Below, in pieces: positions 1 through 64,000 of a DNA stretch of 64,000 bases (its first letter is position 1; every line of letters starts with the position of its first letter). A program made the translations under genes and the position numbers. Where the stretch lies: contig JAUIHI010000033.1 of NCBI GenBank assembly GCA_030432295.1, positions 1 through 64,000 of the forward strand, in the 5' to 3' direction. This DNA comes from Anaerolineae bacterium (lineage in GTDB: Bacteria; Chloroflexota; Anaerolineae; Caldilineales; Caldilineaceae). The notes under the pieces are model-generated. The model was not told the DNA's origin. It ran no database searches and worked only from the letters and a program-made list of their open reading frames with translations.

Positions 1-1
1 C

Positions 2-118
2 CCCGGCATGCGTTGGTCCCGCACCGGGGCCGAGAATCTCCTCCCCATTCGGGCTGCCGTCCTCAGTGGTCGCTTCGACCAAATCTGGGCTGCCTCCAAA
101 AACTTGCCACCAACTTGA
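2..118 (+). mobile_element. C-terminal fragment of an IS transposase (ISKra4-like), cut by window start
   Basis: The frame opens at the window edge and reads PGMRWSRTGAENLLPIRAAV, then LSGRFDQIW, ending in a TGA at 116-118. The G-M-R-W-S-R-x-G-A-E-x-L-x-x-R-A-x-x-L-S-G-R-x-D-x-x-W pattern is what I remember from the C-terminus of ISKra4-family transposases. Only about 38 residues are visible, so catalytic residues, the other IS end and the target duplication cannot be seen. The toxin promoter starts only 26 bases after the stop, so the IS end lies directly against the toxin-antitoxin module. The assignment is from memory of the family pattern; UPF0236-type transposases are the main alternative. 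Confidence 0.55.
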
Positions 119-143
119 ATTACACCCCACAGAACGACAATCC

Positions 144-172
144 TTGACTCACACCAGAAGCACGACTACAAT
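144..172 (+). promoter_or_regulatory. Sigma70-type promoter of the toxin-antitoxin operon
   Basis: TTGACT at 144-149 and TACAAT at 167-172 are separated by exactly 17 bases, close to the sigma70 consensus. The predicted transcription start is near 179, about 30 bases before the toxin start. The following genes to 6195 are on the same strand with gaps of 24 bases or less, so this promoter could read through the whole nuclease/ATPase/recJ run. In many TA operons the antitoxin represses such a promoter; no operator was identified here. Confidence 0.7.
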
Positions 173-210
173 TGAGTCGATAAAGGAAGAATCCGAATGG
201 GGTCAGGGAG

Positions 211-492
211 ATGCGTATTTCTGGGCTGATCTGGCTGGAAGAAATTGAAGACAAGCTTTACAGCAAGCATAGCGTGTCTCCTTCTGAGGTGCGCGAAGCT
301 CTCGTAAATGATCCCCAATTTCGGTTTGTCGAAAAGGGGCATCGCTCTGGCGAAAATGTTTATCTGGCGTTGGCGCGTTCCGATGCAGGACGCTATCTGA
401 TTATCTTTTTCGTCTACAAAACCGATCGTCGGGCTTTGATTCTATCCGCTCGGGATATGACTCGTGCAGAGAGGCGACAATATGAACGATAA
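211..492 (+). CDS. brnT: BrnT-like ribonuclease toxin
   Basis: Small basic 93-residue protein. It has the BrnT layout: a short N-terminal segment with a helix (EIEDKLYSKHSVSPSEVREAL), a central FRFVEKGHRSGENVYLALAR strand pair, an LIIFFVYKTDRRALILSARD strand, and the terminal R-A-E-R-R-Q-Y-E signature (BrnT proteins typically end R-R-x-E-R-R-x-Y-E). BrnT toxins are RelE-fold ribonucleases that cleave mRNA and are neutralised by a partner encoded directly downstream. ATG 211 is the only start after an in-frame stop at 181; a purine-rich GGGAG abuts it, which is an unusually short Shine-Dalgarno spacing. The antitoxin gene overlaps its end by 11 bases. Length and partner fit the family. Activity is inferred. 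Confidence 0.75.
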   Translation: MRISGLIWLEEIEDKLYSKHSVSPSEVREALVNDPQFRFVEKGHRSGENVYLALARSDAGRYLIIFFVYKTDRRALILSARDMTRAERRQYER

Positions 493-760
493 TAAAAGCT
501 CAATTTCCCAGGCAGAATCCTATCGAGAGATTGGGGAATTTTGGGATACTCACGACGCAGCAGACTTTTGGGATGCAACAGAGCCAGTCGAATTCGAGGT
601 TGATATTCAGTCTGAAATCCGTTATTACGCTCTGGATAAGGAGTTGGCAAAACGTATGCAGCAAATTGCCGGTAATCGAGGCATTACTGCCGAAACATTG
701 CTAAACCTGTGGGTGCAGGAAAAGGTGACAAATGAACTGGTCACTTTAGCGGCCCAATAA
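482..760 (+). CDS. CopG/BrnA-type antitoxin
   Basis: Predicted antitoxin of 92 residues. The N-terminal part has SYREIGEFWDTHDAADFWD followed by EPVEFEVDIQSE, the toxin-binding segment typical of the CopG_antitoxin (BrnA) family. The C-terminal half (YALDKELAKRMQQIAGNRGI, then ETLLNLWVQEKV) is the ribbon-helix-helix-like DNA-binding part. I start at ATG 482, which overlaps the toxin's last codons (translational coupling). A longer in-frame start at 464 would lie well inside the toxin and adds only six residues. Such proteins normally neutralise the toxin and autorepress the operon. The pair sits between an IS remnant and a nuclease/ATPase block, a common setting for TA modules in defence-rich regions. 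Confidence 0.75.
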   Translation: MNDNKSSISQAESYREIGEFWDTHDAADFWDATEPVEFEVDIQSEIRYYALDKELAKRMQQIAGNRGITAETLLNLWVQEKVTNELVTLAAQ

Positions 761-782
761 TCCATACAGAGAAGATATCCCC

Positions 783-1661
783 ATGCCCCTGTCCCTGCCC
801 ACCACCTTTGCCTTCAGCCAATCGAGCCTGCAAGCCTATGCCAACTGTCCCCGCCGCTTCTGGCTGGCCTATGTGGAGCAGTTGCACTGGCCCGCGCTGG
901 AGACCAAACCTTTCGACGCCTACGAAGAGCAGATGCGTCTGGGCAGCCGTTTCCATCAGGCCGTGCGCCGGGCCGAGACCGGCTTTGACCCGCAGTTGTT
1001 GGCTGACACCCTCGACTATCCGTTGGATGAATGGTTCGCTGCCTATACCCGCCACCGGCCCGACGACCTGCCCAGCCAATTTGTGGCCAGCGAGCAGGTG
1101 TTGAGCATCCCCTTTGGCAACGAAAATGGCCGTTACCGGCTGGCCGCCCGCTACGATCTCATCGCCGCGGAACGGGACGAGGAGAATGCCCGGGCAGTCA
1201 TTATTGACTGGAAGACCACCAGTCGACCCACCCGCCGTTCCCGCTTGCAGGAGCAGTTGCAGACAGTCGTCTACCCCTTTGTGCTGGTGGAAGCCAGCGA
1301 GAGCCTGCCTTGGGGACCCCTGCTCCCCGAACAGGTGGAGATGCGCTACTGGTTCACTGCCGCGCCGGACGAGCCGGTCATCTTCCGCTACAGCGCGGAC
1401 CTGCACGCGGCCAACCGCACGCGACTGCAAGGATTGCTGGCCGAAATGCTGGCGGGCAGCGTCCAGGCTGACTTCCCTAAAGTGCCTGACACGGAGCAGA
1501 GTCGCCAGCATCTCTGCGCTTACTGTGTCTACCGTTCCCGCTGCGACCGGGGCATCGACGCGGGGGATCTGGCCCAGGTGGACGATGCCGACTTCTTTGT
1601 AGTAGACTTGGAGAGCAGCCTGGAATTTACACTGGATGATGTAGAAGCAATGGCCTTTTGA
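783..1661 (+). CDS. PD-(D/E)XK nuclease with Fe-S cluster motif (RecB/Cas4-like)
   Basis: 292 residues. The N-terminus FAFSQSSLQAYANCPRRFWL is the typical opening of RecB-like PD-(D/E)XK nucleases. Catalytic-core candidates are His58 (GSRFHQ), Asp125 (AARYDL), Asp142-Trp-Lys144 (IIDWKTT), and Gln157-Tyr164 (EQLQTVVY). Cys22 together with Cys245, Cys248 and Cys254 (CAYCVYRSRC) forms the four-cysteine pattern that binds a 4Fe-4S cluster in Cas4 and AddB. It is therefore likely an iron-sulfur exonuclease acting on DNA ends. It starts 22 bases after the antitoxin, and the ATPase follows by 24 bases. No cas1/cas2 or helicase partner and no CRISPR array is present, so a CRISPR role is unlikely. A DNA repair or defence role is inferred from the ATPase, TOPRIM-like and recJ neighbours. 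Confidence 0.8.
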   Translation: MPLSLPTTFAFSQSSLQAYANCPRRFWLAYVEQLHWPALETKPFDAYEEQMRLGSRFHQAVRRAETGFDPQLLADTLDYPLDEWFAAYTRHRPDDLPSQFVASEQVLSIPFGNENGRYRLAARYDLIAAERDEENARAVIIDWKTTSRPTRRSRLQEQLQTVVYPFVLVEASESLPWGPLLPEQVEMRYWFTAAPDEPVIFRYSADLHAANRTRLQGLLAEMLAGSVQADFPKVPDTEQSRQHLCAYCVYRSRCDRGIDAGDLAQVDDADFFVVDLESSLEFTLDDVEAMAF

Positions 1662-1685
1662 TGTGGTAGATAGTGGGAGGCAAAA

Positions 1686-3122
1686 ATGATAACCCGTCTC
1701 CAAGTGAGCGGTTTTAAAAATCTCGTAGATGTGGATGTTCGCTTCGGTCCATTTACTTGTATTGCTGGCGCGAATGGGACAGGCAAGTCTAATCTGTTAG
1801 ACGCAATTCAGTTTTTGAGCAGACTTGCCAGTGAGCCGTTTGTCAACGCTGCTTCATCGATTCGCGCTGATGATCCGAAATCTTCCTCTCCTCAAAGTCT
1901 ATTTCATCGCGTCGGAAATTCGTATGACAATCAGATGTCATTGTCAGTCGAGATGATTATTCCTGCGGAGGGTGTGGATGATTTGGGTCAACCAGCCAAT
2001 GCAAGTATTACTTTTGTCAGATATTCTATTGAACTCTCTTATCGTATGGATGAAAATCTACCTTCTCTGGGCGCATTCAGGTTGCAACGGGAGGAGTTGG
2101 AGCACATCAATATCGGTGATGCGTCTCGGCACATCCAATTTCCCCACAGCGCCAAAGAATGGCGACGGTCTGTGATTCAGGGGAGGCGTACATCGTCTTT
2201 TATTTCCACCGATGAAGCTGACGGTGAACGCATCATACGCTTGAGTCAGGATGGTACAGGGGGACGTCCGAAATCATTCCTGGCGGCGAATCTTCCCCGC
2301 ACGGTCTTGTCAACCGTAAACGCAACGGAAAGTCCAACTGCTTTACTCGCTCGTCGGGAGATGCAATCCTGGCGGCTGCTGCAACTCGAACCATCCTCGC
2401 TACGTCGTCCCGATGATTTTGTGACTTTGCCTGGTCTCCGTTCCGATGGTTCTCATTTGCCAGCCACACTTTTTTATATGAAGCGCAGCCCCGATTCACA
2501 TCCCAATGGTTCTCCTGCTGAGAGTAGTTGGGTTTACGAACAGGTGGCCGCACGCCTGTCTGAACTGATTGATGATGTCTACGAAATCGGCGTAGATCGG
2601 GATGAAAAACGTCAACTCTTGACACTGCAAGTCACAGACCGCAACGGAACTACCTACCCGGCCCGCGCTCTCTCTGACGGGACCCTACGTTTTCTTGCTC
2701 TGGCTGTCCTGCAATTGGACCCTACCTCGCAAGGTGTTATTTGCCTTGAAGAACCTGAAAATGGCATTCATCCTGCGCGGATTCAGGCTATTTTGCAATT
2801 ACTGCAAGACATTGCAGTTGATGTGGATATCCCTGTAGATCGCGATAACCCGTTGCGTCAGGTTATCATAAATACCCATTCACCAACTGTTGTAAATCTC
2901 GTTCCCCGTGACAGTTTGCTCATTGCCGGAACGGAAGAAGCAATCAAAGATGGAATACGTTATCGGAAAGCCACCTTCCGTTGGCTCCCCGATACCTGGC
3001 GCAGTGAAGTGACCCCGGAAGAGTCACCAGTTATCAAAGGACGCTTGCTGGCCTATTTGAACCCAATTCCAGGCGATGGCTCCCAATTGGCGCTCGAACT
3101 CGAAGATATTGACAACCGGTGA
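1686..3122 (+). CDS. AAA ATPase, RecF/SMC-like (AAA_21 type), defence-associated candidate
   Basis: 478 residues, ABC-type ATPase of the overcoming-lysogenization/AbiL class. The N-terminus has ITRLQVSGFKNL followed by Walker A GANGTGKSN (residues 28-36). The signature ALSDGTLRFLAL lies near residue 327, Walker B GVICLEEPENGIHP near 351-364, and the switch histidine in INTHSP near 394. There is no coiled-coil insertion or nuclease domain, so the effector is probably its partner: the next gene overlaps the stop codon (TGATG at 3120-3124). This ATPase plus TOPRIM-like arrangement recalls PARIS and AbiL anti-phage systems. Base composition is lower in GC than its neighbours (hand count 30 of 60 at 2041-2100, against 41 of 60 at 1141-1200 in the upstream nuclease gene), suggesting acquisition by transfer. 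Confidence 0.8.
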   Translation: MITRLQVSGFKNLVDVDVRFGPFTCIAGANGTGKSNLLDAIQFLSRLASEPFVNAASSIRADDPKSSSPQSLFHRVGNSYDNQMSLSVEMIIPAEGVDDLGQPANASITFVRYSIELSYRMDENLPSLGAFRLQREELEHINIGDASRHIQFPHSAKEWRRSVIQGRRTSSFISTDEADGERIIRLSQDGTGGRPKSFLAANLPRTVLSTVNATESPTALLARREMQSWRLLQLEPSSLRRPDDFVTLPGLRSDGSHLPATLFYMKRSPDSHPNGSPAESSWVYEQVAARLSELIDDVYEIGVDRDEKRQLLTLQVTDRNGTTYPARALSDGTLRFLALAVLQLDPTSQGVICLEEPENGIHPARIQAILQLLQDIAVDVDIPVDRDNPLRQVIINTHSPTVVNLVPRDSLLIAGTEEAIKDGIRYRKATFRWLPDTWRSEVTPEESPVIKGRLLAYLNPIPGDGSQLALELEDIDNR

Positions 3123-3763
3123 TGATGAACCAGCTACGCTATACCCTTTTGTCCGATGGAAGCTCGGACGCCAGTTTGCTTCCCATATTGACTTGGCTGC
3201 TGCGCAGCAATGGTGTAGCAATGCCGATTCAGTCAGAGTGGGCGGATTTGGGCCGTTTGCGTCTCCCGGAAAAACCTAGTCTATCCGATAAAATCCACAT
3301 CAGTCTGGACTATTATCCGTGCGATCTGCTTTTTGTCCATCGGGATGCCGAAACAGAAGCCCGCAGCAAGCGAATTGAAGAGATCGAGATTGCACTTTCT
3401 GCTCTTGATGGACTGAAGCAACCCGTAGTTTGTGTTGTACCTGTACGAATGATGGAAACCTGGCTTCTTTTCGACGAAGCCGCCATTAAATGGGCTGCGG
3501 GAAACAGTCGCTTTCGAGCAAAACTTGAGCTACCTACTCTTCGTCGTCTGGAAGAGGTAGCCAATCCGAAAGAAATATTGCATACGCTATTGCGAGAGGC
3601 AAGCGGACTTAGCAAGCGGCGTCTGCGTCATTTTTCCGTACAAACCAGTGTGCGACGGCTTGCCGAATATCTGGCTGACTTTTCTCCTCTGCGTCAATTG
3701 AGTGCCTTTCGTTCTCTGGAGATGGATGTTCGTTCGATGGTCGTCGAAAAGCAGTGGAACTAA
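3122..3763 (+). CDS. TOPRIM/DUF4276-like partner of the AAA ATPase
   Basis: 213 residues. I start at ATG 3122, overlapping the ATPase stop by one base; GTG 3119 and ATG 3125 are also possible. The layout fits a small TOPRIM-like fold: a first strand followed by an acidic turn (YTLLSDGSSDASLLPIL, acidic residues at 12 and 16), a second strand with LLFVHRDAETEA (Asp75, Glu77), and a PVRMMETWLLFDEAA motif (Glu112) recalling the DUF4276 I-x-x-R-x-x-E-A-W-L-L pattern. TOPRIM proteins use such acids to bind metal for nucleic-acid cleavage. Paired with an upstream AAA ATPase, members of this class act as effectors in abortive-infection systems. The exact family is uncertain; the pairing is the stronger evidence. 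Confidence 0.55.
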   Translation: MMNQLRYTLLSDGSSDASLLPILTWLLRSNGVAMPIQSEWADLGRLRLPEKPSLSDKIHISLDYYPCDLLFVHRDAETEARSKRIEEIEIALSALDGLKQPVVCVVPVRMMETWLLFDEAAIKWAAGNSRFRAKLELPTLRRLEEVANPKEILHTLLREASGLSKRRLRHFSVQTSVRRLAEYLADFSPLRQLSAFRSLEMDVRSMVVEKQWN

Positions 3764-3774
3764 GCTCGCTAACA

Positions 3775-6195
3775 ATGCCATCCTCTCCCTGGCTCGTCAC
3801 TCCACCTGTGCCCCCCTCCCCCGCCCTCTCCGCGGCCGTGGGTGGACATCCCCTCGTCGCCCAACTCCTGGCCCAGCGGGGCATCGACACCCCCGCCGCG
3901 GCCCTGCCCTTTCTCGACCCCACTGCCTACACCCCTTCCCCGCCCAGCGCGCTTGTGGGGCTGGATCGGGCGGTGCATCTGCTCCACGACGCCATCGACG
4001 CGGGCAAGCGCATCCTCGTCTGGGGGGACTTTGATGTGGACGGCCAGACCAGCACTTCCCTGCTCGTCGCCGCGCTGCGGGAACTGCACATAGCAGAGCG
4101 GGTCGATTTCCACGTGCCCAATCGCTTCACCGAAAGCCACGGCATCCGTCCGCCCAAATTGCAGGAGATTCTCAGCGATCCGAGCCGCAGACCCGACCTG
4201 ATTCTGACCTGCGACACGGGCATCTCCGACGGGCCGGGGGTGGGGCTGGCGAAGGATGCGGGGGTGACTGTCGTTGTTACCGACCACCACGACCTGACCG
4301 CGGAGTTTGCGGAATATGTGCTGGGCGAGGAACCGGCCTGTGGCTTTTCCGCGGACGAAGTGGGCCGGGAGAGCGTACGCCGGGCCGATGCGCTAGTCAA
4401 TCCGAAGTTTCTTGCCCCCGGCGATCCCCTGCGCACATTGCCCGGCGTGGGCGTGGCCTACAAACTGGTCCAGCGCCTCTACGAACTGGCGGGGCGGGCC
4501 GGGGAAGCGACCCAATTTCTCGATCTGGTGGCCCTGGGCATTGTGGCCGATGTGGCCGAGCAGGTCAACGACGCTCGCTATCTGCTCCAACTGGGGCTGG
4601 AACGGCTGCGCAGGACCGAACGCATTGGTCTGAAGGCACTGATTCACAACGCCCGGCTCAACCCGGAGACGCTGGACGCGGAGTCCATCGGCTTTCAGTT
4701 GGGGCCGCGCATGAACGCGCTGGGCCGTCTGGACGACGCTACCGTCGCGGTGGAACTGCTGACAACAAAAGACGCTATTCGGGCTGGGCAACTGGCGGGC
4801 CAGATGGAGCGGCTCAACAACCAGCGCCGCCTGCTCACCAGCCAGATCAGCGGGATGGCCTTTGAGATTCTGGAGAAGCAGCCTCACCTGCTCGACTTCA
4901 ACGCGATTGTCCTGGCTCACCCCAACTGGCACGCGGGGATTGTGGGCATCGTCGCTTCCCGTATCGTCGAGGAGTACGGGAAGCCCGTTGTGCTGCTGCT
5001 CAATCCGCCCGGCGAAGTGGCGAGAGGCAGCGCACGCAGCGTTCCCAGCGTGGACATCGGTGGCTCCATCGCTGCCTGCGCCGATCTGCTCATCGGTTAC
5101 GGCGGCCATCCCGGCGCGGCAGGCGTCTCGCTGGAAGCGGACAAAATCGACCACTTCCGCCGGGAGCTGAGCCGTCAGATCGACAGCCACCGCATCGACG
5201 CCGGACCGGAAGGGCTGGTCATCGACGCGGAACTGCGGCTGGTCGATCTCAGCCTGCATATGGTCGAGCAGGTGCAGCGGCTGGCTCCCTTTGGCAACGG
5301 CAATCCCCAGCCCGTCTTTCTCACCCGCGGCCTGACACGCGCCGATGACCGACGGATGGGCCGGGATGGAACCCACCGGCGGCTGGTTTTGCAGGACGAC
5401 AAAGAGAACAAACAGCCGCTGGTCTGGTTCAACGGCGCGGATGCGCAACTGCCCGAAGACCCGCTGGACATCGCCTATACCCTCAACATCAATGAGTACA
5501 AAGGTGAGCGCAGCCTGCAACTGATGTACAAAGACATCCGGGCGTCTGGAACGGATGCGCTGGCCGCCATCGCACCGACTTTGCCCGACCGTCTGTCCGA
5601 CCGTCTACCCATCCACGACCTGCGCAATCAGTCGGTGGAACTCTCCAGCCTCCCCCAGCAGGACAGCGCTTTTTGGCTGGCTGAGGGAACCCGCCTGGGT
5701 GAAGTGGAGTTGAATGCCCGGTGGCAGGCGCGACGTTCTCCCAAAGGGCGACCGCTGGTGGTCTGGAGCGCGCCCCCTTCGGCGGAGGTGCTGCACTGGC
5801 TGGTGGAGACGCTCAGCCCGTCTGAGCTTTGGCTGGTGGGCCGGGAGACCGGCGACGATTCTCTGGACGGAGTGGTGAAGAGTGTGGCCGCAATGGGCAA
5901 ATACGCACTCTCCCAGGACGGGCGTCTGCCTATCGACCGGCTGGCGGCCCGCATCGGCGTCACCGAAGCGATTGTGCGCCACGCCCTCTTCTGGCTGGAG
6001 GCCAAGCGCATCCTGTGGGTGATGGAGTGGGAGAGCGGCGATGTGGCCCGCATCGCGCCCGGCGACGGGCTGACCGCGGGGGACGCCGCGTTGCTGGAGA
6101 AGCAGGCGGAACTCTCTGGATTGCTCTCTGAAATGCGGGCCTGGCGGCGCTATTTTCTGCGGGCGGGATTGGTGGAGTTGGGAGTGAAAGGATGA
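3775..6195 (+). CDS. recJ: Single-stranded-DNA-specific exonuclease RecJ
   Basis: 806 residues from ATG 3775 (an upstream GTG at 3754 would overlap the previous gene). RecJ is a 5'-3' ssDNA exonuclease in recombination and mismatch repair. Visible DHH-family motifs: GDFDVDGQTS (motif I), LILTCDTGIS (motif II), VVTDHHDL (motif III), and the DHHA1 motif GGHPGAAGVSLE. An OB-fold follows (LAPFGNGNPQPVFLTRG onward). About 200 further residues after the OB-fold, including PLVVWSAPPSAEVLHWL and a winged-helix-like DGRLPIDRLAARIGVTEAIV, make it longer than E. coli RecJ and resemble the extended Deinococcus-Thermus form. It lies 11 bases after the TOPRIM-like gene, so it may be co-transcribed. Its GC-rich composition resembles the upstream nuclease, not the ATPase pair between them. 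Confidence 0.93.
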   Translation: MPSSPWLVTPPVPPSPALSAAVGGHPLVAQLLAQRGIDTPAAALPFLDPTAYTPSPPSALVGLDRAVHLLHDAIDAGKRILVWGDFDVDGQTSTSLLVAALRELHIAERVDFHVPNRFTESHGIRPPKLQEILSDPSRRPDLILTCDTGISDGPGVGLAKDAGVTVVVTDHHDLTAEFAEYVLGEEPACGFSADEVGRESVRRADALVNPKFLAPGDPLRTLPGVGVAYKLVQRLYELAGRAGEATQFLDLVALGIVADVAEQVNDARYLLQLGLERLRRTERIGLKALIHNARLNPETLDAESIGFQLGPRMNALGRLDDATVAVELLTTKDAIRAGQLAGQMERLNNQRRLLTSQISGMAFEILEKQPHLLDFNAIVLAHPNWHAGIVGIVASRIVEEYGKPVVLLLNPPGEVARGSARSVPSVDIGGSIAACADLLIGYGGHPGAAGVSLEADKIDHFRRELSRQIDSHRIDAGPEGLVIDAELRLVDLSLHMVEQVQRLAPFGNGNPQPVFLTRGLTRADDRRMGRDGTHRRLVLQDDKENKQPLVWFNGADAQLPEDPLDIAYTLNINEYKGERSLQLMYKDIRASGTDALAAIAPTLPDRLSDRLPIHDLRNQSVELSSLPQQDSAFWLAEGTRLGEVELNARWQARRSPKGRPLVVWSAPPSAEVLHWLVETLSPSELWLVGRETGDDSLDGVVKSVAAMGKYALSQDGRLPIDRLAARIGVTEAIVRHALFWLEAKRILWVMEWESGDVARIAPGDGLTAGDAALLEKQAELSGLLSEMRAWRRYFLRAGLVELGVKG

Positions 6196-6268
6196 AAAAT
6201 CCGTGCAAATCCTTTCGATCTGTGTTTATCCGTGTCCCTTGTCTTTCTGATTCGAGTGAGAATTGAGA

Positions 6269-7195
6269 ATGAATCGTAGGATTATTTCATCGATTGGCGC
6301 GCTGCTGCTTGTATTAGTGGGCGTCTTTGCCTTTGTCAACCGGGGCGAGATCGCCTTCTACTGGAATCTCTTTCAGGTGGACCGGGCAGGCAAGCAGTTC
6401 TACGCCGACTATCCCCATCTGGCCCGGGATGTGCAGTACAGCCCAGAATTCGGGATGGGGCTGGATGTCTACAGCCCCGCGGAGGGGGAGAACCACCCGG
6501 TGCTGATCTTTATCCACGGCGGCGGCTGGGACAAATACGACCGCAAGCTCTTTACGCCAGTCGGCCAGAAATTGATTGAGCGGGGGATTGTCGTCGTCAT
6601 CCCCGACTACACCCTTTACCCGGACGCCGGTTACGAGCAGATGGCCCAGGAGATGGCCGCGGCCACGGCCTGGACCCTGGAAAATATCGCCCAATACGGC
6701 GGCGACCCCAGCCGGGTGGTGATCACCGGCCATTCTGCGGGCGGTCATCTGGCCGGGCTGATCGCCACGGATGAGGTCTGGCTCAATTTTGAAGGCCACA
6801 CCAATCAGGAATTGTGCGGCTTCATCGGGCTGTCCGGCGTCTACGACATCCCGGCCCAGATGATCTTTGAGCGCAGCACCGGCGGCACAGCCCCGGTGAT
6901 GACCGCTGTGATGGGGGGCGAGGCGAACTTTCCCGCGGCTTCGCCCAGCAGCTACGTCTTCCCCGGAATGCCCCAGACCCGACTGATCCACGGCGCGATG
7001 GACACGACTGTTCCTCTTTCTATCAGCCAGGATTTCCAGGAGAAACTGGAAGCAGTGGGTATTCTCAACGAACTGATCGTCTACCCGGACAAAGGCCACA
7101 CCGACTTTCTCTTCGATGGCTTTTCCGATCCCGACGCGCCTATCCTCAACGACATCAGCGACTTTGTGCAGGGCTGCTTTCTGGATGTGGGATAG
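6269..7195 (+). CDS. Membrane-anchored alpha/beta hydrolase (BD-FAE/carboxylesterase type)
   Basis: 308 residues from ATG 6269. Residues about 4-23 (RRIISSIGALLLVLVGVFAF) form a hydrophobic N-terminal signal anchor, so the catalytic part probably faces the outside. The hydrolase signature is clear: oxyanion-hole HGGGWDKYD, nucleophile Ser in GHSAGGHLAGL, acid in HGAMDTTVPLSIS, and His in KGHTDFLF. The HGGGW motif places it among HSL/BD-FAE-like carboxylesterases acting on acyl esters or acetylated glycans. It stands alone between recJ and mevalonate kinase, with repeat-rich spacers on both sides, so context says little about its substrate. Confidence 0.85.
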   Translation: MNRRIISSIGALLLVLVGVFAFVNRGEIAFYWNLFQVDRAGKQFYADYPHLARDVQYSPEFGMGLDVYSPAEGENHPVLIFIHGGGWDKYDRKLFTPVGQKLIERGIVVVIPDYTLYPDAGYEQMAQEMAAATAWTLENIAQYGGDPSRVVITGHSAGGHLAGLIATDEVWLNFEGHTNQELCGFIGLSGVYDIPAQMIFERSTGGTAPVMTAVMGGEANFPAASPSSYVFPGMPQTRLIHGAMDTTVPLSISQDFQEKLEAVGILNELIVYPDKGHTDFLFDGFSDPDAPILNDISDFVQGCFLDVG

Positions 7196-7414
7196 GGGAC
7201 GCAGAGGAGGACGCAGATTTCGCTGAAACTACAGATTTTCGCAGATTTTTAATTCGCGTTTCACTTTCAGGCTCCACTGCCAAAAGCCATTTGAACCACA
7301 AAGAACACAAAGATTTCAAGGGAAGTATCAGCGTTTATCAGTGTTCATCAGTGGCTGGCAGACCTTTGTGCAGTGGACTCATTTTTAGGGCAGCGCAGGC
7401 AACGCACCACACGA
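7196..7414. repeat. Intergenic spacer with degenerate interspersed repeats
   Basis: This 219-base spacer has no gene. It begins with GGACGCAGAGGAGGACGCAG and CGCAGATTT motifs, which recur near 43110-43190. It also carries phrases such as AACCACAAAGAACACAAAG and ATCAGCGTTTATCAGTG that look like interspersed-repeat sequence. The smaller spacer 6196-6268 carries related ATCCGTGCAAAT and TTTATCCGTGTC words. I see no convincing promoter for the kinase that follows. Confidence 0.45.
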
Positions 7415-8362
7415 ATGATGACCACTTCCACCGCTTCCGGCAAAATTATCCTCTTTGGTGAACACGCGGTCGTCTATGGGCGACCGGCGATTGCCGTGCC
7501 CGTGACTCAAGTGCGGGCTACCGCGACTGTGACCGACGCTCCTGCTGGCAGCGGCTGTACACTCGTGGCCCAGGACCTCGGCGAGGCGGTGCGTTTGGCT
7601 GACGCGGGCGCGGATCACCCGTTGGCACTGGTACTCCGTCTGGCTCTGGACGCAGCGGGGATTGCCAGGGAACCGGACTGGCGGGTCGTTCTGACCAGCG
7701 ACATCCCCATTGCCAGCGGGCTGGGCAGCGGCGCGGCCATCAGCGCCGCGCTGGTGCGGGCAGCGCTCACCCACGCCGGTCAGCCCGCCCCGCCGGAGAC
7801 CGTCAGCCGTCTGGTCTATCGCAGCGAAGAACTCTTCCACGGCACACCAAGTGGCATCGACAATACAGTCATCGCCTACGAGCGTCCGGTCTGGTTTGTC
7901 AAAGGCCAGCCCCCGGAGAGCTTTGCGGTGGGCCAGCCCTTTACTCTCGCCATCGCCGACAGCGGCATTCCCAGCCCAACCAAAGAGAGTGTAGGCGACG
8001 TGCGCCGGGCCTGGGAAGCGGACCCGGCTGGCTACGAGGCCATCTTCAGCCGCATCGCCGATGTGGTCCACGGCGCGCGTCGGGCTATCCGCGACGGAAA
8101 TCTGGCCGCCATCGGCGCGCTGATGAATGTCAATCAGCAACGTTTAGAGGCATTGGGCGTCAGTTCGGCTGAACTGGAAAAGCTAATCGAAGCGGCACGC
8201 GGGGCCGGTGCGCTTGGGGCCAAACTCAGCGGCGGGGGCAGAGGGGGGAATGTCATTGCGCTGGTGGATGAGCAGAACGCTGCCGCGGTGCAGGCGGCGC
8301 TTCTGGCCGCGGGGGCCAAACGGGTGATTCTGACGCAAGTGGGAACAGCAGCTATTAGATAG
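7415..8362 (+). CDS. mvk: Mevalonate kinase
   Basis: GHMP-family kinase of 315 residues that phosphorylates mevalonate with ATP, a step of the mevalonate route to isoprenoids. Motif 1 is GKIILFGEHAVVYGRPAIAVPV, the typical mevalonate kinase opening. Motif 2, the phosphate-binding loop, is PIASGLGSGAAISAAL near residue 98. The substrate-binding region reads FHGTPSGIDNTVIAYE with the catalytic Asp. Motif 3 is LGAKLSGGGRGGNVIALV. ATG 7415 (or 7418) is preferred over an upstream GTG at 7373, because homology starts immediately after it. A bacterial mevalonate pathway is known in several Chloroflexota lineages. No other pathway gene is present in the window. Confidence 0.92.
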   Translation: MMTTSTASGKIILFGEHAVVYGRPAIAVPVTQVRATATVTDAPAGSGCTLVAQDLGEAVRLADAGADHPLALVLRLALDAAGIAREPDWRVVLTSDIPIASGLGSGAAISAALVRAALTHAGQPAPPETVSRLVYRSEELFHGTPSGIDNTVIAYERPVWFVKGQPPESFAVGQPFTLAIADSGIPSPTKESVGDVRRAWEADPAGYEAIFSRIADVVHGARRAIRDGNLAAIGALMNVNQQRLEALGVSSAELEKLIEAARGAGALGAKLSGGGRGGNVIALVDEQNAAAVQAALLAAGAKRVILTQVGTAAIR

Positions 8363-8416
8363 TGGATATTCAGTAGTGAGCGCGACCGCGTGCCACTGCC
8401 AAATATGAGACCAGTG

Positions 8417-8485
8417 AAAAACCGAGCTTTTAGCGAAAGTGACCGGGAATTCCAGGGGTGAGTCGGTCTTACAAACTCGGTTTTT
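8417..8485. terminator. Convergent inverted repeat between mvk and nagA
   Basis: AAAAACCGAG at 8417-8426 pairs perfectly with CTCGGTTTTT at 8476-8485 across 49 bases. It lies between convergent genes (mvk plus, nagA minus). Each arm ends in a T-run on the strand it would terminate, so it could serve in both directions. The large loop makes it weaker than a classical hairpin. Confidence 0.4.
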
Positions 8486-8514
8486 AACCTTTTTGCAATG
8501 AAGCCAAATATCTA

Positions 8515-9729
8515 TTACCCAATAGCCAATCTCCCCTCCTCACCCTCGCGCAGATAGACAACCCGCCCCTCCACAATCGTTGCCACCACTTCCAGCCTGT
8601 CATCCAACACCACCAAATCGGCCCGATAGCCGGATGCGATAATGCCGTATTCGCTGTCGATACCCAGCGCGACTGCGGGGGTGCGACTGGTGACAGGCCA
8701 CGCCTTTTCCAGGGGCCAGCCGGTGGCGGCCAGGAAGTGGCGCAGGGCAGAGTCCATCGTCAGAATCGACCCGGCCAGAGTGCCGTCGGCCAGCCTACAC
8801 TGACCATCCCGCACAAAGACGGGCTGCCCGCCCAATTCGGACTCGCCGTCGGGCAGACCCGTGGCCCGGATGGCGTCGGTGATGAGCAGCAGGCGATCCG
8901 GCCCTTTGCAGCGGGCGAGAACGTTCATCGCCGCGGGGTGGACGTGGACGGTATCGGCGATGAGTTGGGCGAAGATGCGGTCGTCAGTCAGAACAGCGCC
9001 GACCACCCCTGGCTGGCGGTGGTGCAGGCCGGTCATTGCGTTGAAGGTGTGGGTGGCCTGGCTGATGCCCCGGTCAAAGCTGGCGATGGCCTGTTCATAG
9101 CTGGCTGCGCTGTGGCCGATAATCACCCGCACGCCCGCGGCCAGGGCCGCGTCGATCAGCGCGTCCGCGCCCGGCTCTTCCGGGGCCAGGGTGATGAGCT
9201 TTACGGGACCGGCGGCCAGCAGTTCGCCAAATTCGGCCAGATTGGCCGGGCGGATGTTCTCTTTGGCCTGTGCGCCGGGGAAGCGGGGGCTGATGTACGG
9301 CCCTTCCAGATGGACGCCGAGGATGGCCGCGCCGGGTAGTGGGGCGGTTCTAGCCGTGGCCAGGGCCGCGGTGACGTTTTGGACTGCGGCCAGGGTGGGC
9401 AGCGGGGGCGCGGTCATTGTGGTGGGGGTGAAGCCGGTGACGCCGTGCCGGGCCAGGAAGCGGCTGATGGCGGGCAGACTCTCCGGGGTGGCGTCCATTG
9501 TGTCGTGGCCCGCGCTGCCGTGGATGTGGAGATCGATAAAGCCGGGCAGGACCACACAGCCGCTGGCGTCGAAATGGGCTGTGTCGGCTGGGGGATTGTC
9601 AATGGCTTCGCCGACAATTCGCCCGTCTGCCAAAGCCAGGCTGCCTGCGACGAAGCGGCCAGGCTCCCCAGGGAAGGGATAGCGGGCGTGCCGGATGAGG
9701 AATGTTTGGGTTCGGCTCGGTTCAGCCAT
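8515..9729 (-). CDS. nagA: N-acetylglucosamine-6-phosphate deacetylase
   Basis: 404 residues. NagA removes the acetyl group from GlcNAc-6-phosphate in amino-sugar catabolism and cell-wall recycling, in the cytoplasm. Amidohydrolase motifs in order: LPGFIDLHIHGSAGHDTMDA (metal-binding HxH), GVHLEGPYISP (metal Glu), IIGHSAASYEQ (His), ATHTFNAMTGLHHRQPG (His and substrate loop), and LLITDAIRATGLPDG (catalytic Asp). I start at ATG 9729, which gives the expected MAEPSRTQTF opening. The open frame continues upstream, but that part lies in another frame of the histidine kinase. The start overlaps the kinase stop by 8 bases, suggesting co-translation, although no functional link is obvious. Confidence 0.92.
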   Translation of the reverse strand: MAEPSRTQTFLIRHARYPFPGEPGRFVAGSLALADGRIVGEAIDNPPADTAHFDASGCVVLPGFIDLHIHGSAGHDTMDATPESLPAISRFLARHGVTGFTPTTMTAPPLPTLAAVQNVTAALATARTAPLPGAAILGVHLEGPYISPRFPGAQAKENIRPANLAEFGELLAAGPVKLITLAPEEPGADALIDAALAAGVRVIIGHSAASYEQAIASFDRGISQATHTFNAMTGLHHRQPGVVGAVLTDDRIFAQLIADTVHVHPAAMNVLARCKGPDRLLLITDAIRATGLPDGESELGGQPVFVRDGQCRLADGTLAGSILTMDSALRHFLAATGWPLEKAWPVTSRTPAVALGIDSEYGIIASGYRADLVVLDDRLEVVATIVEGRVVYLREGEEGRLAIG

Positions 9730-10849
9730 TCTGTACGTCTCCGATCGGTCGGGGTAACCACAAAGTGAAGGCGCTGCCCTGGCCCACTTCGCTCTCGATC
9801 TGCAAATAGCCGCCGTGCAGGCGTGCCACTGTATTGACCAGCGCCAGTCCCAGCCCGGCACCGGGTGCAACTCGATTGCCCCGGTCGATCTGGGCAAAGG
9901 GGTTGCGCAGTGCGGCCAGTTCCTGGGCCGGGATACCTCTGCCGTCATCCGCCACCTGCAATCCCAAATAGCCTTCGATAGCGACGACCGACAGATCGAT
10001 CCGGGAGGATTTCTCCCGGCGGTAGTAGATCGCGTTTTCGATGAGCCGCTCGATCGCGATTCGCACATAGGCCGGTTCGGCCAGAATCGATGTGTGGTCC
10101 ATTTCGGATGTCAATGAGAAGTTGAGACCCGCCTTTCTGGCCTCACTGTCGAAGTGCTGGGCCAACTCGGCCAATAGCACCAATGTGTCGACAGCGGTGA
10201 CGGAATCGGGCAATTCCTGGCGGTGCTGCATATCGGCCAAAAGCAGAAACTTCTCGATCATATCTTGCAGCCGTCGGCCACCTTCCAAAATGGCCGCGGC
10301 GGAGGAGCGCAGGGTTTCGATGTCCACACTCTCTGGCGGACTTTCGGCCAGAAGTTCTGCATAGCCCAGGATAAATGTCAGGGGTGTGCGAAATTCGTGT
10401 TGCAGGGCGCTGACGATCTCTGAGCGCAGCCGATCCACCTGCTTTTCTGCCTGGGAGATCGCGTACTCTTCCCGTCGCAACACATTGGAAATTGCCAGCA
10501 GCAGGTCCTGGGAATCCACGGGCTTGATCAGATAGTCTTCGATGCCAATCCGTTTGGCCTGGCGTCTATCCTGGGCCGACGAGCGAGCGGTGAGAAAGAT
10601 AAAGGGGACTGTACGTAGCTGTTCGTCGGAGCGGGTGTGCTGCAAGAGCGCATATCCGTCCATCCGGGGCATCATAATATCGCAGAGTACCAGATCGGGC
10701 CGCTGTTGCTGCATGATGTCCAGCCCTTCAACGCCGTCGCTGGCCGTGAGTACGTGGAAGTCGCTCATTTCCAGAATGTCGCAGATGGCGGAGTTCATGG
10801 CCTGGTTGTCTTCGACAACAAGAATCGTCTTTGTGCGGCCTGAATTCAT
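9722..10849 (-). CDS. Response-regulator/histidine-kinase fusion (REC-HisKA-HATPase)
   Basis: 375 residues, soluble. The N-terminal receiver domain (about 8-125) reads ILVVEDNQAM, LVLCDIMMPRMDG with the phospho-acceptor Asp, FLTAR and YLIKPVD. A coiled linker leads to HisKA with VSALQHEFRTPLTFILGY (phospho-His). HATPase_c follows, with ERLIENAIYYRRE (N box), VADDGRGIPA (G1) and GAGLGLALV (G2). The order REC then kinase suggests that an upstream kinase controls this one. The candidate is the 1427-residue sensor kinase ending 60 bases upstream on the same strand. There is no DNA-binding output domain. Its stop overlaps nagA. Confidence 0.9.
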   Translation of the reverse strand: MNSGRTKTILVVEDNQAMNSAICDILEMSDFHVLTASDGVEGLDIMQQQRPDLVLCDIMMPRMDGYALLQHTRSDEQLRTVPFIFLTARSSAQDRRQAKRIGIEDYLIKPVDSQDLLLAISNVLRREEYAISQAEKQVDRLRSEIVSALQHEFRTPLTFILGYAELLAESPPESVDIETLRSSAAAILEGGRRLQDMIEKFLLLADMQHRQELPDSVTAVDTLVLLAELAQHFDSEARKAGLNFSLTSEMDHTSILAEPAYVRIAIERLIENAIYYRREKSSRIDLSVVAIEGYLGLQVADDGRGIPAQELAALRNPFAQIDRGNRVAPGAGLGLALVNTVARLHGGYLQIESEVGQGSAFTLWLPRPIGDVQNG

Positions 10850-10909
10850 TGCAGTTTCTCCTGCCCGTTGTTTTTTGCTGTGGGGGGCTGTACGACGCAG
10901 CGGGTAATG

Positions 10910-13900
10910 CTATCTTCTGGCTGGTTTCACTTTTGCCTGGGGAAACCAGGCGGAAACGGTTGTGCCGACATTGAGCGTGCTTTCCACCTCGACCCGACCC
11001 CTATGGGCCTGGGCTATGTCTTTGACAATCGACAAGCCCAGACCGGTTCCCGAAATCTGGGCGTCCCTCACCCGTTGGCCCCGGTAGAAGCGGTCAAAAA
11101 TCGAAGGGATTTCGTCGGCTGGAATGCCGACCCCCGTGTCCCGCACAACGATGCCTGCTTCCTGAATGCCTGCTTCCTGCTGGGCGTTCGTCTCCAGGGC
11201 CAGTTCCACCCGACCACCGGCCGGGGTATAGTGGATGGCATTGGTGACCAGATTGGCAGTAAGCTGTTGCAGATGGCCCAGGCTGCCCTGGATGAAAAGG
11301 GGCAGGGGGCCGGGCTGATAGACAAATTCCAGTCCGGCGGCCCGGGCTTGCTCCTGGAATCGGTCGACGATAGCTTCTGCCAATTCGTGCAAAGCGACAA
11401 TTGTGAACTTTTCTGTCGGGGTATCCCAGGCATCCAGCGCGGATAGTTGGAGGATCGATTCGATGAGCGTGCGCAATTGTTCGGTTTCGTTCTGCACCAC
11501 CTGCATATAGTGCGCTCGCCGCTCTGGGCGTCCCCTGTCCAGCAATTCCAGATGGAGTTTGATATTTGTGAGCGGTGTGCGCAACTCGTGGCTTACATTT
11601 GTCACAAAATCTGACTTTAGCTGGTCCAGTTCCAACAGGCGCAGATTGGCCTGGGCCAGGTCTGCGGTGCGTTCAGTCACCCGCTGTTCCAACCCCTCTA
11701 AAATCATCGTCCGGTGTAGAGATGTGCCGGCAATCTCGGCAATCGCGGTGAAGAGGCGCAGGTCTGCCTGGCTAAATGTGCGGTTGGTTTCGGAATTGAT
11801 TACGGCGAGGACGCCCACCACTTCTTCTTTGCGACGGAGGGGGGCAAAAATGGCCGAGACAAACTGAATTCCTTCCTTTTCCAAATCGAGCAGTGTGGGT
11901 CTGTGGGCAAACGAATCGGAAACCAGGTTTGCTGAGAGATAGGGCTGACCGGTGGTAAAAACACGGCCTGCGATAGAATCCGTATACCCGAAAGGGATTT
12001 CGGGTATGTGCTCACCAAGTCCCGCATGGGCAATCATTTCCAGATACTCTCCGCTTGCATGGGGGACGAATACATACCCCCGATCCGCCTGGAAAATCTG
12101 CAAAGCATTGGACAAAAGAGTCTCAACGATCTGCGCCCGACCCTCTACTCTGCGCAAGGCGCTGGAGAGTTCGATCAGTTTGGAGAGTTCATCGGTTCGC
12201 AGGCTGCTCTGCTGCAAAAGTTCGAGCTTCTCTGCGCTCATCGCCACCCCATCAGCCACTTGGGGCAGCAAGTGATGGATCGACTGGTGTGGCTCCATTC
12301 GATTATGCCAAAGCAGTTGGATGTGGCCCAGAATGCGGTTGCGGGTTTGCAGAGGCAGGGCAATGTAGGCGCTGTAGCCCTGGCTGGCCCACGCTTGATC
12401 CACGGGTAGCTGAGCTACTGGATCCGTGTCCGCTGCAATGTGGCTTTGGCCCTGGCGCAATGAGTGGATGGCGGCACTCTCGTCGAAATGATAAGAATGG
12501 GCTGTGCTTTGCTCGGTCTCCGATTCGTCGGTCCATATAGAGCGGACGGCATAGACCTGCTCTTCATCTTCCTGGTAGAGGCCTATCTCAATCGCGGCCG
12601 GGCCGAAGAGTCTATGCACCCCAAGGGCAACTGTTTTCTGAATTTCGGCAAGAGAGGTGGCTCCATTCAGCCCGCGCATCATTTTGCTGACTTCCTGCTG
12701 CTCGGATGCAGCCCGCTGGCTGTCTTGCAGCAGATGGGCATTGACAAGGGTGACTGCCACCTGATTGGCAAATGCCTGGGCCAGGGATGCCTCCCGTTCT
12801 CCATAGCTGCCCACCTGTAGACTGTCCAGGGTGATATACCCCAGCATCTCTCCCCGGTGGAGCAGTGGCACGCCCATCCAGCCTCGGGTGGTAGACGTAC
12901 CACCCCAGCCGGAAAACCAGGGGACGGTCTGCATATCATCAAAGACGAGTGTCTTTTCCTCCCGTTGAATCCGTGCAAAGAACGTGTTGTCCGCGGGTAT
13001 GGATTTGCCCATCACTTCCTCGGCATTGGGCAGCCCCCGTTCGGCCACCGCGTAGAGTTCCTTCCCCTGCAAGAGCAATACACTGGCACTGTCGTAGGGA
13101 ACCACCCGCTGTAATCGTTCCAACAAAATGTTCAGAATCTGTTCCAAACGCAGGTCCAGGGTGACAGCGCTGGTGGCGTTGCGCAACATTTCTGCTTCTT
13201 GGTGGCCTTTGCGTTCTGCGGCAAAGAGCCGGGCATTTTGCAGGGCCAGTGCGACAGGGAAAGCAATGGATTGGAGCAGAGGCAGGTAGGCGTGGCTGAA
13301 TGTGTCCAGTTTGGCGCTTCCCAAGACAAGCGCGCCCACCATTTCATTGCGGGCCATCAGGGGGATTGCTGCCACGGAGCGGACAACCAGATTTATATCC
13401 GTCACCCATACCCACCGCGGGTCTTCATACACATTCGGGACAAGGACAGGGCGGCGCATCTCGAATGCCGCACCCACCACACCGACCCCTGGCCGCAAAT
13501 AGGGCTGTCCGGGCAATTTCGTCACCACATCAGGCGGATGGTTTTTGGTGGCGAGCAACTGCAAGAGTTCCTCTCCCCGTTCGACCACATAAATCTCGCC
13601 ATGACAATCGTCAAAGGCCGCTGTGATCAGTTCCAGCGCTTTGTCGGCCACGGATTGGATTTCCAGCGTCGCCACAAGGCTCTGGCTTAATTTGTAGAGG
13701 AGTTCCAGATTCTGCTTGTCGACCCTCAATTCCACGGCCAGACGGGCCTTCTCTACGGCAATGGCTGCCTGGTCTGCAAAAGCCTGGGCCACCTCGCCAT
13801 CCCGCTGGCTGAATCCGCCCACCTGATCGCTGTCAACGGTGATGATACCAATCGATTTTCCGTTGACCACAAGCGGCAATCCCATCCAGCCCCGGATATA

Positions 13901-15193
13901 CGCCAGTTCCCCCACCTGGTCAAAGCGGGCGTCCTGGTGTACATCTTCCAGAATAATCAGTGCTTGCGAATGAATAATCTCCTCATGAAGCAGATTCCCG
14001 ACAAATAGATGGCGTTGTCCCCACAGGTCCAGGGCTTTGGGATGATTGACTGCCCCCACCAACAGCAGCCCATCTCTTTCTATCAGAAAGATACTGGCGC
14101 TGACAAGAGGAACCATCGCTGCAAGATTGACGAGAATCTGATCGAAGACCTCCACCAGTTCCGGGGAGGCAATCTCTCTTTCTCGCAACCCAAGCCCGTC
14201 TATAACACCCGTATGCTCCGGCAGATGAATTTCTCCCCTGTCCAGGGCTTGTCCAATCTGGTCGGTGATGGCATCCATCAGCATCAGTTCCTGGCGGTGG
14301 TAGATACGGCCCGCCGGTGCCAGCAGACACAACGCACCCGCGCGTTCACCCGTCGCGTACACAATCGGTGCTACCGCGTGATGGCGAAAAAGAGGGATCG
14401 CCTGGCTAGGGTCATTGCCAGCCAAATCACCAGTTATATCGTCAGTTTCGTGGGCAATGGCAGGGACCAAATCTCTCACCGCAATCAGCCAGGGACAATC
14501 GAGACTGTTGGATGCGCAGAGGTCGGTGGAGAGACAGGCGGCTTCATGACAGGGGCATTCCTCGATACCTTTCCCCAGGATAGTTTCGTGTAACACCTCT
14601 TGCCAGGGGCCAAAAACAATCGGGAACGATGACGTCCCCCGTTCGTCACTCAGCATCAGCCAGCCCCCTGGCATTTCAAACAGATTCTGACAGATGGCAA
14701 AAATGTTTGACCAGACGCTTTCATCCCGGGCGCTGAAGGCAATCGTATGGGAGACTTCATCGGCTACCTTTGCCAGCGCGCGACGCAGTAGAAAGTTTTC
14801 CGGGTCGCCCTCGTTGCTCATCACCAGAACGCCTGATGGCTTCGCCTGATTGTCGTAGACGACGACGAGTTGAATCTCGACCTGGAAGAAGCGATCCCCG
14901 CCACAACGCAAGGCTACATCAAAGGTTGCCTTTCCCAATGCCAGCAGATCGTTAAACCCCCCCTGGAGCAGAGGCGGCTCTGTCGATTGCAGAAAATAGG
15001 TGAAATGTCGCCCAATCACCTGGGAACTCTGAAAATCGAGGAGTCGGAGTGCTGCCCGGTTGACCGCGCGTACAGTTCCATCCAGCGCCAGGATGACCAG
15101 CGCGCTGGGCAGATAGTCCATCCAATCCGCTGGCAGATCGGCAGGTGACTCTTGGGTTAGGGCAATGGGTTCGGGCAACATTGATCGTTCCAT
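10910..15193 (-). CDS. Giant multi-GAF sensor histidine kinase
   Basis: 1427 residues, no membrane segment. Domains in order: PAS (about 25-125, LPSALVILALDGTVRAVNRA), six GAF-like domains (about 150-320, 345-485, 505-660, 675-830, 845-1000, 1010-1175), HisKA (FVTNVSHELRTPLTNIKLHL) and HATPase_c (LVTNAIHYTPAGG, VRDTGVGIPADEI, GTGLGLSIV). The first GAF carries five cysteines and a histidine within 21 residues (Cys213, 215, 220, 226, 233; His216), a possible metal or Fe-S ligand set. No receiver or output domain is fused; the REC-kinase 60 bases downstream is the likely partner. ATG 15193 is chosen over the adjacent TTG 15196. It begins 15 bases after glgB. Ligands of the GAF domains are unknown. 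Confidence 0.9.
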   Translation of the reverse strand: MERSMLPEPIALTQESPADLPADWMDYLPSALVILALDGTVRAVNRAALRLLDFQSSQVIGRHFTYFLQSTEPPLLQGGFNDLLALGKATFDVALRCGGDRFFQVEIQLVVVYDNQAKPSGVLVMSNEGDPENFLLRRALAKVADEVSHTIAFSARDESVWSNIFAICQNLFEMPGGWLMLSDERGTSSFPIVFGPWQEVLHETILGKGIEECPCHEAACLSTDLCASNSLDCPWLIAVRDLVPAIAHETDDITGDLAGNDPSQAIPLFRHHAVAPIVYATGERAGALCLLAPAGRIYHRQELMLMDAITDQIGQALDRGEIHLPEHTGVIDGLGLREREIASPELVEVFDQILVNLAAMVPLVSASIFLIERDGLLLVGAVNHPKALDLWGQRHLFVGNLLHEEIIHSQALIILEDVHQDARFDQVGELAYIRGWMGLPLVVNGKSIGIITVDSDQVGGFSQRDGEVAQAFADQAAIAVEKARLAVELRVDKQNLELLYKLSQSLVATLEIQSVADKALELITAAFDDCHGEIYVVERGEELLQLLATKNHPPDVVTKLPGQPYLRPGVGVVGAAFEMRRPVLVPNVYEDPRWVWVTDINLVVRSVAAIPLMARNEMVGALVLGSAKLDTFSHAYLPLLQSIAFPVALALQNARLFAAERKGHQEAEMLRNATSAVTLDLRLEQILNILLERLQRVVPYDSASVLLLQGKELYAVAERGLPNAEEVMGKSIPADNTFFARIQREEKTLVFDDMQTVPWFSGWGGTSTTRGWMGVPLLHRGEMLGYITLDSLQVGSYGEREASLAQAFANQVAVTLVNAHLLQDSQRAASEQQEVSKMMRGLNGATSLAEIQKTVALGVHRLFGPAAIEIGLYQEDEEQVYAVRSIWTDESETEQSTAHSYHFDESAAIHSLRQGQSHIAADTDPVAQLPVDQAWASQGYSAYIALPLQTRNRILGHIQLLWHNRMEPHQSIHHLLPQVADGVAMSAEKLELLQQSSLRTDELSKLIELSSALRRVEGRAQIVETLLSNALQIFQADRGYVFVPHASGEYLEMIAHAGLGEHIPEIPFGYTDSIAGRVFTTGQPYLSANLVSDSFAHRPTLLDLEKEGIQFVSAIFAPLRRKEEVVGVLAVINSETNRTFSQADLRLFTAIAEIAGTSLHRTMILEGLEQRVTERTADLAQANLRLLELDQLKSDFVTNVSHELRTPLTNIKLHLELLDRGRPERRAHYMQVVQNETEQLRTLIESILQLSALDAWDTPTEKFTIVALHELAEAIVDRFQEQARAAGLEFVYQPGPLPLFIQGSLGHLQQLTANLVTNAIHYTPAGGRVELALETNAQQEAGIQEAGIVVRDTGVGIPADEIPSIFDRFYRGQRVRDAQISGTGLGLSIVKDIAQAHRGRVEVESTLNVGTTVSAWFPQAKVKPARR

Positions 15194-15208
15194 CAAATTG
15201 TCTGCCGG

Positions 15209-17419
15209 CTAGGGCTGACGCTGCACAAAAATCACGCCGAGAGGGGGCAGGTTGAAGGGGGCCGAATGGGAGCCGCTTTGCCAGGCAGTCGCTTCGGCCA
15301 CAATTTCCGATGGATTGCCCACGCCGCTGCCGCCGTACTTCACCGCGTCGCTGTTGAGGATTTCCCTATAGACGCCGGGGCCGGGCAGCCCCACCCGGTA
15401 GCCCATGCGGGGCACAGGGGTAAAGTTGCAGATGACAATCACCGAATCGTCCCGGTCCGCGGCCATGCGCCGGAAGCTGAGAATTGAGTTGTCCACGTCG
15501 TGGAGGTCGATCCACTCGAAGCCCTGCCAACTGGCGTCCACTTCGTGTAGCGCCTTCTCTTCCCGGTAGAGCCGGTTCAGGTCCGCCACATACTGCTGCA
15601 ACTGGCCGTGTTTGGGATGGCCCAACAGATGCCAGTCCAGACTTTGGGCCTCGTTCCACTCCCGCCACTGGCCGAACTCGCCGCCCATAAAGAGCAGCTT
15701 CTTGCCTGGGTGGCCGGTCATATAGCCGTAGAGCGCGCGCAGATTGGCGAATTTCTGCCAGTGGTCGCCGGGCATTTTGTCCAGCATCGAGTGCTTCAGA
15801 TGTACCACTTCGTCGTGGCTGAAGGGCAGCACAAAATTCTCGGAGAAGGCGTAGATCAGACTGAAAGTGACCAGATGGTGGCTGTAGCGCCGGTAGATCG
15901 GGTCCTGTTCAAAATACTCCAGAATGTCGTGCATCCAGCCCATATTCCACTTGTAATCGAAGCCCAGCCCGCCCGTATAGGTGGGGCGGGAGACCATCGG
16001 CCAGGAGGTGCTCTCCTCGGCGATGGTAATCGCGCCGGGCGCGTATTCGTGTACCGCGTCGTTGAACTTGCGGATAAAGTCGATGGCTTCCAGATTTTCC
16101 CGTCCGCCGTAGCGGTTGGGCAGCCACTCGCCCCCCTCCCGGTCGTAGTCCAGATAGAGCATCGACGCCACCGCGTCCACGCGCAGACCGTCGATGTGAT
16201 ATTTTTGCAGCCAGAAGAGGGCGCTGGACAGGAGGAAATTGCGTACTTCGTTGCGGCCAAAGTTGAAGATTTTTGTGCCCCAGCCTTTGTGCTCGCCGAC
16301 CCGCGGGTCTTCGTGCTCATAGAGATGGGTTCCGTCGAAGAAGCCCAGGCCGTGGCTGTCTTTGGGGAAATGGGCGGGAACCCAATCGAGCAGGACGCCG
16401 ATGTCGTGCTGGTGGCAATAGTCCACAAAATAGTGGAAATCGTCGGGTGTGCCAAAGCGGCTGGTGGGCGCGAAATAGCCAGTGACCTGATAACCCCAGG
16501 AGCCGTCGTAGGGGTGTTCGGTGATGGGCAGCAGTTCGATGTGGGTGTAGCCGACTTCCTGCGCGTGGGCCACCAACTGGTGGGCCAACTCCCGGTAGCC
16601 GACAAAGCCGTTGTCCTCCGGTCCCCGCTTCCAACTGCCCAGATGGACTTCGTAGATGTTGATGGGCTGGTCGATGGCCTGTTTGGCCCCCCGACTTTCC
16701 ATCCATTCCGCGTCGTGCCAGGGCAGGTTGTCGATGTCCCAGACAATCGAAGCCGTGGCCGGACGTTTCTGAGAAGCAAAGCCGTAGGGGTCGGTTTTGT
16801 CGGCTTTGTAGCCCAGCAACCGGGATTTGACCGAATATTTGTACTCTGTGCCCAGGGGCAGATTGGGCAAAAAGAGTTCCCACACGCCGCCGGGCCGATG
16901 GCGCATCACATCCACCCGGTCGTCCCAGAAGTTGAAGGGGCCGATGACGCTCACCCGCTCGGCGTTGGGCGCCCAGACTGCAAACTGCACGCCGTCCACC
17001 CCGTCCACTGTGCGGGGATGCGCGCCCAGCTTCTCAAAGCTGCGCAGAAACTGCCCCTCGCCGTGGAGGTGCAGGTCGAAGTCGGTCAGCCATTCGGTCT
17101 GGAAGCGATAGGGGTCTTCGATCTCGTGCTGGTTGCCGGCGGCGTCTTCCACCAGCAGTCGATAGGCAAAGGGATTCTTGCGCCGGGAAAAGTGGGCCGC
17201 AAAGAGACCGCCGGGATGGATGCGTTCCAGCGCGGTTGTCCGCCCGGTCTTCACATCCAGCAGAGAGACGGCCACATCCAGCGGGCGGAAGGCACGCACG
17301 ATCAGCGAATCCTTGCCGTTATTTTGCACAGTCTGCATTCCCAGCACCTCGAAGGGCGCGCTGTGATAGCCGCCCACCAGTGCTTCCATTTCCTCGTTCG
17401 TCAATTCCCGTTGCGCCAC
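15209..17419 (-). CDS. glgB: 1,4-alpha-glucan branching enzyme
   Basis: 736 residues, full-length GlgB with N-terminal and CBM48 domains. It creates alpha-1,6 branches in glycogen. The N-terminal module is visible in [10 protein letters not shown] and [14 protein letters not shown], and CBM48 in [20 protein letters not shown]. The GH13 barrel has [44 protein letters not shown] (nucleophile Asp), [11 protein letters not shown] (acid/base Glu) and [10 protein letters not shown] (transition-state Asp). The start is GTG 17419, preceded by AGGAGAACAGC, a good Shine-Dalgarno at seven bases. The glycogen-synthase-like glycosyltransferase lies just upstream on the same strand, so the two probably form a glycogen synthesis unit. 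Confidence 0.95.
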
Positions 17420-17433
17420 GCTGTTCTCCTATC

Positions 17434-17488
17434 GTAACACAAGCTGTTAGCTTGCGGTTGGGGTGCGCAAGCTAGCAGCTTGCGTTAC
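17434..17488. repeat. Inverted repeat overlapping the 3' end of the glycosyltransferase gene
   Basis: Two 23-base arms (17434-17456 and 17466-17488) are inverted copies matching at 21 positions, with a 9-base loop. Each arm reads like GTAAC(G/A)CAAGCTG(C/T)TAGC. The right arm is translated as the last residues of the glycosyltransferase (V-T-Q-A-A-S-L-R). A hairpin without a T-run, so it looks like an interspersed repeat unit and not a terminator. Confidence 0.8.
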
Positions 17489-19309
17489 ACGCGCTCGTTC
17501 TAATCCAGGCACAAAATAGTCCCGCACCACCACATCCCAGCTCATCCCCTTGGCCAGAGCCTCGCCGTTATCGATTAGCCGCTGCATGGCCGCTTCGTCC
17601 TGGGGCAGACGACGGAAGATGCGCCAGGCGGTGTCGCCGCTGTTCATCCCTTCGATCCAATCCCGGGTGGGCTGGTCGATGGAAAGGGCGTCCTGGGGCG
17701 AATAGAGCGGATAGCCGTCGGGCAGGCTGACGTAATCGGCCACCACCAGATTCGGGTTGTCGTTGGGGTCGAGGGTTGACCCTTCCTCCGCGGCCAGGGA
17801 TTGCGCCACCCGGTTGATAAAACCCACACAGCCGCAGACGTTCGATACACAGGAGATGGCCCCAAAGTTGAGCGGCTCCACCTGGGCGATGCCAAAGGGT
17901 TCGTAGACACTCTGGCCGAACTCCACATCGCTGCCCCGGCGCAGGTCCATAAAGTTCATCTCCGCGGGCATCCGCTGGCCGCAACTGCGCTGGTCCCAGC
18001 CGAACTGATTGATCAGCACAATTCGGCTGTCACCGGCCCGCTGGTTGAAAGGCTCTACGCCGTTGAAGAAGAAGTTGACCTCCGCGTCGATCAGATCGCC
18101 GTTGTCGCTCCGATGTCCCACGGGCCAGCCGTATTGCTGCTCCCAGGCGTGAACCCACTCGGAACGGCGGCCTGCGGGCTGGCTGGTGCTGAGGACAAAG
18201 AGTACAGCCGTCTTCCCCACTTCCGCCAGCATCCGGTCCAGATGCTCCATCACCCGAATGTCCCGCCACATCCCTTTGGAAAGCACCATCCGGGTCACGT
18301 GGCTGAAGATGTAATCGGGTCGGTAGCCGAGCATATTCTGGCAATAGTCCTGCAACAGCCGCTTGGATGCCAGCTTTTCTTCCAATGTAATCGGGTGGAC
18401 GGTGACGCCGTTGTAGACCAGATCGATATTTTTGTGGGCAAATTCGCCGCCCAGAAAGCGCAGTTCGGGGACCACCAGATCGCCCACCGCAAAAATATTG
18501 TCGCAGCGCACAGCCTGGCGGATGATGGCGTGTTTGAAGTAGAAGTCCTGGTTGCCAAAAACGTCGTCCAGACTCTGGCCCCACTCCTGCGCCCGGAAGA
18601 GCGCGTTGTAGAAGCGGGTGTCGTGGCCGCCGTGGGCCTCCACCAGCAGTCGGGCGGTTGTCATTTCGTGGGCATAGAAAATTGTGCGCCAGCGGTCGGG
18701 TTCGTTCATCTGGCTGGCAAAGACTACCGGCATCCCCAGCCATTCGTGGGCAATGATAAAACGCTCGTTCTGGCTTAGCCCCGCGTCCACGCCGATGGCT
18801 TTGAGGGCAGAAAATAGGGGCTGGGCAATCGAAAAATAGAGATTCATTTCGTCGGCAAAGGCATAGCGTCCGCTGTCGATGCCGTAGTTCTGCCAGACGT
18901 GATAGCGGAATTCGTTGACCGGCCCGGCTGCGGGATTGGTGGCGTCCACCAGCACCACTTCGTGTTCATAGCCCCCAAAGCGTCGGGTCCCGTAGAGGAG
19001 GGCAATCTGGTAGGTCTGCTCGATGCCTTGCAGCGCGTCGCGCAGGGTCGGCTCCACGCCGTCGAAAACCCCGTGCAGGCTGCTGTAGCGGATGGTCATT
19101 TTGTTGCGGGGACTGTTGAGCCGTTCCATCTCCACACTGTCACCGCCGTTAAGCGGGCCGACCAGCACAGAACGGGTGACGGACTCGTTGTAGGCCTCCG
19201 CGCCCAGCAGCCCGTCCAGCACCGCACCGATGCCGCCGACTTTGACGCCTGCTTCGTGGGTTGCGTGGATGACGAGAGGGATGGGGACCATAGGAATGGG
19301 AGAAGCCAT
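17447..19309 (-). CDS. Glycogen/starch-synthase-like GT-B glycosyltransferase
   Basis: 620 residues from ATG 19309, which has AGGAG seven bases upstream. The N-terminal half opens IPLVIHATHEAGVKVGGIGAVLDGLL, the K-x-G-G nucleotide-sugar motif of starch/glycogen synthases (GT5 type). RFIIAHEWLGMPVVF and TIFYAHEMTTARLL follow. The C-terminal half holds the E-x7-E signature of GT-B retaining enzymes (SVYEPFGIAQVEPLNFGAISCVSN). It is about 140 residues longer than classical GlgA and lacks close similarity in its middle part, so the donor (ADP- or UDP-glucose) and product are inferred. It precedes glgB by 27 bases. The last residues (RVTQAASLRTPTAS) are encoded by a repeat and are probably not part of the ancestral protein. 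Confidence 0.8.
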   Translation of the reverse strand: MASPIPMVPIPLVIHATHEAGVKVGGIGAVLDGLLGAEAYNESVTRSVLVGPLNGGDSVEMERLNSPRNKMTIRYSSLHGVFDGVEPTLRDALQGIEQTYQIALLYGTRRFGGYEHEVVLVDATNPAAGPVNEFRYHVWQNYGIDSGRYAFADEMNLYFSIAQPLFSALKAIGVDAGLSQNERFIIAHEWLGMPVVFASQMNEPDRWRTIFYAHEMTTARLLVEAHGGHDTRFYNALFRAQEWGQSLDDVFGNQDFYFKHAIIRQAVRCDNIFAVGDLVVPELRFLGGEFAHKNIDLVYNGVTVHPITLEEKLASKRLLQDYCQNMLGYRPDYIFSHVTRMVLSKGMWRDIRVMEHLDRMLAEVGKTAVLFVLSTSQPAGRRSEWVHAWEQQYGWPVGHRSDNGDLIDAEVNFFFNGVEPFNQRAGDSRIVLINQFGWDQRSCGQRMPAEMNFMDLRRGSDVEFGQSVYEPFGIAQVEPLNFGAISCVSNVCGCVGFINRVAQSLAAEEGSTLDPNDNPNLVVADYVSLPDGYPLYSPQDALSIDQPTRDWIEGMNSGDTAWRIFRRLPQDEAAMQRLIDNGEALAKGMSWDVVVRDYFVPGLERARVTQAASLRTPTAS

Positions 19310-19460
19310 ATACACTCCTGACGGCAAGAAAGGGTGTGAGTTCGGTACAAGCAGGTGAATAGTATCACAGAACGGGCGAAGGTACATAGGAGAGACGAAG
19401 GATACCGGCAGAAAGTGCCGGGGATTCTGTAATGTAACGCAACCCCCGGTCTACAGCGGA

Positions 19461-19489
19461 TTGCGGCCCATTCTGCTGTATGGTACAAT
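19461..19489 (+). promoter_or_regulatory. Sigma70-type promoter of the secreted protein gene
   Basis: TTGCGG at 19461-19466 and TACAAT at 19484-19489 are 17 bases apart, giving a start near 19496. An apparent ATG at 19488 lies inside the -10 box and so cannot be the start codon. This supports GTG 19521, which has AGGAGG just upstream. Confidence 0.65.
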
Positions 19490-19520
19490 GCGCCCAGTCT
19501 ATCCTCACCAGGAGGCGTTC

Positions 19521-21221
19521 GTGCCATTCGCAAAGAGCAGTGCGCCAGACGCACCTTTTCGTCCTCGGTCCAAACAAACTTCATTGGCGCGTCAAACACC
19601 TTTTTGGGTGTTTGTCTCTTTTTGCCTGCTGATCGCGGCCAGCCTGGGCGGGACAGGTCGGGTATCTGCCAACGAAGCAGCCCAAGTGGTGGCTGCCGGG
19701 TGCAGCGAACTGCTGATCAACGGCGGCTTTGAAGTCAAGGACCTGGCCTGGCAGACCTTTGGGGCCGAGTCGCCCCCGGCCTACACCACCAGCCCCGTCT
19801 TCTCCGGTGAGCAGGCCATGCGTCTGGGCATTGTGGAAGGGGCCAATCTGCCCATCATCAACGGCGTGCGCCAGAGCGCCTTTTTGCCCAACTCTGCCTC
19901 CAGTCTGGTCCTGGGCTTTCACTACCGCCCCATCCACGAAAGCCTGCCCGGCGACGACCTGCAATATCTGGACATCTACGACGCCAATTCCGGGCTGAAA
20001 CTCTACCAATTGCACGGCGCGCTGAACAACAGTGCCAATTGGATATTCCTGCAATATGACCTGACCCCGCTGAAGGGAAAGACCATTCGCATCGAAGTGG
20101 GGGTGCGCAATGACGGCGGCGGCGGACGCACTGCCCTGATCATCGACGATCTTTCCCTGCTCTCCTGCGACGCTGGGGCTGTGCCCACCGCGACGCCCAC
20201 AAATCTTTCGCTGTTGCCCACACCTACACCGACCAATCCACTCCTGACCCTCACACCCACAGCTTCGGTTTCGCCTGCGCCGGTGAGTTCCGCCACAGTC
20301 ACGCCCACGCCGATTGTGACGACACCGGCCCCGCCCACGCCTGTGCCTACGGGGTGTGTCAATATCCTGGAAAATGGCGGCTTCGAGCAGCCGCTGGGCA
20401 GCAGCACAGGCTGGCTGCCCGGCTATATTGACCCGGTGGGGGCTGAATTTTCCAGCGAACACGCGGAGGGCGCACGCTCTATCCGATTGGGCAATCCACC
20501 CGGCGCGGGTACACAGGATGTGGTCAGCTACTCGTCCGTCCGCCAACTGGTCGAGATTCCTGCCACAGCTTCCACGGCTGTACTCAATTGGCGACACCAA
20601 TCCCGCAGCCAGGAAGGACCGTCTGACAATCCTGTGCCACCCCAGGACAGGCAGGAGTTGATTCTGCTCCATCCCAACCTGGACACAAAAGTGGTGCTGC
20701 GCCGCTGGCGGGAAGAAGTTCCGAGTTGGCAGGAGGAAGCAGAGGACCTGACCAAATATCTCGGCCAGACCTTTTATGTCTATTTCAATGCGGTCAACGA
20801 TGCCAACAGCACCCGCACGTGGATGTTCCTGGATGATGTGCGGCTCTTCGTCTGTTTTACCGGAGGGGCAGCCACAGCCATCCCGACGCCCACTGCCACA
20901 CCGATACCACTGATTGGGGACGCGCCCACACTGACTGCAACCGTTGCGGTGAGCGCGTCTGTCGTCACGGCGAGCGATGTGGCGGTCACTGCGCTCCTGC
21001 TGGACACCCCCACCCCGAATACAGCCATCAGCCAATCCGGGTTGCCCACCCAGGAAGCCAGTGTGATGTTGGCCGAGGCGCGCACGACAGCGCCGACCCC
21101 AACCGCTTCCGCATCGCCGCTGTGGGCTTCTCTGCTGGCTTTTCTCAGCCGCTACCGGGCTTTGATCTTTGGCGGTTTGCTCGTTCTGGTGCTAATCGCT
21201 ATCTTTGCCCTGCGCCGCTAG
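19521..21221 (+). CDS. Secreted, C-terminally membrane-anchored protein with two carbohydrate-binding-like modules
   Basis: 566 residues from GTG 19521 (AGGAGG six bases upstream). An N-terminal signal segment (TPFWVFVSFCLLIAASLGGTGRVSA) is followed by two related beta-rich modules. The first begins CSELLINGGFEVKDLAW (about residues 60-220) and the second CVNILENGGFEQPLGSSTGW (about 290-450). The N-G-G-F-E opening is typical of jelly-roll carbohydrate-binding-like modules. They are joined and followed by Thr/Pro/Ser-rich linkers (TPTPTNPLLTLTPT and similar). The C-terminus has a membrane helix LIFGGLLVLVLIAIFAL and a basic R-R end. It is probably a cell-surface protein displayed on a Pro/Thr stalk. 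The ligand is unknown and no catalytic motif is visible. Confidence 0.75.
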   Translation: MPFAKSSAPDAPFRPRSKQTSLARQTPFWVFVSFCLLIAASLGGTGRVSANEAAQVVAAGCSELLINGGFEVKDLAWQTFGAESPPAYTTSPVFSGEQAMRLGIVEGANLPIINGVRQSAFLPNSASSLVLGFHYRPIHESLPGDDLQYLDIYDANSGLKLYQLHGALNNSANWIFLQYDLTPLKGKTIRIEVGVRNDGGGGRTALIIDDLSLLSCDAGAVPTATPTNLSLLPTPTPTNPLLTLTPTASVSPAPVSSATVTPTPIVTTPAPPTPVPTGCVNILENGGFEQPLGSSTGWLPGYIDPVGAEFSSEHAEGARSIRLGNPPGAGTQDVVSYSSVRQLVEIPATASTAVLNWRHQSRSQEGPSDNPVPPQDRQELILLHPNLDTKVVLRRWREEVPSWQEEAEDLTKYLGQTFYVYFNAVNDANSTRTWMFLDDVRLFVCFTGGAATAIPTPTATPIPLIGDAPTLTATVAVSASVVTASDVAVTALLLDTPTPNTAISQSGLPTQEASVMLAEARTTAPTPTASASPLWASLLAFLSRYRALIFGGLLVLVLIAIFALRR

Positions 21222-21257
21222 ATTCTGTATCCCTGCGTACTTCTAACAGTTGTCTCT

Positions 21258-21286
21258 TTGACTACAATGGACGCGCACGCTACAAT
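21258..21286 (+). promoter_or_regulatory. Sigma70-type promoter overlapping a terminator hairpin
   Basis: TTGACT at 21258-21263 and TACAAT at 21281-21286 are separated by 17 bases. The -10 box lies in the hairpin that terminates the upstream gene (21271-21303). It probably drives the GNAT-family gene at 21412 from about 21293, leaving a leader of roughly 120 bases. That leader contains a second hairpin (GGGTCCAT pairing with ATGGACCC, about 21328-21349). Confidence 0.6.
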
Positions 21287-21303
21287 AATTATAGCGTGCG
21301 CGT
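21271..21303 (+). terminator. Intrinsic terminator of the secreted protein gene
   Basis: ACGCGCACGCTA at 21271-21282 pairs with TAGCGTGCGCGT at 21292-21303 over a 9-base loop, followed by TTCTTTTG. It lies 49 bases after the stop at 21221. Confidence 0.7.
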
Positions 21304-21411
21304 TTCTTTTGCCGCCCATTTGGTGATGGGTCCATCTGCAAATGGACCCGTTGACCAGCAGACAAATTCAATGCACAGTTGTTCATTTGCTAATTTCGTG
21401 TGAGGCTTTCT

Positions 21412-22647
21412 ATGACTCTGGATATCCCCCCCTGTCGCGAAGATGTGGCCTTTGCCACATCGGACATTTTTATCAATAGCGTGGATGATGCAACGACGCA
21501 CCGCCTGCCGACCCAACCCCCCGTCGCTTTTCGTCCCAGCCTAGACTACACCGTCTATGCACCAACAGCCCACCCCACAGGATTTACAGCTTTAGCCAAC
21601 GAATGGAACGATCTGTTGGCCCGCAGCCGTTTTGACACCCTCTTTCTAACCCACGAATGGCAGACCACCTGGTGGCAGCAGCTGGGCGAAGGCGAACTCT
21701 GGATCGTCGCTTTTCGCCAGCCGGAAAGTGGGCGGCTGGTTGGGATCGTCCCACTTTATCGCCTGCTTCATAAGGCTGGGATGTGGGCCGATTCCCACGT
21801 CCTCCATCTGGTCGGCTGCACCGAAGTCAGCGACTATCTGGACCTGATCATCGAGGCCGGTCAGGAAGAAGCCGTCTACGAAAGCCTCTGCCATTGGATG
21901 CACAGCGCCGATGCCCCGGAGTGGGATGTGCTGGACCTCTGCAATCTGCCCGAAGCCAGCCTCTCCTACCAGACCCTGCCTGTGGTTGTGCGGGGTGCGG
22001 GCCACCGGGTGGAGGTGACCCAGGAGGATGTGGCGCCCTTTATTTCCCTGCCCAGCCGCTATGAAGATTATCTGAGCGAGCGGGTGGAAAAGAAACAGCG
22101 CCACGAGATTCGCCGCAAGCAGCGCCGGGCAGAGCGGGAAGCCGAGGTCGATTTTTATCTGGTCGGGCCAGAGCATAACCTGACCCAGGAAGTGGACGAT
22201 TTTATCGCCTTGCAGCAGGCCAGCCGTCCGGACAAAGAGGCGTTTATGACGCCGGAAATGCAGCGTTTCTTCCACTACGCGGCCCGCCGGATGCTGGACG
22301 CGGGTTTTCTGCGCCTGGCTTTTCTCACACTCAATGGAGTAAAGGCGGCCACCTATTTTTCTTTTGAATACAAAGGCCATCTGCTGCTCTACAATTCTGG
22401 CTACGACACCGACGAGTTTGCCCATTTGAGTCCGGGCTGGGTGCTGCTGGCCTATCTGATCCAGCATTCGATTGCAGACGGGCTGAAAGTCTTCGACTTT
22501 TTGCAGGGCGACGAAGAGTACAAATATCGCTTTGGCAGCCAGGACAATAAAGTGATGCGTACGGTTATCTATAATCAGCGGACCGCAGACGGCGGACGGC
22601 AGATGGCGGACGCTGGACGCAGGTTTGGTTCTATTGATAGTCGCTGA
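21412..22647 (+). CDS. GNAT-superfamily acyltransferase (BioF2-like/Acetyltransf_6, CelD-like)
   Basis: 411 residues from ATG 21412. The pattern matches the Acetyltransf_6 group used in polysaccharide and peptidoglycan modification: FTALANEWNDLLARSR, a TLFLTHEWQTTWWQQLGEGEL segment, and the central conserved stretch YLSERVEKKQRHEIRRKQRRAER. After this come MRRMLDAGFLRLAFLTLNG and the C-terminal SPGWVLLAYLIQHSIADG and VFDFLQGDEEYKYRFG motifs, typical of this family. The acceptor is unknown. The final residues (RTADGGRQMADAGRRF) come from a purine-rich, repeat-like DNA stretch, and similar low-complexity words are seen in spacers here, so the natural C-terminus may end earlier. It is followed after 20 bases by a small gene of unknown function. 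Confidence 0.8.
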   Translation: MTLDIPPCREDVAFATSDIFINSVDDATTHRLPTQPPVAFRPSLDYTVYAPTAHPTGFTALANEWNDLLARSRFDTLFLTHEWQTTWWQQLGEGELWIVAFRQPESGRLVGIVPLYRLLHKAGMWADSHVLHLVGCTEVSDYLDLIIEAGQEEAVYESLCHWMHSADAPEWDVLDLCNLPEASLSYQTLPVVVRGAGHRVEVTQEDVAPFISLPSRYEDYLSERVEKKQRHEIRRKQRRAEREAEVDFYLVGPEHNLTQEVDDFIALQQASRPDKEAFMTPEMQRFFHYAARRMLDAGFLRLAFLTLNGVKAATYFSFEYKGHLLLYNSGYDTDEFAHLSPGWVLLAYLIQHSIADGLKVFDFLQGDEEYKYRFGSQDNKVMRTVIYNQRTADGGRQMADAGRRFGSIDSR

Positions 22648-22667
22648 CGCGGCAGGAGAGAAAAGCT

Positions 22668-23084
22668 ATGGCTCAACGCGGCCCTATCGGTGTGGAAAAT
22701 CCGTCCAATGGCAACAGTAGCGGCAACGGCAGCGGACACGCAAATAGCTCTCCCCAGGAGGATGCACATCCCGGTGACGGTCCTTCGACAGAGACCCCGC
22801 CGGGGTCATCCCGCCGGGCGCGCTCCGAACGGGAGAATGCCTTTGACGTCGGCACTTGGCTGCTGCAAGGGTTGGCGGGCCTGAGTGAAGAGTTGCGCCA
22901 CAACGATTTGGGCTTGCCCGAGGATTTCTGGACCCACGCCTACGCCGCGCGCAGAGAAGCGCTGCTGGCGGCCAGAGCACTGGTAGACGCGGCCCTGGAG
23001 AATTGTGGCGAGGAAAAGACCGCGCCGGGTGGGGAAAAGAAAAAGCCCCCACAGCGGGGGCAAGTTTCTATAGATTTCGGATAG
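22668..23084 (+). CDS. Small hypothetical protein with disordered N-terminus
   Basis: 138 residues starting after GGCAGGAGAGAAAAGCT, a good Shine-Dalgarno. The first 60 residues are rich in Gly, Ser, Asn and Pro and likely disordered. The middle (FDVGTWLLQGLAGLSEELRH, then DFWTHAYAARREALLAARAL) is predicted to form two or three amphipathic helices. The lysine-rich tail contains GEKKKPPQRG. Its last codons overlap a hairpin and A-run that form an intrinsic terminator for the opposite strand. I do not recognise the family. Its close spacing after the GNAT gene suggests co-transcription. Confidence 0.6.
   Translation: MAQRGPIGVENPSNGNSSGNGSGHANSSPQEDAHPGDGPSTETPPGSSRRARSERENAFDVGTWLLQGLAGLSEELRHNDLGLPEDFWTHAYAARREALLAARALVDAALENCGEEKTAPGGEKKKPPQRGQVSIDFG
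23034..23061 (-). terminator. Intrinsic terminator for rqcH, embedded in the opposite gene
   Basis: Read on the minus strand: GCCCCC and GGGGGC arms (23045-23050 with 23056-23061) over a 5-base loop, then a UUUUUCUUUU tract (complement of 23034-23044). It lies about 270 bases beyond the rqcH stop and within the last codons of the plus-strand gene. Confidence 0.65.
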
Positions 23085-23333
23085 AGCGAAAGACTGATTA
23101 CACCGTAAATTAAGTTTTCTGGACTTTTTCGCAGTTGGTGGCGGGTTGATGAGCTGGCCCAGTGAGCGCTGATTGAGTAGCCGAGTCTTCGAGGCGTATC
23201 GAAATCAAGCGAACGGGTATTCTCGAAAACTTTGTTGACAGAGTACTGATTGCTTTGTAAACGAAGTTTTTGACATTCCAGAAGTTCGACTTTTTCCAAA
23301 AAGTCGAACTTCTAATTATTTGTGGAGTAATGA
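23085..23333. repeat. Convergent spacer with interspersed palindromic repeat
   Basis: No gene is visible. It contains the words GATTGAGTAGCCGAGTC and TTCGAGGCGTATCGAAATC, which look like interspersed repeat sequence. At 23281-23312 there is a 32-base palindrome (arm GAAGTTCGACTTTTT). The same 32 bases occur again at 46874-46905, and a diverged form at 29487-29517. Confidence 0.7.
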
Positions 23334-25154
23334 TTACCCCTCCGCCAGTTCAGGCAATAGACCATCCACAACAACCGTATCCTCGTTGCGCATATGGACT
23401 AGCCCAGGCCGCCCCCCAGGTGCACGGGTGACAAAGCGCCGCCGGGTCACCGCCACGGCTACGCCCCGCTCATCGCGCAGGCTCGAATGATAGGCGGCCA
23501 GTTGGGCCGCGGCCCGGATCGTCTCTTCGCCCACAGGCTGGCCGCCGCTGCGAATGACGACGTGGCTGCCCGGCACATCCCGCACGTGCAGCCAGAGATC
23601 GTCGGCTCCGGCTTCGTCGAAGGTGACGACCTCATTCTGGCGGGCGTTGCGTCCCACCAGAATGGCGTAGCCCTCGCCAGAGAGAAAGCGCAGGGGTTTG
23701 GAGCGATCCGGGGCCACCTTCAATGTGCGGCCCGGACGCTGGCGCAGATAGCCCGCTTCCCGCAGTCCCTCCCGTACCGCGGCGATTTCCGGCTGGTTCT
23801 GGGCCAGGGCCAGATCGCTCTGCAATTGGGCCAGATAGTCCCGGTCTGCCTCCAACTGGGCACGCCGTTCCGGAATAATCACCGCGGCCCTCTCCAATTT
23901 GGCGGCCCGGTCGAATATCCGCTCGGCCTGCTCCACCGGTGTCTCTCTCTCTGAAAGGCGAATGACCAGCCTTTCGTCGTCGCCCAAAGGCACGACCAAT
24001 TCCCGCTGCCCCGGTTGAATTTGGGTGTGCAGGGCCAGCAGCCACTCGGCCTGGGTGCGCAGATGGGCCGGATCGCCGGCTGCCGGTTCCTCCGCGGCTA
24101 TCGCTGACAACTGGCGGCTCACCCGCTCCTCGGCCTGCTGGATCAGCGCGGCCACGCCGTTGCGCATGCCCGCGTAGGCGTCTGTGGAGCCAGCCGGGTC
24201 CCGCTCGGCCTCGCCATAGAAACGGGCCACCGCGGCGCTGACGCTCTCTGTGGGCAAAAAGTCGTCGGCAAAGTGGAGTTCGTAGGGGGCAAAGCCGCTT
24301 ACCCCCGTCTCGTCGTCCAGGGCCAGACCCGGCGTCCATTCCCCGCTGGCGGGCAGTCCCCAGAGTTCCTGCAAAACTGCTGCCAACGCCACCACCTGTT
24401 CACCCCCACCCAGCCTCTCCCATTCTGGGGGAGGCGTCGATACAGTTCCCTCCCCAATCTGGGGAGGGTTAGGGTGGGGTATCTGCGCGTCGCCGTTGGC
24501 GTCGCCTGTCACCCGCCAGGCGATCTCTTTGGCCAGCGTCGGGCTGATACCCTCTACGCCGTCCATCAATGCCCGCCACAGCCGCCCGCCCGAAGCAAGC
24601 AATTCGGTTAACTGCGTGTAGTAATCGGGGTTGCCGTCGTCCAAGGGGGGCAATTTGTGCTGGGCCGGGGGCGGTGTATAGGGCCGTTTGGGGAGCAGCA
24701 CCCGCTGGGCATTTTCGCCGGGTATCACCCGTTTGAGAACCCCCAGAATCCTGTCGCCCGCATCCAACAGCAGCAGATTGCTCAGGCGGCCCATCGGTTC
24801 GGCCAGCAGCGTCGTCGGGCCGTGTTCCGGGTGGTCAAAACGCAGAGCCAGCACCCGGTCATAGGCGATCGGCAGTTCGATGGCGTCGAGAATTGCGCCC
24901 CGCACATATTTTTTCAGGAGTAGGAGCAGGGGCGTCTCTTTTTCCATACCCCGGCGCAGTTTCTGTCCGCTCAGATGGACCCGGCTGGCCTGGGGATGGG
25001 CCGAGAGCAGCAGGTAGTGGCGCTGACGGTCCGCGTAGATTTCCATTCCGACGCTGTGGGCATCGGGCAGGAGAATCTGCTGGACGCGACCGCCGCGGAT
25101 GGTTGTATTCAGTTCGGCGGCGATAGCAGCCAGGGTGAGAGCGTCGAAGTGCAT
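23334..25154 (-). CDS. rqcH: RqcH/NFACT ribosome quality-control protein
   Basis: 606 residues from ATG 25154 (MHFDALTLAAIAAELN, the canonical NFACT opening). RqcH binds stalled 50S subunits and recruits tRNA-Ala to add C-terminal alanine tails that mark nascent chains for degradation. NFACT-N is visible in RGGRVQQILLPDAHSVGMEIY and AYDRVLALRFDHPEHG (the conserved Asp-Arg pair). A coiled-coil middle with many Glu and Gln residues follows. The NFACT-R domain has FLSGEGYAILVGRNARQNE, DLWLHVRDVPGSHVVIRSG and ETIRAAAQLAAYHSSLR. Residues about 225-252 (HPNPPQIGEG, then STPPPEWERLGGGEQ) are encoded by an inverted interspersed repeat and form an in-frame insertion. It is divergent from the PA14 gene across a repeat-rich spacer. 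Confidence 0.9.
   Translation of the reverse strand: MHFDALTLAAIAAELNTTIRGGRVQQILLPDAHSVGMEIYADRQRHYLLLSAHPQASRVHLSGQKLRRGMEKETPLLLLLKKYVRGAILDAIELPIAYDRVLALRFDHPEHGPTTLLAEPMGRLSNLLLLDAGDRILGVLKRVIPGENAQRVLLPKRPYTPPPAQHKLPPLDDGNPDYYTQLTELLASGGRLWRALMDGVEGISPTLAKEIAWRVTGDANGDAQIPHPNPPQIGEGTVSTPPPEWERLGGGEQVVALAAVLQELWGLPASGEWTPGLALDDETGVSGFAPYELHFADDFLPTESVSAAVARFYGEAERDPAGSTDAYAGMRNGVAALIQQAEERVSRQLSAIAAEEPAAGDPAHLRTQAEWLLALHTQIQPGQRELVVPLGDDERLVIRLSERETPVEQAERIFDRAAKLERAAVIIPERRAQLEADRDYLAQLQSDLALAQNQPEIAAVREGLREAGYLRQRPGRTLKVAPDRSKPLRFLSGEGYAILVGRNARQNEVVTFDEAGADDLWLHVRDVPGSHVVIRSGGQPVGEETIRAAAQLAAYHSSLRDERGVAVAVTRRRFVTRAPGGRPGLVHMRNEDTVVVDGLLPELAEG
24400..24480. repeat. Inverted repeat inserted in frame in rqcH
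   Basis: The left half (CACCCAGCCTCTCCCATTC) and the right half (GGGGAGGGTTAGGGTGGGG) are imperfect inverted copies around a short spacer (GCGTCGATACAGTT). The same type of C/T-rich element is common between genes in bacterial genomes. Here it codes for a Pro- and Gly-rich segment inside RqcH without breaking the frame. Confidence 0.7.
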
Positions 25155-25615
25155 GGGATTTGGAAATAGTGAATGGTGAATAGTGAATAGTGAATTGTAA
25201 ATAGGGGTAGTGTATGCGATGGCGCGGGGGATGGCAAACCGCAGAGAAGCCCCGGCAGCAATACAAGTGGTGGAGGCTGATTCCGGGAATGGGCCAGGCG
25301 ATCTGCGGTCAGCAGAAGTGTAGCGGCCCATTCCCGGAATCGGGTACACCAAATCTGAGTGTATACTCGGAACATTCCGTCGGTTCCGTTCGTCTGGATT
25401 CCAGTACATCAGTTCACAGCAGGGACCGGTCCTCTCGTGTTTTCCATAGAATAAAATATCCAAAGTCCCCGGCACTTTCTGCCGCAGCGAGTCACTACGA
25501 CCGACGCCAGGCATCGAAGTTCGTGAAGTGCCGGGGACTTGTGATAGTGACTTCGTGGAATAGGCTCAACTGATGCAGTGCAACGTCTATCGGTTGAATG
25601 TGAAGGAGAAAAACT
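25155..25615. repeat. Divergent spacer of 461 bases with two perfect inverted repeats
   Basis: No gene is supported here. Next to rqcH there is a tandem of GTGAATA units (about 25170-25200). A perfect 17-base inverted repeat follows (25279-25295 with 25325-25341, arm GATTCCGGGAATGGGCC). A perfect 15-base inverted repeat lies at 25463-25477 with 25526-25540 (arm AAGTCCCCGGCACTT). One arm of the latter, with flanking bases, also occurs near 19408-19426 (GGCAGAAAGTGCCGGGGA). The spacer should contain the promoters of both flanking genes, but I could not fix their boxes. Confidence 0.65.
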
Positions 25616-26989
25616 ATGCGTACGCATCGCGGACTATCTGTCCATCTGGCTCGTGCAGGTTTCAGCGCGGCACTGCTGGCGCTGGCTGTTTTGCTGGCGG
25701 CAATCTTCAATGGCGGCACAGCCCAGGCCCAGGGCACTGTGACGCCTCGCCACACAGACCCCTTCTGGGTGGCCTCCTATTGGAACAATACGACTCTCAG
25801 CGGCACGCCAGTCCTTGTTCAGGAGGAGCGCAATCTGGCCTATGAGTGGGGCACAGGTTCGCCCCATCCGTCGGTCAACAGCGACAATTTCTCGGCACGC
25901 TGGGCGCGCTATATCGATGTGACCCCCGGCGAATACACTTTCATCGCGGTCAGCGACGACGGCATCCGCGTGCGGGTGGACGGGGACCTGGTGATCGATG
26001 CCTGGTCGGATCACAGCGCCACACGCTTCACCGGCACGAAAAGTCTGAGCGCAGGCCATCATTTGGTGGAAGTGGAGTATTACGAAAAGAGTGGTCTGGC
26101 GGTGGCTAATGTCTCCTGGCAGGCAGGGCCGCCCCCCATCACCAACTGGAAGGGCGAATACTTCAACAACAAATCCCTGAGCGGCACGCCGGTTGTGGTG
26201 CGCAACGACGCCGCCATCAATTTCAATTGGGGCGTGGACAGTCCGGCGCTGGGTGTGACCCCCGACAACTTCTCGGCCCGGTGGAGCCAGAACCTGACGC
26301 TGGCTGCGGGAATGTACCGCTTCCGCATGACGGTGGACGACGGGGCACGGCTCTTTGTCAACGGCCACACCCTCATCGACGCCTGGAAGACACAGGCTGC
26401 CACCGAATATACGGGCGACATCTATCTGCCCGGCGGTGCGGTGACTGTGCAGATGGAGTATTATGAGGAGGGAGGCAGCGCGGTGGCCCGGCTGGTCTGG
26501 GAGAAAGTGGGCAGCAATCCCGGCCCGACAGCGACCCCTTCGCCCACGCCGGTTCCTCCGGCCACGGGTGCGGTAGTGGTGGACAATCGGGATGCGGGCT
26601 TTATGCGAGGGGGCACTGCCTCTGGCTGGGGCAGCGCCAACGAGGGCTACAACGGCCATCTCTACTGGACCCAGAACAACGACTGGGCGCGGCCCGGCTA
26701 CAATTGGGGGCGTTGGTATCCGACACTGAGCGCAGGTCGTTACGAAGTCTTTGTCTATATTCCGGACCGCTACACCACCAGCGCCAACGCCCGCTATTGG
26801 ATTTCCCACGGGGCCGGTTTCACCCAGCGGCTGGTGAACCAGTCGGCCTACAGCGATGAGTGGGTCTCCCTGGGAACCTACACCTTCCAGGGCGACAATC
26901 GGGATTACGTCTCCCTGGCCGATGTGACGGGGGAGACGTATCTGTCGAGGCTGCTGGCTTGGGACGCTATGAAGTTTGTGCCGAAGTAA
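25616..26989 (+). CDS. Secreted protein with two PA14 domains and a golvesin-like C-terminal domain
   Basis: 457 residues. ATG 25616 follows GAAGGAGAAAAACT. A signal peptide (LALAVLLAAIFNGGTAQAQ) ends near residue 41. PA14 domain 1 (about 48-175) has VASYWNNTTLSGTPVLVQ, SARWARYIDVTPGEYTFI, DDGIRVRVDGDLVIDAW and HHLVEVEYYEKSG. PA14 domain 2 (about 180-305) repeats this with WKGEYFNNKSLSGTPVVV and DDGARLFVNGHTLIDAW. A Thr/Pro linker leads to a C-terminal golvesin/Xly-like domain (YEVFVYIPDRYTTSANARYW). PA14 domains bind carbohydrate in many surface proteins. No catalytic residues are seen, and no membrane anchor, so the protein is probably secreted or cell-wall associated. Confidence 0.85.
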   Translation: MRTHRGLSVHLARAGFSAALLALAVLLAAIFNGGTAQAQGTVTPRHTDPFWVASYWNNTTLSGTPVLVQEERNLAYEWGTGSPHPSVNSDNFSARWARYIDVTPGEYTFIAVSDDGIRVRVDGDLVIDAWSDHSATRFTGTKSLSAGHHLVEVEYYEKSGLAVANVSWQAGPPPITNWKGEYFNNKSLSGTPVVVRNDAAINFNWGVDSPALGVTPDNFSARWSQNLTLAAGMYRFRMTVDDGARLFVNGHTLIDAWKTQAATEYTGDIYLPGGAVTVQMEYYEEGGSAVARLVWEKVGSNPGPTATPSPTPVPPATGAVVVDNRDAGFMRGGTASGWGSANEGYNGHLYWTQNNDWARPGYNWGRWYPTLSAGRYEVFVYIPDRYTTSANARYWISHGAGFTQRLVNQSAYSDEWVSLGTYTFQGDNRDYVSLADVTGETYLSRLLAWDAMKFVPK

Positions 26990-27028
26990 TTGCAAGTGGG
27001 TAGTTACAGGTGGCAGGTGGAAAGTAAA

Positions 27029-27058
27029 GGCCGGGCGATTATCGCCCGGCCTTTTTTG
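27029..27058 (+). terminator. Strong intrinsic terminator after the PA14 gene
   Basis: GGCCGGGCGA at 27029-27038 pairs perfectly with TCGCCCGGCC at 27042-27051 over a TTA loop, followed by TTTTTTG. It lies 40 bases after the stop. The minus-strand U-run is short, so it mainly serves the plus strand. Confidence 0.9.
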
Positions 27059-27080
27059 TCGTTAGAATTGCGTCGCTCCT

Positions 27081-28061
27081 CTACCCATACACCGTTTTGA
27101 TCAGCGCCCGGATGTAGCCGTTGGCGTAGGCTTTGCCCAGCAGGTCAGAACGTTCCAATGGGAATTTGGGCGTGTGGTCCATCATAAATGGCCCGTTGAA
27201 GCCGTTGTCCCGGTAGATTTCCATAGCCCGGCGCATGTCGATGTCGCCCTCGTCCATAAAGACTTCGGTGAAGCGGGGCAGTTGGCCCTTCACATTGCGG
27301 AAGTGGACCCAGCCGATTTTGTCCGCTGCGGCCATCTCTGCGATGAAGTCGTAGACCCCCTGGCCCAGAGCTTCGGTCATACAGCCCTGACAAAAGAGCA
27401 TCCGGTTGTTGGGGCTGTCCACCACCCGGAAGTGGTGGCGGAACTGTTCCGGCGTGGAGCAGATTTGGGCCACTCCGCCCAGCGCTTCGGGCACAGGCGG
27501 ATCGTCCGGGTGCAGGGCCATGCGCACCCCTGCCTTCTCCGCCACAGGAATCACCGCTTCCAAAAAGCGCTCTATTCGCTCCATCATTTCGGCTTCGCTT
27601 ACCGCCGGTTCGTGGAGGGGCGGACGGTTCTGCATAAATTCGTCGTAGTCGAAGGTGCTGTATTGCACCCCGCCCCGTCCGATGTCCGATGTGGTGCGGA
27701 AGTTGCCCTTTGGCTTGAAGTTCCAGCCCAGATAGGGAACTCCGGCCCGGCCCAGGGATTCCAGCATCCGACACCAGGCGTCGATGCGGTCATCGGCTTC
27801 CGGCTGGCCCAGGGGAATCTCCGGCCAGCAGGACATAAAAACGTTGTTCAGTTTCATGCCGTGGGCTTCGATCCGTTCTCGTGCCCAGGCGAAACGGTCT
27901 GTGCAATCCTTGCCTGTGCGCAGATCAGCGCCGAGAGATTCGTCGGCCCTGGCCACGCTGGCCCGCAGTTCCAAATGGATGGTGTCCACGCCGATGGCGC
28001 TGTAAAAGGTGAGAATTTCGTCGGTGAAATTGTTCCAGTTCACCTGATCCTGAATGAGCAT
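27081..28061 (-). CDS. uxuA: Mannonate dehydratase
   Basis: 326 residues. UxuA dehydrates D-mannonate to 2-keto-3-deoxygluconate in glucuronate catabolism. It is a TIM-barrel enzyme with a metal centre. Family motifs: DTIHLELRASVARADESLG, GMKLNNVFMSCWPEIPLGQ, YLGWNFKPKGNFRTT, RMALHPDDPPVPEALGGVAQI (metal His-Pro-Asp-Asp-Pro), MLFCQGCMTEALGQ (Cys ligand region), GWVHFRNVKGQLPRFTEVFMDEGDIDM, and the C-terminal FMMDHTPKFPLE. ATG 28061 has AGAGGAG upstream. No hexuronate transporter or isomerase is next to it, so the pathway context is not shown here. Confidence 0.93.
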   Translation of the reverse strand: MLIQDQVNWNNFTDEILTFYSAIGVDTIHLELRASVARADESLGADLRTGKDCTDRFAWARERIEAHGMKLNNVFMSCWPEIPLGQPEADDRIDAWCRMLESLGRAGVPYLGWNFKPKGNFRTTSDIGRGGVQYSTFDYDEFMQNRPPLHEPAVSEAEMMERIERFLEAVIPVAEKAGVRMALHPDDPPVPEALGGVAQICSTPEQFRHHFRVVDSPNNRMLFCQGCMTEALGQGVYDFIAEMAAADKIGWVHFRNVKGQLPRFTEVFMDEGDIDMRRAMEIYRDNGFNGPFMMDHTPKFPLERSDLLGKAYANGYIRALIKTVYG

Positions 28062-28110
28062 TGCCTATACTCCTCTTTGGTGACCCAGCCGTTATTTTTG
28101 CTAAACGGAA

Positions 28111-28160
28111 TGCTGCGTGAAACGTGAAATCATCCGAACTTTTTCACGTTTCACGCAGCA
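28111..28160. repeat. Perfect 19-base inverted repeat between uxuA and the aminotransferase
   Basis: TGCTGCGTGAAACGTGAAA (28111-28129) and its exact reverse complement (28142-28160) flank 12 bases. It lies 26 bases past the aminotransferase stop on the minus strand. No clear U-run follows, so termination is possible but not typical. Confidence 0.8.
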
Positions 28161-28185
28161 TCTTTCACGCTTCACATTTCTTCTC

Positions 28186-29436
28186 TTACCCGTGACGGCG
28201 CATAAATCGCTGCATCCGTTCCAGCGCAATTTCGATGTTCTCCTGGCTGGCCGCATAGGCACAGCGCACGTGCCCTTCGCCGCCCCGACCAAAGGCACTG
28301 CCGGGGATCACGGCCACCTGCTCCTCCAGCAACAGTTTCTCGGCAAATTCGTGCTCGTCCATTCCCGTGCGCTTGACGCTGGGAAAGGCGTAGAACGCGC
28401 CCTTTGGCTCGAAACAGTCCAGACCGATCTCATTCAGTCCGCCCACAATCAGACGGCGGCGGGTGTCGTAGCTGGCAACCATCTCCTGCACGGCCAGTTC
28501 CGCCACCGGGTCTGTGAGGGCCGCCAGCGCCGCTGCCTGCCCTGCGGTGGGCGCGGACATAATCAGATACTGGTGAATCTTGCGCATCGCGCCCAGCAGG
28601 TCCGCGGGGCCAGCCGCGTAGCCGATGCGCCAGCCGGTCATCGCGTAATCTTTGCTCATTCCGCCCAGGTGAATCGTGCGTTCGGCCATACCGGGCAGAC
28701 TGGCAAACATTACGTGCTCGTGTTCGCTGTAGACCAATCGATCGTAGATTTCGTCGGAGATGACCAGCAGGTCGTGCTTTTCGACAACTTTGGCAATCGC
28801 CATCAACTCCTGCCGGTTCATCACCGCGCCGGTGGGATTGCAGGGATAGCCAATCAGCAGCGCCTTTGTGCGGGGGGTGATGGCAGCTTCGATCTGCTCC
28901 GGTGTCACCACAAAATCGTTGGCCGCATAGGTGGGCACATCGACAACTGTGCCCCCGGCCAGAATTACATCCGCAGTGTAGGAGACGAAGCAGGGCTGGG
29001 GCACAATCACCTCATCGCCGGGGTCGAGAATAGCCTGCATGGCCAGATACATAGCCTCGCTCACGCCGACGGTAATCAGCACTTCCTGTTCCGGGTCATA
29101 GGCTGGCCCGCCGTAGCGTCGCTGCAACATTTCGGCCACGGACGCACGCAGTTCCAGCACGCCCGCGTTGGAGGTATAGGCTGTGTCGCCCTGGCGGATG
29201 CTCTCCAGCCCGGCCTGCAAAATCGGGGCGGGCGTGACAAAATTCGGCTCGCCGATGCCCAGGCTGATCACATTTTCCATTGTGGCGGCGATGTCGAAGA
29301 AGCGGCGGATGGCTGAGGGAGCCACCCGATGGATACGTTCGCTCAGGCGGCTGTTGTGGGGTCGGCGCAAGGTGCTATGTCCATTTGTGGGGATGGATTG
29401 ACCCTTCTCGCGGGTCAGTACGGGTGTCGTATTCAT
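28186..29436 (-). CDS. Class I/II PLP-dependent aminotransferase
   Basis: 416 residues. It is a fold-type I aminotransferase using pyridoxal phosphate. Features: VISLGIGEPNFVTPAPI at the start of the core, the cofactor-binding region VLITVGVSEAMYLAMQA, the substrate/cofactor loop IGYPCNPTGAVM, Asp in LLVISDEIYDRLVY, and the Schiff-base lysine in HLGGMSKDYAMTGWRIGY. The C-terminal R-C-A-Y motif (GHVRCAYAAS) contacts substrate carboxylate. It resembles the AspC/AlaA-like subgroup often annotated as aromatic or aspartate aminotransferase; the specificity cannot be told. The N-terminal 30 residues are probably flexible. It stands alone between repeat-rich spacers. Confidence 0.88.
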   Translation of the reverse strand: MNTTPVLTREKGQSIPTNGHSTLRRPHNSRLSERIHRVAPSAIRRFFDIAATMENVISLGIGEPNFVTPAPILQAGLESIRQGDTAYTSNAGVLELRASVAEMLQRRYGGPAYDPEQEVLITVGVSEAMYLAMQAILDPGDEVIVPQPCFVSYTADVILAGGTVVDVPTYAANDFVVTPEQIEAAITPRTKALLIGYPCNPTGAVMNRQELMAIAKVVEKHDLLVISDEIYDRLVYSEHEHVMFASLPGMAERTIHLGGMSKDYAMTGWRIGYAAGPADLLGAMRKIHQYLIMSAPTAGQAAALAALTDPVAELAVQEMVASYDTRRRLIVGGLNEIGLDCFEPKGAFYAFPSVKRTGMDEHEFAEKLLLEEQVAVIPGSAFGRGGEGHVRCAYAASQENIEIALERMQRFMRRHG

Positions 29437-29732
29437 TCGTCGATGCGACCAGTTACGGTCGTCCCTTTCGTTGGAGAGTATCAGGAGAAGCCGAACTTTT
29501 CAGAAAAGTTCGACTTCTGTGAAAAGAAGCGGACAAGCCCTCGTGCGCCGATTGCACGACCCTCAGCAGGCTCCACTGAGCGGTCGCCGGCAGCCGGCAC
29601 TGGCTGCTCTCCGTCGATTGGGGGGATTGGCTGGGTGGGTCATTGGATGTTTCTCAAATAAGGACGAAGGACGACGGACGGAAGACGAACCGCGACACAA
29701 TTTCTGGTTCGTCCATCGTCTTCCGTCTTTCG
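29437..29732. repeat. Repeat-rich spacer upstream of the aminotransferase
   Basis: No gene is supported. At 29487-29517 there is a diverged palindrome of the GAAGTTCGAC family (arms GAAGCCGAACTTTT and AAAAGTTCGACTTC). At about 29661-29737 an imperfect long inverted repeat pairs GACGACGGACGGAAGACGAA with TTCGTCCATCGTCTTCCGTC. The latter lies directly at the gatA stop and may form its 3' end. Confidence 0.6.
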
Positions 29733-31208
29733 TCATGCAAGAATCGGTCTCCGCGCGTGCCACTCGGTCGTCTGTTCGTAGGCGTGGGCCGCGCGCAAAA
29801 TTGTCTCTTCGCCCAGCGACGGCCCTAAAATTTGCAGGCCAATGGGCAGGCTATTGCGGTCAAAGCCGCAGGGGATGCTGATGCCGCACATCCCGCTCAG
29901 GTTCAGGCTGACGGTGAAAATATCGGCCAGATACATCGCGAGGGGATCGTCGGCCTTTTCGCCGATGGGGAAGGCGGTAGTGGGCGAAGTGGGCGAGACG
30001 ATCACATCCACATCGGCAAAGGCCGCCTCAAAATCCCGTTTGATCAGCGTGCGCACCTGCTGGGCTTTGCCGTAATAGGCGTCGTAGTAGCCCGCGCTCA
30101 GCGCGTAGGTTCCCAGCATAATCCGCTGCTTCACCTCCCGGCCAAAGCCCCGCCCCCGCACCTGCCGGTAGTTGTCCAGCAGCCGATCCGCCTTGCCGCC
30201 TGGGCCAAAACGGATGCCGTCGAAGCGAGAAAGGTTGGCACTGGCCTCGGCGGTGGCGATCAGATAGTAGACGGGCAGCGCTTTGTCCGTGTTGGGCAGG
30301 TGGATGGGGACGATCTCTGCGCCCAGCCCGGCCAGGTGCTCGATAGCGGTCCGCACCGCGGTCTCCACATCCGGCTCCATCCCGTCGATGAAATATTCGG
30401 CTGGCACGCCCACCCGCAGCCCGTGGATGTCGCCGGTCAGGCTGGCCGTGTAGTCGGGGACCGGTGCTGGCAGGCTGGTGCTGTCATGTGCGTCGTGGCC
30501 CGCCATCGCATTCAGAATCAGCGCGGCGTCTTCCACATCTTTGGTGATCGGCCCGATCTGGTCCAGACTGCTGCCGTAGGCGATCAGCCCGTAGCGGCTG
30601 ACCCGGCCATAGGAGGGTTTCATTCCTACTACGCCGCAGAGGGAAGCGGGCTGGCGCACGCTGCCGCCTGTGTCCGTGCCCAGGCTGGCCAGGGCCTCGT
30701 CCGCAGCCACAGCCGCCGCGGAGCCACCGCTGCTTCCGCCGGGGACCCGGTCCAGATTCCATGGGTTGTGGGTGGTAAAGTAGCCGCTGTTTTCTGTGCT
30801 GGAACCCATTGCAAATTCGTCGGTGTTGGTCTTGCCGATCACCAGCGCGCCCGCGTCTTTCAATCGCTGCACCGCTGTGGCTGTGTAGGGAGGGCGGTAG
30901 CCTTCCAGAATTTTGCTGCCCGCGGTGGTGACGATCCCTTCGGTGGAAAGCACATCTTTGATCGCCAGGGGAATCCCCAGCAGCGGACGGCTGTCGCCCT
31001 CTGCCCGCAAACGATCGGCTGCTTCCGCCTGTTCCAATGCCTGTTCGCCCGCTACAGTCAGATAGGCGCAGACCTGTCCATCTACCTGCTCTATGCGGGC
31101 CAGGACGGAGCGGGTCAGGTCCACGGCGGAGAAGTCGCCAGAGGTCAGTCCAGCCACCGCCGCGTGTACGGTCAGTTGATAGAGTTCAGTTGCTGTTGTG
31201 TTTTTCAC
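29733..31208 (-). CDS. gatA: Asp-tRNA(Asn)/Glu-tRNA(Gln) amidotransferase subunit A
   Basis: 491 residues. It is the glutaminase subunit of GatCAB, which converts mischarged Glu-tRNA(Gln) (and Asp-tRNA(Asn)) to the correct amide. Amidase-signature residues: catalytic Lys in [10 protein letters not shown], the cis-Ser and nucleophile Ser in [19 protein letters not shown] followed by [14 protein letters not shown], and [20 protein letters not shown]. The start is GTG 31208, preceded by GAGG at seven bases. It follows gatC by 66 bases; that spacer contains a 10-of-11-base hairpin (31236-31265). gatB is not in the window. The pair suggests that the organism lacks a glutaminyl- or asparaginyl-tRNA synthetase, an inference from the family. 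Confidence 0.95.
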
Positions 31209-31235
31209 GTTCAGCCTCGGTAAAATGCAGTTGCC

Positions 31236-31265
31236 GGGAGCGCCGCCAGGGAAAGCGGTGCTCCC
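31236..31265 (-). other. Hairpin between gatC and gatA
   Basis: GGGAGCGCCGC (31236-31246) pairs with GCGGTGCTCCC (31255-31265) with one wobble. No U-run follows on the minus strand, so it is more likely an mRNA processing or stability element than a terminator. Confidence 0.5.
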
Positions 31266-31274
31266 AGTCCTTTC

Positions 31275-31565
31275 CTATTCTTCAAAGATAGCGCGCACCC
31301 GGAAATAGCCATTTTTGGCATCAGCTGCGTTGGCAACAGCGGCTTCGTTGGGTAGACACTCGCCCAGTTCGTCGTCCCGCATTACATTGCTCAACGGCAA
31401 GACGTAGGGCGTGGGCGGCACGCTGCTGGTATCCACGCCCTGAATCTGTTCGGCATAGTCCAGAATGGCGGAAAGTTGCAGCGCATAGTGGTTGATTTCG
31501 TCGTCGCTCAGTTCCAACTTGGCCAGTTCGGCCACGTGGCGCACTTCTTCGATGCTCAGTTTCAT
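31275..31565 (-). CDS. gatC: Asp-tRNA(Asn)/Glu-tRNA(Gln) amidotransferase subunit C
   Basis: 96 residues from ATG 31565 (GGGAG seven bases upstream). GatC wraps around GatA and stabilises the GatCAB complex. The pattern MKLSIEEVRHVAELAKLELSD, AILDYAEQIQGVDT, PPTPYVLPLSNVMRDDEL, and the C-terminal AKNGYFRVRAIFEE (usually G-x-F-x-V-P-x-I/V-I/L) fits the family in length and order. An upstream start at 31592 would add unrelated residues. It is preceded by tandem intrinsic terminators and a candidate structured RNA, which may regulate the gatCA unit. Confidence 0.93.
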   Translation of the reverse strand: MKLSIEEVRHVAELAKLELSDDEINHYALQLSAILDYAEQIQGVDTSSVPPTPYVLPLSNVMRDDELGECLPNEAAVANAADAKNGYFRVRAIFEE

Positions 31566-31592
31566 CTGATTTCTCCCGCAATCAACGCGCAC

Positions 31593-31623
31593 AAAAAAAC
31601 GCCGTGGCAGTCATCCACGGCGT
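31593..31623 (-). terminator. Second of two tandem intrinsic terminators upstream of gatC
   Basis: On the minus strand ACGCCGTGG (31615-31623) pairs with CCACGGCGT (31599-31607) over 7 bases, followed by seven U (31593-31599). It ends 28 bases before gatC. A full terminator so close to a start codon suggests attenuation. Confidence 0.8.
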
Positions 31624-31636
31624 CGCAACTTACAAC

Positions 31637-31668
31637 AAAAACGCCGTGATTTGCATGTGCTCACGGCG
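31637..31668 (-). terminator. First of two tandem intrinsic terminators upstream of gatC
   Basis: On the minus strand CGCCGTGA (31661-31668) pairs with TCACGGCG (31642-31649) over 11 bases, followed by UUUUUG. Its arms share the GCCGTG core with the second terminator, so cross-pairing between the two hairpins is possible. Confidence 0.75.
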
Positions 31669-31783
31669 CTGGTGACAAACAAAATACCGCTACCGGAGCA
31701 CGGGGCTAGCTGCCCATGCGGCCGGTGCGCAGGCAATCCTGCGTTCAAATTCTCCAACACATTTCTGTAGTATTGTCATAATG
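31637..31783 (-). ncRNA. Candidate structured leader or small RNA upstream of gatCA
   Basis: Transcription from the promoter at 31790-31818 would start near 31783. The first bases, UGACAAUAC (31778-31770), can pair with GUA plus UUGUCA at 31687-31673, closing a domain (P1). Inside are P2, a perfect 6-base-pair hairpin CGCAGG-AUUG-CCUGCG (31743-31728), and P3, a long hairpin (ACCGG with CCGGU, GCA with UGC, GGG with CCC; 31726-31692). Two intrinsic terminators follow directly, then gatC. This three-way-junction plan with a terminator is what a riboswitch or attenuator looks like; it could equally be a free ~140-base small RNA. It does not match a class I know (compared by eye with T-box, ZTP, SAM, glycine, TPP, FMN, c-di-GMP). 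Confidence 0.6.
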
Positions 31784-31789
31784 ACGACC

Positions 31790-31818
31790 AGTATAGACGC
31801 CTCAACGCCAGATGTCAA
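31790..31818 (-). promoter_or_regulatory. Near-perfect sigma70 promoter for the gatCA leader
   Basis: On the minus strand TTGACA (31818-31813) and TATACT (31795-31790) are separated by exactly 17 bases. The predicted start near 31783 lies five bases before the first pairing segment of the leader RNA. Confidence 0.85.
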
Positions 31819-31852
31819 AATGGCCGCAGGCCGGATTACCAATCCAGTCAAC

Positions 31853-31892
31853 AAAAAAGCCCCCCGACAAAATAGTCGGAGGGGCCTTTTTT
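31853..31892. terminator. Bidirectional intrinsic terminator
   Basis: A GC-rich stem (CCGAC with GTCGG, extended by CCC with GGG beyond one mismatch) is flanked by AAAAAA on the left and TTTTTT on the right, so it can act on both strands. It insulates the gatCA promoter from the region to its right, although no gene is recognised there that would need it. Confidence 0.75.
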
Positions 31893-32722
31893 GTGGTGAT
31901 GTTCTGAGGTTGGGTTGGACAAACCGGTGGTGAAAATCACAATGGAACTCAGCCCCGAAGGGTACTGCACAGCGTTGGGTAAATCTATTCGATGAGCAGA
32001 TTGTGAAAAGGGTGTGTCTCAGAACGTCAGGCGGATAAGATGGGAATCTGCTCCAAAAAAACAGAGTACATTGGTTGAAACACTACATAGACAGGTTGTA
32101 AAGCAACGATTTAGGAGAGACGAAACCAGACCGCAATACATTCGTGGCTGTGGCGATGTGTGGGAAAACAAGGAAGCGATTGCCTTCCACCTCACATCAA
32201 CCGACACGCTGACTTCTGTTTGCCGGACAACCGCATCTGGCGTATTGTCCCGCTATCAGCGTCGGGCGCTTCCAACAACCAGGCAACCGTGCGTCACGCA
32301 TTGCTGAGTTGTTGTCACCGAAGCCAAATCTTTGATGTCTCTACTATAGCGGAGGTTTGGGTGGATGCCAATGGGACAAAGGTAATGCTTTTTAGCGGAA
32401 AGGGGCAGATAATCTAAATTATTGTTGTTGCGTCGTAAGTTCGCGGGTGGGAGGCCGTTCATCTTTAGAGAACCAATGACAAATTGTAGTCTTCTTTAGT
32501 GGAAAATTAATAGCTTCTGTAACCATTTTGACAGCATCAGTTGCCTTTTATCGGGATAGAATAAGTCAGTAGTTTACAACAATCGGTAGACCGCAACACC
32601 TGCTTATAGCCAATCCGTGACCGGCACGCTGGTCATAGACTTTGCTCGGCGCACTGTGGTCTGCTGATGATCAATCACCAGGTGTTGGCAGATGCATACA
32701 CTGTTAGAAAGCTGAGCGTACT
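31893..32722. other. Gene-poor, AT-richer gap of 830 bases
   Basis: No reading frame here has a recognisable product. The longest plus-strand frame (about 32014-32307) has no Shine-Dalgarno, biased composition or familiar motif. The sequence is visibly richer in A and T than its neighbours, particularly 32400-32560. It may hold decayed foreign genes; no transposase motif, tRNA or terminal repeat was seen. Confidence 0.4.
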
Positions 32723-33463
32723 ATGTCCTGGATTACCTCTATGCCGACAGATGAATCAGCCCACGCTGTCTATGAGGCTGTCGTTCCCGCCGGTCAACAC
32801 AGCCTGCGCGCCCGAATCTACAGACCGGCCAACCCTACCGGATGGGTAATCGTTGGCTATAGTCGCTACTATCGTCAATTTATCCTCTCTGATGCTACAT
32901 TTGGCAACGCGGGGCTGGCTACGATGCACCTGCAACTCCAGCCGCCAGAGATATCCCCTGGCTTGCTGGAATCGGAAATCACCACCCAACTCACCCAACA
33001 ATTGATGCAGTCCACCCAGTGGCTGGGTTCCCAATTCGACGCCAAGCCCTTGCCCATTGGCCTTTTTGGCGCCTATCAGGATGCGGGCGTGGCGTTGAGC
33101 ACGGCTGCATTTTTGAGGAACGATATTGGCGCGGTTGTCTCCTTTCAGGGGCGACCGGAGAATTCGATGAACCATTTGGCCGAAATCACAGCACCCACTC
33201 TGCTTCTGGTCAACCAGAGTGATACTGCTGTGTTGGCCACCAATGTGCAGGCCCGTTGGTGGATGCGTTGTACCAATCAGCTTTCGTTGGTTTCTGGACG
33301 GATGCGCCTGTTGCGCGAAAAAAGCTCTTTTGATGCTGTCAATCAGTTGGCCGGCAATTGGTACATTCGCCATTTGCTGGGCCGTCAGCCGCTTAAAGAT
33401 TTGCCTGGTCAATTGCTGAAAAAATCAGTCGGCCAAGAATGGCTTGGCGAATTGCTCCAATAG
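32723..33463 (+). CDS. Alpha/beta-hydrolase-like protein without a catalytic triad
   Basis: 246 residues. The overall order of strands resembles dienelactone-hydrolase-like proteins: LRARIYRPANPTGWVIVGYS, PIGLFGAYQDAGVALSTAAF, IGAVVSFQGRPENSMNHLAEI, APTLLLVNQSDTAVLATNVQA. The family normally has G-x-S-x-G-A at the nucleophile elbow; here it reads G-A-Y-Q-D-A, so the Ser is missing. The loop that usually carries the catalytic His (A-T-H-x-F/L) reads RMRLLREKSSF. The Asp of NQSDTAVL is kept. It is therefore probably a non-enzymatic or decaying homologue. It lies next to the gene-poor gap, and its composition is less GC-rich than neighbours. Shine-Dalgarno is weak. No strong clue to function. 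Confidence 0.5.
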   Translation: MSWITSMPTDESAHAVYEAVVPAGQHSLRARIYRPANPTGWVIVGYSRYYRQFILSDATFGNAGLATMHLQLQPPEISPGLLESEITTQLTQQLMQSTQWLGSQFDAKPLPIGLFGAYQDAGVALSTAAFLRNDIGAVVSFQGRPENSMNHLAEITAPTLLLVNQSDTAVLATNVQARWWMRCTNQLSLVSGRMRLLREKSSFDAVNQLAGNWYIRHLLGRQPLKDLPGQLLKKSVGQEWLGELLQ

Positions 33464-33538
33464 ACAGCCCAATTCTCCGGTATCCACTCGGCTGATTCCT
33501 CTCGGATCAGCCAGTGTGGCGCGTCCCCTATTTCTGCA

Positions 33539-33567
33539 TTGTTCCTCGCTCCTGCCCGTGCTATACT
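33539..33567 (+). promoter_or_regulatory. Promoter of the SDR/acyl-CoA dehydrogenase cluster
   Basis: TTGTTC at 33539-33544 and TATACT at 33562-33567 are 17 bases apart, giving a start near 33574, 76 bases before the SDR start codon at 33650. Confidence 0.6.
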
Positions 33568-33649
33568 GAAAATAACTACGATTTCCCGGCCTGTCGGCAC
33601 AAAAAGTCACCAGCCCCATGCCCTGGCCCCACAGCTAGCAGGAGCAGCG

Positions 33650-34432
33650 ATGAGCTATCTCCCCAACTTTGATTTGACCGATAAAGTAGCGGTTATCACC
33701 GGCGCATCCCGGGGCATCGGCGAGTCGATTGCTCGTACTTATGCCGCGGCCGGGGCAGCAGTGGTTCTGGGCAGCCGTAAACAGGCAGGGCTGGATGGCG
33801 TGGCTGCTGCCATCCGCGCCGAAGGGGGACAGGCCCTGGCCCTGGCCGCGCACACCGGCGACAGCGAAGCCGTACAGGCACTGGTCCAGGCCGCCACCGA
33901 TGAATTTGGTGGGGTGGACATTCTCGTCAACAACGCGGCCACCAATCCCCACTTTGGGCCGATTCTGACCGCCGAAGAGAGCCATTGGGCCAAGATTCTG
34001 GATGTGAATGTAGTAGGCTACTTTCGTATGGCAAAGGCTGCTGCGTCCGCAATGGAAAAGCGGGGGGGCGGCTCGATTGTCAATCTGGCCTCGATTGCGG
34101 GCAAGCGTCCCCAGCCGGGGATGGGCGTCTACTCTGTCAGCAAAGCCGCGGTGTTGATGCTGACCGAAGTCCTGGCCGCGGAACTGGCCGAGTCCAACAT
34201 TCGGGTCAATGCAATTGCGCCGGGTTTTGTCAAAACTGCCTTCAGCAGTGCCATCTGGCAGAACCCCCAACTCTACGGTTCAGTGATGCGCATCGTGCCC
34301 CAGCAGCGCATGGCCGAACCGGAAGAACTGACCGGCATCGCCCTCTACCTGGCCTCCGACGCCAGCAGCTTCACAACTGGCGCGACGTTCCTCATCGACG
34401 GCGGTCAGTATGTGGATGCCGGTATGGGATAA
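33650..34432 (+). CDS. Short-chain dehydrogenase/reductase (FabG-like)
   Basis: 260 residues from ATG 33650, which has AGGAG eight bases upstream. It is a classical SDR using NAD(P)H: glycine motif [26 protein letters not shown], catalytic Ser in [13 protein letters not shown], and Tyr-x-x-x-Lys in [10 protein letters not shown]. The C-terminal [16 protein letters not shown] and [15 protein letters not shown] complete the fold. It is likely to act on an acyl or hydroxyacyl intermediate, because an acyl-CoA dehydrogenase and a phosphotransferase of the FadE36/ACAD10 type follow on the same strand, a grouping seen in branched-chain or aromatic acyl-CoA catabolism. The exact substrate is unknown. 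A 52-base perfect palindrome starts at its stop codon. Confidence 0.88.
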
Positions 34433-34482
34433 TGAGATGCTGAGATGCTGGGGTTCGAACCCCAGCATCTCAGCATCTCATT
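34431..34482. repeat. 52-base perfect palindrome at the SDR stop codon
   Basis: The 26-base left half (AATGAGATGCTGAGATGCTG then GGGTTC) is exactly complementary to the right half, centred on TTCGAA, and begins at the last two bases of the SDR stop codon. The unit GATGCTGAGATGCTG is related to the repeat at 60744-60782 (GATGCTGGGATGCTG). It may form the 3' hairpin of the SDR transcript. Confidence 0.9.
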
Positions 34483-34515
34483 ACCTTTTTGACAATAACC
34501 AACGCCTCCAAACGA

Positions 34516-35712
34516 ATGGATACCCCACCAATGACAACTGATATTCTAACCGAACTTCTGCCCCGCATCCGCAGCTTTATCGACAGCGAAGTGATTCCAC
34601 TGGAAGCCGCGTTTCTTAGCAAACCCTGGCACGAACTGGAGCCGACATTGGAGGCCAAGCGCCAGATGGTGCGGGACGCGGGTCTGTGGGGGCTGGCTTT
34701 GCCCGCGGAAGTCGGGGGCCAGGGCTTGACGCTGGCCGAGTTTGGCCGAGTGAGCGAGGAACTGGGCCGCACACCCCTGGGCCACTACACCTTCAACTGC
34801 CAGGCTCCAGACATCGGCAACAGCGAACTGCTCCTCCAATTTGGCAGCCAGGAGCAGAAGGATCGCTGGCTGATGCCGCTTGTGCGGGGAGAAATTCGCT
34901 CCTGCTTCTCCATGACCGAGCCGGAGCACGCGGGAAGCAACCCCACTTGGATGAGTACGACTGCCGTACGCGAAGGCGACGAGTACGTCATCAACGGCCA
35001 CAAATGGTACACAACCGCCGCGGACGGTGCGACCTTTGCCATTGTGATGGCTGTGACCAACCCGGAAGCGGAGAGCCGTCACCAGCGGGCCAGCCAGATA
35101 ATTGTTCCGCTGGATACCCCCGGCTTTACACGCGTGCGCAACATCGCAGTGATGGGCGAGAGCGGCGAAGGCTGGCCCACCCATGCCGAAGTGACCTACG
35201 AAAATGTGCGGGTTCCTGTCAGCAACCGTATCGGCGACGAGGGTGCGGGCTTTGCTCTGGCCCAACAGCGGCTGGGGCCAGGCCGCATCCACCACTGCAT
35301 GCGCTGGATTGGCATCTGTGAGCGGGCTTTCGATATAATGTGCAGCCACGCGGCCCACCGCCAGGTTGCCCCCGGCCGCACCCTGGGCGAGCAGGGGATT
35401 GTCCAGGCCTGGATCGCTGAGAGCCGGGCCGAGATCAACGCTTCTCGGCTGCTGGTATTGGAGACCGCCCGTAAGATCGACGAGGAGGGTTCCTACGCAG
35501 CCAGGGACGAGATTTCGCTAATCAAATTCTATGTGGCTGGTGTCATCAATCAGGTGCTGGATCGGGCGCTGCAAGCTCTCGGCGGCCTGGGCATGAGCGA
35601 CGACACCCCCATCGCCTGGTGGTATCGCCACGAGCGGGCCGCCCGCATCTACGACGGCCCGGATGAGGTCCACAAAATCAGTGTGGCCCGGCGGATTTTG
35701 AAGAGGTATTAG
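34516..35712 (+). CDS. Acyl-CoA dehydrogenase (ACAD10/11-like)
   Basis: 398 residues from ATG 34516 (ATG 34531 is equally possible). It is an FAD-dependent enzyme that oxidises acyl-CoA to the enoyl-CoA. Family landmarks: LWGLALPAEVGGQGLTLAEF, CFSMTEPEHAGSNPT (FAD/substrate signature), YVINGHKWYTTAADGATF, GPGRIHHCMRWIG, QALGGLGMSDDTPIAWWYR, and the C-terminal ARIYDGPDEVHKISVARR, the E-G-x-x-E-like catalytic region. Length is normal. It lies between an SDR and a predicted phosphotransferase that often accompanies ACAD10-like enzymes acting on hydroxy-acyl substrates. Coupling of the three is inferred from order only. Confidence 0.92.
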   Translation: MDTPPMTTDILTELLPRIRSFIDSEVIPLEAAFLSKPWHELEPTLEAKRQMVRDAGLWGLALPAEVGGQGLTLAEFGRVSEELGRTPLGHYTFNCQAPDIGNSELLLQFGSQEQKDRWLMPLVRGEIRSCFSMTEPEHAGSNPTWMSTTAVREGDEYVINGHKWYTTAADGATFAIVMAVTNPEAESRHQRASQIIVPLDTPGFTRVRNIAVMGESGEGWPTHAEVTYENVRVPVSNRIGDEGAGFALAQQRLGPGRIHHCMRWIGICERAFDIMCSHAAHRQVAPGRTLGEQGIVQAWIAESRAEINASRLLVLETARKIDEEGSYAARDEISLIKFYVAGVINQVLDRALQALGGLGMSDDTPIAWWYRHERAARIYDGPDEVHKISVARRILKRY

Positions 35713-35729
35713 AGATTGGGCAGGAACCC

Positions 35730-35803
35730 AACCACGAAGACACAAAGACACAAAGGAAAAGCAAAGATTTGTTTTTCTTCGTGCTTTTGTGTCTTCGTGG
35801 TTT
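35730..35803. repeat. Inverted repeat between the acyl-CoA dehydrogenase and phosphotransferase genes
   Basis: AACCACGAAGACACAAA (35730-35746) pairs exactly with the arm ending CTTCGTGGTT at 35786-35802, across about 40 bases. The spacer also has tandem CACAAAG. This unit resembles other purine-rich spacer repeats here. Confidence 0.75.
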
Positions 35804-35823
35804 GATTTGGAGCGGATATATTG

Positions 35824-36873
35824 GTGACGACAGATACAATCCCCGTGAGGGAAGACGAACAGATTGACGCTGAGCGGGTAGCCGACTTCCTGCGTGGGAA
35901 GTTGCCCGGCAGCGAGCAGCCCCTGACTGTGCGCCAGTTCGGCGGCGGCGCGGCCAATCTCACCTATCACCTGGACTACGGCAGCCACGAATACGTCCTG
36001 CGCCGCCCGCCCCTGGGACCGGTGGCCCCTTCGGCCCACGATATGGCCCGGGAATCGAAGGTGCTCTCAGCGCTCTGGCGGGCCTACCCCTACGCGCCCC
36101 GGGCATTTCTCTTTTCCGATGACGCGTCGATTGTGGGCGCGCCCTTTTTTGTGATGGAGCGCCGTCACGGAGTAGTCGTGCGCAAAGGCATCCCCGATTT
36201 CTACGCCATCTTCCCCGACGCGCCCCGACGGATGAGCGAAGCCCTGGTGGATGCGCTGGCCGATCTCCACGCTGTGGACTACAGCGCCATCGGTCTGGCC
36301 GATCTGGGCAAACCGGCGGGCTTTATCCGCCGTCAGATTGAGGGCTGGTGGCGGCGCTGGCAGGCCACAGAACTGCCAGAGAACCCCGCAATGAGTGCAG
36401 TCCACGACTGGCTGCTGGCAAACCAGCCAGCGGAAGGCCCGGCGTCGCTGATCCACAACGACTACAAACTGGACAATGTGATGCTGGCCGCGGGCGATCC
36501 GGGCCGTCTCGTCGCCATCTTCGATTGGGATATGTCTACCCTGGGCGATCCCCTCTCGGACTTGGGCGCACTCCTGGCTTACTGGAGCCAGCCCGACGAC
36601 CCACCCCACTTCCAGGCCCTGGCGATGATGCCTATCCAGCCCGGTTTTCTGCGCCGGGAGGAGTTGGTGGCGCGCTACGCAGCCCGCAGCGGACGGGATG
36701 TGTCGAACATTGCCTTCTATCACAGCCTCAGCCTCTACCGGGTGGTGGTGATTATCGCCCAGATTTATGTGCGCTTTGTACGGGGGCAGACCCAGGACGA
36801 GCGCTTCGCCGCCTTTGGCCCGGTCATTCCCGCCACGGCCCAGGCTGCGTTGGATGTGGCGATGGGCGTATAA
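35824..36873 (+). CDS. Phosphotransferase family protein (FadE36/ACAD10 N-domain type)
   Basis: 349 residues from GTG 35824 (TTG 35821 is also possible; GGAG lies just upstream). It is an aminoglycoside-phosphotransferase-fold protein of the type fused to or paired with acyl-CoA dehydrogenases, thought to phosphorylate a hydroxy-acyl-CoA. Motifs: QFGGGAANLTYHLDYGSHEYVLRRPP (ATP loop and lysine-equivalent region), SLIHNDYKLDNVMLAAGDP (catalytic H-x-D-x-x-x-x-N) and VAIFDWDMSTLGDPLSDLGALLAYW (metal Asp). The position directly after an acyl-CoA dehydrogenase strengthens the assignment. An antibiotic-resistance role is unlikely. Confidence 0.88.
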   Translation: MTTDTIPVREDEQIDAERVADFLRGKLPGSEQPLTVRQFGGGAANLTYHLDYGSHEYVLRRPPLGPVAPSAHDMARESKVLSALWRAYPYAPRAFLFSDDASIVGAPFFVMERRHGVVVRKGIPDFYAIFPDAPRRMSEALVDALADLHAVDYSAIGLADLGKPAGFIRRQIEGWWRRWQATELPENPAMSAVHDWLLANQPAEGPASLIHNDYKLDNVMLAAGDPGRLVAIFDWDMSTLGDPLSDLGALLAYWSQPDDPPHFQALAMMPIQPGFLRREELVARYAARSGRDVSNIAFYHSLSLYRVVVIIAQIYVRFVRGQTQDERFAAFGPVIPATAQAALDVAMGV

Positions 36874-36910
36874 ACGGAAAAGTGACAACTGTAAAATCGA
36901 GGAGGGTCAA

Positions 36911-37465
36911 ATGACAATCAAATGTTCAGTCTACATTGCAGCGAGCATCGATGGGTTTATTGCCAGACTCGGAGGCGAGATCGACTGGCTGCTCCGGCCC
37001 GAATACACCCCCACTGAAATGCGGGGGTTGAGTTTCGACGATTTTATCTCTACCGTCGATGCAATAGTGATGGGGCGTCATAGCTACGAAAAGGTTCTCT
37101 CTTTCGACAGTTGGCCCTATGAAAAGACGCCGGTTGTGGTGCTTTCCAGCAGTGGGGTGACGGTCCCAGCCCATTTGTCGGGGAAAGTACGCGTGGAAGC
37201 GGGCACGCCGTGGGAGATTGTGGCGCGGCTGGCTGCCGAGGGCAAGAAGCATCTCTACATCGATGGCGGTGTCACCATTCAGCGCTTTCTGGCCGCGGGA
37301 CTGATCGACGAAATCACCATCACCCAAATTCCTATTCTGCTCGGCGCGGGCATTCCCCTCTTCAGCGCAGAAGGCAGCGAGCACCCCCTGCGGCTGATCG
37401 ACTCCGCTGCTTCGGACAACGGCTTTGTCCAGGTGCGCTATGCAGTGCAGGCCGCGAGCGACTGA
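36911..37465 (+). CDS. Dihydrofolate-reductase-family protein (RibD C-terminal type)
   Basis: 184 residues from ATG 36911 with GGAGGG upstream. RibD_C-fold reductase: VYIAASIDGFIARLGGEIDWL at the start, DAIVMGRHSYEKVLSF, TPVVVLSS, KKHLYIDGGVTIQRFLAAGLIDEITITQIPILLGAGIPLF. This stand-alone group (YyaP/YwjB type) is usually described as a dihydrofolate reductase-like NADPH reductase of unknown substrate. Common in accessory gene clusters; its neighbours (an acyl-CoA cluster upstream and a broken phosphotransferase downstream) give no pathway. Confidence 0.85.
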   Translation: MTIKCSVYIAASIDGFIARLGGEIDWLLRPEYTPTEMRGLSFDDFISTVDAIVMGRHSYEKVLSFDSWPYEKTPVVVLSSSGVTVPAHLSGKVRVEAGTPWEIVARLAAEGKKHLYIDGGVTIQRFLAAGLIDEITITQIPILLGAGIPLFSAEGSEHPLRLIDSAASDNGFVQVRYAVQAASD

Positions 37466-37487
37466 AAGGTTGTTGTTGATCTTCCCT

Positions 37488-38293
37488 ATGTCTGAAAACG
37501 AAATTCTGCTGTCTGGAGGGAATGTTAATACGGGCGTCGTCCGTGTGGGCAACACCGTGCGTCGGGCAATGACACCTGCCAGCCCAACGATCCACCGGCT
37601 GCTGTTGCATTTGGAGGCAAAGGGCTTTGCTGGAAGTCCGCGCTTTCTGGGCGTGGACCGAAAAGGGCGGGAGAAGCTCTCCTTTCTGGAAGGTGAAACC
37701 GGCATTCCCCCGGCCATCTGGCAGAGCGACGAACCGCTGATCGCCGGGGCCAAATTGCTCAGGCGCTATCACGACGCTACCCTTGACTTCGTACAATCGG
37801 ATGCCGATGTGTGGGCAGAACGCGCTACCGAAGACAAACGCCAGGAAGTGATCTGTCACAACGACTTTGCGCCCTACAATTTTGTCTACGCGACTGGCCT
37901 GCCCTGGGGGGTGATCGATTTTGATCTGGCCGGTCCCGGTCCCCGCGCTTGCGGGATGTGGCCTATGCTGCGTACTGGATGGTTCCCCTCTCTTTCAACA
38001 GCGAAGAGCAAAAGGGATTTGCCGAGGCCGATCTGGGCAATGGAAGCTATCGGTGTCGGCTGTTTTGCAGCACCTACGGCATTTCCATTACAGACGCGCT
38101 TTTCGAGATGATCGAAGAAGTACTGGTTTTGATGGGTGACGAAAAAGAGATGCGTCGACTACTGGGCAGTGCTGCCGCGGCAAAGCTCAAAGCCGATGGA
38201 CATCTGGTCCACTGGCGACGAGAAGCGTCGGCGTTCGCACGCTTTCGGCCACAGATCGAAGCGAATCTCCTGGGGCCGTGTGGGCCTGGCTAA
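37488..38293 (+). pseudogene. Aminoglycoside-phosphotransferase-like gene broken by a frameshift
   Basis: Frame 1 from ATG 37488 reads an APH-fold protein: GNTVRRAMTPASPTIHRLLL, KLSFLEGETGIPP, EVICHNDFAPYNFVYATG (catalytic H-x-D-x-x-x-x-N) and VIDFDLAGPGPR. It then breaks. At about 37943-37949 the reading continues in another frame as LRDVAYAAYWMVPLSF and on to the TAA at 38291-38293. The family pattern D-F-D-x-A-G-P-G-P-R-L-x-D-V-A-Y makes the join obvious. Removing one GC of the CCCCGCGCTTGC stretch restores a single frame of about 268 codons. Either a real 2-base duplication or an assembly error explains it. Uninterrupted, the protein would be a small-molecule phosphotransferase. Confidence 0.85.
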
Positions 38294-39210
38294 ATCAAAG
38301 CCCCTTCTCTCCCACTCAAATAGGCCACCAGCACGCCACCAGCAAAGCTGATCCGGGCAACACCACCGCTAACTTCCACGGACGCCAGGGATGCCGACGG
38401 TTCCCACCCTAACGCAGTGGAGAGACGCCACTCTGCCCCATCAACCGTCACCGAATAGTCGATCCCCCACTCCGCTGTTCCCCGCATAAAATTGAAGGCC
38501 CGGCGGGCCGTCCATCCGCTGTCCAGCCTGAAGTCGTCTAGGGTCGGCGACGTCTGATAGCTGCCGCCCGCTGGCTGGGGACGCCGTTCTACCGACCCGT
38601 CGGCCAGTTGCCCCAACACCTGGGCCAACAGATCGCCGCCAGCCGCCGCGCAGCGGGCATCCGCCTCGCCGCCGGAAATGCCATCGGGCAGGACAACCGT
38701 GCGCTGCCCTGCGATGTCGCCCGTGTCCAGCCCCGCATCCATCCAATGCACTGTGACACCCACCGGGTTGACGCCAGCCCGAAATTGCCAGAAAAGGGGT
38801 TCTGGCCCGCGGAAGTGGGGCAGCAGCGATGGGTGCACATTCAGAAATCCGTGGCGGGGCAGGGCCAGCAGGCGGGCGGGGATGATGCGGTCGAAGCAGG
38901 CCACGCAGGCCACATCCGGCGCGAGGGTGCGGAGCAGTTCGGCCAGCGCGGATGCCCGCAACGGGCCGGATTCGTGTACGGGAATCCCCGCGTCCCAGGC
39001 CAGATGCAGTGCGTTCGGTTCGATGAATGTGTCTAGCAGGGGCAGTGATAGCGGGTCGGTGTCGCACGGCGGCGGCGGCAAAAGGGGGCGCAATACCGGT
39101 CCAGAGAGCAGCAGCCCGCAGACCTCCAAACCCGCGGTCAGCAGCCGTTCCAGCACAATCCGCGTAAATTGTCCCTGCATTCCCAGAAAGAGAACCCGTG
39201 TAGGCGGCAT
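38290..39210 (-). CDS. Formyltransferase-family protein (Fmt-like, stand-alone)
   Basis: 306 residues from ATG 39210 (GTG 39222 possible, but a consensus promoter for the opposite gene overlaps it). The formyl-transferase core is visible: TRVLFLGMQGQFTRIVLERL, PDVACVACFDRIIPARLLAL, HGFLNVHPSLLPHFRGPEPLF (catalytic Asn-x-His) and GVTVHWMDAGLDTGDIAGQ (catalytic Asp). It lacks the usual Fmt N-terminal folate loop order and the typical C-terminal OB domain, although a short C-terminal beta-rich part is present. It may formylate a sugar nucleotide or other amine instead of Met-tRNA. It is convergent with and overlaps the broken phosphotransferase by 4 bases. Confidence 0.75.
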   Translation of the reverse strand: MPPTRVLFLGMQGQFTRIVLERLLTAGLEVCGLLLSGPVLRPLLPPPPCDTDPLSLPLLDTFIEPNALHLAWDAGIPVHESGPLRASALAELLRTLAPDVACVACFDRIIPARLLALPRHGFLNVHPSLLPHFRGPEPLFWQFRAGVNPVGVTVHWMDAGLDTGDIAGQRTVVLPDGISGGEADARCAAAGGDLLAQVLGQLADGSVERRPQPAGGSYQTSPTLDDFRLDSGWTARRAFNFMRGTAEWGIDYSVTVDGAEWRLSTALGWEPSASLASVEVSGGVARISFAGGVLVAYLSGREGALI

Positions 39211-39215
39211 AGGCT

Positions 39216-39245
39216 TTGACACCCGCTTTGCTTAGGGGCTATAAT
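39216..39245 (+). promoter_or_regulatory. yggX: Consensus sigma70 promoter of yggX
   Basis: TTGACA at 39216-39221 and TATAAT at 39240-39245 both match the consensus fully, with an 18-base spacer. The start is expected near 39252, leaving a leader of about 88 bases that contains a strong inverted repeat (39260-39324). Confidence 0.85.
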
Positions 39246-39259
39246 CGAGCGAAAGATTG

Positions 39260-39324
39260 TAAGTGCGGTTTCTAACCGCACATCTGTCAAATGTCCCGAA
39301 TGTGCGGTTAGAAACCGCACCTAC
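39260..39324. repeat. Inverted repeat in the yggX leader
   Basis: GTGCGGTTTCTAACCGCAC (39263-39281) and its exact reverse complement (39302-39320) face each other, and each arm is itself nearly palindromic. It lies between the promoter and the Shine-Dalgarno of yggX, so the mRNA would carry strong structure in its leader. Confidence 0.85.
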
Positions 39325-39339
39325 ATAAGGAGCAGTCAG

Positions 39340-39669
39340 ATGGCCCGTATGGTGCAGTGTGTCAAAATTGGACAGGAATTGCCCGCCCTGGAACGCCAAC
39401 CCTATGGCGGTGAGCTGGGCAAGCGCATCTTCGAGAACGTCTCCCAACAGGGCTGGGATATGTGGATGCAATACTCTGTCGTCCTCATCAACCACTACGG
39501 GCTGAGTCTGGGCGATCCCCAGGCCCGCCAGTTTTTGGAAGAGCAGATGGAAGAGTTCTTCTTTGGCGAAGGCGCACAGATGCCCGAAGGCTGGACCCCG
39601 GAAGGGGAAGGCGACGGCGCTCCCGCTGGGAAAGGCGCACCCGCTGCCAAAGCGCCCCGGCGGAAGTAA
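39340..39669 (+). CDS. yggX: Probable Fe(2+)-trafficking/oxidative damage protection protein
   Basis: 109 residues. AAGGAG lies 8 bases before the ATG. The YggX pattern is clear in the first 80 residues: MVQCVKIGQELPALERQPY, GELGKRIFENVSQQGWDMWM, SVVLINHYGLSLGDPQARQFL and EEQMEEFFFGEG. YggX protects iron-sulfur enzymes and is thought to hold labile iron in the cytoplasm. The last 30 residues form an Ala/Pro/Lys-rich extension (EGDGAPAGKGAPAAKAPRRK) not typical of the enterobacterial protein. It is transcribed alone from a consensus promoter. Confidence 0.88.
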   Translation: MARMVQCVKIGQELPALERQPYGGELGKRIFENVSQQGWDMWMQYSVVLINHYGLSLGDPQARQFLEEQMEEFFFGEGAQMPEGWTPEGEGDGAPAGKGAPAAKAPRRK

Positions 39670-39773
39670 AGGAAAGGAAGTTACCAGTAATCAGTGCCTC
39701 GACGAGACCCACAGGACTAGCGACGCCGGTTGAGCCTGTCGAAACCCAGGAGCGGTTCTACGAGACCAACTGT
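39670..39773. repeat. Spacer with known-type interspersed repeat
   Basis: It contains GGTTGAGCCTGTCGAAACC (39729-39747) and, at the right edge, TTCACTGATGACTGATAAC. A related unit, CCTGAGCCTGTCGAAGG, lies inside the next gene at about 40668-40684. No gene is supported. Confidence 0.65.
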
Positions 39774-41123
39774 TCACTGATGACTGATAACCCCCAGCCG
39801 AATCTCCGGCAGAATCTCGAAACGTAGCTCCGCGTGGGCCGCACGCAGGCTCGCCTCCACCGCTTCCGGGCTGTCGCCCGCCGCGAAGATAAAGCCGAGA
39901 TAGGCATCGCCTTCGGGCAGGGGCACAAGCGGATAGTTCATCTGGGCCGTGATCTGGACATCTTCGATGCCGGGCACGGCCTTTGCTTTGTCCACCCCGT
40001 GAACGCAGCGCAGAATCCCTGCCTCTGGGATCGGAATCATCATCACCCCGCCTGACTGCCCTTCCCGGGTCAGCCCCTCCAAAGAAAGCCCCGTGGCCTG
40101 GCGCAGGATCAACTCCTCCAACGAAGCGTCTGTGCCAAAGCGCAGGGTGCGGGAGCAAAGCCCGCCGATGGAGCGCCCGGCGATCTCCACAATCCACGCG
40201 CCGCCGTCGTTGATGCGCAGTTCCGCGTGGATCGGCCCCATCTCCAGCCCCAAGGCACGGGCGGCCTGGGCTGTGGTCGCCGCGATATCCGCCTGCACAG
40301 CTTCGGGCAGCCGGGACGGGGTGACGTAAATTGTCTCCTCGAAGAACGGCCCTTCCAGCGGGTCTGGCTTGTCGAAGAGGGCCAACACCTGCAACTCGCC
40401 CCCATCCAGAATCCCTTCCAGGGCCACCTCCACGCCGGGCATATACTCTTCCACCAGAAAGTGGCGACCCGGCCCGATCAGTTGCACCAGTCGGTTGGCT
40501 GCGGACAGAAGTTCGTTCCGGTCGTTGGCCCGAATCACCCCCCGGCTGCCGTTCAGGTCCTCCGGCTTGACCACACAGGGGTAGCCGATTTCGGCTTCCA
40601 CAACTGGCACAACCGCAGCAATTGCTCCCTCCCCTGGAACGGGGCGGTGTCCTGAGCCTGCGATGTCCTGAGCCTGTCGAAGGGTCGAGGGGGAGGGTTG
40701 GGGTGGGGGTATAAAGAAGCGTCGAAAGCGGGGGGAGAGAACGCCCCCGGCAGAGAGAAGCTGGCGCATTCGAAATTTGTTGCGAGCCGCGTCGGCAGCC
40801 GCGGCCGCGTTGTGGGGCAGGCCGAGAATCTGGCTGGTGCGGGCGGCCAGAAACGCGCCGCTGTCGTCCAGGGAGAGGATGGCCTGGACCGGGCGCTGGG
40901 CGAGCGTCTCCACAAGCTGCTGGCTGGATTGCTCCACAGCGGTGAAGTCCACGCCCAGACGAAATTTCCAATAATCGGACAATTCCGAAGGCATATCCAC
41001 CGCGCTGATGGCTTCAATGCCGAGACGTTTGGCCGCTTCCACAAAGGCTGCGGTGCGATAGCTGTGGGGAGTGGTGAGCAGCAGGACCCGGCGGGTTGGT
41101 TCGGCAGAGGCTTCAGTCGTCAT
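39774..41123 (-). CDS. ATP-grasp domain ligase
   Basis: 449 residues from ATG 41123, overlapping the stop of the upstream gene. The ATP-grasp fold is seen in LPHNAAAAADAARNKFRMRQLL, YPCVVKPEDLNGSRGVIRA (ATP lysine), HFLVEEYMPGVEVALEGIL, GPIHAELRINDGGAWIVEIAGRSIGG (metal Glu and Asn-equivalent), and the C-terminal MNYPLVPLPEGDAYLGFIFA. This arrangement is typical of carboxylate-amine/thiol ligases (L-amino-acid ligase type); the substrate is unknown. Residues about 138-165 (PPPQPSPSTLRQAQDIAG, then HRPVPGEGA) are encoded by an interspersed repeat. The C-terminal G-V-I-S-H-Q also lies in repeat-like DNA, so the original end is uncertain. Confidence 0.82.
   Translation of the reverse strand: MTTEASAEPTRRVLLLTTPHSYRTAAFVEAAKRLGIEAISAVDMPSELSDYWKFRLGVDFTAVEQSSQQLVETLAQRPVQAILSLDDSGAFLAARTSQILGLPHNAAAAADAARNKFRMRQLLSAGGVLSPRFRRFFIPPPQPSPSTLRQAQDIAGSGHRPVPGEGAIAAVVPVVEAEIGYPCVVKPEDLNGSRGVIRANDRNELLSAANRLVQLIGPGRHFLVEEYMPGVEVALEGILDGGELQVLALFDKPDPLEGPFFEETIYVTPSRLPEAVQADIAATTAQAARALGLEMGPIHAELRINDGGAWIVEIAGRSIGGLCSRTLRFGTDASLEELILRQATGLSLEGLTREGQSGGVMMIPIPEAGILRCVHGVDKAKAVPGIEDVQITAQMNYPLVPLPEGDAYLGFIFAAGDSPEAVEASLRAAHAELRFEILPEIRLGVISHQ
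40626..40710. repeat. Interspersed repeat inserted in frame in the ATP-grasp gene
   Basis: It contains GTCCTGAGCCTG repeated directly at 16-base spacing (about 40648-40677) and the unit CCTGAGCCTGTCGAAGG, followed by a GGGGGAGGGTTGGGG run. Flanking C/T- and G-rich strings can pair. The frame stays open through it. Confidence 0.7.
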
Positions 41124-41829
41124 TGGCTGTTCCGCCTTCCGCCAGCAGAGCCAGCCAGCGCGGGTGCTGATGGGCCGCGGTCTGCTGGCGCATGGCTGTG
41201 TGGAATTGGTTTGCGTCAACGCCAGCGCTGTGGGACGAGGCACGAGCATTGGGACTGATCAGCCCAGCCAGGGAAGCGGCGAAGTCGGCGGTGTGCTGCT
41301 GCTCGGCTGCCGATTGTCCGGCCAGGACTCCGCCGGACAGTCCACCGCTGTAAAAGAGCGCGTGAAATTCGTCCAGCGGCTCACCCGTTTCCCCGAACAG
41401 GTGGCGCAGGTGGGACTCGCTCAGGTCTTTGAGGACATCGGAGAAGATCGCCACCACCTGGGGATTGTCCGTGTGGGCTGCGGCCACCGCTGCCTGGCTG
41501 AAGCAATAGTCACCGGCCAGGACTGTGCCGCCCACTAGGGATTTGTCCAGCGTGTCCGCGTCCGGGTTCTGCAGCAGCAGGAGTTTGTGCAGGGAGAGGG
41601 CCACATCCAGCAGCACCATCGCCGTCGCCAGTTGAATGCGTGCCGTGCGCTGGACGGCGGTATCGCTGTCGGGCAGGGCCGCGGCCAGCACAACCCCGGC
41701 CAGGGGAGAGCCAGCCCGGGCGTCCACTTCGTGGCGGATAAACTCGCCCAGAGATGAATGTTCGGTTTCAGTCGCTGCGGCCACCTGTGCCCGCACATCG
41801 GCCAGTTCGGCCAGAAAATCCTCGGTCAT
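41113..41829 (-). CDS. Polyprenyl-synthetase-like protein lacking the Asp-rich motif
   Basis: 238 residues. Helical throughout. The order of segments (PLAGVVLAAALPDSDTAVQ, TARIQLATAMVLLDVALSLHKLLLL, LDKSLVGGTVLAGDYCFSQAAVAAA, VVAIFSDVLKDLSESHLRHL) resembles the N-terminal half of trans-prenyltransferases, whose third segment normally reads L-x-G-D-x-L-x-x-x-A. The first D-D-x-x-D motif, essential for Mg-diphosphate binding, is absent (LHKLLLLQNPD at that place), and the second motif is also missing. It may be a non-catalytic homologue or small subunit, like those of some heterodimeric prenyl synthases. The ATP-grasp gene overlaps its stop. The family call is tentative. Confidence 0.45.
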   Translation of the reverse strand: MTEDFLAELADVRAQVAAATETEHSSLGEFIRHEVDARAGSPLAGVVLAAALPDSDTAVQRTARIQLATAMVLLDVALSLHKLLLLQNPDADTLDKSLVGGTVLAGDYCFSQAAVAAAHTDNPQVVAIFSDVLKDLSESHLRHLFGETGEPLDEFHALFYSGGLSGGVLAGQSAAEQQHTADFAASLAGLISPNARASSHSAGVDANQFHTAMRQQTAAHQHPRWLALLAEGGTANDD

Positions 41830-41849
41830 ACAGCGTTCTCCGTGGAAGG

Positions 41850-41929
41850 GATTGGAGATTGGGGATTAGGGACTGGGAATCGGGCGTCGTTGTTTCCCCG
41901 TCCCTAATCCCCAGTCCCCGATCCCCTCT
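41850..41929. repeat. Imperfect inverted repeat between two minus-strand genes
   Basis: Words GGATTAGGGACTGGG and GTCCCTAATCCCCAGTCCCC pair imperfectly around a short loop. The unit GGGGATTAGGGAC is the common core of both arms. It lies exactly in the spacer after the HAD gene. Confidence 0.65.
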
Positions 41930-43006
41930 TTACGCCCACGCCTCAATCAGTGCGGGCAGTTGGTTCAGTTCGTCGATTACCGCATCGGGTGTAACCGTAT
42001 CCACAATGCGCTGGTCTTCGGCCAGGGGAATCATCCGGCAGTGGACGGTCAGGCTGCCCATCTCCAGGCCACCGGCGATGTCGTGTTTCAGGCTGTCACC
42101 CACACAGACCAGTTCGTAGGGCTCGGCGTCCCAGGCTTTCAGGGCCGCGTCGTAGATTTCCCGGCCCGGTTTGCGCCACTCCACCGCCGCGCTGCACAGG
42201 CAGACATCCAGAAAAGGACGCAGGCTGGTGTAGTCCACAATGCGCTGGAAGACCCGGTCGCAGCCGTAGTTGGCGATTACCGCTATTTTGTAGCCCTCGG
42301 CTTTCAGGCCGCGCAGCAACTCTACCGCGCCGGGCATTGGCTCCCAGGCGGTCATCTCCGGCGCGTAGAATATATCCACGGCCCGGTGCAGCACGTCCAG
42401 GTCCATGCGCGAGGTGGGATAGCCGAAGAATTGGAGCAGAAAACTCAGTGCGTCGTCGGCGATGTGCTCTTCCTGCTCGTCGTCGGATTTTGTCTCGGCA
42501 AAGATACGGGCCTCGACGATATTCTTCCAGAAATCCTCCGGGAACTCCATTCCGGTCGAGCGCATATAGCTTTCGGCCTGGCGCGCGCCGCTCTCCATCA
42601 GTTCGGCAAGCGGCTGTTTGATCCGGGCCAGTGTGTTGTCAAAGTCGAAGACAATGCCCTGGACCAGTCGCCGGGGACGCAGACTGTCGGCGGGCAATTC
42701 GGGATAGAAGTTTGCCATCAACCCGGCCAGCCGCTCTGGCTCGACTGAGACGTCCTCCTCCTCTGCCTCTGCGGCTTCTGATTCGAGGGCGATAGCTGTG
42801 GGCGAGGTTGCCGGGAAATTGGCGGCCCTGGCTTTGGCCCGCTTCATAAATTCGTCCAACTCGTCCAGGGAGAGCGCTTCCATTCCATTGCTCAAGCGCT
42901 GGTTCAGTTCGGGCGCAGGGTCAGGCCCAGAGTCAGGCCCAGAGTCGGGCACAGAGTCGGGCAGGGGGTCGTTGTCGGCTTTGGGTCGTCCAGATTGTTC
43001 GCTCAT
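41930..43006 (-). CDS. HAD-superfamily hydrolase with acidic N-terminal extension
   Basis: 358 residues from ATG 43006. The first 100 residues are low-complexity and acidic, including a short repeat DSVPDSGPDSGPDPAP encoded by 12-base tandem units. The HAD core follows: VQGIVFDFDNTLARI (motif I, nucleophile Asp), IAVIANYGCDRVF (motif II region), EWRKPGREIYDAAL (motif III Lys), and LVCVGDSLKHDIAGG (motif IV). The cap region is helical, as in phosphoglycolate-phosphatase-like enzymes. Substrate unknown. The likely promoter sits so close that the transcript may start at the ATG itself. Confidence 0.82.
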   Translation of the reverse strand: MSEQSGRPKADNDPLPDSVPDSGPDSGPDPAPELNQRLSNGMEALSLDELDEFMKRAKARAANFPATSPTAIALESEAAEAEEEDVSVEPERLAGLMANFYPELPADSLRPRRLVQGIVFDFDNTLARIKQPLAELMESGARQAESYMRSTGMEFPEDFWKNIVEARIFAETKSDDEQEEHIADDALSFLLQFFGYPTSRMDLDVLHRAVDIFYAPEMTAWEPMPGAVELLRGLKAEGYKIAVIANYGCDRVFQRIVDYTSLRPFLDVCLCSAAVEWRKPGREIYDAALKAWDAEPYELVCVGDSLKHDIAGGLEMGSLTVHCRMIPLAEDQRIVDTVTPDAVIDELNQLPALIEAWA

Positions 43007-43012
43007 TAGTAC

Positions 43013-43042
43013 AGTATGCGTAGAGGGTGGCTGTTCTGTCAA
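43013..43042 (-). promoter_or_regulatory. Promoter of the HAD hydrolase, possibly leaderless
   Basis: On the minus strand TTGACA (43042-43037) and CATACT (43018-43013) are 18 bases apart. The expected start (about 43006) coincides with the A of the start codon at 43006. Confidence 0.45.
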
Positions 43043-43099
43043 ATGGAGGGGGCAAACGGGAAAGTCCCAGAGATTGCCCCAAACGCCTTCTCTGCTGTA

Positions 43100-43195
43100 A
43101 GATTGACGAGAATTTGGACGCGGATAAACGCAGAGGAACGCAGATTTTTTCTGGAACAGCGTCTATCCGCGTAAATCTGCGTCCCACCCACTTTC
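43100..43195. repeat. Repeat-rich leader region of the MBL gene
   Basis: Words GGACGCGGATAAACGCAGAG, GAACGCAGATTTTTTC and CTATCCGCGTAAATCTGCG form imperfect inverted pairs (GGACGC..CGCGTAAATCTGCGTCC). Similar words occur at 6196-6268 and 7196-7260. Confidence 0.6.
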
Positions 43196-43207
43196 AGGAG
43201 TATTTCT

Positions 43208-44107
43208 ATGCCCTATACATTGAACATTGGCTCGATTCGCTGCCACATTGTCAGCGACGGAATCCAGTGGAGCGACGGCGGCGGCTTCTTTGGGCTGGTG
43301 CCCCGCATTCTGTGGGAGCCGATTATCCGCCCGGACGAGCGCAACCGCATCCCGGTGGCCCTGCGTTCTCTGCTCATCGAGTCGGACGCGGGGCTGATTC
43401 TGGTGGACACGGGCCAGGGGGACAAACTGGGCGATCGGGAGTGGCGGCGCTTTGGAATGGAACCCCGGCTGGAACGGCTGATCGGGGAGATGGCTGAAGT
43501 CGGCTTTGGGCCGGAAGATGTGGATGTGGTGCTCTTCACCCACCTGCACAGTGACCACGCAGGGGGCGCCACCCGCTGGGTCGACCAGAACGATCCGTCC
43601 AGTGGACTTCTCCCCACTTTCCCCAACGCCCGCTATCTGGCCCAACGGGTGGAGATGGCCGAGGCCACCTTCCCCAACGAGCGCACCCGGGGCACCTATT
43701 TTCCCCAGAACTGGCAGCCGTTACAGGCCGCGGGGTTGCTGGAACTTGTGGATGGGGATCAGCGGCTGGCCGGGGGCGTGCATACCCAGGTTGTGCCGGG
43801 GCACACCAGCAGCATCCAGGCCGTGTGGGTGGAAGACGGCGGCGAGAGCCTGCTCTTTTTGGGGGATACGTGCAGTTGGGCCGCGCATCTGGACCGACTG
43901 GCCTGGGTTCCTGCCTTCGATATTCTGCCTATGCAGAGCATTGAGGGCAAACGGCGGCTGCGCGCCCAGGCTCTGGAACGCAACACTCTGCTATTTTTTC
44001 AGCACGATGGACAGGTGGTAACAGGGCGGCTGGGAGAAGGGGCACGGGGCGCGGAAGTTCGGGTTGAGATCAGCGAAGACCCGTGGGCAGATGTGACCGG
44101 TGAATAG
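43208..44107 (+). CDS. MBL-fold metallo-hydrolase
   Basis: 299 residues, ATG after TCAGGAG. Metallo-beta-lactamase fold with LFTHLHSDHAGGATRW (zinc-binding H-x-H-x-D-H), the following metal residues in VPGHTSSIQAVWV (His) and FLGDTCSWAAHL (Asp), and GLILVDTGQGDK in the first strand. It resembles the quorum-quenching/AHL-lactonase and glyoxalase-II-like group, but the substrate cannot be told. Length is normal for the stand-alone group. It stands alone on the plus strand. Confidence 0.88.
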   Translation: MPYTLNIGSIRCHIVSDGIQWSDGGGFFGLVPRILWEPIIRPDERNRIPVALRSLLIESDAGLILVDTGQGDKLGDREWRRFGMEPRLERLIGEMAEVGFGPEDVDVVLFTHLHSDHAGGATRWVDQNDPSSGLLPTFPNARYLAQRVEMAEATFPNERTRGTYFPQNWQPLQAAGLLELVDGDQRLAGGVHTQVVPGHTSSIQAVWVEDGGESLLFLGDTCSWAAHLDRLAWVPAFDILPMQSIEGKRRLRAQALERNTLLFFQHDGQVVTGRLGEGARGAEVRVEISEDPWADVTGE

Positions 44108-44136
44108 CGAATTGTGAAAGGGGAGCCACCTGCCAC

Positions 44137-45006
44137 CTACTCCTCTTTTGGCACATCGCGCAGGGGCACATTCAGTTCTACTGCACTGGCGCTGACCCAG
44201 CCGCCTGCCCGATCCGGTGTGCGGATTTGCAGCCAGCGCCCGCTGTCGTCTTTGGCATAGACAGTCGTTGTCAGGCCGGGGAGCAGACTGACATCCGTCT
44301 CGAAGTCCCGGCCTGGGCCGACCCGCAGCGGGGTGGACTTTGTGACCAGTGCATAGGGCATGGCCCCATCCACCGGTGAATCCCCGCTCCAGAAACCCCG
44401 TTTGGCCTGGGCGGCTTCCGTCGCCAGCTTGCGAAACTCCACGGCCAGGGTCACGTCCGGTTTGAACTCTAAAGGCTGCGCCCAGCCCTGGGCCAACATC
44501 TGCTCGTTGACGAAGACGCCCTGGTCGGTGTAGATAAAACGCAGCAGACGCCCGTAGCGGTCTTTGTCGGTTTTGTCCTGGGCCAGCCACAGACTGCCGC
44601 TGCCCAGCAGGGCCTGGTTGGCGGCAGCCGCGGCTTTGTAGCCCGGTTCGCCCCGCTCCGGTGTGTCAATCCCCACATAGCGCACAGTCAATTCTTGGCC
44701 GCCGATGGTGACATCAATTGTGTCGCCGTCCACGACCTTTACCAGCACAGCCTGGAGCGCGCCGTCCGGCACGTTGCCTGGGATGGACGGGGCCGGTGTT
44801 GTAATCGGCAACGCCTCCTGCAACTCCGGCAGGCGGAAGATATCCACGCCAAAGCCCGCGGCCAGAATGCCCGCAATGATCAGAATAATTCCCCACTGCC
44901 AGGGGGAGACCCGTTTGCGGATTTCTCTGGCGGTGGCATCGGCCTGGGCCGCGGCCCGGTCGTCGACTGTCTCTCTGTTCTCGATATTTTTACTGTTTTC
45001 GCTCAT
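44137..45006 (-). CDS. Membrane-anchored thermonuclease (SNase) with SH3-like domain
   Basis: 289 residues. A single membrane helix (WQWGIILIIAGILAAGFGV, about 37-55) follows a charged cytoplasmic N-terminus, so the rest should be outside. The staphylococcal-nuclease domain has VVDGDTIDVTIGG, LTVRYVGIDTPERGEPG (Arg and Glu of the active site) and DKTDKDRYGRLLRFIY (second active-site Arg). The C-terminal 70 residues (TPLRVGPGRDFETDVSLLPG, then GGWVSASAVELN) form a bacterial SH3-like domain, often cell-wall binding. It probably degrades extracellular nucleic acid for nutrient use or defence against foreign DNA; this is inferred from domains and location. Confidence 0.88.
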   Translation of the reverse strand: MSENSKNIENRETVDDRAAAQADATAREIRKRVSPWQWGIILIIAGILAAGFGVDIFRLPELQEALPITTPAPSIPGNVPDGALQAVLVKVVDGDTIDVTIGGQELTVRYVGIDTPERGEPGYKAAAAANQALLGSGSLWLAQDKTDKDRYGRLLRFIYTDQGVFVNEQMLAQGWAQPLEFKPDVTLAVEFRKLATEAAQAKRGFWSGDSPVDGAMPYALVTKSTPLRVGPGRDFETDVSLLPGLTTTVYAKDDSGRWLQIRTPDRAGGWVSASAVELNVPLRDVPKEE

Positions 45007-45074
45007 CCTGCCGCCTCTGGGTCTGTCATTTTTGTCTGTTGATATTTAGGCCATGATTTTGGGTGCTTATCTGC

Positions 45075-45974
45075 CTACGGCCAGGCCAGGTCCGCAAAGG
45101 GGTGCGCACCGGCGGGTGTCAGAATGTAATGTGCGCCGATGTCGAAAAGCTCCACACAATCGACAATTTTGTAGCCTTTGGCAAAGGCCGCCTCGATCAG
45201 TTCCCGCTGAAAGAGCCGCCACTCTACCAGCTGCCCCCGCCCCTCGGCCCGCAGGCTGGCCAGGCTGTCAGGAATCGGGATCGCCACCGGCCGCCCGTCC
45301 AGCCGCAGACGGCTCTCCACCGGGATGCGTACCCGCCCCCCCACGCCCAGGGGCCGGGTCTCGCCGATTTCGATGCTCTTGCCATCCCAGACCGGCAGCA
45401 TCTTTTGGGACGAGAGCGCGAACTTCACCCGGGGGCTGTCCATCCGCCACTCCACCTGGCAGCGGTCCGTGGGCAGTCCCGCGTTGAGCGCGTCGTCCAT
45501 CGGCCCGTAGACATCCCGGTGATAGGTGTGGCAGGTAGCCCCCAGCCGGTGGATGTTGAAAAGGGCGTTGACCCGCTGCAAGGGGTCGTAGGTCCAGGTC
45601 ATCCAATCCATCAGCCCTTCGGCCAGCAGATACTCTCGCTGGGCCAGTTTCAGGGCCAGACCGATGCCCTGGCCGTGAAATTCGGTCAGCACACCCGCGA
45701 TGTGGCTGCAAAATTTCAGCGCGGGCGGGTCGGTGTGGGTGTCAAAGCCGGGCCAGCCAAAGGCCATCCCCACCATCCCGCCGGTGGACTCGGCCCCGTC
45801 CGCCACAAATGCGCCCTGCAACAGGCCACCGTTTTTGGCCTGGGTCACCAGCACGTGGATGGGAATTACGTCGTCCTCGCCGCTGGACCAGATGCGTTGC
45901 TGCAATTTTTGAAAATTGTAAAAATCGTCCAGGCTCTTCAGCACTCGAATCGTAACAGGTGTCGAGTTGTTCAT
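45075..45974 (-). CDS. GNAT-like acyltransferase (COG3375 type)
   Basis: 299 residues from ATG 45974; the longer open frame upstream is a shadow of the SDR gene. N-terminal part: [51 protein letters not shown], and the acetyl-CoA loop region [22 protein letters not shown] (Q-x-x-G-x-G/A pattern). It continues with [21 protein letters not shown], typical of the predicted GNAT superfamily proteins of COG3375. Acceptor unknown. The start overlaps the stop of the upstream SDR by 4 bases (ATGA), so the two are translationally coupled. Confidence 0.82.
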
Positions 45975-46732
45975 CGGGCAGTCCACCCCAAGTCGATGTC
46001 CCAGGCCGCGCCGGTGACAGCCCCGGCCGCGTCTGAGCAGAGATAGGCGACGAGTGACGCGATCTCGTCCGGTTCGATCAGCCGTTTGATGGCTGCGGGT
46101 TCCAGCATCACCTGGGCAACCACATCCTCGGCGCTGATACCCCGGCTGCGGGCCTGGTCGGCAATCTGGCTTTCCATCAGTGGAGTGCGCACGTAGGCCG
46201 GACAGAGGGCGTTGACGGTGATGCCGACATCGCCCCCTTCCAGCGCAGCCGTGCGGGTCAGACCGATCAGCCCGTGCTTGGCCGAGATGTAGCCCGCCTT
46301 GAAGGGCGAGGCCACTTTGCCGTGGATGGAGGAGATGTTGACCACCCGTCCCCAGCCCTGTTCCGCCATCTGGGGCCAAACGTATTTTGTCAGCAGAAAC
46401 GGCGCAGTGAGCATCACCGCCAGCAGCCGCTCCCACACATCTTCGGGGAAGTCGGCGATGGGCGCGATGTGCTGGAAACCCGCGTTGTTGACCAGAATAT
46501 CGGCCCGGCCAAAGTGGGCGACGGTCTCGTCCACAGCTCGGCGACAGTCGGCCCGCCGGGAGAGATCAGCTTCAAGCGCCAGACCGCCGATGGCGTCGGC
46601 CACGGCGCTGGCCTGGGCCGCGTTCAAATCGACGACGGCTACCCGGCAACCGTTCGCGGCCAACCGTTCGGCCACAGCCCGGCCAATCCCACTGGCCCCG
46701 CCGGTTACAATTGCCACACGACCTTCAGTCAT
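45971..46732 (-). CDS. bdhA: 3-Hydroxybutyrate dehydrogenase (SDR)
   Basis: 253 residues. NAD-dependent oxidation of D-3-hydroxybutyrate to acetoacetate, in ketone-body and polyhydroxybutyrate turnover. SDR motifs: [60 protein letters not shown] (Ser, Tyr, Lys). The diagnostic bdhA part is [24 protein letters not shown] and the C-terminal [16 protein letters not shown], with a tail ending DIDLGWTAR. It is coupled to a GNAT-like gene. No PHB synthase is present in the window. Confidence 0.88.
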
Positions 46733-46755
46733 TCATTCCTCCCCAAATGTTTTGC

Positions 46756-46826
46756 GTAGGTTGGGTTCTCGCGGCGTATATTGGAGGGTTAGTGCAACGT
46801 CCTCCTGCCGCAAGAACCCAACCTAC
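46756..46826. repeat. Inverted repeat upstream of bdhA
   Basis: GTAGGTTGGGTTCTCGCGG (46756-46774) pairs with CCGCAAGAACCCAACCTAC (46808-46826) at 18 of 19 positions. It lies 23 bases upstream of the bdhA start codon and could affect its expression. Confidence 0.75.
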
Positions 46827-46873
46827 ACCACCTCAAGCGCGGGTGATGCCGTTTTTGTTGCAAAATAGACACC

Positions 46874-46905
46874 GAAGTTCGACTTTTTCCAAAAAGTCGA
46901 ACTTC
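46874..46905. repeat. Palindromic repeat identical to the copy at 23281-23312
   Basis: A 32-base palindrome with GAAGTTCGACTTTTT as left arm and a CC spacer. The same 32 bases occur in the spacer at 23281-23312, more than 23 kb away. Confidence 0.85.
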
Positions 46906-46977
46906 TTACTTCGGGATATCTACTATACCACCGGATAGGTAGAGTTTTCAACGTTGAGCGTTGGTTTGCAATGGATG

Positions 46978-47000
46978 AAAAAAAGACGGCCCTGTGGCCG
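46978..47000 (-). terminator. Intrinsic terminator beyond the REC-kinase gene
   Basis: On the minus strand CGGCC (47000-46996) pairs with GGCCG (46991-46987) over ACAG, followed by seven U (46984-46978). It would end a transcript from the kinase operon after the large inverted repeat at 47058-47167. Confidence 0.6.
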
Positions 47001-47057
47001 CCACCCTTCTTTTGTGCGATATGCGCACACTGGACCCCCGTGAAGCAGTCAATCATC

Positions 47058-47167
47058 CATTGGACCTGCCTGCTCCTCCCCTCACAGCGCAAGGGTGCGC
47101 CGACCCGCCTAAAGGAACCACGCCAATTTTCGCAGTGCCAAAGAGCGAGGAGCAGGCAGGTCCAATG
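47058..47167 (-). ncRNA. Candidate structured RNA or repeat with a perfect 21-base closing stem
   Basis: CATTGGACCTGCCTGCTCCT plus C (47058-47078) is exactly complementary to 47147-47167, enclosing 68 bases with smaller hairpins (GCGC at 47087-47090 with GCGC at 47097-47100). A T-tract terminator follows at 46978-47000 on the minus strand. Either the 3' part of the kinase transcript or a separate ~190-base RNA (a 6S-like size) is possible. No promoter of its own was found. Confidence 0.4.
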
Positions 47168-47185
47168 TGCGTCTGTCTCCGCCGA

Positions 47186-48277
47186 TCATCCGACGGGAAG
47201 GGTCAGATGTGTCGACGTATATTCATGGGGGACGCTCTCAATCGAGAAGGTGCCGCCAAGCTGTTCGGCGGCCAGACGTGCGATGGTCAGGCCCAGTCCT
47301 TGCCCCTGCTGTTCATAGCGTTTGCGTTCAAATTGGGTATAGGCCCCTGTCTGGGCAATCTGCTCTGGTGTCATCCCTCTGCCCTGGTTGGTGATGGTAA
47401 TGTTGAATGTGCCGTTGTCCCTGGCCCCCGATATTTGTACGGGTGTGCCTGCTTCAGAAAATTTGAAGGCATTCTCGAACAGTTCTTCCAGCAGCGGCAG
47501 CAGATAAGGTCCATTGACCTGGAGCAGTCCGTTGGCCAACTCCAGATTCAGATCCGTCTCTCGATTGACCTCTTGGGCCTTCTGCTCTGCCAAATCACTG
47601 ATCAGTGAAGTATGGATCGTCGTGACATTCCCGTCGGTGTCCCCTGCATTGGCTACGCCCTGCGCGTCCACTGTCAACTCGGCATAGAGCAGAAAGCGCT
47701 GGATTAAACGCTGCAAACGTTGACCGGCGTGAAAAATGCTGCCGCCAATTTCCTTGAGTTCAGCCGGTGCCATGGCCTCGTCGGCTTCCAGCAGAAGTGA
47801 GGAGTAGCCAAGAATTATGGTGAGCGGTGTGCGCAGTTCGTGGGGCAGCATCAGGGCCATATTCTGACGCAATTCATCCATTTGGCTTTCATAGTGCTGT
47901 GCGACAGCAGACTGTTTCTTGAGCCGGCTGGCAATGGCTTCCAGCACTTCGTCGTGGGTAAATGGTTTGGTGAGATAATCATCAGCGCCCAGGTCCATTC
48001 CCGTGCGCATATCGCTACGACTGGTCTTGGCTGTAAGAAAAATAAATGGAATGGAGTTTGTGTAGGGGTCCTCCGATAGGGCTTCCAAAACCTGATACCC
48101 ATCCATTTTGGGCATTTGTATGTCACAGATAATCAGGTCGGGCAGGTGCTGACGAATGAGTTCGATGCCATCGCGACCGTCGCTGGCGCTGAAAGCTGTG
48201 TGACCTTCCAATTCCAAGAGTTCGTGTAGATTTTCGCGTACAGCATTTTCGTCTTCAATCACAATAATCTTGCTCAT
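47186..48277 (-). CDS. Response-regulator/histidine-kinase fusion (REC-HisKA-HATPase)
   Basis: 363 residues from ATG 48277 (GGAGGG eight bases upstream). Receiver domain: IIVIEDENAVREN, LIICDIQMPKMDGYQVLE (phospho-Asp), IFLTAKTSR, DYLTKPFTHDE. HisKA: MALMLPHELRTPLTIILGY (phospho-His). The HATPase has LEELFENAFKFSE (N box) and GQGLGLTIARL (G2). Its G1 box reads TITNQGRGMTP, with Asn where the adenine-binding Asp normally stands (usually D-x-G-x-G), so ATP binding may be altered. Architecture equals that of the kinase at 9722-10849. It is the last gene of a kinase run and probably receives phosphate from the upstream kinases. Confidence 0.9.
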   Translation of the reverse strand: MSKIIVIEDENAVRENLHELLELEGHTAFSASDGRDGIELIRQHLPDLIICDIQMPKMDGYQVLEALSEDPYTNSIPFIFLTAKTSRSDMRTGMDLGADDYLTKPFTHDEVLEAIASRLKKQSAVAQHYESQMDELRQNMALMLPHELRTPLTIILGYSSLLLEADEAMAPAELKEIGGSIFHAGQRLQRLIQRFLLYAELTVDAQGVANAGDTDGNVTTIHTSLISDLAEQKAQEVNRETDLNLELANGLLQVNGPYLLPLLEELFENAFKFSEAGTPVQISGARDNGTFNITITNQGRGMTPEQIAQTGAYTQFERKRYEQQGQGLGLTIARLAAEQLGGTFSIESVPHEYTSTHLTLPVG

Positions 48278-48319
48278 AATGCCCTCCTTGCATGTGAACA
48301 TATCTACGCTTGCCAATCC

Positions 48320-50113
48320 CTACGCTGCCACCCAGGGCAGCTTGATGGTACAAGTGGTTCCGCCACCTTCCTGGCTCTCTACTTCGATGGTTCCCCGGTG
48401 CTGCTTAACGGCTTGCTTGACGATATATAGACCCAATCCGGTGCCGGAGATAGTCCCCACATTGCTGGCCCGGTGAAAGGAATCGAAGAGTCGGGCCTGA
48501 TCAGAGGTTGGGATGCCGATGCCCTGGTCTGCCACAACCAGACACACCGTCTCGCCCGTGTAGCCCAGGTCCAGGGTAATGTGGCTCCCCTCCGGTGAAT
48601 ATTTGACCGCATTGGAAAGAAGATTGCGCAGGATATGCTGGAGTAGACTCTCATCCATTTGCGCCAACAACCGGGGCGGATCCGCCAAACCCGTTGTCAG
48701 AAAAGTCAGTTGATGCCCGGCCGCGATGCCCATCTCAAACTCCTCGATCATATCCCGGCAGAAGGCAACCAAATCCAGAGGCGCTGGGTTGAACTGCAAG
48801 CGCCCGACCCGCCCCTGTTCGACCAATAAAACGTCATCCACAAGCGCGCTGATGTGTCTCACAGAGGCCTGAATTCGTTGCAGATGGCTGAATTTCTTAT
48901 CTTCAGAGAGACGGCTGTAGTAGCGCTCTATGAGCTGGGCGGAGGATAAGATCACAGCCAGTGGCGTGCGAAATTCGTGGGAAGTCATAGAGAGGAAACG
49001 GCTTTTGAGTTCGTTCAGTTCTTTTTCCCGTTCCAAGGCTCGGCTGACCTCTTCGTTGGCCTGGTTCAGTTGTGTATTGGCCGTTTGCAGGGCGGCTGTA
49101 CGTTCGGCGACCCGATCCTCCAGTTGCTCTGTATACGCTTGTAAATCCTGATGGAGCCGAGCATTGGCGATAGCCTGGGCGGCCAGGTCGGCCAGAGATC
49201 TAAGTAGCTTCAACTCATCTTCGACAAAGTGGCGGACCGTGCCCGTAACACCGATATTGAGCCACCCAAACAATTCGTCGTCGCGAAACATGACGGCACT
49301 TGCGGCTGTGTGCAAGTTCATTCCGACATAATGGTTGCGATTGGGTAGATCGTCAAGCGCCTGAATATCTGGAATGACACTAACGTCGGTATCTACTTGG
49401 CCATGTGGTTTGATCAACCCCAAAGGCACAGGCTGTAAGGTCTGAATATAATCGGGCGGTAAACCGAGTCCAGCAACGACAGTAAACTGCTGGCCTTCTT
49501 GATCAAACAAACTTACTGTGGCAATGGAAACCTGCAACGCCTGCGCCGTTTCGTAACACACCACATCCAATGTGGTTGGCAGATCGAGTTGGCTATTGAG
49601 GCGGGCCGCAGTGCGGGTGAGGGCTTCGGCCCGGGCGGTTTGCCGACTCAATTCTACTGTGCGCTCTTGCACTTTTTGTTCCAAAACCTGGTTCTGGTTC
49701 TGCTGGTAGAGATGAAGGGCCCGGGTTTCCAGCAGATTGCGGGTGCGCAGGAGCACTTCCATGTGGTCGAGGGGTTTGGTGAGAAAATCCTTGGCCCCCA
49801 TCTTCAAGGCCCGCTGCTTGGCCTGGCGTGTGGCGTCGGCGGTGAGGACGAGGATGGGCAGGTAACTCTGGGGTGGGATGACGCCGCGCAGTTGTGCCAA
49901 CACCGCGTAGCCGTCCAGGTGGGGCATGTGCAGGTCGAGCAGAATCAGATCGGGCTGGAACTCGGCAACCAGAGCCAGGACGCGGCGCGAGTCGGTAGTG
50001 GTTTGGATGTGGGTATACGCCTCCTCTTCCAGTAGGCTTTGTAAGACTAAGACATTGACTTCCTGGTCGTCCACTATCAGGATTCGGGCGTCGGTCAGTC
50101 TATCGATGAGCAT
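48320..50113 (-). CDS. REC-GAF-histidine kinase
   Basis: 597 residues, soluble. N-terminal receiver domain (ARILIVDDQEVNVLVL, LILLDLHMPHLDGYAVLA, PILVLTADATRQAK, DFLTKPLDHMEVL), a coiled-coil linker (HLYQQNQNQVLEQKVQERTV), a GAF domain (about 165-330, LNSQLDLPTTLDVVCYE to LLRSLADLAAQAIANARL), a second coiled coil, HisKA (LSMTSHEFRTPLAVILSSA) and HATPase (LRNLLSNAVKYSPEGS, VADQGIGIPTSD, GTGLGLYIVK). It starts 2 bases before the stop of the upstream hybrid kinase, so the two are co-transcribed and likely coupled. The GAF ligand is unknown. Confidence 0.9.
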   Translation of the reverse strand: MLIDRLTDARILIVDDQEVNVLVLQSLLEEEAYTHIQTTTDSRRVLALVAEFQPDLILLDLHMPHLDGYAVLAQLRGVIPPQSYLPILVLTADATRQAKQRALKMGAKDFLTKPLDHMEVLLRTRNLLETRALHLYQQNQNQVLEQKVQERTVELSRQTARAEALTRTAARLNSQLDLPTTLDVVCYETAQALQVSIATVSLFDQEGQQFTVVAGLGLPPDYIQTLQPVPLGLIKPHGQVDTDVSVIPDIQALDDLPNRNHYVGMNLHTAASAVMFRDDELFGWLNIGVTGTVRHFVEDELKLLRSLADLAAQAIANARLHQDLQAYTEQLEDRVAERTAALQTANTQLNQANEEVSRALEREKELNELKSRFLSMTSHEFRTPLAVILSSAQLIERYYSRLSEDKKFSHLQRIQASVRHISALVDDVLLVEQGRVGRLQFNPAPLDLVAFCRDMIEEFEMGIAAGHQLTFLTTGLADPPRLLAQMDESLLQHILRNLLSNAVKYSPEGSHITLDLGYTGETVCLVVADQGIGIPTSDQARLFDSFHRASNVGTISGTGLGLYIVKQAVKQHRGTIEVESQEGGGTTCTIKLPWVAA

Positions 50114-50115
50114 GG

Positions 50116-53100
50116 CTAGTTCCCTCTAAACACTGTCTGTATGGTGTGCAAAAACTCTGCCACATTCAGCGGTTTGGTCAGATAGGCGTCGGCCCCGGCA
50201 TCGAGAAGCCGCGCGATCTGGTGCTGGGTGGCGTCGGCGCTGATGACGACCACCGGAATGGATCGGGTGGCTTCCTCCTGGCGCAGACGGGCCAGGACCT
50301 CACTTCCCGGCATATCGGGCAGGTGTAGGTCAAGCAGAATCAGGTCGGGCCGGTGTTGGCGGGCCAGGTCCAGCCCGATGCTGCCCTGGATGGCCCAGAT
50401 CAACGACGCCTGGCTCTCCTCGGCCAGCATCTGCTGCATCAGTTGGTAGTTGGCCGTGTTGTCTTCAATGTAGAGGATTGTGCCGATTTCCCCGCTGATC
50501 TCTGGTAGGGGTCTGGTTGCGTGCTGGCCTGTTTGCCCATTTTCCGGATGTTCGGCGGGCGGCATCTCCACCCAGAAGGTGCTGCCTGCGCCGACGGCGC
50601 TCTCCAGCCCAATGCGACCGTCCATCGCTTCCACCAGCCGTTTGGAGAGCGCCAGACCCAGACCGGTACCTACTATTTCACTGCGCTGCTCGGCCCCCAG
50701 CCGTTCAAAAGGCTGGAAGAGTTTTTCCTGTTGCTCGGGTGATATGCCGGGGCCGTTGTCGCGCACGCAGACCCGCTGCCAGCCGTCGGGTCTGCTTTCA
50801 CAGGCCAGCCACACCTCACCGCCTTCGTGGTTGTACTTGATGGCATTGGAAAGCAGGTTGAGCAGCACCTGCTTGAGACGCTGCTGGTCGGCCATCACAA
50901 ATGTCCGCTGCTCCAGGTCCATGCCCGTATGGACGCTGACCTGGCGTTCGTCAGCCTGGGGGACGATCAGGTCGAGGAGTTCGAATACGACGGCTGTTAC
51001 ATCGACCGCCTCCAGGGAAATATCCAGCCGCCCAGACTCAATGCGTGAAATCTCCAGTACCTGGTTGATCAGTTCCAGGAGATGGCGCCCGGCTTTCAAA
51101 ATTTGCTCGACCCGGCTTTTTTGGGTGGGGGAGATGGACTCCTTGCGGCTTATCTCCAGCAGTTGGGCAAAGCCGAGGATGGAATTCATGGGCGTGCGCA
51201 GTTCATGGCTCATGCGGCTGAGAAATTCGCTCTTGGCCGCGTTGGCCCGCTCTGCGCTTTGGCGGGCCAACCGTTCAGCTTCGGCCTGTTTGCGTTCGCT
51301 GATGTCTTCGAGCATCGCCAAGGTGGCTGGCTGGTTGGCCCAGGTTATCCGGCGGACGTTCATGAGCGCTGGGAAGCTTGTCCCATCAACCCGTCGTATC
51401 TCGGCTTCGAATTTCTCCACAAAGCCCTGGGCTTGGAGGAGCGCAATCATGGCTGCTCTCTCTGTGGCATGGACATATGTATCCTCTGCGTTGAATTGGC
51501 GATTCTGATCTTCTTCTGAGAGAGCAACCTGGGCGACCATCGCCTTGTTGTAAGACAGTACATTGCCCTGCGTGTCAGACACGCCCAAGGCAATGGGAAC
51601 GTTCTCAAACAACATCTGGTAGCGTTCCTGACTCTCTCTCAGCACATCTTCCGCCTGCTTGCGCGCGGTGATGTCGCGGACGGCACTCAGGACGACGACT
51701 TGATTATTGATCCGCTGGTGGTTGAGTCTGACTTCCACAGGAAACTCACTGCCATCCTTGCGCAGGGCGCAAGGAGTTAATATCGCGTCCATCTCCCCGC
51801 CGCGGGGGGCGGCAAAGAAGTCGGCGCGGTGGTCGCGGTGGATATTGCGAAAGCGTTCCGGTATCAGTCTCTCGATGGGTTCTCCTAGCAATTCCTCCTG
51901 GGTATAGCCGAACAGATTTTCGGTCTGGGTGTTGAACTGGATAATCTCGCCCCGTTCGTTGACAATGACCAGCGCGTCGGGCACGGCTTCCAGAAGGCCC
52001 CGGAAGCGGGCTTCGTTCGTACGCACGGCTTCCTCGGTGCGTGCCCTGTGGATGGATTCAGCCACCCGCTCGGCGATATCTTCCAGATAGCTCTGATCCG
52101 CCGGTGTATAGGGGTTGCCCACATGGTCACGCGTCAGCCCCAGGGTGCCAATTACCTTGCCCTGGGCGCGTAGAGGCACAATCAGCAAACTGCTGATTCC
52201 GATCTGTTCGAGATAAGGGAGGTATTCTGGTCGAATGGCCGTAAAGAACTTTTCTTGATCGATGACTGGGATAAGCAATGGTTTCCCACTCTGCACGACA
52301 GCACTGGCCATACCATCCTTCGCACTCGCCGGTGCGAAAGGATAAATCTTCTTCAAGAGAGCTACAACTTCTAACCGTGAGTGATAGTAGGCGGTTGGCT
52401 GTAGCCATTCGCCGTCGTCCGAGACGAGGGCAAGCACGCAGGCATCACCGATCAGTTCCGCGGCACTGCGCACAGCCAACTCCAGCGCCAGCTGAGACTC
52501 GAAAGCAGTTTCAGCCAGGCTGCGCGAGATGTGGGCCAGCGCGCTGCGGCGGGCTTGGGTTTGTTTGTGGGCAATCGCCGTGCCCAGTGTGTGGGCGGCC
52601 GTGCGCAGGGCATCCAGTTCGACGTTTGACCAGCGACGCTGGCGGTCGCACTGGTCAAAACCGACATAGCCCCACCAATGCTGGGCCACAAAGATTGGCA
52701 CGATTGCCAGGGACTGGGCTTCCTCTACCCTAAGCAGGGCGCGCTCGCTGGCGGGAAAAGAGTCCACATCTCCACACAGAATGTTGCCCTGGCCCAGTGT
52801 CTCTTGCCAACGGCCAAAGCCGGTTGTTTGATAGGCACTGGACTTCTTGACGGGGTTATCGATCAGGGCGGAGATGCCCGGCGCGCACCACTCGTAGCGC
52901 AGGCTGTAGAGCAGTTCGCCCGCTTCACTTGTGTGGTTCTGAAAGAGATAGGCCCGACTGACTCCGGCTGCCTGTCCCAGCCGGGACAGGATTTCATCGA
53001 TCTCCGCTTCCCAATCCGCCGTGGCCAGGAAGCGTTGGGCTGCCAAGGCAACCGCAGCCAGAATGGCACCCCGGGTTTTCAGGGTCTCATCGGCTCGCTC

Positions 53101-53667
53101 TCTGATGCTGTTGGCTACAATTGCCAGAATCGCCAAGCTACCCATAATGAAAGAGTCGATGACGACATCTACTGCCAAAAGCTCCGGGACGAATACAGGC
53201 AGAAGAAGCATCATCCCCACAGTTCCGATGAAAAGGATAACTATTTGACGGTAGGATAAGAAGATACTCCCGATAACAAAGGCAAGCATCAGAAAATTTA
53301 GCGGGAGGGTATCTTCGTCAACAATGGCAACAGCCATTACAAAAAGATATATGACAGCGATGGCGGTGATCGCTGCCCAGCGATAATGGCGGCCTCGGCT
53401 GATCCAATAGGTTATTATTAACGCCGCGGTCCCGGCCAGCAGAGTCCATAAGTCGTAAGATATTCCCCCTATACCGAATGCGACCGAGGTTCCCAGTAGG
53501 CCGATTCCGATCAGTACCACCAACAACGACGTGAGTATCTTTGCCTGTCCTCTTTCTTTCTCCTCGATCGACGGATGGGGATCGGTGATGCGCTGCCAGA
53601 CTCTGGCCATACGCATGGGCCAAACGCGACGGCGGGTTGGGTGGGTTCGACTGGAAGAATCAATCAT
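50116..53667 (-). CDS. Membrane hybrid histidine kinase (7TM-like/GAF-GAF-PAS-PAS-HK-REC)
   Basis: 1183 residues. ATG 53667 follows AGGAGAAACACCG. Several hydrophobic helices lie between residues 45 and 195 (LLVVLIGIGLLGTSVAFGIG onward), a MASE-like sensor module. Then come GAF 1 (about 210-375), GAF 2 (385-555), PAS 1 (565-690, FRGLLEAVPDALVIVNERGE), PAS 2 (690-815), HisKA (FLSRMSHELRTPMNSILGF), HATPase (LLNLLSNAIKYNHEGGEV, RDNGPGISPEQQ, GTGLGLALSKR) and a C-terminal receiver (TILYIEDNTANYQ, LILLDLHLPDMPGSEVL, VVISADATQHQI, YLTKPLNVAEF). It is paralogous to the kinase at 53941-57015. A structured leader lies upstream. Confidence 0.92.
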   Translation of the reverse strand: MIDSSSRTHPTRRRVWPMRMARVWQRITDPHPSIEEKERGQAKILTSLLVVLIGIGLLGTSVAFGIGGISYDLWTLLAGTAALIITYWISRGRHYRWAAITAIAVIYLFVMAVAIVDEDTLPLNFLMLAFVIGSIFLSYRQIVILFIGTVGMMLLLPVFVPELLAVDVVIDSFIMGSLAILAIVANSIRERADETLKTRGAILAAVALAAQRFLATADWEAEIDEILSRLGQAAGVSRAYLFQNHTSEAGELLYSLRYEWCAPGISALIDNPVKKSSAYQTTGFGRWQETLGQGNILCGDVDSFPASERALLRVEEAQSLAIVPIFVAQHWWGYVGFDQCDRQRRWSNVELDALRTAAHTLGTAIAHKQTQARRSALAHISRSLAETAFESQLALELAVRSAAELIGDACVLALVSDDGEWLQPTAYYHSRLEVVALLKKIYPFAPASAKDGMASAVVQSGKPLLIPVIDQEKFFTAIRPEYLPYLEQIGISSLLIVPLRAQGKVIGTLGLTRDHVGNPYTPADQSYLEDIAERVAESIHRARTEEAVRTNEARFRGLLEAVPDALVIVNERGEIIQFNTQTENLFGYTQEELLGEPIERLIPERFRNIHRDHRADFFAAPRGGEMDAILTPCALRKDGSEFPVEVRLNHQRINNQVVVLSAVRDITARKQAEDVLRESQERYQMLFENVPIALGVSDTQGNVLSYNKAMVAQVALSEEDQNRQFNAEDTYVHATERAAMIALLQAQGFVEKFEAEIRRVDGTSFPALMNVRRITWANQPATLAMLEDISERKQAEAERLARQSAERANAAKSEFLSRMSHELRTPMNSILGFAQLLEISRKESISPTQKSRVEQILKAGRHLLELINQVLEISRIESGRLDISLEAVDVTAVVFELLDLIVPQADERQVSVHTGMDLEQRTFVMADQQRLKQVLLNLLSNAIKYNHEGGEVWLACESRPDGWQRVCVRDNGPGISPEQQEKLFQPFERLGAEQRSEIVGTGLGLALSKRLVEAMDGRIGLESAVGAGSTFWVEMPPAEHPENGQTGQHATRPLPEISGEIGTILYIEDNTANYQLMQQMLAEESQASLIWAIQGSIGLDLARQHRPDLILLDLHLPDMPGSEVLARLRQEEATRSIPVVVISADATQHQIARLLDAGADAYLTKPLNVAEFLHTIQTVFRGN

Positions 53668-53693
53668 CGGTGTTTCTCCTGTCAGGAGGGGTA

Positions 53694-53826
53694 GCTAAGG
53701 ACCGACGCATTAATAATGCGCGACAGCCTTCCGGGAAGAGGCCACGAAATCAGAGGGTGAGGAAGAAGGTTTGGCCTCTTCCCAGAAGGTACAAATCGTC
53801 AACTTATTTGATTGCCAATCCTTAGC
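53694..53826 (-). ncRNA. Candidate structured leader of the membrane hybrid kinase, copy A
   Basis: On the minus strand the region opens with GCTAAGG (53826-53820) and closes with CCTTAGC (53700-53694), a perfect 7-base stem. Between them is a long hairpin of about 18 pairs (CCTTCTGGGAAGAGGCC with GGCCTCTTCCCGGAAGG) and a small hairpin (GCGCATTA with TAATGCG). The part 53718-53824 matches 57144-57250 at about 92 of 107 positions, with the outermost 32 bases (AAATCGTCAACTTATTTGAT and on) identical. It starts 27 bases before the start codon of the kinase. Confidence 0.55.
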
Positions 53827-53940
53827 TGCGCATCTGAATTATATCCAAAATGGCGGGGCAGCGTAAAGCCAACGACAAAGTTGAATTTTCATCGAAAATA
53901 GGCAAATCCGCAAGGAGGCACAATCTACGGATGCGCATGG

Positions 53941-56900
53941 CTACCTTTCAGTGAGCAGCACCTGCACGGTATGCAGAAACTCGGGCACATTCAGCGGCTT
54001 GGTGAGATAGGCGTCTGCCCCAGCGGCTTTTAGTCGCTCGATCTGGCGGGGGGTGGCATCGGCGCTGATGACGATCACTGGAATCGTGGCGGTGGCTTCG
54101 TCCTGGCGCAGACGGGCCAGCACTTCTCTGCCCTGTATGTCGGGCAAGTGGAGGTCGAGCAGGATCAGGTCTGGCCGGTGTTGGCGGGCCAGGTCCAGCC
54201 CGATACTGCCCTGGATGGCCCAGATCAATGATACTTGACTCTCCTCGGCCAACACCTGCTCCACCAGTTCGAAGTTGGCCAAGTTGTCTTCGATATAGAG
54301 GATTGTACGGACCTGCCCGTTGATGGCGGGGAGAGGTTTAGCGACAAGGTGGAGCGTTTCCTTGTTCGCCGGGTGTTGAGCCATGGGCAGCTCCATCCAA
54401 AAAGTGCTTCCTTCGCCGACCGCGCTCTCCACGCCGATCTGGCCGCCCATCAATTCTAGCAACCGCTTGGAAAGGGTCAAGCCCAGACCTGTGCCTGCCA
54501 CCTCGCCCCCTTCGGCCCCCAGCCGATCGAAGGGCTGAAAAAGTCGCATCTGCTGGTCCGGCGCAATGCCGGGGCCGCTGTCGCGTACGCTGATGCGTAG
54601 CCTGCCATCGGGTCTGCTTTCAGAAGTCAGCCACACCTCGCCGCCCTTATGGTTGTATTTGATGGCGTTGGAAACCAGGTTGATGAACACTTGCTTGAGG
54701 CGCTGTTTATCGGCTGTGACATACGTCTTCTGCTCTGGGTCAATCCCCCTATACACGTGGATATGGCGTTCATCAGCCAGGGGTGCGGTCAGGTCGAGTA
54801 CATCTGACACTATCTGCCCCACAGCCACCGCTTCCAGGGATATCTGTAGCCGTCCGGCCTCAATGCGTGAAATCTCCAACACTTCGTTGATCAGGTCCAG
54901 GAGGTGTTGACCAGCTTTCAGAATTTGCCCGACCCGGCCATATTGGGTGGAGGAGAGGGGTTCTTTCTGGCTCATCTCCAGCAGTTGGGCAAAGCCAAGA
55001 ATGGAATTCATAGGGGTGCGCAGTTCGTGGCTCATGCGGCTGAGAAATTCGCTCTTGGCCGCATTGGCCCGTTCCGCACTCTGGCGGGCCACTCTTTCTG
55101 CCTCTACCTGCTTGCGCTCGGAGATGTCCTGAATTGTGCCAAACAGATGAGTGGGGTTGCCGACCTCATCTTTGACGATGGTTCCCTGCACCGTGACATG
55201 TTTGAGTGTGCCATCTGGCGTAAGGATGCGGTATTCTAGGGGAATGAGCCTGGCTTCTTTGATAGCCTGTTCAGTCACCTGGGCGACCCGGGCCCGATCA
55301 TCTGGATGGATGAACTGGAAGAAATCGTCCAATGTGTCGCTGTTTTCGGCTTTATCCAGGCCCAAAATCGTGTATATTTCGTCTGACCAAACCACGTTGT
55401 TGCTGGCCATGTCCCGGGTCCAACTGCCGATCTTGGCGATCTTCTGGGCTTCTTTCAGGGAGTCTTCGCTGATGCGCAGTATCTTTTCGTACTGCACATG
55501 TTCGGCATAGAGCTGGGCATTGGCGATGGCTTGGGAAGCCTGATCGGCCAGCCCCTGTAGCAACGCCAGTCCGTCTTGGCTGAAGTGGCGGATTTCGCCA
55601 AAGGTAATCACATTCAGGCCACCCAAATCTATTCCCTTGTGCCGGAGATTGGCCCGAACGACTGTGCGTATGTCCATCTCCCGATGCAATTCAGCGTCCG
55701 GTATATCAGGCCATGCCTGCACATCCGGTACGACGAGGGGACCAGGATTTTGCGCGATTGATGCGGCATAGGCCGCCAGGGGCATGGGCTGTATGCGCCG
55801 GCGATAGTCGGATGGCAAGCCGTAGTCGGCAGCTACCGAGACTGTGTTGTTCGACTGGTCCACCAGCGTAATGACGACGGCTTGGACATCCAGGGACCGG
55901 GCAGTTTCTGTGCAGACAGTCTCTAGCACAGCGTCCAGCTTCAGCTCCGCGTTGAGCCGGGCGGCTGTGCGCACCAGGGCTTCGGCCCGGGCGGTCTGTT
56001 GGCGCAGATTCTCTTCCGCCTGCACCCGGGCGGTGACATCTGTAGAAAGGATAAAAAGACCATCCGGCGCGGGTTGGATGCTCAGTTCGAACCATCCTTG
56101 TGTCCCATCGGGGTATCGAAATTCATTCTGCATATTGTGGGACGTGCGCTCTTCCATGCAACGGCGCAACACCCCGAACATATCCGTATCTTCAATGCCG
56201 GGGTAACACTCCATCATTGTCCGGCCCAGTAACTCATCCTTGCTTTGCCTGCCATGCATAGTGACGGCGTCGTTGACAAAGAGATAGCGCCAATCATAGT
56301 CAATGATCTGGCAGCCTTCCATCATGCTTTCCAGGGTGCTGCGGAAACGTTCCTCGCTGGCGCGCAGGGTCTCTTCGGCCTGTTTTCGTTCCTCGATTTT
56401 ATCGGCCAGTGTGCGCGCCTGGGCTTCGATCTGTGCCAGGTCGCGTCGGCTCATGTGGGCACCTACAATGGCCAGAACGCTGATGCTGCTCAATAGGAGA
56501 TCGACGGCTGTGATCTCTTGCGGCAACGCGCCTGGGACGAAAACGAACAGGGAGAGCGTCATCCCTATTGTGATGAGCGAAAGGAGAATCATTTGACGTG
56601 TGGAGAAAAAGAGACTCCCGGCAACAATGGCCAACGCCAGAAAATCCAGACGCAAAATTTGTCTGTCTGCCAAAGCAATCACACTAACGGTAATGAATAT
56701 GACGGCGATGGTGGCGAGGGCTGCCCAGCGAAAATAGCGGCTGCGGCTGAGCCAATAGATGATTAATAGCTCCACAATCCCGACCAGCAGAGTCCGGAAA
56801 TCGTAGGACATTCTATCTATAACAAATGTGGCGGCGACAGCCACGATACCCGCTGCGATCAGCGCCACCAACAATGCTGCGAACATCCGCGCCCGCCGTC

Positions 56901-57015
56901 TTTCCGGCTCTCTGATCAATAGATGCGGTTCTGTGATGCGCTGCCAGATGTTGGCCAAACGTGTGCGCCATACGCCGCTGGAATTTGCTTGGGATGGGTT
57001 GGAAGACACTGACAT
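53941..57015 (-). CDS. Membrane hybrid histidine kinase (MASE-like/PAS-GAF-PAS-HK-REC), paralogue
   Basis: 1024 residues. Membrane helices lie between residues 45 and 190 (MFAALLVALIAAGIVAVAAT, TLLVGIVELLIIYW). Then PAS 1 (about 215-335, FRSTLESMMEGCQIIDYDW), GAF (345-510), PAS 2 (515-645, WTRDMASNNVVWSDEIYTI), HisKA (FLSRMSHELRTPMNSILGF), HATPase (INLVSNAIKYNHKGGEVW, RDSGPGIAPDQ, GTGLGLTLSKR) and a C-terminal receiver (LILLDLHLPDIQGREVL, YLTKPLNVPEFLHTV). The N-terminal part, HisKA and REC are near-copies of the kinase at 50116-53667, so the two arose by duplication with sensor shuffling. At ATG 57015 the AGGAG is only two bases away; GTG 57009 would fit its spacing better. Confidence 0.92.
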   Translation of the reverse strand: MSVSSNPSQANSSGVWRTRLANIWQRITEPHLLIREPERRRARMFAALLVALIAAGIVAVAATFVIDRMSYDFRTLLVGIVELLIIYWLSRSRYFRWAALATIAVIFITVSVIALADRQILRLDFLALAIVAGSLFFSTRQMILLSLITIGMTLSLFVFVPGALPQEITAVDLLLSSISVLAIVGAHMSRRDLAQIEAQARTLADKIEERKQAEETLRASEERFRSTLESMMEGCQIIDYDWRYLFVNDAVTMHGRQSKDELLGRTMMECYPGIEDTDMFGVLRRCMEERTSHNMQNEFRYPDGTQGWFELSIQPAPDGLFILSTDVTARVQAEENLRQQTARAEALVRTAARLNAELKLDAVLETVCTETARSLDVQAVVITLVDQSNNTVSVAADYGLPSDYRRRIQPMPLAAYAASIAQNPGPLVVPDVQAWPDIPDAELHREMDIRTVVRANLRHKGIDLGGLNVITFGEIRHFSQDGLALLQGLADQASQAIANAQLYAEHVQYEKILRISEDSLKEAQKIAKIGSWTRDMASNNVVWSDEIYTILGLDKAENSDTLDDFFQFIHPDDRARVAQVTEQAIKEARLIPLEYRILTPDGTLKHVTVQGTIVKDEVGNPTHLFGTIQDISERKQVEAERVARQSAERANAAKSEFLSRMSHELRTPMNSILGFAQLLEMSQKEPLSSTQYGRVGQILKAGQHLLDLINEVLEISRIEAGRLQISLEAVAVGQIVSDVLDLTAPLADERHIHVYRGIDPEQKTYVTADKQRLKQVFINLVSNAIKYNHKGGEVWLTSESRPDGRLRISVRDSGPGIAPDQQMRLFQPFDRLGAEGGEVAGTGLGLTLSKRLLELMGGQIGVESAVGEGSTFWMELPMAQHPANKETLHLVAKPLPAINGQVRTILYIEDNLANFELVEQVLAEESQVSLIWAIQGSIGLDLARQHRPDLILLDLHLPDIQGREVLARLRQDEATATIPVIVISADATPRQIERLKAAGADAYLTKPLNVPEFLHTVQVLLTER

Positions 57016-57073
57016 CTCTCCTGTCAGAAAAAGTAGTTACCGCGAATCTGGGCTATCAGCCGTCGTAATTAAA

Positions 57074-57102
57074 GACAGACCGGAATAATATTCCGATCTG
57101 TC
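57074..57102 (-). other. Hairpin in the leader of the hybrid kinase, copy B
   Basis: GACAGACCGGAAT at the left pairs with ATTCCGATCTGTC at the right over AAT, and the minus strand continues UUUAAUU. It might be a weak terminator, so attenuation of the kinase mRNA is conceivable. It lies between the conserved leader block and the start codon. Confidence 0.5.
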
Positions 57103-57143
57103 TAGTCGAATGATCGATTCCTTACGAAAGACGATTAGATAAT

Positions 57144-57250
57144 GTGCGACAGCCTTCCTGGAAGTGGCCACAAAATCAGGGAGTACGGAAGAAAATTTGA
57201 CCGCTTCCCGGAAGGTCGAAATCGTCAACTTATTTGATTGCCAATCCTTA
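57144..57250 (-). ncRNA. Candidate structured leader of the membrane hybrid kinase, copy B
   Basis: Homologous to copy A (53718-53824). The long hairpin is kept (CCTTCCGGGAAGCGGTCA with TGGCCACTTCCAGGAAGG), with changes on both sides of the stem. The promoter-proximal 32 bases are identical to copy A, so they may hold promoter or protein-binding information. The outer 7-base stem of copy A is not preserved here. Confidence 0.5.
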
Positions 57251-57335
57251 CAACATGCTTCATTATATCGCACCATCCGTCTTGCCTATATCACTGAAAA
57301 GGACGATATTTTGTTGCATATTGATTTGCCCTGAC

Positions 57336-57377
57336 ACACAAATGGCTCCACTTATTATAAAGTGAAGCCATTTGTGT
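57336..57377. terminator. ftsH: Inverted repeat past the ftsH stop
   Basis: ACACAAATGGCTCCACTT (57336-57353) pairs with AAGTGAAGCCATTTGTGT (57360-57377) at 17 of 18 positions. It lies 28 bases beyond the ftsH stop codon on the minus strand. There is no U-run, so it could protect the mRNA 3' end rather than terminate. Confidence 0.5.
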
Positions 57378-57404
57378 CTGCCTTTTCGTCGATAAGTTGA
57401 CGGC

Positions 57405-59333
<1,929 letters not shown>

Positions 59334-59426
59334 AGGATTTATACCAACTATCAGTTCAAATAAGTAGGGTAGCACTGCTGCCCAGAATACGATCAAAACT
59401 GCATTCATTCAGTAAGCTGGATGGGA

Positions 59427-60623
59427 TTAGTCCAACTCAGCCAGGGCAGCGGCGATGCTGATACCCACGGCGTGGGTCTGCGCCCGATGCACGGGTAGCT
59501 TGTCGCGCAGGGATGGGTGATTGGGCGCAGAGGCTTCGTCCGGTTTGTCGCTCATGCAGATTACCAGACAGCCCTGTTCTTTCAGCCAAAGACCCGTCTC
59601 CAACACTTCCTGGGTGATGGTAATCTCCCGCAGCAGCCGCTCGGCCATCGGCGTATCGTCGGCCAGATTGTTCATGTGTTCCAGTGTTGCCAGAAATTCC
59701 TGGCGGCGGAAGCTCTTGAAGGGGGTCGGGTCGCCAGCCTGCACACTGGTATGCACAGCCGTGTGGGCCTGGCGCATGGCCTCGCTGACCCGCTCGCCGC
59801 CCACAATGCACGTCTCCACATAGCGCACAAACTGGGGGAAGGTCGTAATATCCCCACTATCGATGGATTCCAGCAGGTCCACACAGTCGATGGCCCCGTT
59901 GTTGAGGACCAGACACATATAGGCCAGATAGTCCTGGTTGTCCTGGGTCACGTGGTGATATTTGCTGCGGTTCAGTCGGTCGTAGTGGGTCTCGAAGAGT
60001 TTGGCGTCGAAGTTTTCGCCCAACACATTGCCCACTGTGCGGTAGAGACCTTTCAGCCGGGCGCTGTCGATGGAACGGTCGTTGCGTCCCCTTGCGCCGA
60101 TGGCTGTCTTGTCCATATCCACCACGACCACAGTGTTTTTGCTGAACTTCAGACCGTTGGCTTTTTCCAATGCCAGCCAATCGGCCAGACTGGACCAGCG
60201 ATTGGCCGAAAATATCCCCGTCGCTTCGTCTTTGGAATGCCAGGCCGATTGGTCCGCCTTTTCGCCGCCAATAAAGCAACTGCCGGGCAGGCCACTCAGG
60301 GCCAGCAGATTCTGGAATGCTTTGCCGTCGCCGGAAAGGGTGTCGCCGATGAATAGAATTTCGTCTACTTCCGCCCGGCGCAGGGCCTGGGCCTTTTCAA
60401 AAATCCACAGGGCCACCCGGGCATAGTTGCTGTCCAGCTTGCGGGGAATTCCGTCGATGCTGGGTTCCAGTTGGACACGGGCCGATTTCAGCCCCTTCAA
60501 CCGGCGTTCCACCGGCTCCAGATTCCGGTAGACGACCCAGTCGTCGAACATATCGCTCATCGCCGCCAGACCGAAGTTCTCCAGCGTCAGGGGATAACTC
60601 TGGATAGTTTTTATCTGTTCCAT
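59427..60623 (-). CDS. Uncharacterised HAD-like protein
   Basis: 398 residues from ATG 60623 (ATG 60644 is also possible). A phosphatase-type motif NTVVVVDMDKTAIGARGRND lies at about 163-182 (Asp169, Asp171), with ILFIGDTLSGDGKAFQNLL at about 90 and CLVICMSDKPDEASAP near the C-terminus. These could be HAD motifs I, an early strand, and II/III, but the motif order is unusual: the core DxD lies in the middle of the chain instead of at the N-terminus. The rest is helical with no known domain. It is 93 bases from ftsH on the same strand. I do not recognise a specific family. Confidence 0.6.
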   Translation of the reverse strand: MEQIKTIQSYPLTLENFGLAAMSDMFDDWVVYRNLEPVERRLKGLKSARVQLEPSIDGIPRKLDSNYARVALWIFEKAQALRRAEVDEILFIGDTLSGDGKAFQNLLALSGLPGSCFIGGEKADQSAWHSKDEATGIFSANRWSSLADWLALEKANGLKFSKNTVVVVDMDKTAIGARGRNDRSIDSARLKGLYRTVGNVLGENFDAKLFETHYDRLNRSKYHHVTQDNQDYLAYMCLVLNNGAIDCVDLLESIDSGDITTFPQFVRYVETCIVGGERVSEAMRQAHTAVHTSVQAGDPTPFKSFRRQEFLATLEHMNNLADDTPMAERLLREITITQEVLETGLWLKEQGCLVICMSDKPDEASAPNHPSLRDKLPVHRAQTHAVGISIAAALAELD

Positions 60624-60743
60624 AGGGGTATCTTTTCCGTCCATCGCAGTTTTTGAAGCACGTGGGCCTATTATACCAGATGTGACGGGAAGAACCATAC
60701 GCGGGGAAAGTGCGCGTGGGGAGAAGAATAGAGGGGCGGGCGG

Positions 60744-60782
60744 GATGCTGGGATGCTGATGTAACCCCAGCATCCCAGCATC
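60744..60782. repeat. Inverted repeat downstream of asd
   Basis: GATGCTGGGATGCTG (60744-60758) is exactly complementary to CAGCATCCCAGCATC (60768-60782) over 9 bases. It lies 9 bases past the asd stop (60792) on the minus strand and may form the 3' hairpin of the aspartate-pathway mRNA. Confidence 0.8.
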
Positions 60783-60791
60783 TCATCATCT

Positions 60792-61895
60792 TCAGGCAGT
60801 CACCAGCCCACCGGCCAGCGCGGTGGCCTCCACGCCCAGATAGCCCTGGGCCACCAGCAGTTCGGCGTTGAGCAGGCTGCCGCCAGCCGCGCCCCGGATG
60901 GTGTTGTGTCCCAGTGACAGAAACTTTACGTGAAAAAGCGGATCTTCGCGCAGTCGGCCCACGACCGTCGCCATACCGGGGACGCTGCCTGCCAGCCGAT
61001 CCATACGGGGCTGGGGCCGGTCCACTTCCTCTTTGTAAATGATCGGCGGCTGGGGCGCGCTGGGCAGCTTCAACTGCTGAGCCAGGGGATTGTAGTCACG
61101 CCAGGCAGCCCGCACATCGTCCAGCGAGGGGCGCTGCTCGAATTCAGCGCTGATCGCGATCAGATGGCCGTTGCGTACAGGAACCCGGTTGCAGTGGGCG
61201 CTGATGACGAAATCGGGCATGACCACCCGCTCGCCGTTGAAGCGACCCATCAGTTTGTGGGGTTCCCGCTGTTCCATCTTCTCTTCTTCTTTGCCGATGT
61301 AGGGAACCACATTGTCGGTGATGTCCATCGAGCTGACGCCGGGATAGCCCGCGCCGCTGATGGCCTGCATCGTCACGACGAAAATTTTCGTCAAGCCGAA
61401 GCGCTGGTGCAGGGGATGGAGCGCGCCCACCAGATGGGTGGTGGAGCAGTTGGGGTTGGTGGTAATAAAACCTTCTCCGCCCCGCTTGCGCCGTTGCACA
61501 TCGATCAGCCCCAGATGTTCCGGGTTCACTTCCGGGATGAGCAGGGGCACGTCGTCGTCGTAGCGGTGGCTGCTGGCGTTGCTACAGACAATATAGCCCG
61601 CCGCGGCCAGTTGGGACTCCATCTCCGTGGCCGGGCCAGTGGGCAGCGCGCTGAAGACAATCCGGCAGTTGATGCCCGGCTTGCCTTCGGTCAGCACCAC
61701 ATCCCGCAGATGCGCGGGCATATCCCCGCGCAGAATCCAGTGGCAGGCGTCCGCATAGCGCTTGCCCGCGCTGCGCTCCGACGCGCACAGCTCCGTAATC
61801 TCGAACCAGGGATGGCCCTGGAGCATTTGCACAAAGCGTTGTCCGACCGCGCCCGTCGCGCCCAGGACGCCGACGGGGATTTTGTTGGGTTGCAT
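60792..61895 (-). CDS. asd: Aspartate-semialdehyde dehydrogenase
   Basis: 367 residues from ATG 61895 with GGAG upstream. It reduces aspartyl phosphate to aspartate semialdehyde with NADPH, at the branch to lysine, threonine and methionine. N-terminal VGVLGATGAVGQRFVQML is the dinucleotide motif; ITTNPNCSTTHLVGALHPL contains the catalytic Cys150; MQAISGAGYPGVSSMDI follows; SAHCNRVPVRNGHLIAISAEF contains the catalytic His; KFLSLGHNTIRGAAGG ends the core. This is the archaeal/fungal-type subgroup. It follows hom (gap 104 bases with an inverted repeat) and lysC in the order of a shared pathway, so an aspartate-family operon is likely. Confidence 0.95.
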   Translation of the reverse strand: MQPNKIPVGVLGATGAVGQRFVQMLQGHPWFEITELCASERSAGKRYADACHWILRGDMPAHLRDVVLTEGKPGINCRIVFSALPTGPATEMESQLAAAGYIVCSNASSHRYDDDVPLLIPEVNPEHLGLIDVQRRKRGGEGFITTNPNCSTTHLVGALHPLHQRFGLTKIFVVTMQAISGAGYPGVSSMDITDNVVPYIGKEEEKMEQREPHKLMGRFNGERVVMPDFVISAHCNRVPVRNGHLIAISAEFEQRPSLDDVRAAWRDYNPLAQQLKLPSAPQPPIIYKEEVDRPQPRMDRLAGSVPGMATVVGRLREDPLFHVKFLSLGHNTIRGAAGGSLLNAELLVAQGYLGVEATALAGGLVTA

Positions 61896-61933
61896 AAGAG
61901 TCTTTCTCCGTATAGGGTAAGAACTCATATTGC

Positions 61934-61987
61934 GAGTTGCGAATTGTGAGTTGCGTTAGCACGTGCGCAACTTGCAATTCGCAACTC
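61934..61987. repeat. Inverted repeat between hom and asd
   Basis: GAGTTGCGAATTGTGAGTTG (from 61934) pairs with CGCAACTTGCAATTCGCAAC (from 61966) with 20 of 22 matches over 10 bases. It sits within the presumed operon. Confidence 0.75.
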
Positions 61988-61999
61988 GCAACTCGTTCT

Positions 62000-63109
62000 T
62001 TATTCTGTAAATGCCAATTCCACAATATCGCTCAGCACACCCGCCGCGGTGGCATCCACCCCCGCGCCCCGGCCTTGAATGACCAGTGGGTTGGGCTGAT
62101 ACCAGCGGCTGGTGATCTCAATCAGATTGTCCGTGCCGGAGAGACGGCCCAACGGGCTATCCGCCGAGACGGCCACTGGGCCGACCTGACACGCGCCGTT
62201 TTCGACGGTGGCCGCATAGCGCAGCACATTTCCCTGCGCGGCGGCACTCGCTACCAGCCCGGCGAAATGGCTGTCCAATTCGGGCAGGGCGGTCATAAAC
62301 TCGTCCACAGACAGTCCGGCCATCGCCTCCGGGTAGAGACCGGTCACGGCCACATCGGCCATATCCAGCCGCCAGCCCAGGCCCCGGGCCAGAATCAGCG
62401 CTTTGCGCGCCACATCTATCCCGCCCAGATCGTCCCGGGGGTCCGGCTCGGTGTAGCCCAGCTTGTGGGCTTCCCGCACGACTTCGCTGAAGGGCCGCCC
62501 CTCTTGCAGGCCGGTCATCAGATAGCCCAGTGTGCCGCTGAATGTGCCGGCCATACGGGTGATTTCGTCGCCGCTGGCGATCAGCCGGTTGAGGGTGGCG
62601 ATGACAGGCAGGCCCGCGCCGACCGTCGTTTCCCAGCGGGTAGTCGAGAGGGTGCGGGGATGTCCCGGAGTGGCGCCGGCTCGGGTGAGCCGGTCATACG
62701 CCTCCTGCTGAACGGTCAGTGGTTTTTTGTTGGCCAGGACCACTTTGTAGCCCCGATCCAACCCAAAGAGCAACGCGGGGAGGGTGTAGTCGGTGGCCGT
62801 GCAATCGACCACCACCGCGCCCGGTACACCCGCGATGTCCACAATTGCCGCCAGATCGTCCTGGCTGCCGCCCAGCGCGTGGGCGGCCAGGGATTGGCCC
62901 GCGGTCTTCAGGGCCAGGGCCTCTTCGATCTGCTGGTCGTGCAGCCCTTCCATCGGCTCGATCAGCGCGGATCGGCTGTCGCACAGGGCCAGAAAGCGAA
63001 TCTCCAGATCGTACTGATCCGCGTGAAAATCCCGGCTGTCCAGAATCTGGCGCACCAGCGCCCGGCCCACACCGCCCAGGCCGAAGAGAATGAGTGGAAG
63101 TTGTTGCAT
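62000..63109 (-). CDS. hom: Homoserine dehydrogenase
   Basis: 369 residues from ATG 63109 (AAGGA lies 10 bases upstream; ATG 63133 would add 8 residues). It reduces aspartate semialdehyde to homoserine. Core motifs: LILFGLGGVGRALVRQIL (NAD fold), KVVLANKKPLTV, TVGAGLPVIATLNRLIASGD, MAGTFSGTLGYLMTGLQEG and YTEPDPRDDLGGIDVARKALIL (catalytic Lys/Asp region). There is no C-terminal ACT domain (about 370 residues versus 430 in regulated forms), so feedback control may act elsewhere, for example on the aspartate kinase. It lies between lysC and asd. Confidence 0.94.
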   Translation of the reverse strand: MQQLPLILFGLGGVGRALVRQILDSRDFHADQYDLEIRFLALCDSRSALIEPMEGLHDQQIEEALALKTAGQSLAAHALGGSQDDLAAIVDIAGVPGAVVVDCTATDYTLPALLFGLDRGYKVVLANKKPLTVQQEAYDRLTRAGATPGHPRTLSTTRWETTVGAGLPVIATLNRLIASGDEITRMAGTFSGTLGYLMTGLQEGRPFSEVVREAHKLGYTEPDPRDDLGGIDVARKALILARGLGWRLDMADVAVTGLYPEAMAGLSVDEFMTALPELDSHFAGLVASAAAQGNVLRYAATVENGACQVGPVAVSADSPLGRLSGTDNLIEITSRWYQPNPLVIQGRGAGVDATAAGVLSDIVELAFTE

Positions 63110-63155
63110 AAGTGATAATTCCTTTGTATTCATAGATGGCGGGTGGCAGGTATTG

Positions 63156-63225
63156 GATATTGGGTATTAGATATTTCGTAGTGACGTACCGACGCTAAAC
63201 TACGAAATATCTAATACCCAATATC
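63156..63225. repeat. Perfect 27-base inverted repeat between lysC and hom
   Basis: GATATTGGGTATTAGATATT and seven further bases (63156-63182) are exactly complementary to 63199-63225 across 16 bases. On the minus strand the U-run comes before the hairpin, not after it, so it does not fit a terminator of lysC. It may stabilise or separate the operon mRNA. Confidence 0.85.
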
Positions 63226-63229
63226 TTTT

Positions 63230-64000
<771 letters not shown>

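What the first reader, a model, noticed from the sequence alone, without database searches (positions are those of the whole stretch)
31593..31818. Undescribed-looking structured RNA between a consensus promoter and gatCA
On the minus strand, TTGACA-N17-TATACT is followed within five bases by an RNA domain closed by UGACAA/UUGUCA, with two internal hairpins (6-bp CGCAGG/CCUGCG and a 35-base ACCGG/CCGGU hairpin), then two intrinsic terminators with the same GCCGTG core, then gatC 28 bases later. This is the layout of a riboswitch or attenuator in front of a tRNA-amidation operon. The shared terminator core would permit alternative pairing. I know of no described class with this sequence.
Basis: partly seen in the sequence, partly recalled or inferred. 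Interest (0 to 1): 0.75.

Follow-up and report, generated by a model that had tools for sequence, protein, structure and literature searches.

The report
Alanine-codon leader peptide controls gatCA operon
Ahead of an operon for tRNA amidation in Caldilineaceae bacteria sits a tiny gene full of alanine codons whose translation probably decides whether transcription stops or continues, so that the operon, which includes a probable alanine-making enzyme, is switched on when charged alanine tRNA runs short.

Summary
The stretch is real and regulatory, but it is not a riboswitch-like RNA. The RNA begins with an overlooked, leaderless short ORF (31779-31690, minus strand; MTILQKCVGEFERRIACAPAAWAASPVLR*). 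The same layout precedes gatC in 41 Caldilineaceae genomes, one copy each, and is absent before gatC in 40 sampled genomes from about 37 other families of the class. In 20 representatives, 55% of the 11 codons before the last three are Ala, against 7.5% in the rest of the peptide. The last codons (segment A) pair with the 5' arm (B) of hairpin 1. Compensatory changes keep this pairing: 0 of 20,000 partner permutations match it; A:D and A:E controls are null. Hairpin 1's 3' arm (C) can pair with the 5' arm (D) of hairpin 2, the only hairpin that is a U-tailed terminator in nearly all genera. Best explanation: a ribosome-mediated transcription attenuator sensing Ala-tRNA. A ribosome stalled on Ala codons frees A, giving A:B, then C:D, then read-through; a ribosome at the stop masks A, giving B:C, D:E and termination. 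The operon is gatC-gatA-aminotransferase. No Rfam match. New variant of a known kind; alanine specificity and the relay are inferred, not shown.

The parts
31790..31818 (-). sigma-70-type promoter TTGACA-17-TATACT
   Evidence: the same promoter precedes the leader in nearly all family genomes
31690..31779 (-). leaderless leader-peptide ORF, ATG 10 nt after the -10 hexamer, 29 codons MTILQKCVGEFERRIACAPAAWAASPVLR + TAG
   Evidence: in-frame ORF with Ala-rich C-terminal part in 41 genomes of 15 genera
31708..31734 (-). regulatory codon run (codons 16-24: GCC TGC GCA CCG GCC GCA TGG GCA GCT; 6 of 9 Ala)
   Evidence: Ala 122/221 in the 11-codon window of 20 representatives vs 27/358 in the N-part; rare codon GCA 58/122 vs 12/125 in the operon genes
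31693..31701 (-). segment A, GUGCUCCGG (codons V-L-R before the stop): antiterminator strand
31657..31666 (-). segment B, CCG(U)GAGCAC: pairs with A (antiterminator) or with C (hairpin 1)
31641..31669 (-). hairpin 1 (B:C); U-tailed here, but without a U-tract in most genera, so primarily an anti-antiterminator
31641..31649 (-). segment C, UCACGGCGU: 3' arm of hairpin 1, alternative partner of D
31615..31624 (-). segment D, GACGCCGUGG: 5' arm of the terminator
31593..31624 (-). hairpin 2 (D:E) + U-tract: intrinsic terminator, U-tailed in nearly all genera
31275..31565 (-). gatC
   Evidence: TIGR00135, 83.4 bits vs cut-off 47.1
29733..31208 (-). gatA
   Evidence: TIGR00132, 612 bits vs cut-off 481
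28186..29436 (-). PLP class I/II aminotransferase, third gene of the operon; best family PRK07682 (below its cut-off); proposed alanine transaminase
   Evidence: adjacent to gatCA in 38 of 44 family genomes, contig ends in the other 6

Best explanation
It is a ribosome-mediated transcription attenuator with a leaderless, alanine-codon-rich leader peptide, controlling gatC-gatA-aminotransferase. RNA polymerase starts at about 31783-31779 and a ribosome loads on the 5'-terminal AUG. With enough Ala-tRNA the ribosome runs to the UAG and covers segment A (the last three codons). Hairpin 1 (B:C) then forms, segment D stays free and the terminator D:E forms, so transcription stops before gatC. When Ala-tRNA is scarce the ribosome stalls on the Ala codons about 20-30 nt upstream. 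A is exposed and pairs with B as soon as B is made; C, deprived of B, pairs with D; E has no partner and polymerase reads through. Shown here by comparison: ORF, Ala run, A:B, B:C and D:E helices with compensatory changes, single copy, operon linkage. Inferred: translation, stalling, Ala-tRNA as signal, the C:D relay step, kinetic control, and the alanine-forming role of the aminotransferase.
For: ORF from an ATG 6-10 nt after the -10 box in 32 of 41 genomes (26-90 nt downstream in most of the others), ending at the same place relative to the hairpins. N-terminal part not conserved in amino acids, while Ala is 122/221 in the 11-codon window vs 27/358 upstream (p 2e-37) and 27/220 or 6/220 in the other two frames; all four GCN codons used; GCA, rare in the operon genes (12/125), makes 58/122 (p 2e-11). 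A:B: own pairing -15.7 vs -11.4 kcal/mol with other genera's partners, 0/20000 permutations as good, controls A:D and A:E null; several pairs switch between GC, UA and CG; 96.4% of cells paired, 12 cells changed on both sides, 0/500 shuffles. B:C and D:E: 96.2% paired, 15 double-change cells, 0/500. C:D: 98.2% paired, 6/500 for score. Nascent-chain folding with a stalled-ribosome mask gives A:B in 15/15 representatives and A:B + C:D at the end of D in most; with a ribosome at the stop B:C forms in most. CM search: one strong hit per genome, always before gatC, including genus g16 not used to build the model (E about 1e-8). Aminotransferase best matches PRK07682 and is adjacent in 38/44 genomes. 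Genera g8 and g16 lack a recognisable alanine dehydrogenase.
Against: No expression, ribosome-profiling or term-seq data. At full-length equilibrium D:E wins in most genera even with a stalled ribosome, so read-through needs kinetic control, as in classical attenuators. The C:D statistic partly follows from B and D resembling each other (B:E scores similarly). The window's genome also has alanine dehydrogenases, so alanine supply does not depend on this operon alone. The aminotransferase scores below the PRK07682 cut-off (515 vs 620) and its substrate is untested. Why gatCA should follow alanine supply is unexplained. Some leaders start 26-90 nt downstream of the promoter, so leaderless initiation is not universal. 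Two genomes of the family (G003, G018) have lost the leader ORF.
Confidence: 0.8

Rival explanations
1. Metabolite-binding riboswitch or T-box: the RNA upstream of the terminators is an aptamer (or binds uncharged tRNA directly) and controls the terminator without translation.
For: Transcription-terminator layout before an amino-acid-related operon; moderate folding of the 5' domain (z -1.9).
Against: No Rfam match. Proposed stems P1/P2 not conserved in the genus; O:A pairing only weakly above permutations (704/20000). The ORF stays open with no amino-acid conservation in its N-part and an Ala-only signal in one frame.
Confidence: 0.06
2. Arrest peptide or general translation sensor: the nascent peptide itself stalls the ribosome in response to a small molecule or to slow translation, as for erm or whiB7-type leaders, rather than to Ala-tRNA supply.
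For: Conserved C-terminal V-[LSP]-R before the stop; alanine-rich nascent chains; whiB7/wblC uORFs respond to antibiotics and amino-acid starvation (PMC11550727).
Against: V-L/S/P-R varies exactly as demanded by A:B pairing, and genus g16 has ELSAGG instead; the peptide varies in nearly every non-Ala position and only the number and position of Ala codons is kept.
Confidence: 0.1
3. The Ala run is a by-product of a GC-rich RNA strand (GCAGC repeats) needed for folding; the attenuator senses translation rate or another codon (e.g. Asn/Gln, fitting gatCA).
For: GCAGC-type sequence recurs; O strand can pair with A in several genera; Asn codons occur in some leaders.
Against: Ala is enriched in one frame only and with all four codons; O:A pairing is not clearly maintained by covariation; Asn 7/221 and Gln 4/221 in the window are unremarkable.
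Confidence: 0.08
4. Constitutive terminator cluster and small RNA: a short transcript made from the strong promoter, with gatCA transcribed by read-through and no regulation.
For: Two terminator-like hairpins in tandem in this genome.
Against: Maintained A:B alternative pairing and Ala-rich ORF in 15 genera; hairpin 1 has no U-tract in most genera.
Confidence: 0.03

Closest known systems
Amino-acid leader-peptide transcription attenuators (E. coli trp, his, thr, ilv, pheA; Actinobacteria trp, ilvB, leuS, PMC1262725)
   Same: Short ORF with a run of codons for one amino acid, antiterminator formed when the ribosome stalls, terminator when it reaches the stop, upstream of an operon with an enzyme for that amino acid (putative here).
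   Different: Codons are alanine; leader ORF is mostly leaderless; five alternating segments (A:B, B:C, C:D, D:E) instead of three pairings; operon starts with gatCA; phylum Chloroflexota.
whiB7 uORF attenuator of mycobacteria (alanine starvation; cited in PMC13236596 and PMC11550727: Poulton et al. 2024, itself not held)
   Same: uORF-mediated transcription attenuation tied to alanine limitation, with an aminotransferase (aspC) in the circuit.
   Different: There the attenuator controls a transcription factor and also responds to antibiotics; here an Ala-codon run sits directly before the operon holding the aminotransferase. No sequence relation tested or expected.
Polycysteine leaderless short ORFs of mycobacteria (Canestrari et al. 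2020, known by title from PMC13236596)
   Same: Leaderless sORF with a run of one amino acid's codons acting as attenuator of a biosynthetic operon.
   Different: Cysteine; described as translation attenuation (PMC13236596) without conserved terminators (PMC1262725); here a conserved intrinsic terminator and alternative pairings.
mgtCBR tandem attenuators of Salmonella (PMC3641672, abstract only)
   Same: More than one attenuation step in one leader.
   Different: Two ORFs; here one ORF and chained pairings.

Membership tests
Leader-peptide (ribosome-mediated) transcription attenuator | Short ORF immediately upstream with a run of codons for one amino acid near its end | tested here: met
Leader-peptide (ribosome-mediated) transcription attenuator | Antiterminator strand that a ribosome at the stop codon would mask and a stalled ribosome would leave free | tested here: met
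   Segment A lies in the last three codons; conserved A:B pairing; masks
Leader-peptide (ribosome-mediated) transcription attenuator | Intrinsic terminator between leader ORF and first gene | tested here: met
   Hairpin 2 + U-tract in nearly all genera
Leader-peptide (ribosome-mediated) transcription attenuator | Operon makes the amino acid (or its tRNA) encoded by the run | tested here: inconclusive
   Aminotransferase in the operon, best family PRK07682, below cut-off; substrate unknown
Leader-peptide (ribosome-mediated) transcription attenuator | Read-through rises when that amino acid is limiting | not testable with these tools
   Needs reporter or term-seq experiment
Riboswitch / Rfam family | Match to a curated RNA family | tested here: not met
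Riboswitch / Rfam family | Conserved aptamer helices upstream of the expression platform | tested here: not met
   P1/P2 not conserved; O:A weak
Arrest peptide | Conserved amino-acid sequence of the stalling peptide beyond codon run and RNA constraint | tested here: not met

The most novel reading that the evidence does not exclude
A dedicated alanine-tRNA attenuator placed directly before an alanine transaminase operon, working by a two-step relay of alternative pairings (A:B releases C, C captures D) and started from a leaderless ORF; it also ties tRNA amidation (GatCA) to alanine supply. It would be the first leader-peptide attenuator described in Chloroflexota, as far as the held literature shows.
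Probability: 0.6. Interest if true: 0.65.

Novelty: new variant of a known kind. Interest (0 to 1): 0.57.

Why it matters
Leader-peptide attenuators for Trp, His, Thr, Phe and the branched-chain amino acids are textbook; I found none for alanine directly in front of a biosynthetic operon in the held literature and none in Chloroflexota. The chained pairing extends the three-pairing textbook model and makes a clear prediction testable by compensatory mutations. The leader also predicts the substrate of an unassigned aminotransferase, and raises the question why the tRNA-dependent amidotransferase subunits share its control.

Tried and rejected
Rfam at gathering and permissive thresholds: nothing. 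Riboswitch/T-box: rejected as above. The same leader before gatC in 40 genomes from about 37 other families of the class: absent. Near the aminotransferase in Anaerolineae loci outside the family: absent by a strict leaderless scan (that scan also missed several true family members, so it is weak evidence). Other copies in the genomes: none credible (remaining hits are weak, E above 0.001, or opposite-strand echoes of the same palindromic hairpins). Asn/Gln as the sensed amino acid: no enrichment. The O:A 'pause hairpin': weak, not claimed. The first C:D count was off by one column and was repeated; one structure string was a character short. The Canestrari and Poulton papers and a B. subtilis AlaT/YugH paper are not held.

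Full report
Observation. On the minus strand, TTGACA-17-TATACT (31818-31790) is followed by an RNA with a hairpin at 31669-31641, a U-tailed terminator at 31624-31593 and gatC from 31565. The 191-nt RNA folds better than shuffles (z -3.3). No Rfam family matches.

Relatives. DNA and GatC searches gave the gatC upstream region of 44 genomes of the same family; named relatives are Caldilineaceae MAGs, including one filed as Litorilinea aerophila. Forty-one carry the layout: strong promoter, ORF starting 6-10 nt after the -10 box in 32 of them (mostly 26-90 nt downstream in the others), Ala-rich end, two hairpins, gatC. G003 and G018 keep promoter and a terminator-like hairpin but have lost the ORF; G002's short contig shows no leader. 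A covariance model (R1) finds one strong match per genome, always before gatC, in 41 genomes and in 24 of 24 good-quality ones, including genus g16, which was not in the model (E about 1e-8). It is absent before gatC in 40 genomes sampled from about 37 other families of the class.

The ORF. Its N-terminal part changes freely in amino acids (single-nucleotide codon differences mostly non-synonymous), so the product is unlikely to act as a protein. In the 11 codons before the last three, 122 of 221 residues in 20 representatives are Ala, against 27 of 358 in the N-part and 27/220 and 6/220 in the other frames. All four Ala codons occur, and GCA, rare in the operon's genes (12/125), makes up 58/122. 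This is how regulatory codons of attenuators behave.

The alternative pairings. Segment A (GUGCUCCGG, the last three codons) pairs with segment B (CCG-U-GAGCAC), the 5' arm of hairpin 1. Across genera A begins GUGCUC, GUGUCC, GUGCCC, UUGUCC, GCGUCC or CUGUCC (g16), and B changes to match. Own A:B energies average -15.7 kcal/mol against -11.4 with other genera's B; none of 20,000 permutations is as good, and A:D and A:E are null. Column counts give 96.4% paired cells and 12 double changes, 0/500 shuffles. B:C and D:E are also maintained. C:D is possible in nearly every genome (98.2% of cells; 6/500 for the score), but part of that signal follows from the similarity of B and D. Hairpin 1 lacks a U-tract in most genera, so it is not mainly a terminator; hairpin 2 is the terminator.

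Mechanism. With ribosome masks on nascent chains, a ribosome stalled on the Ala run lets A:B form in all 15 representatives at the end of B, and C:D form in most at the end of D; a ribosome at the stop gives B:C in most. At full length D:E usually wins at equilibrium, so the switch must be kinetic, as in classical attenuators (established knowledge). The parity is right: stall gives A:B, C:D and read-through; completion gives B:C, D:E and termination.

Operon and signal. gatC and gatA are secure. The third gene is an aminotransferase whose best family is PRK07682 (515 bits, cut-off 620). From my own knowledge this family includes B. subtilis YugH/AlaT, reported as an alanine transaminase; I could not check this in the held library. 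It is adjacent to gatCA in 38 of 44 family genomes, the contig ending in the other six, and linked to gatC within about 5 kb in many other families of the class, where the gatC upstreams sampled show no such leader. Genera g8 and g16 lack a recognisable alanine dehydrogenase, while the window's genome has two. Alanine as the signal is therefore the best reading, with the amidotransferase subunits as co-regulated passengers or a second target.

Known relatives. It works like, and on every sequence feature that could be settled belongs to, leader-peptide transcription attenuators; one defining feature (the operon makes the amino acid) is inconclusive and the response to alanine is untested. Alanine-linked attenuation is known for the whiB7 uORF of mycobacteria (PMC13236596, PMC11550727), and leaderless polycysteine sORFs exist there too. 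A survey from 2010 knew leader-peptide systems from Proteobacteria and Actinobacteria and added Firmicutes (PMC2965389). Searches for an alanine leader peptide or for Chloroflexi attenuation found nothing relevant, in a library that lacks most subscription papers.

Verdict. A real, conserved attenuator; new variant of a known kind.

Noticed in passing
31860-31883: U-tailed hairpin flanked by A- and T-runs (could terminate in both directions) just upstream of the promoter, similar in congeners G004-G006 together with a CAACCCAACC-like block; no minus-strand gene obviously ends there.
   Followed up: no
34433-34480: 20-bp palindrome with a T-rich tail between two plus-strand genes.
   Followed up: no
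family genomes g8, g16: No alanine dehydrogenase above cut-off, unlike most other genera of the family; the operon's aminotransferase may be their main alanine route.
   Followed up: partly
G003 (L008), G018 (L043): Leader ORF deleted but promoter and one terminator-like hairpin retained before gatC.
   Followed up: partly
class-level genomes: gatC and this aminotransferase are linked in many Anaerolineae families that lack the leader, so the gene linkage is probably older than the attenuator.
   Followed up: partly
21296 (+): Only other promoter + near-5'-end short ORF found in the window scan (GTG start, no terminator); probably chance.
   Followed up: no
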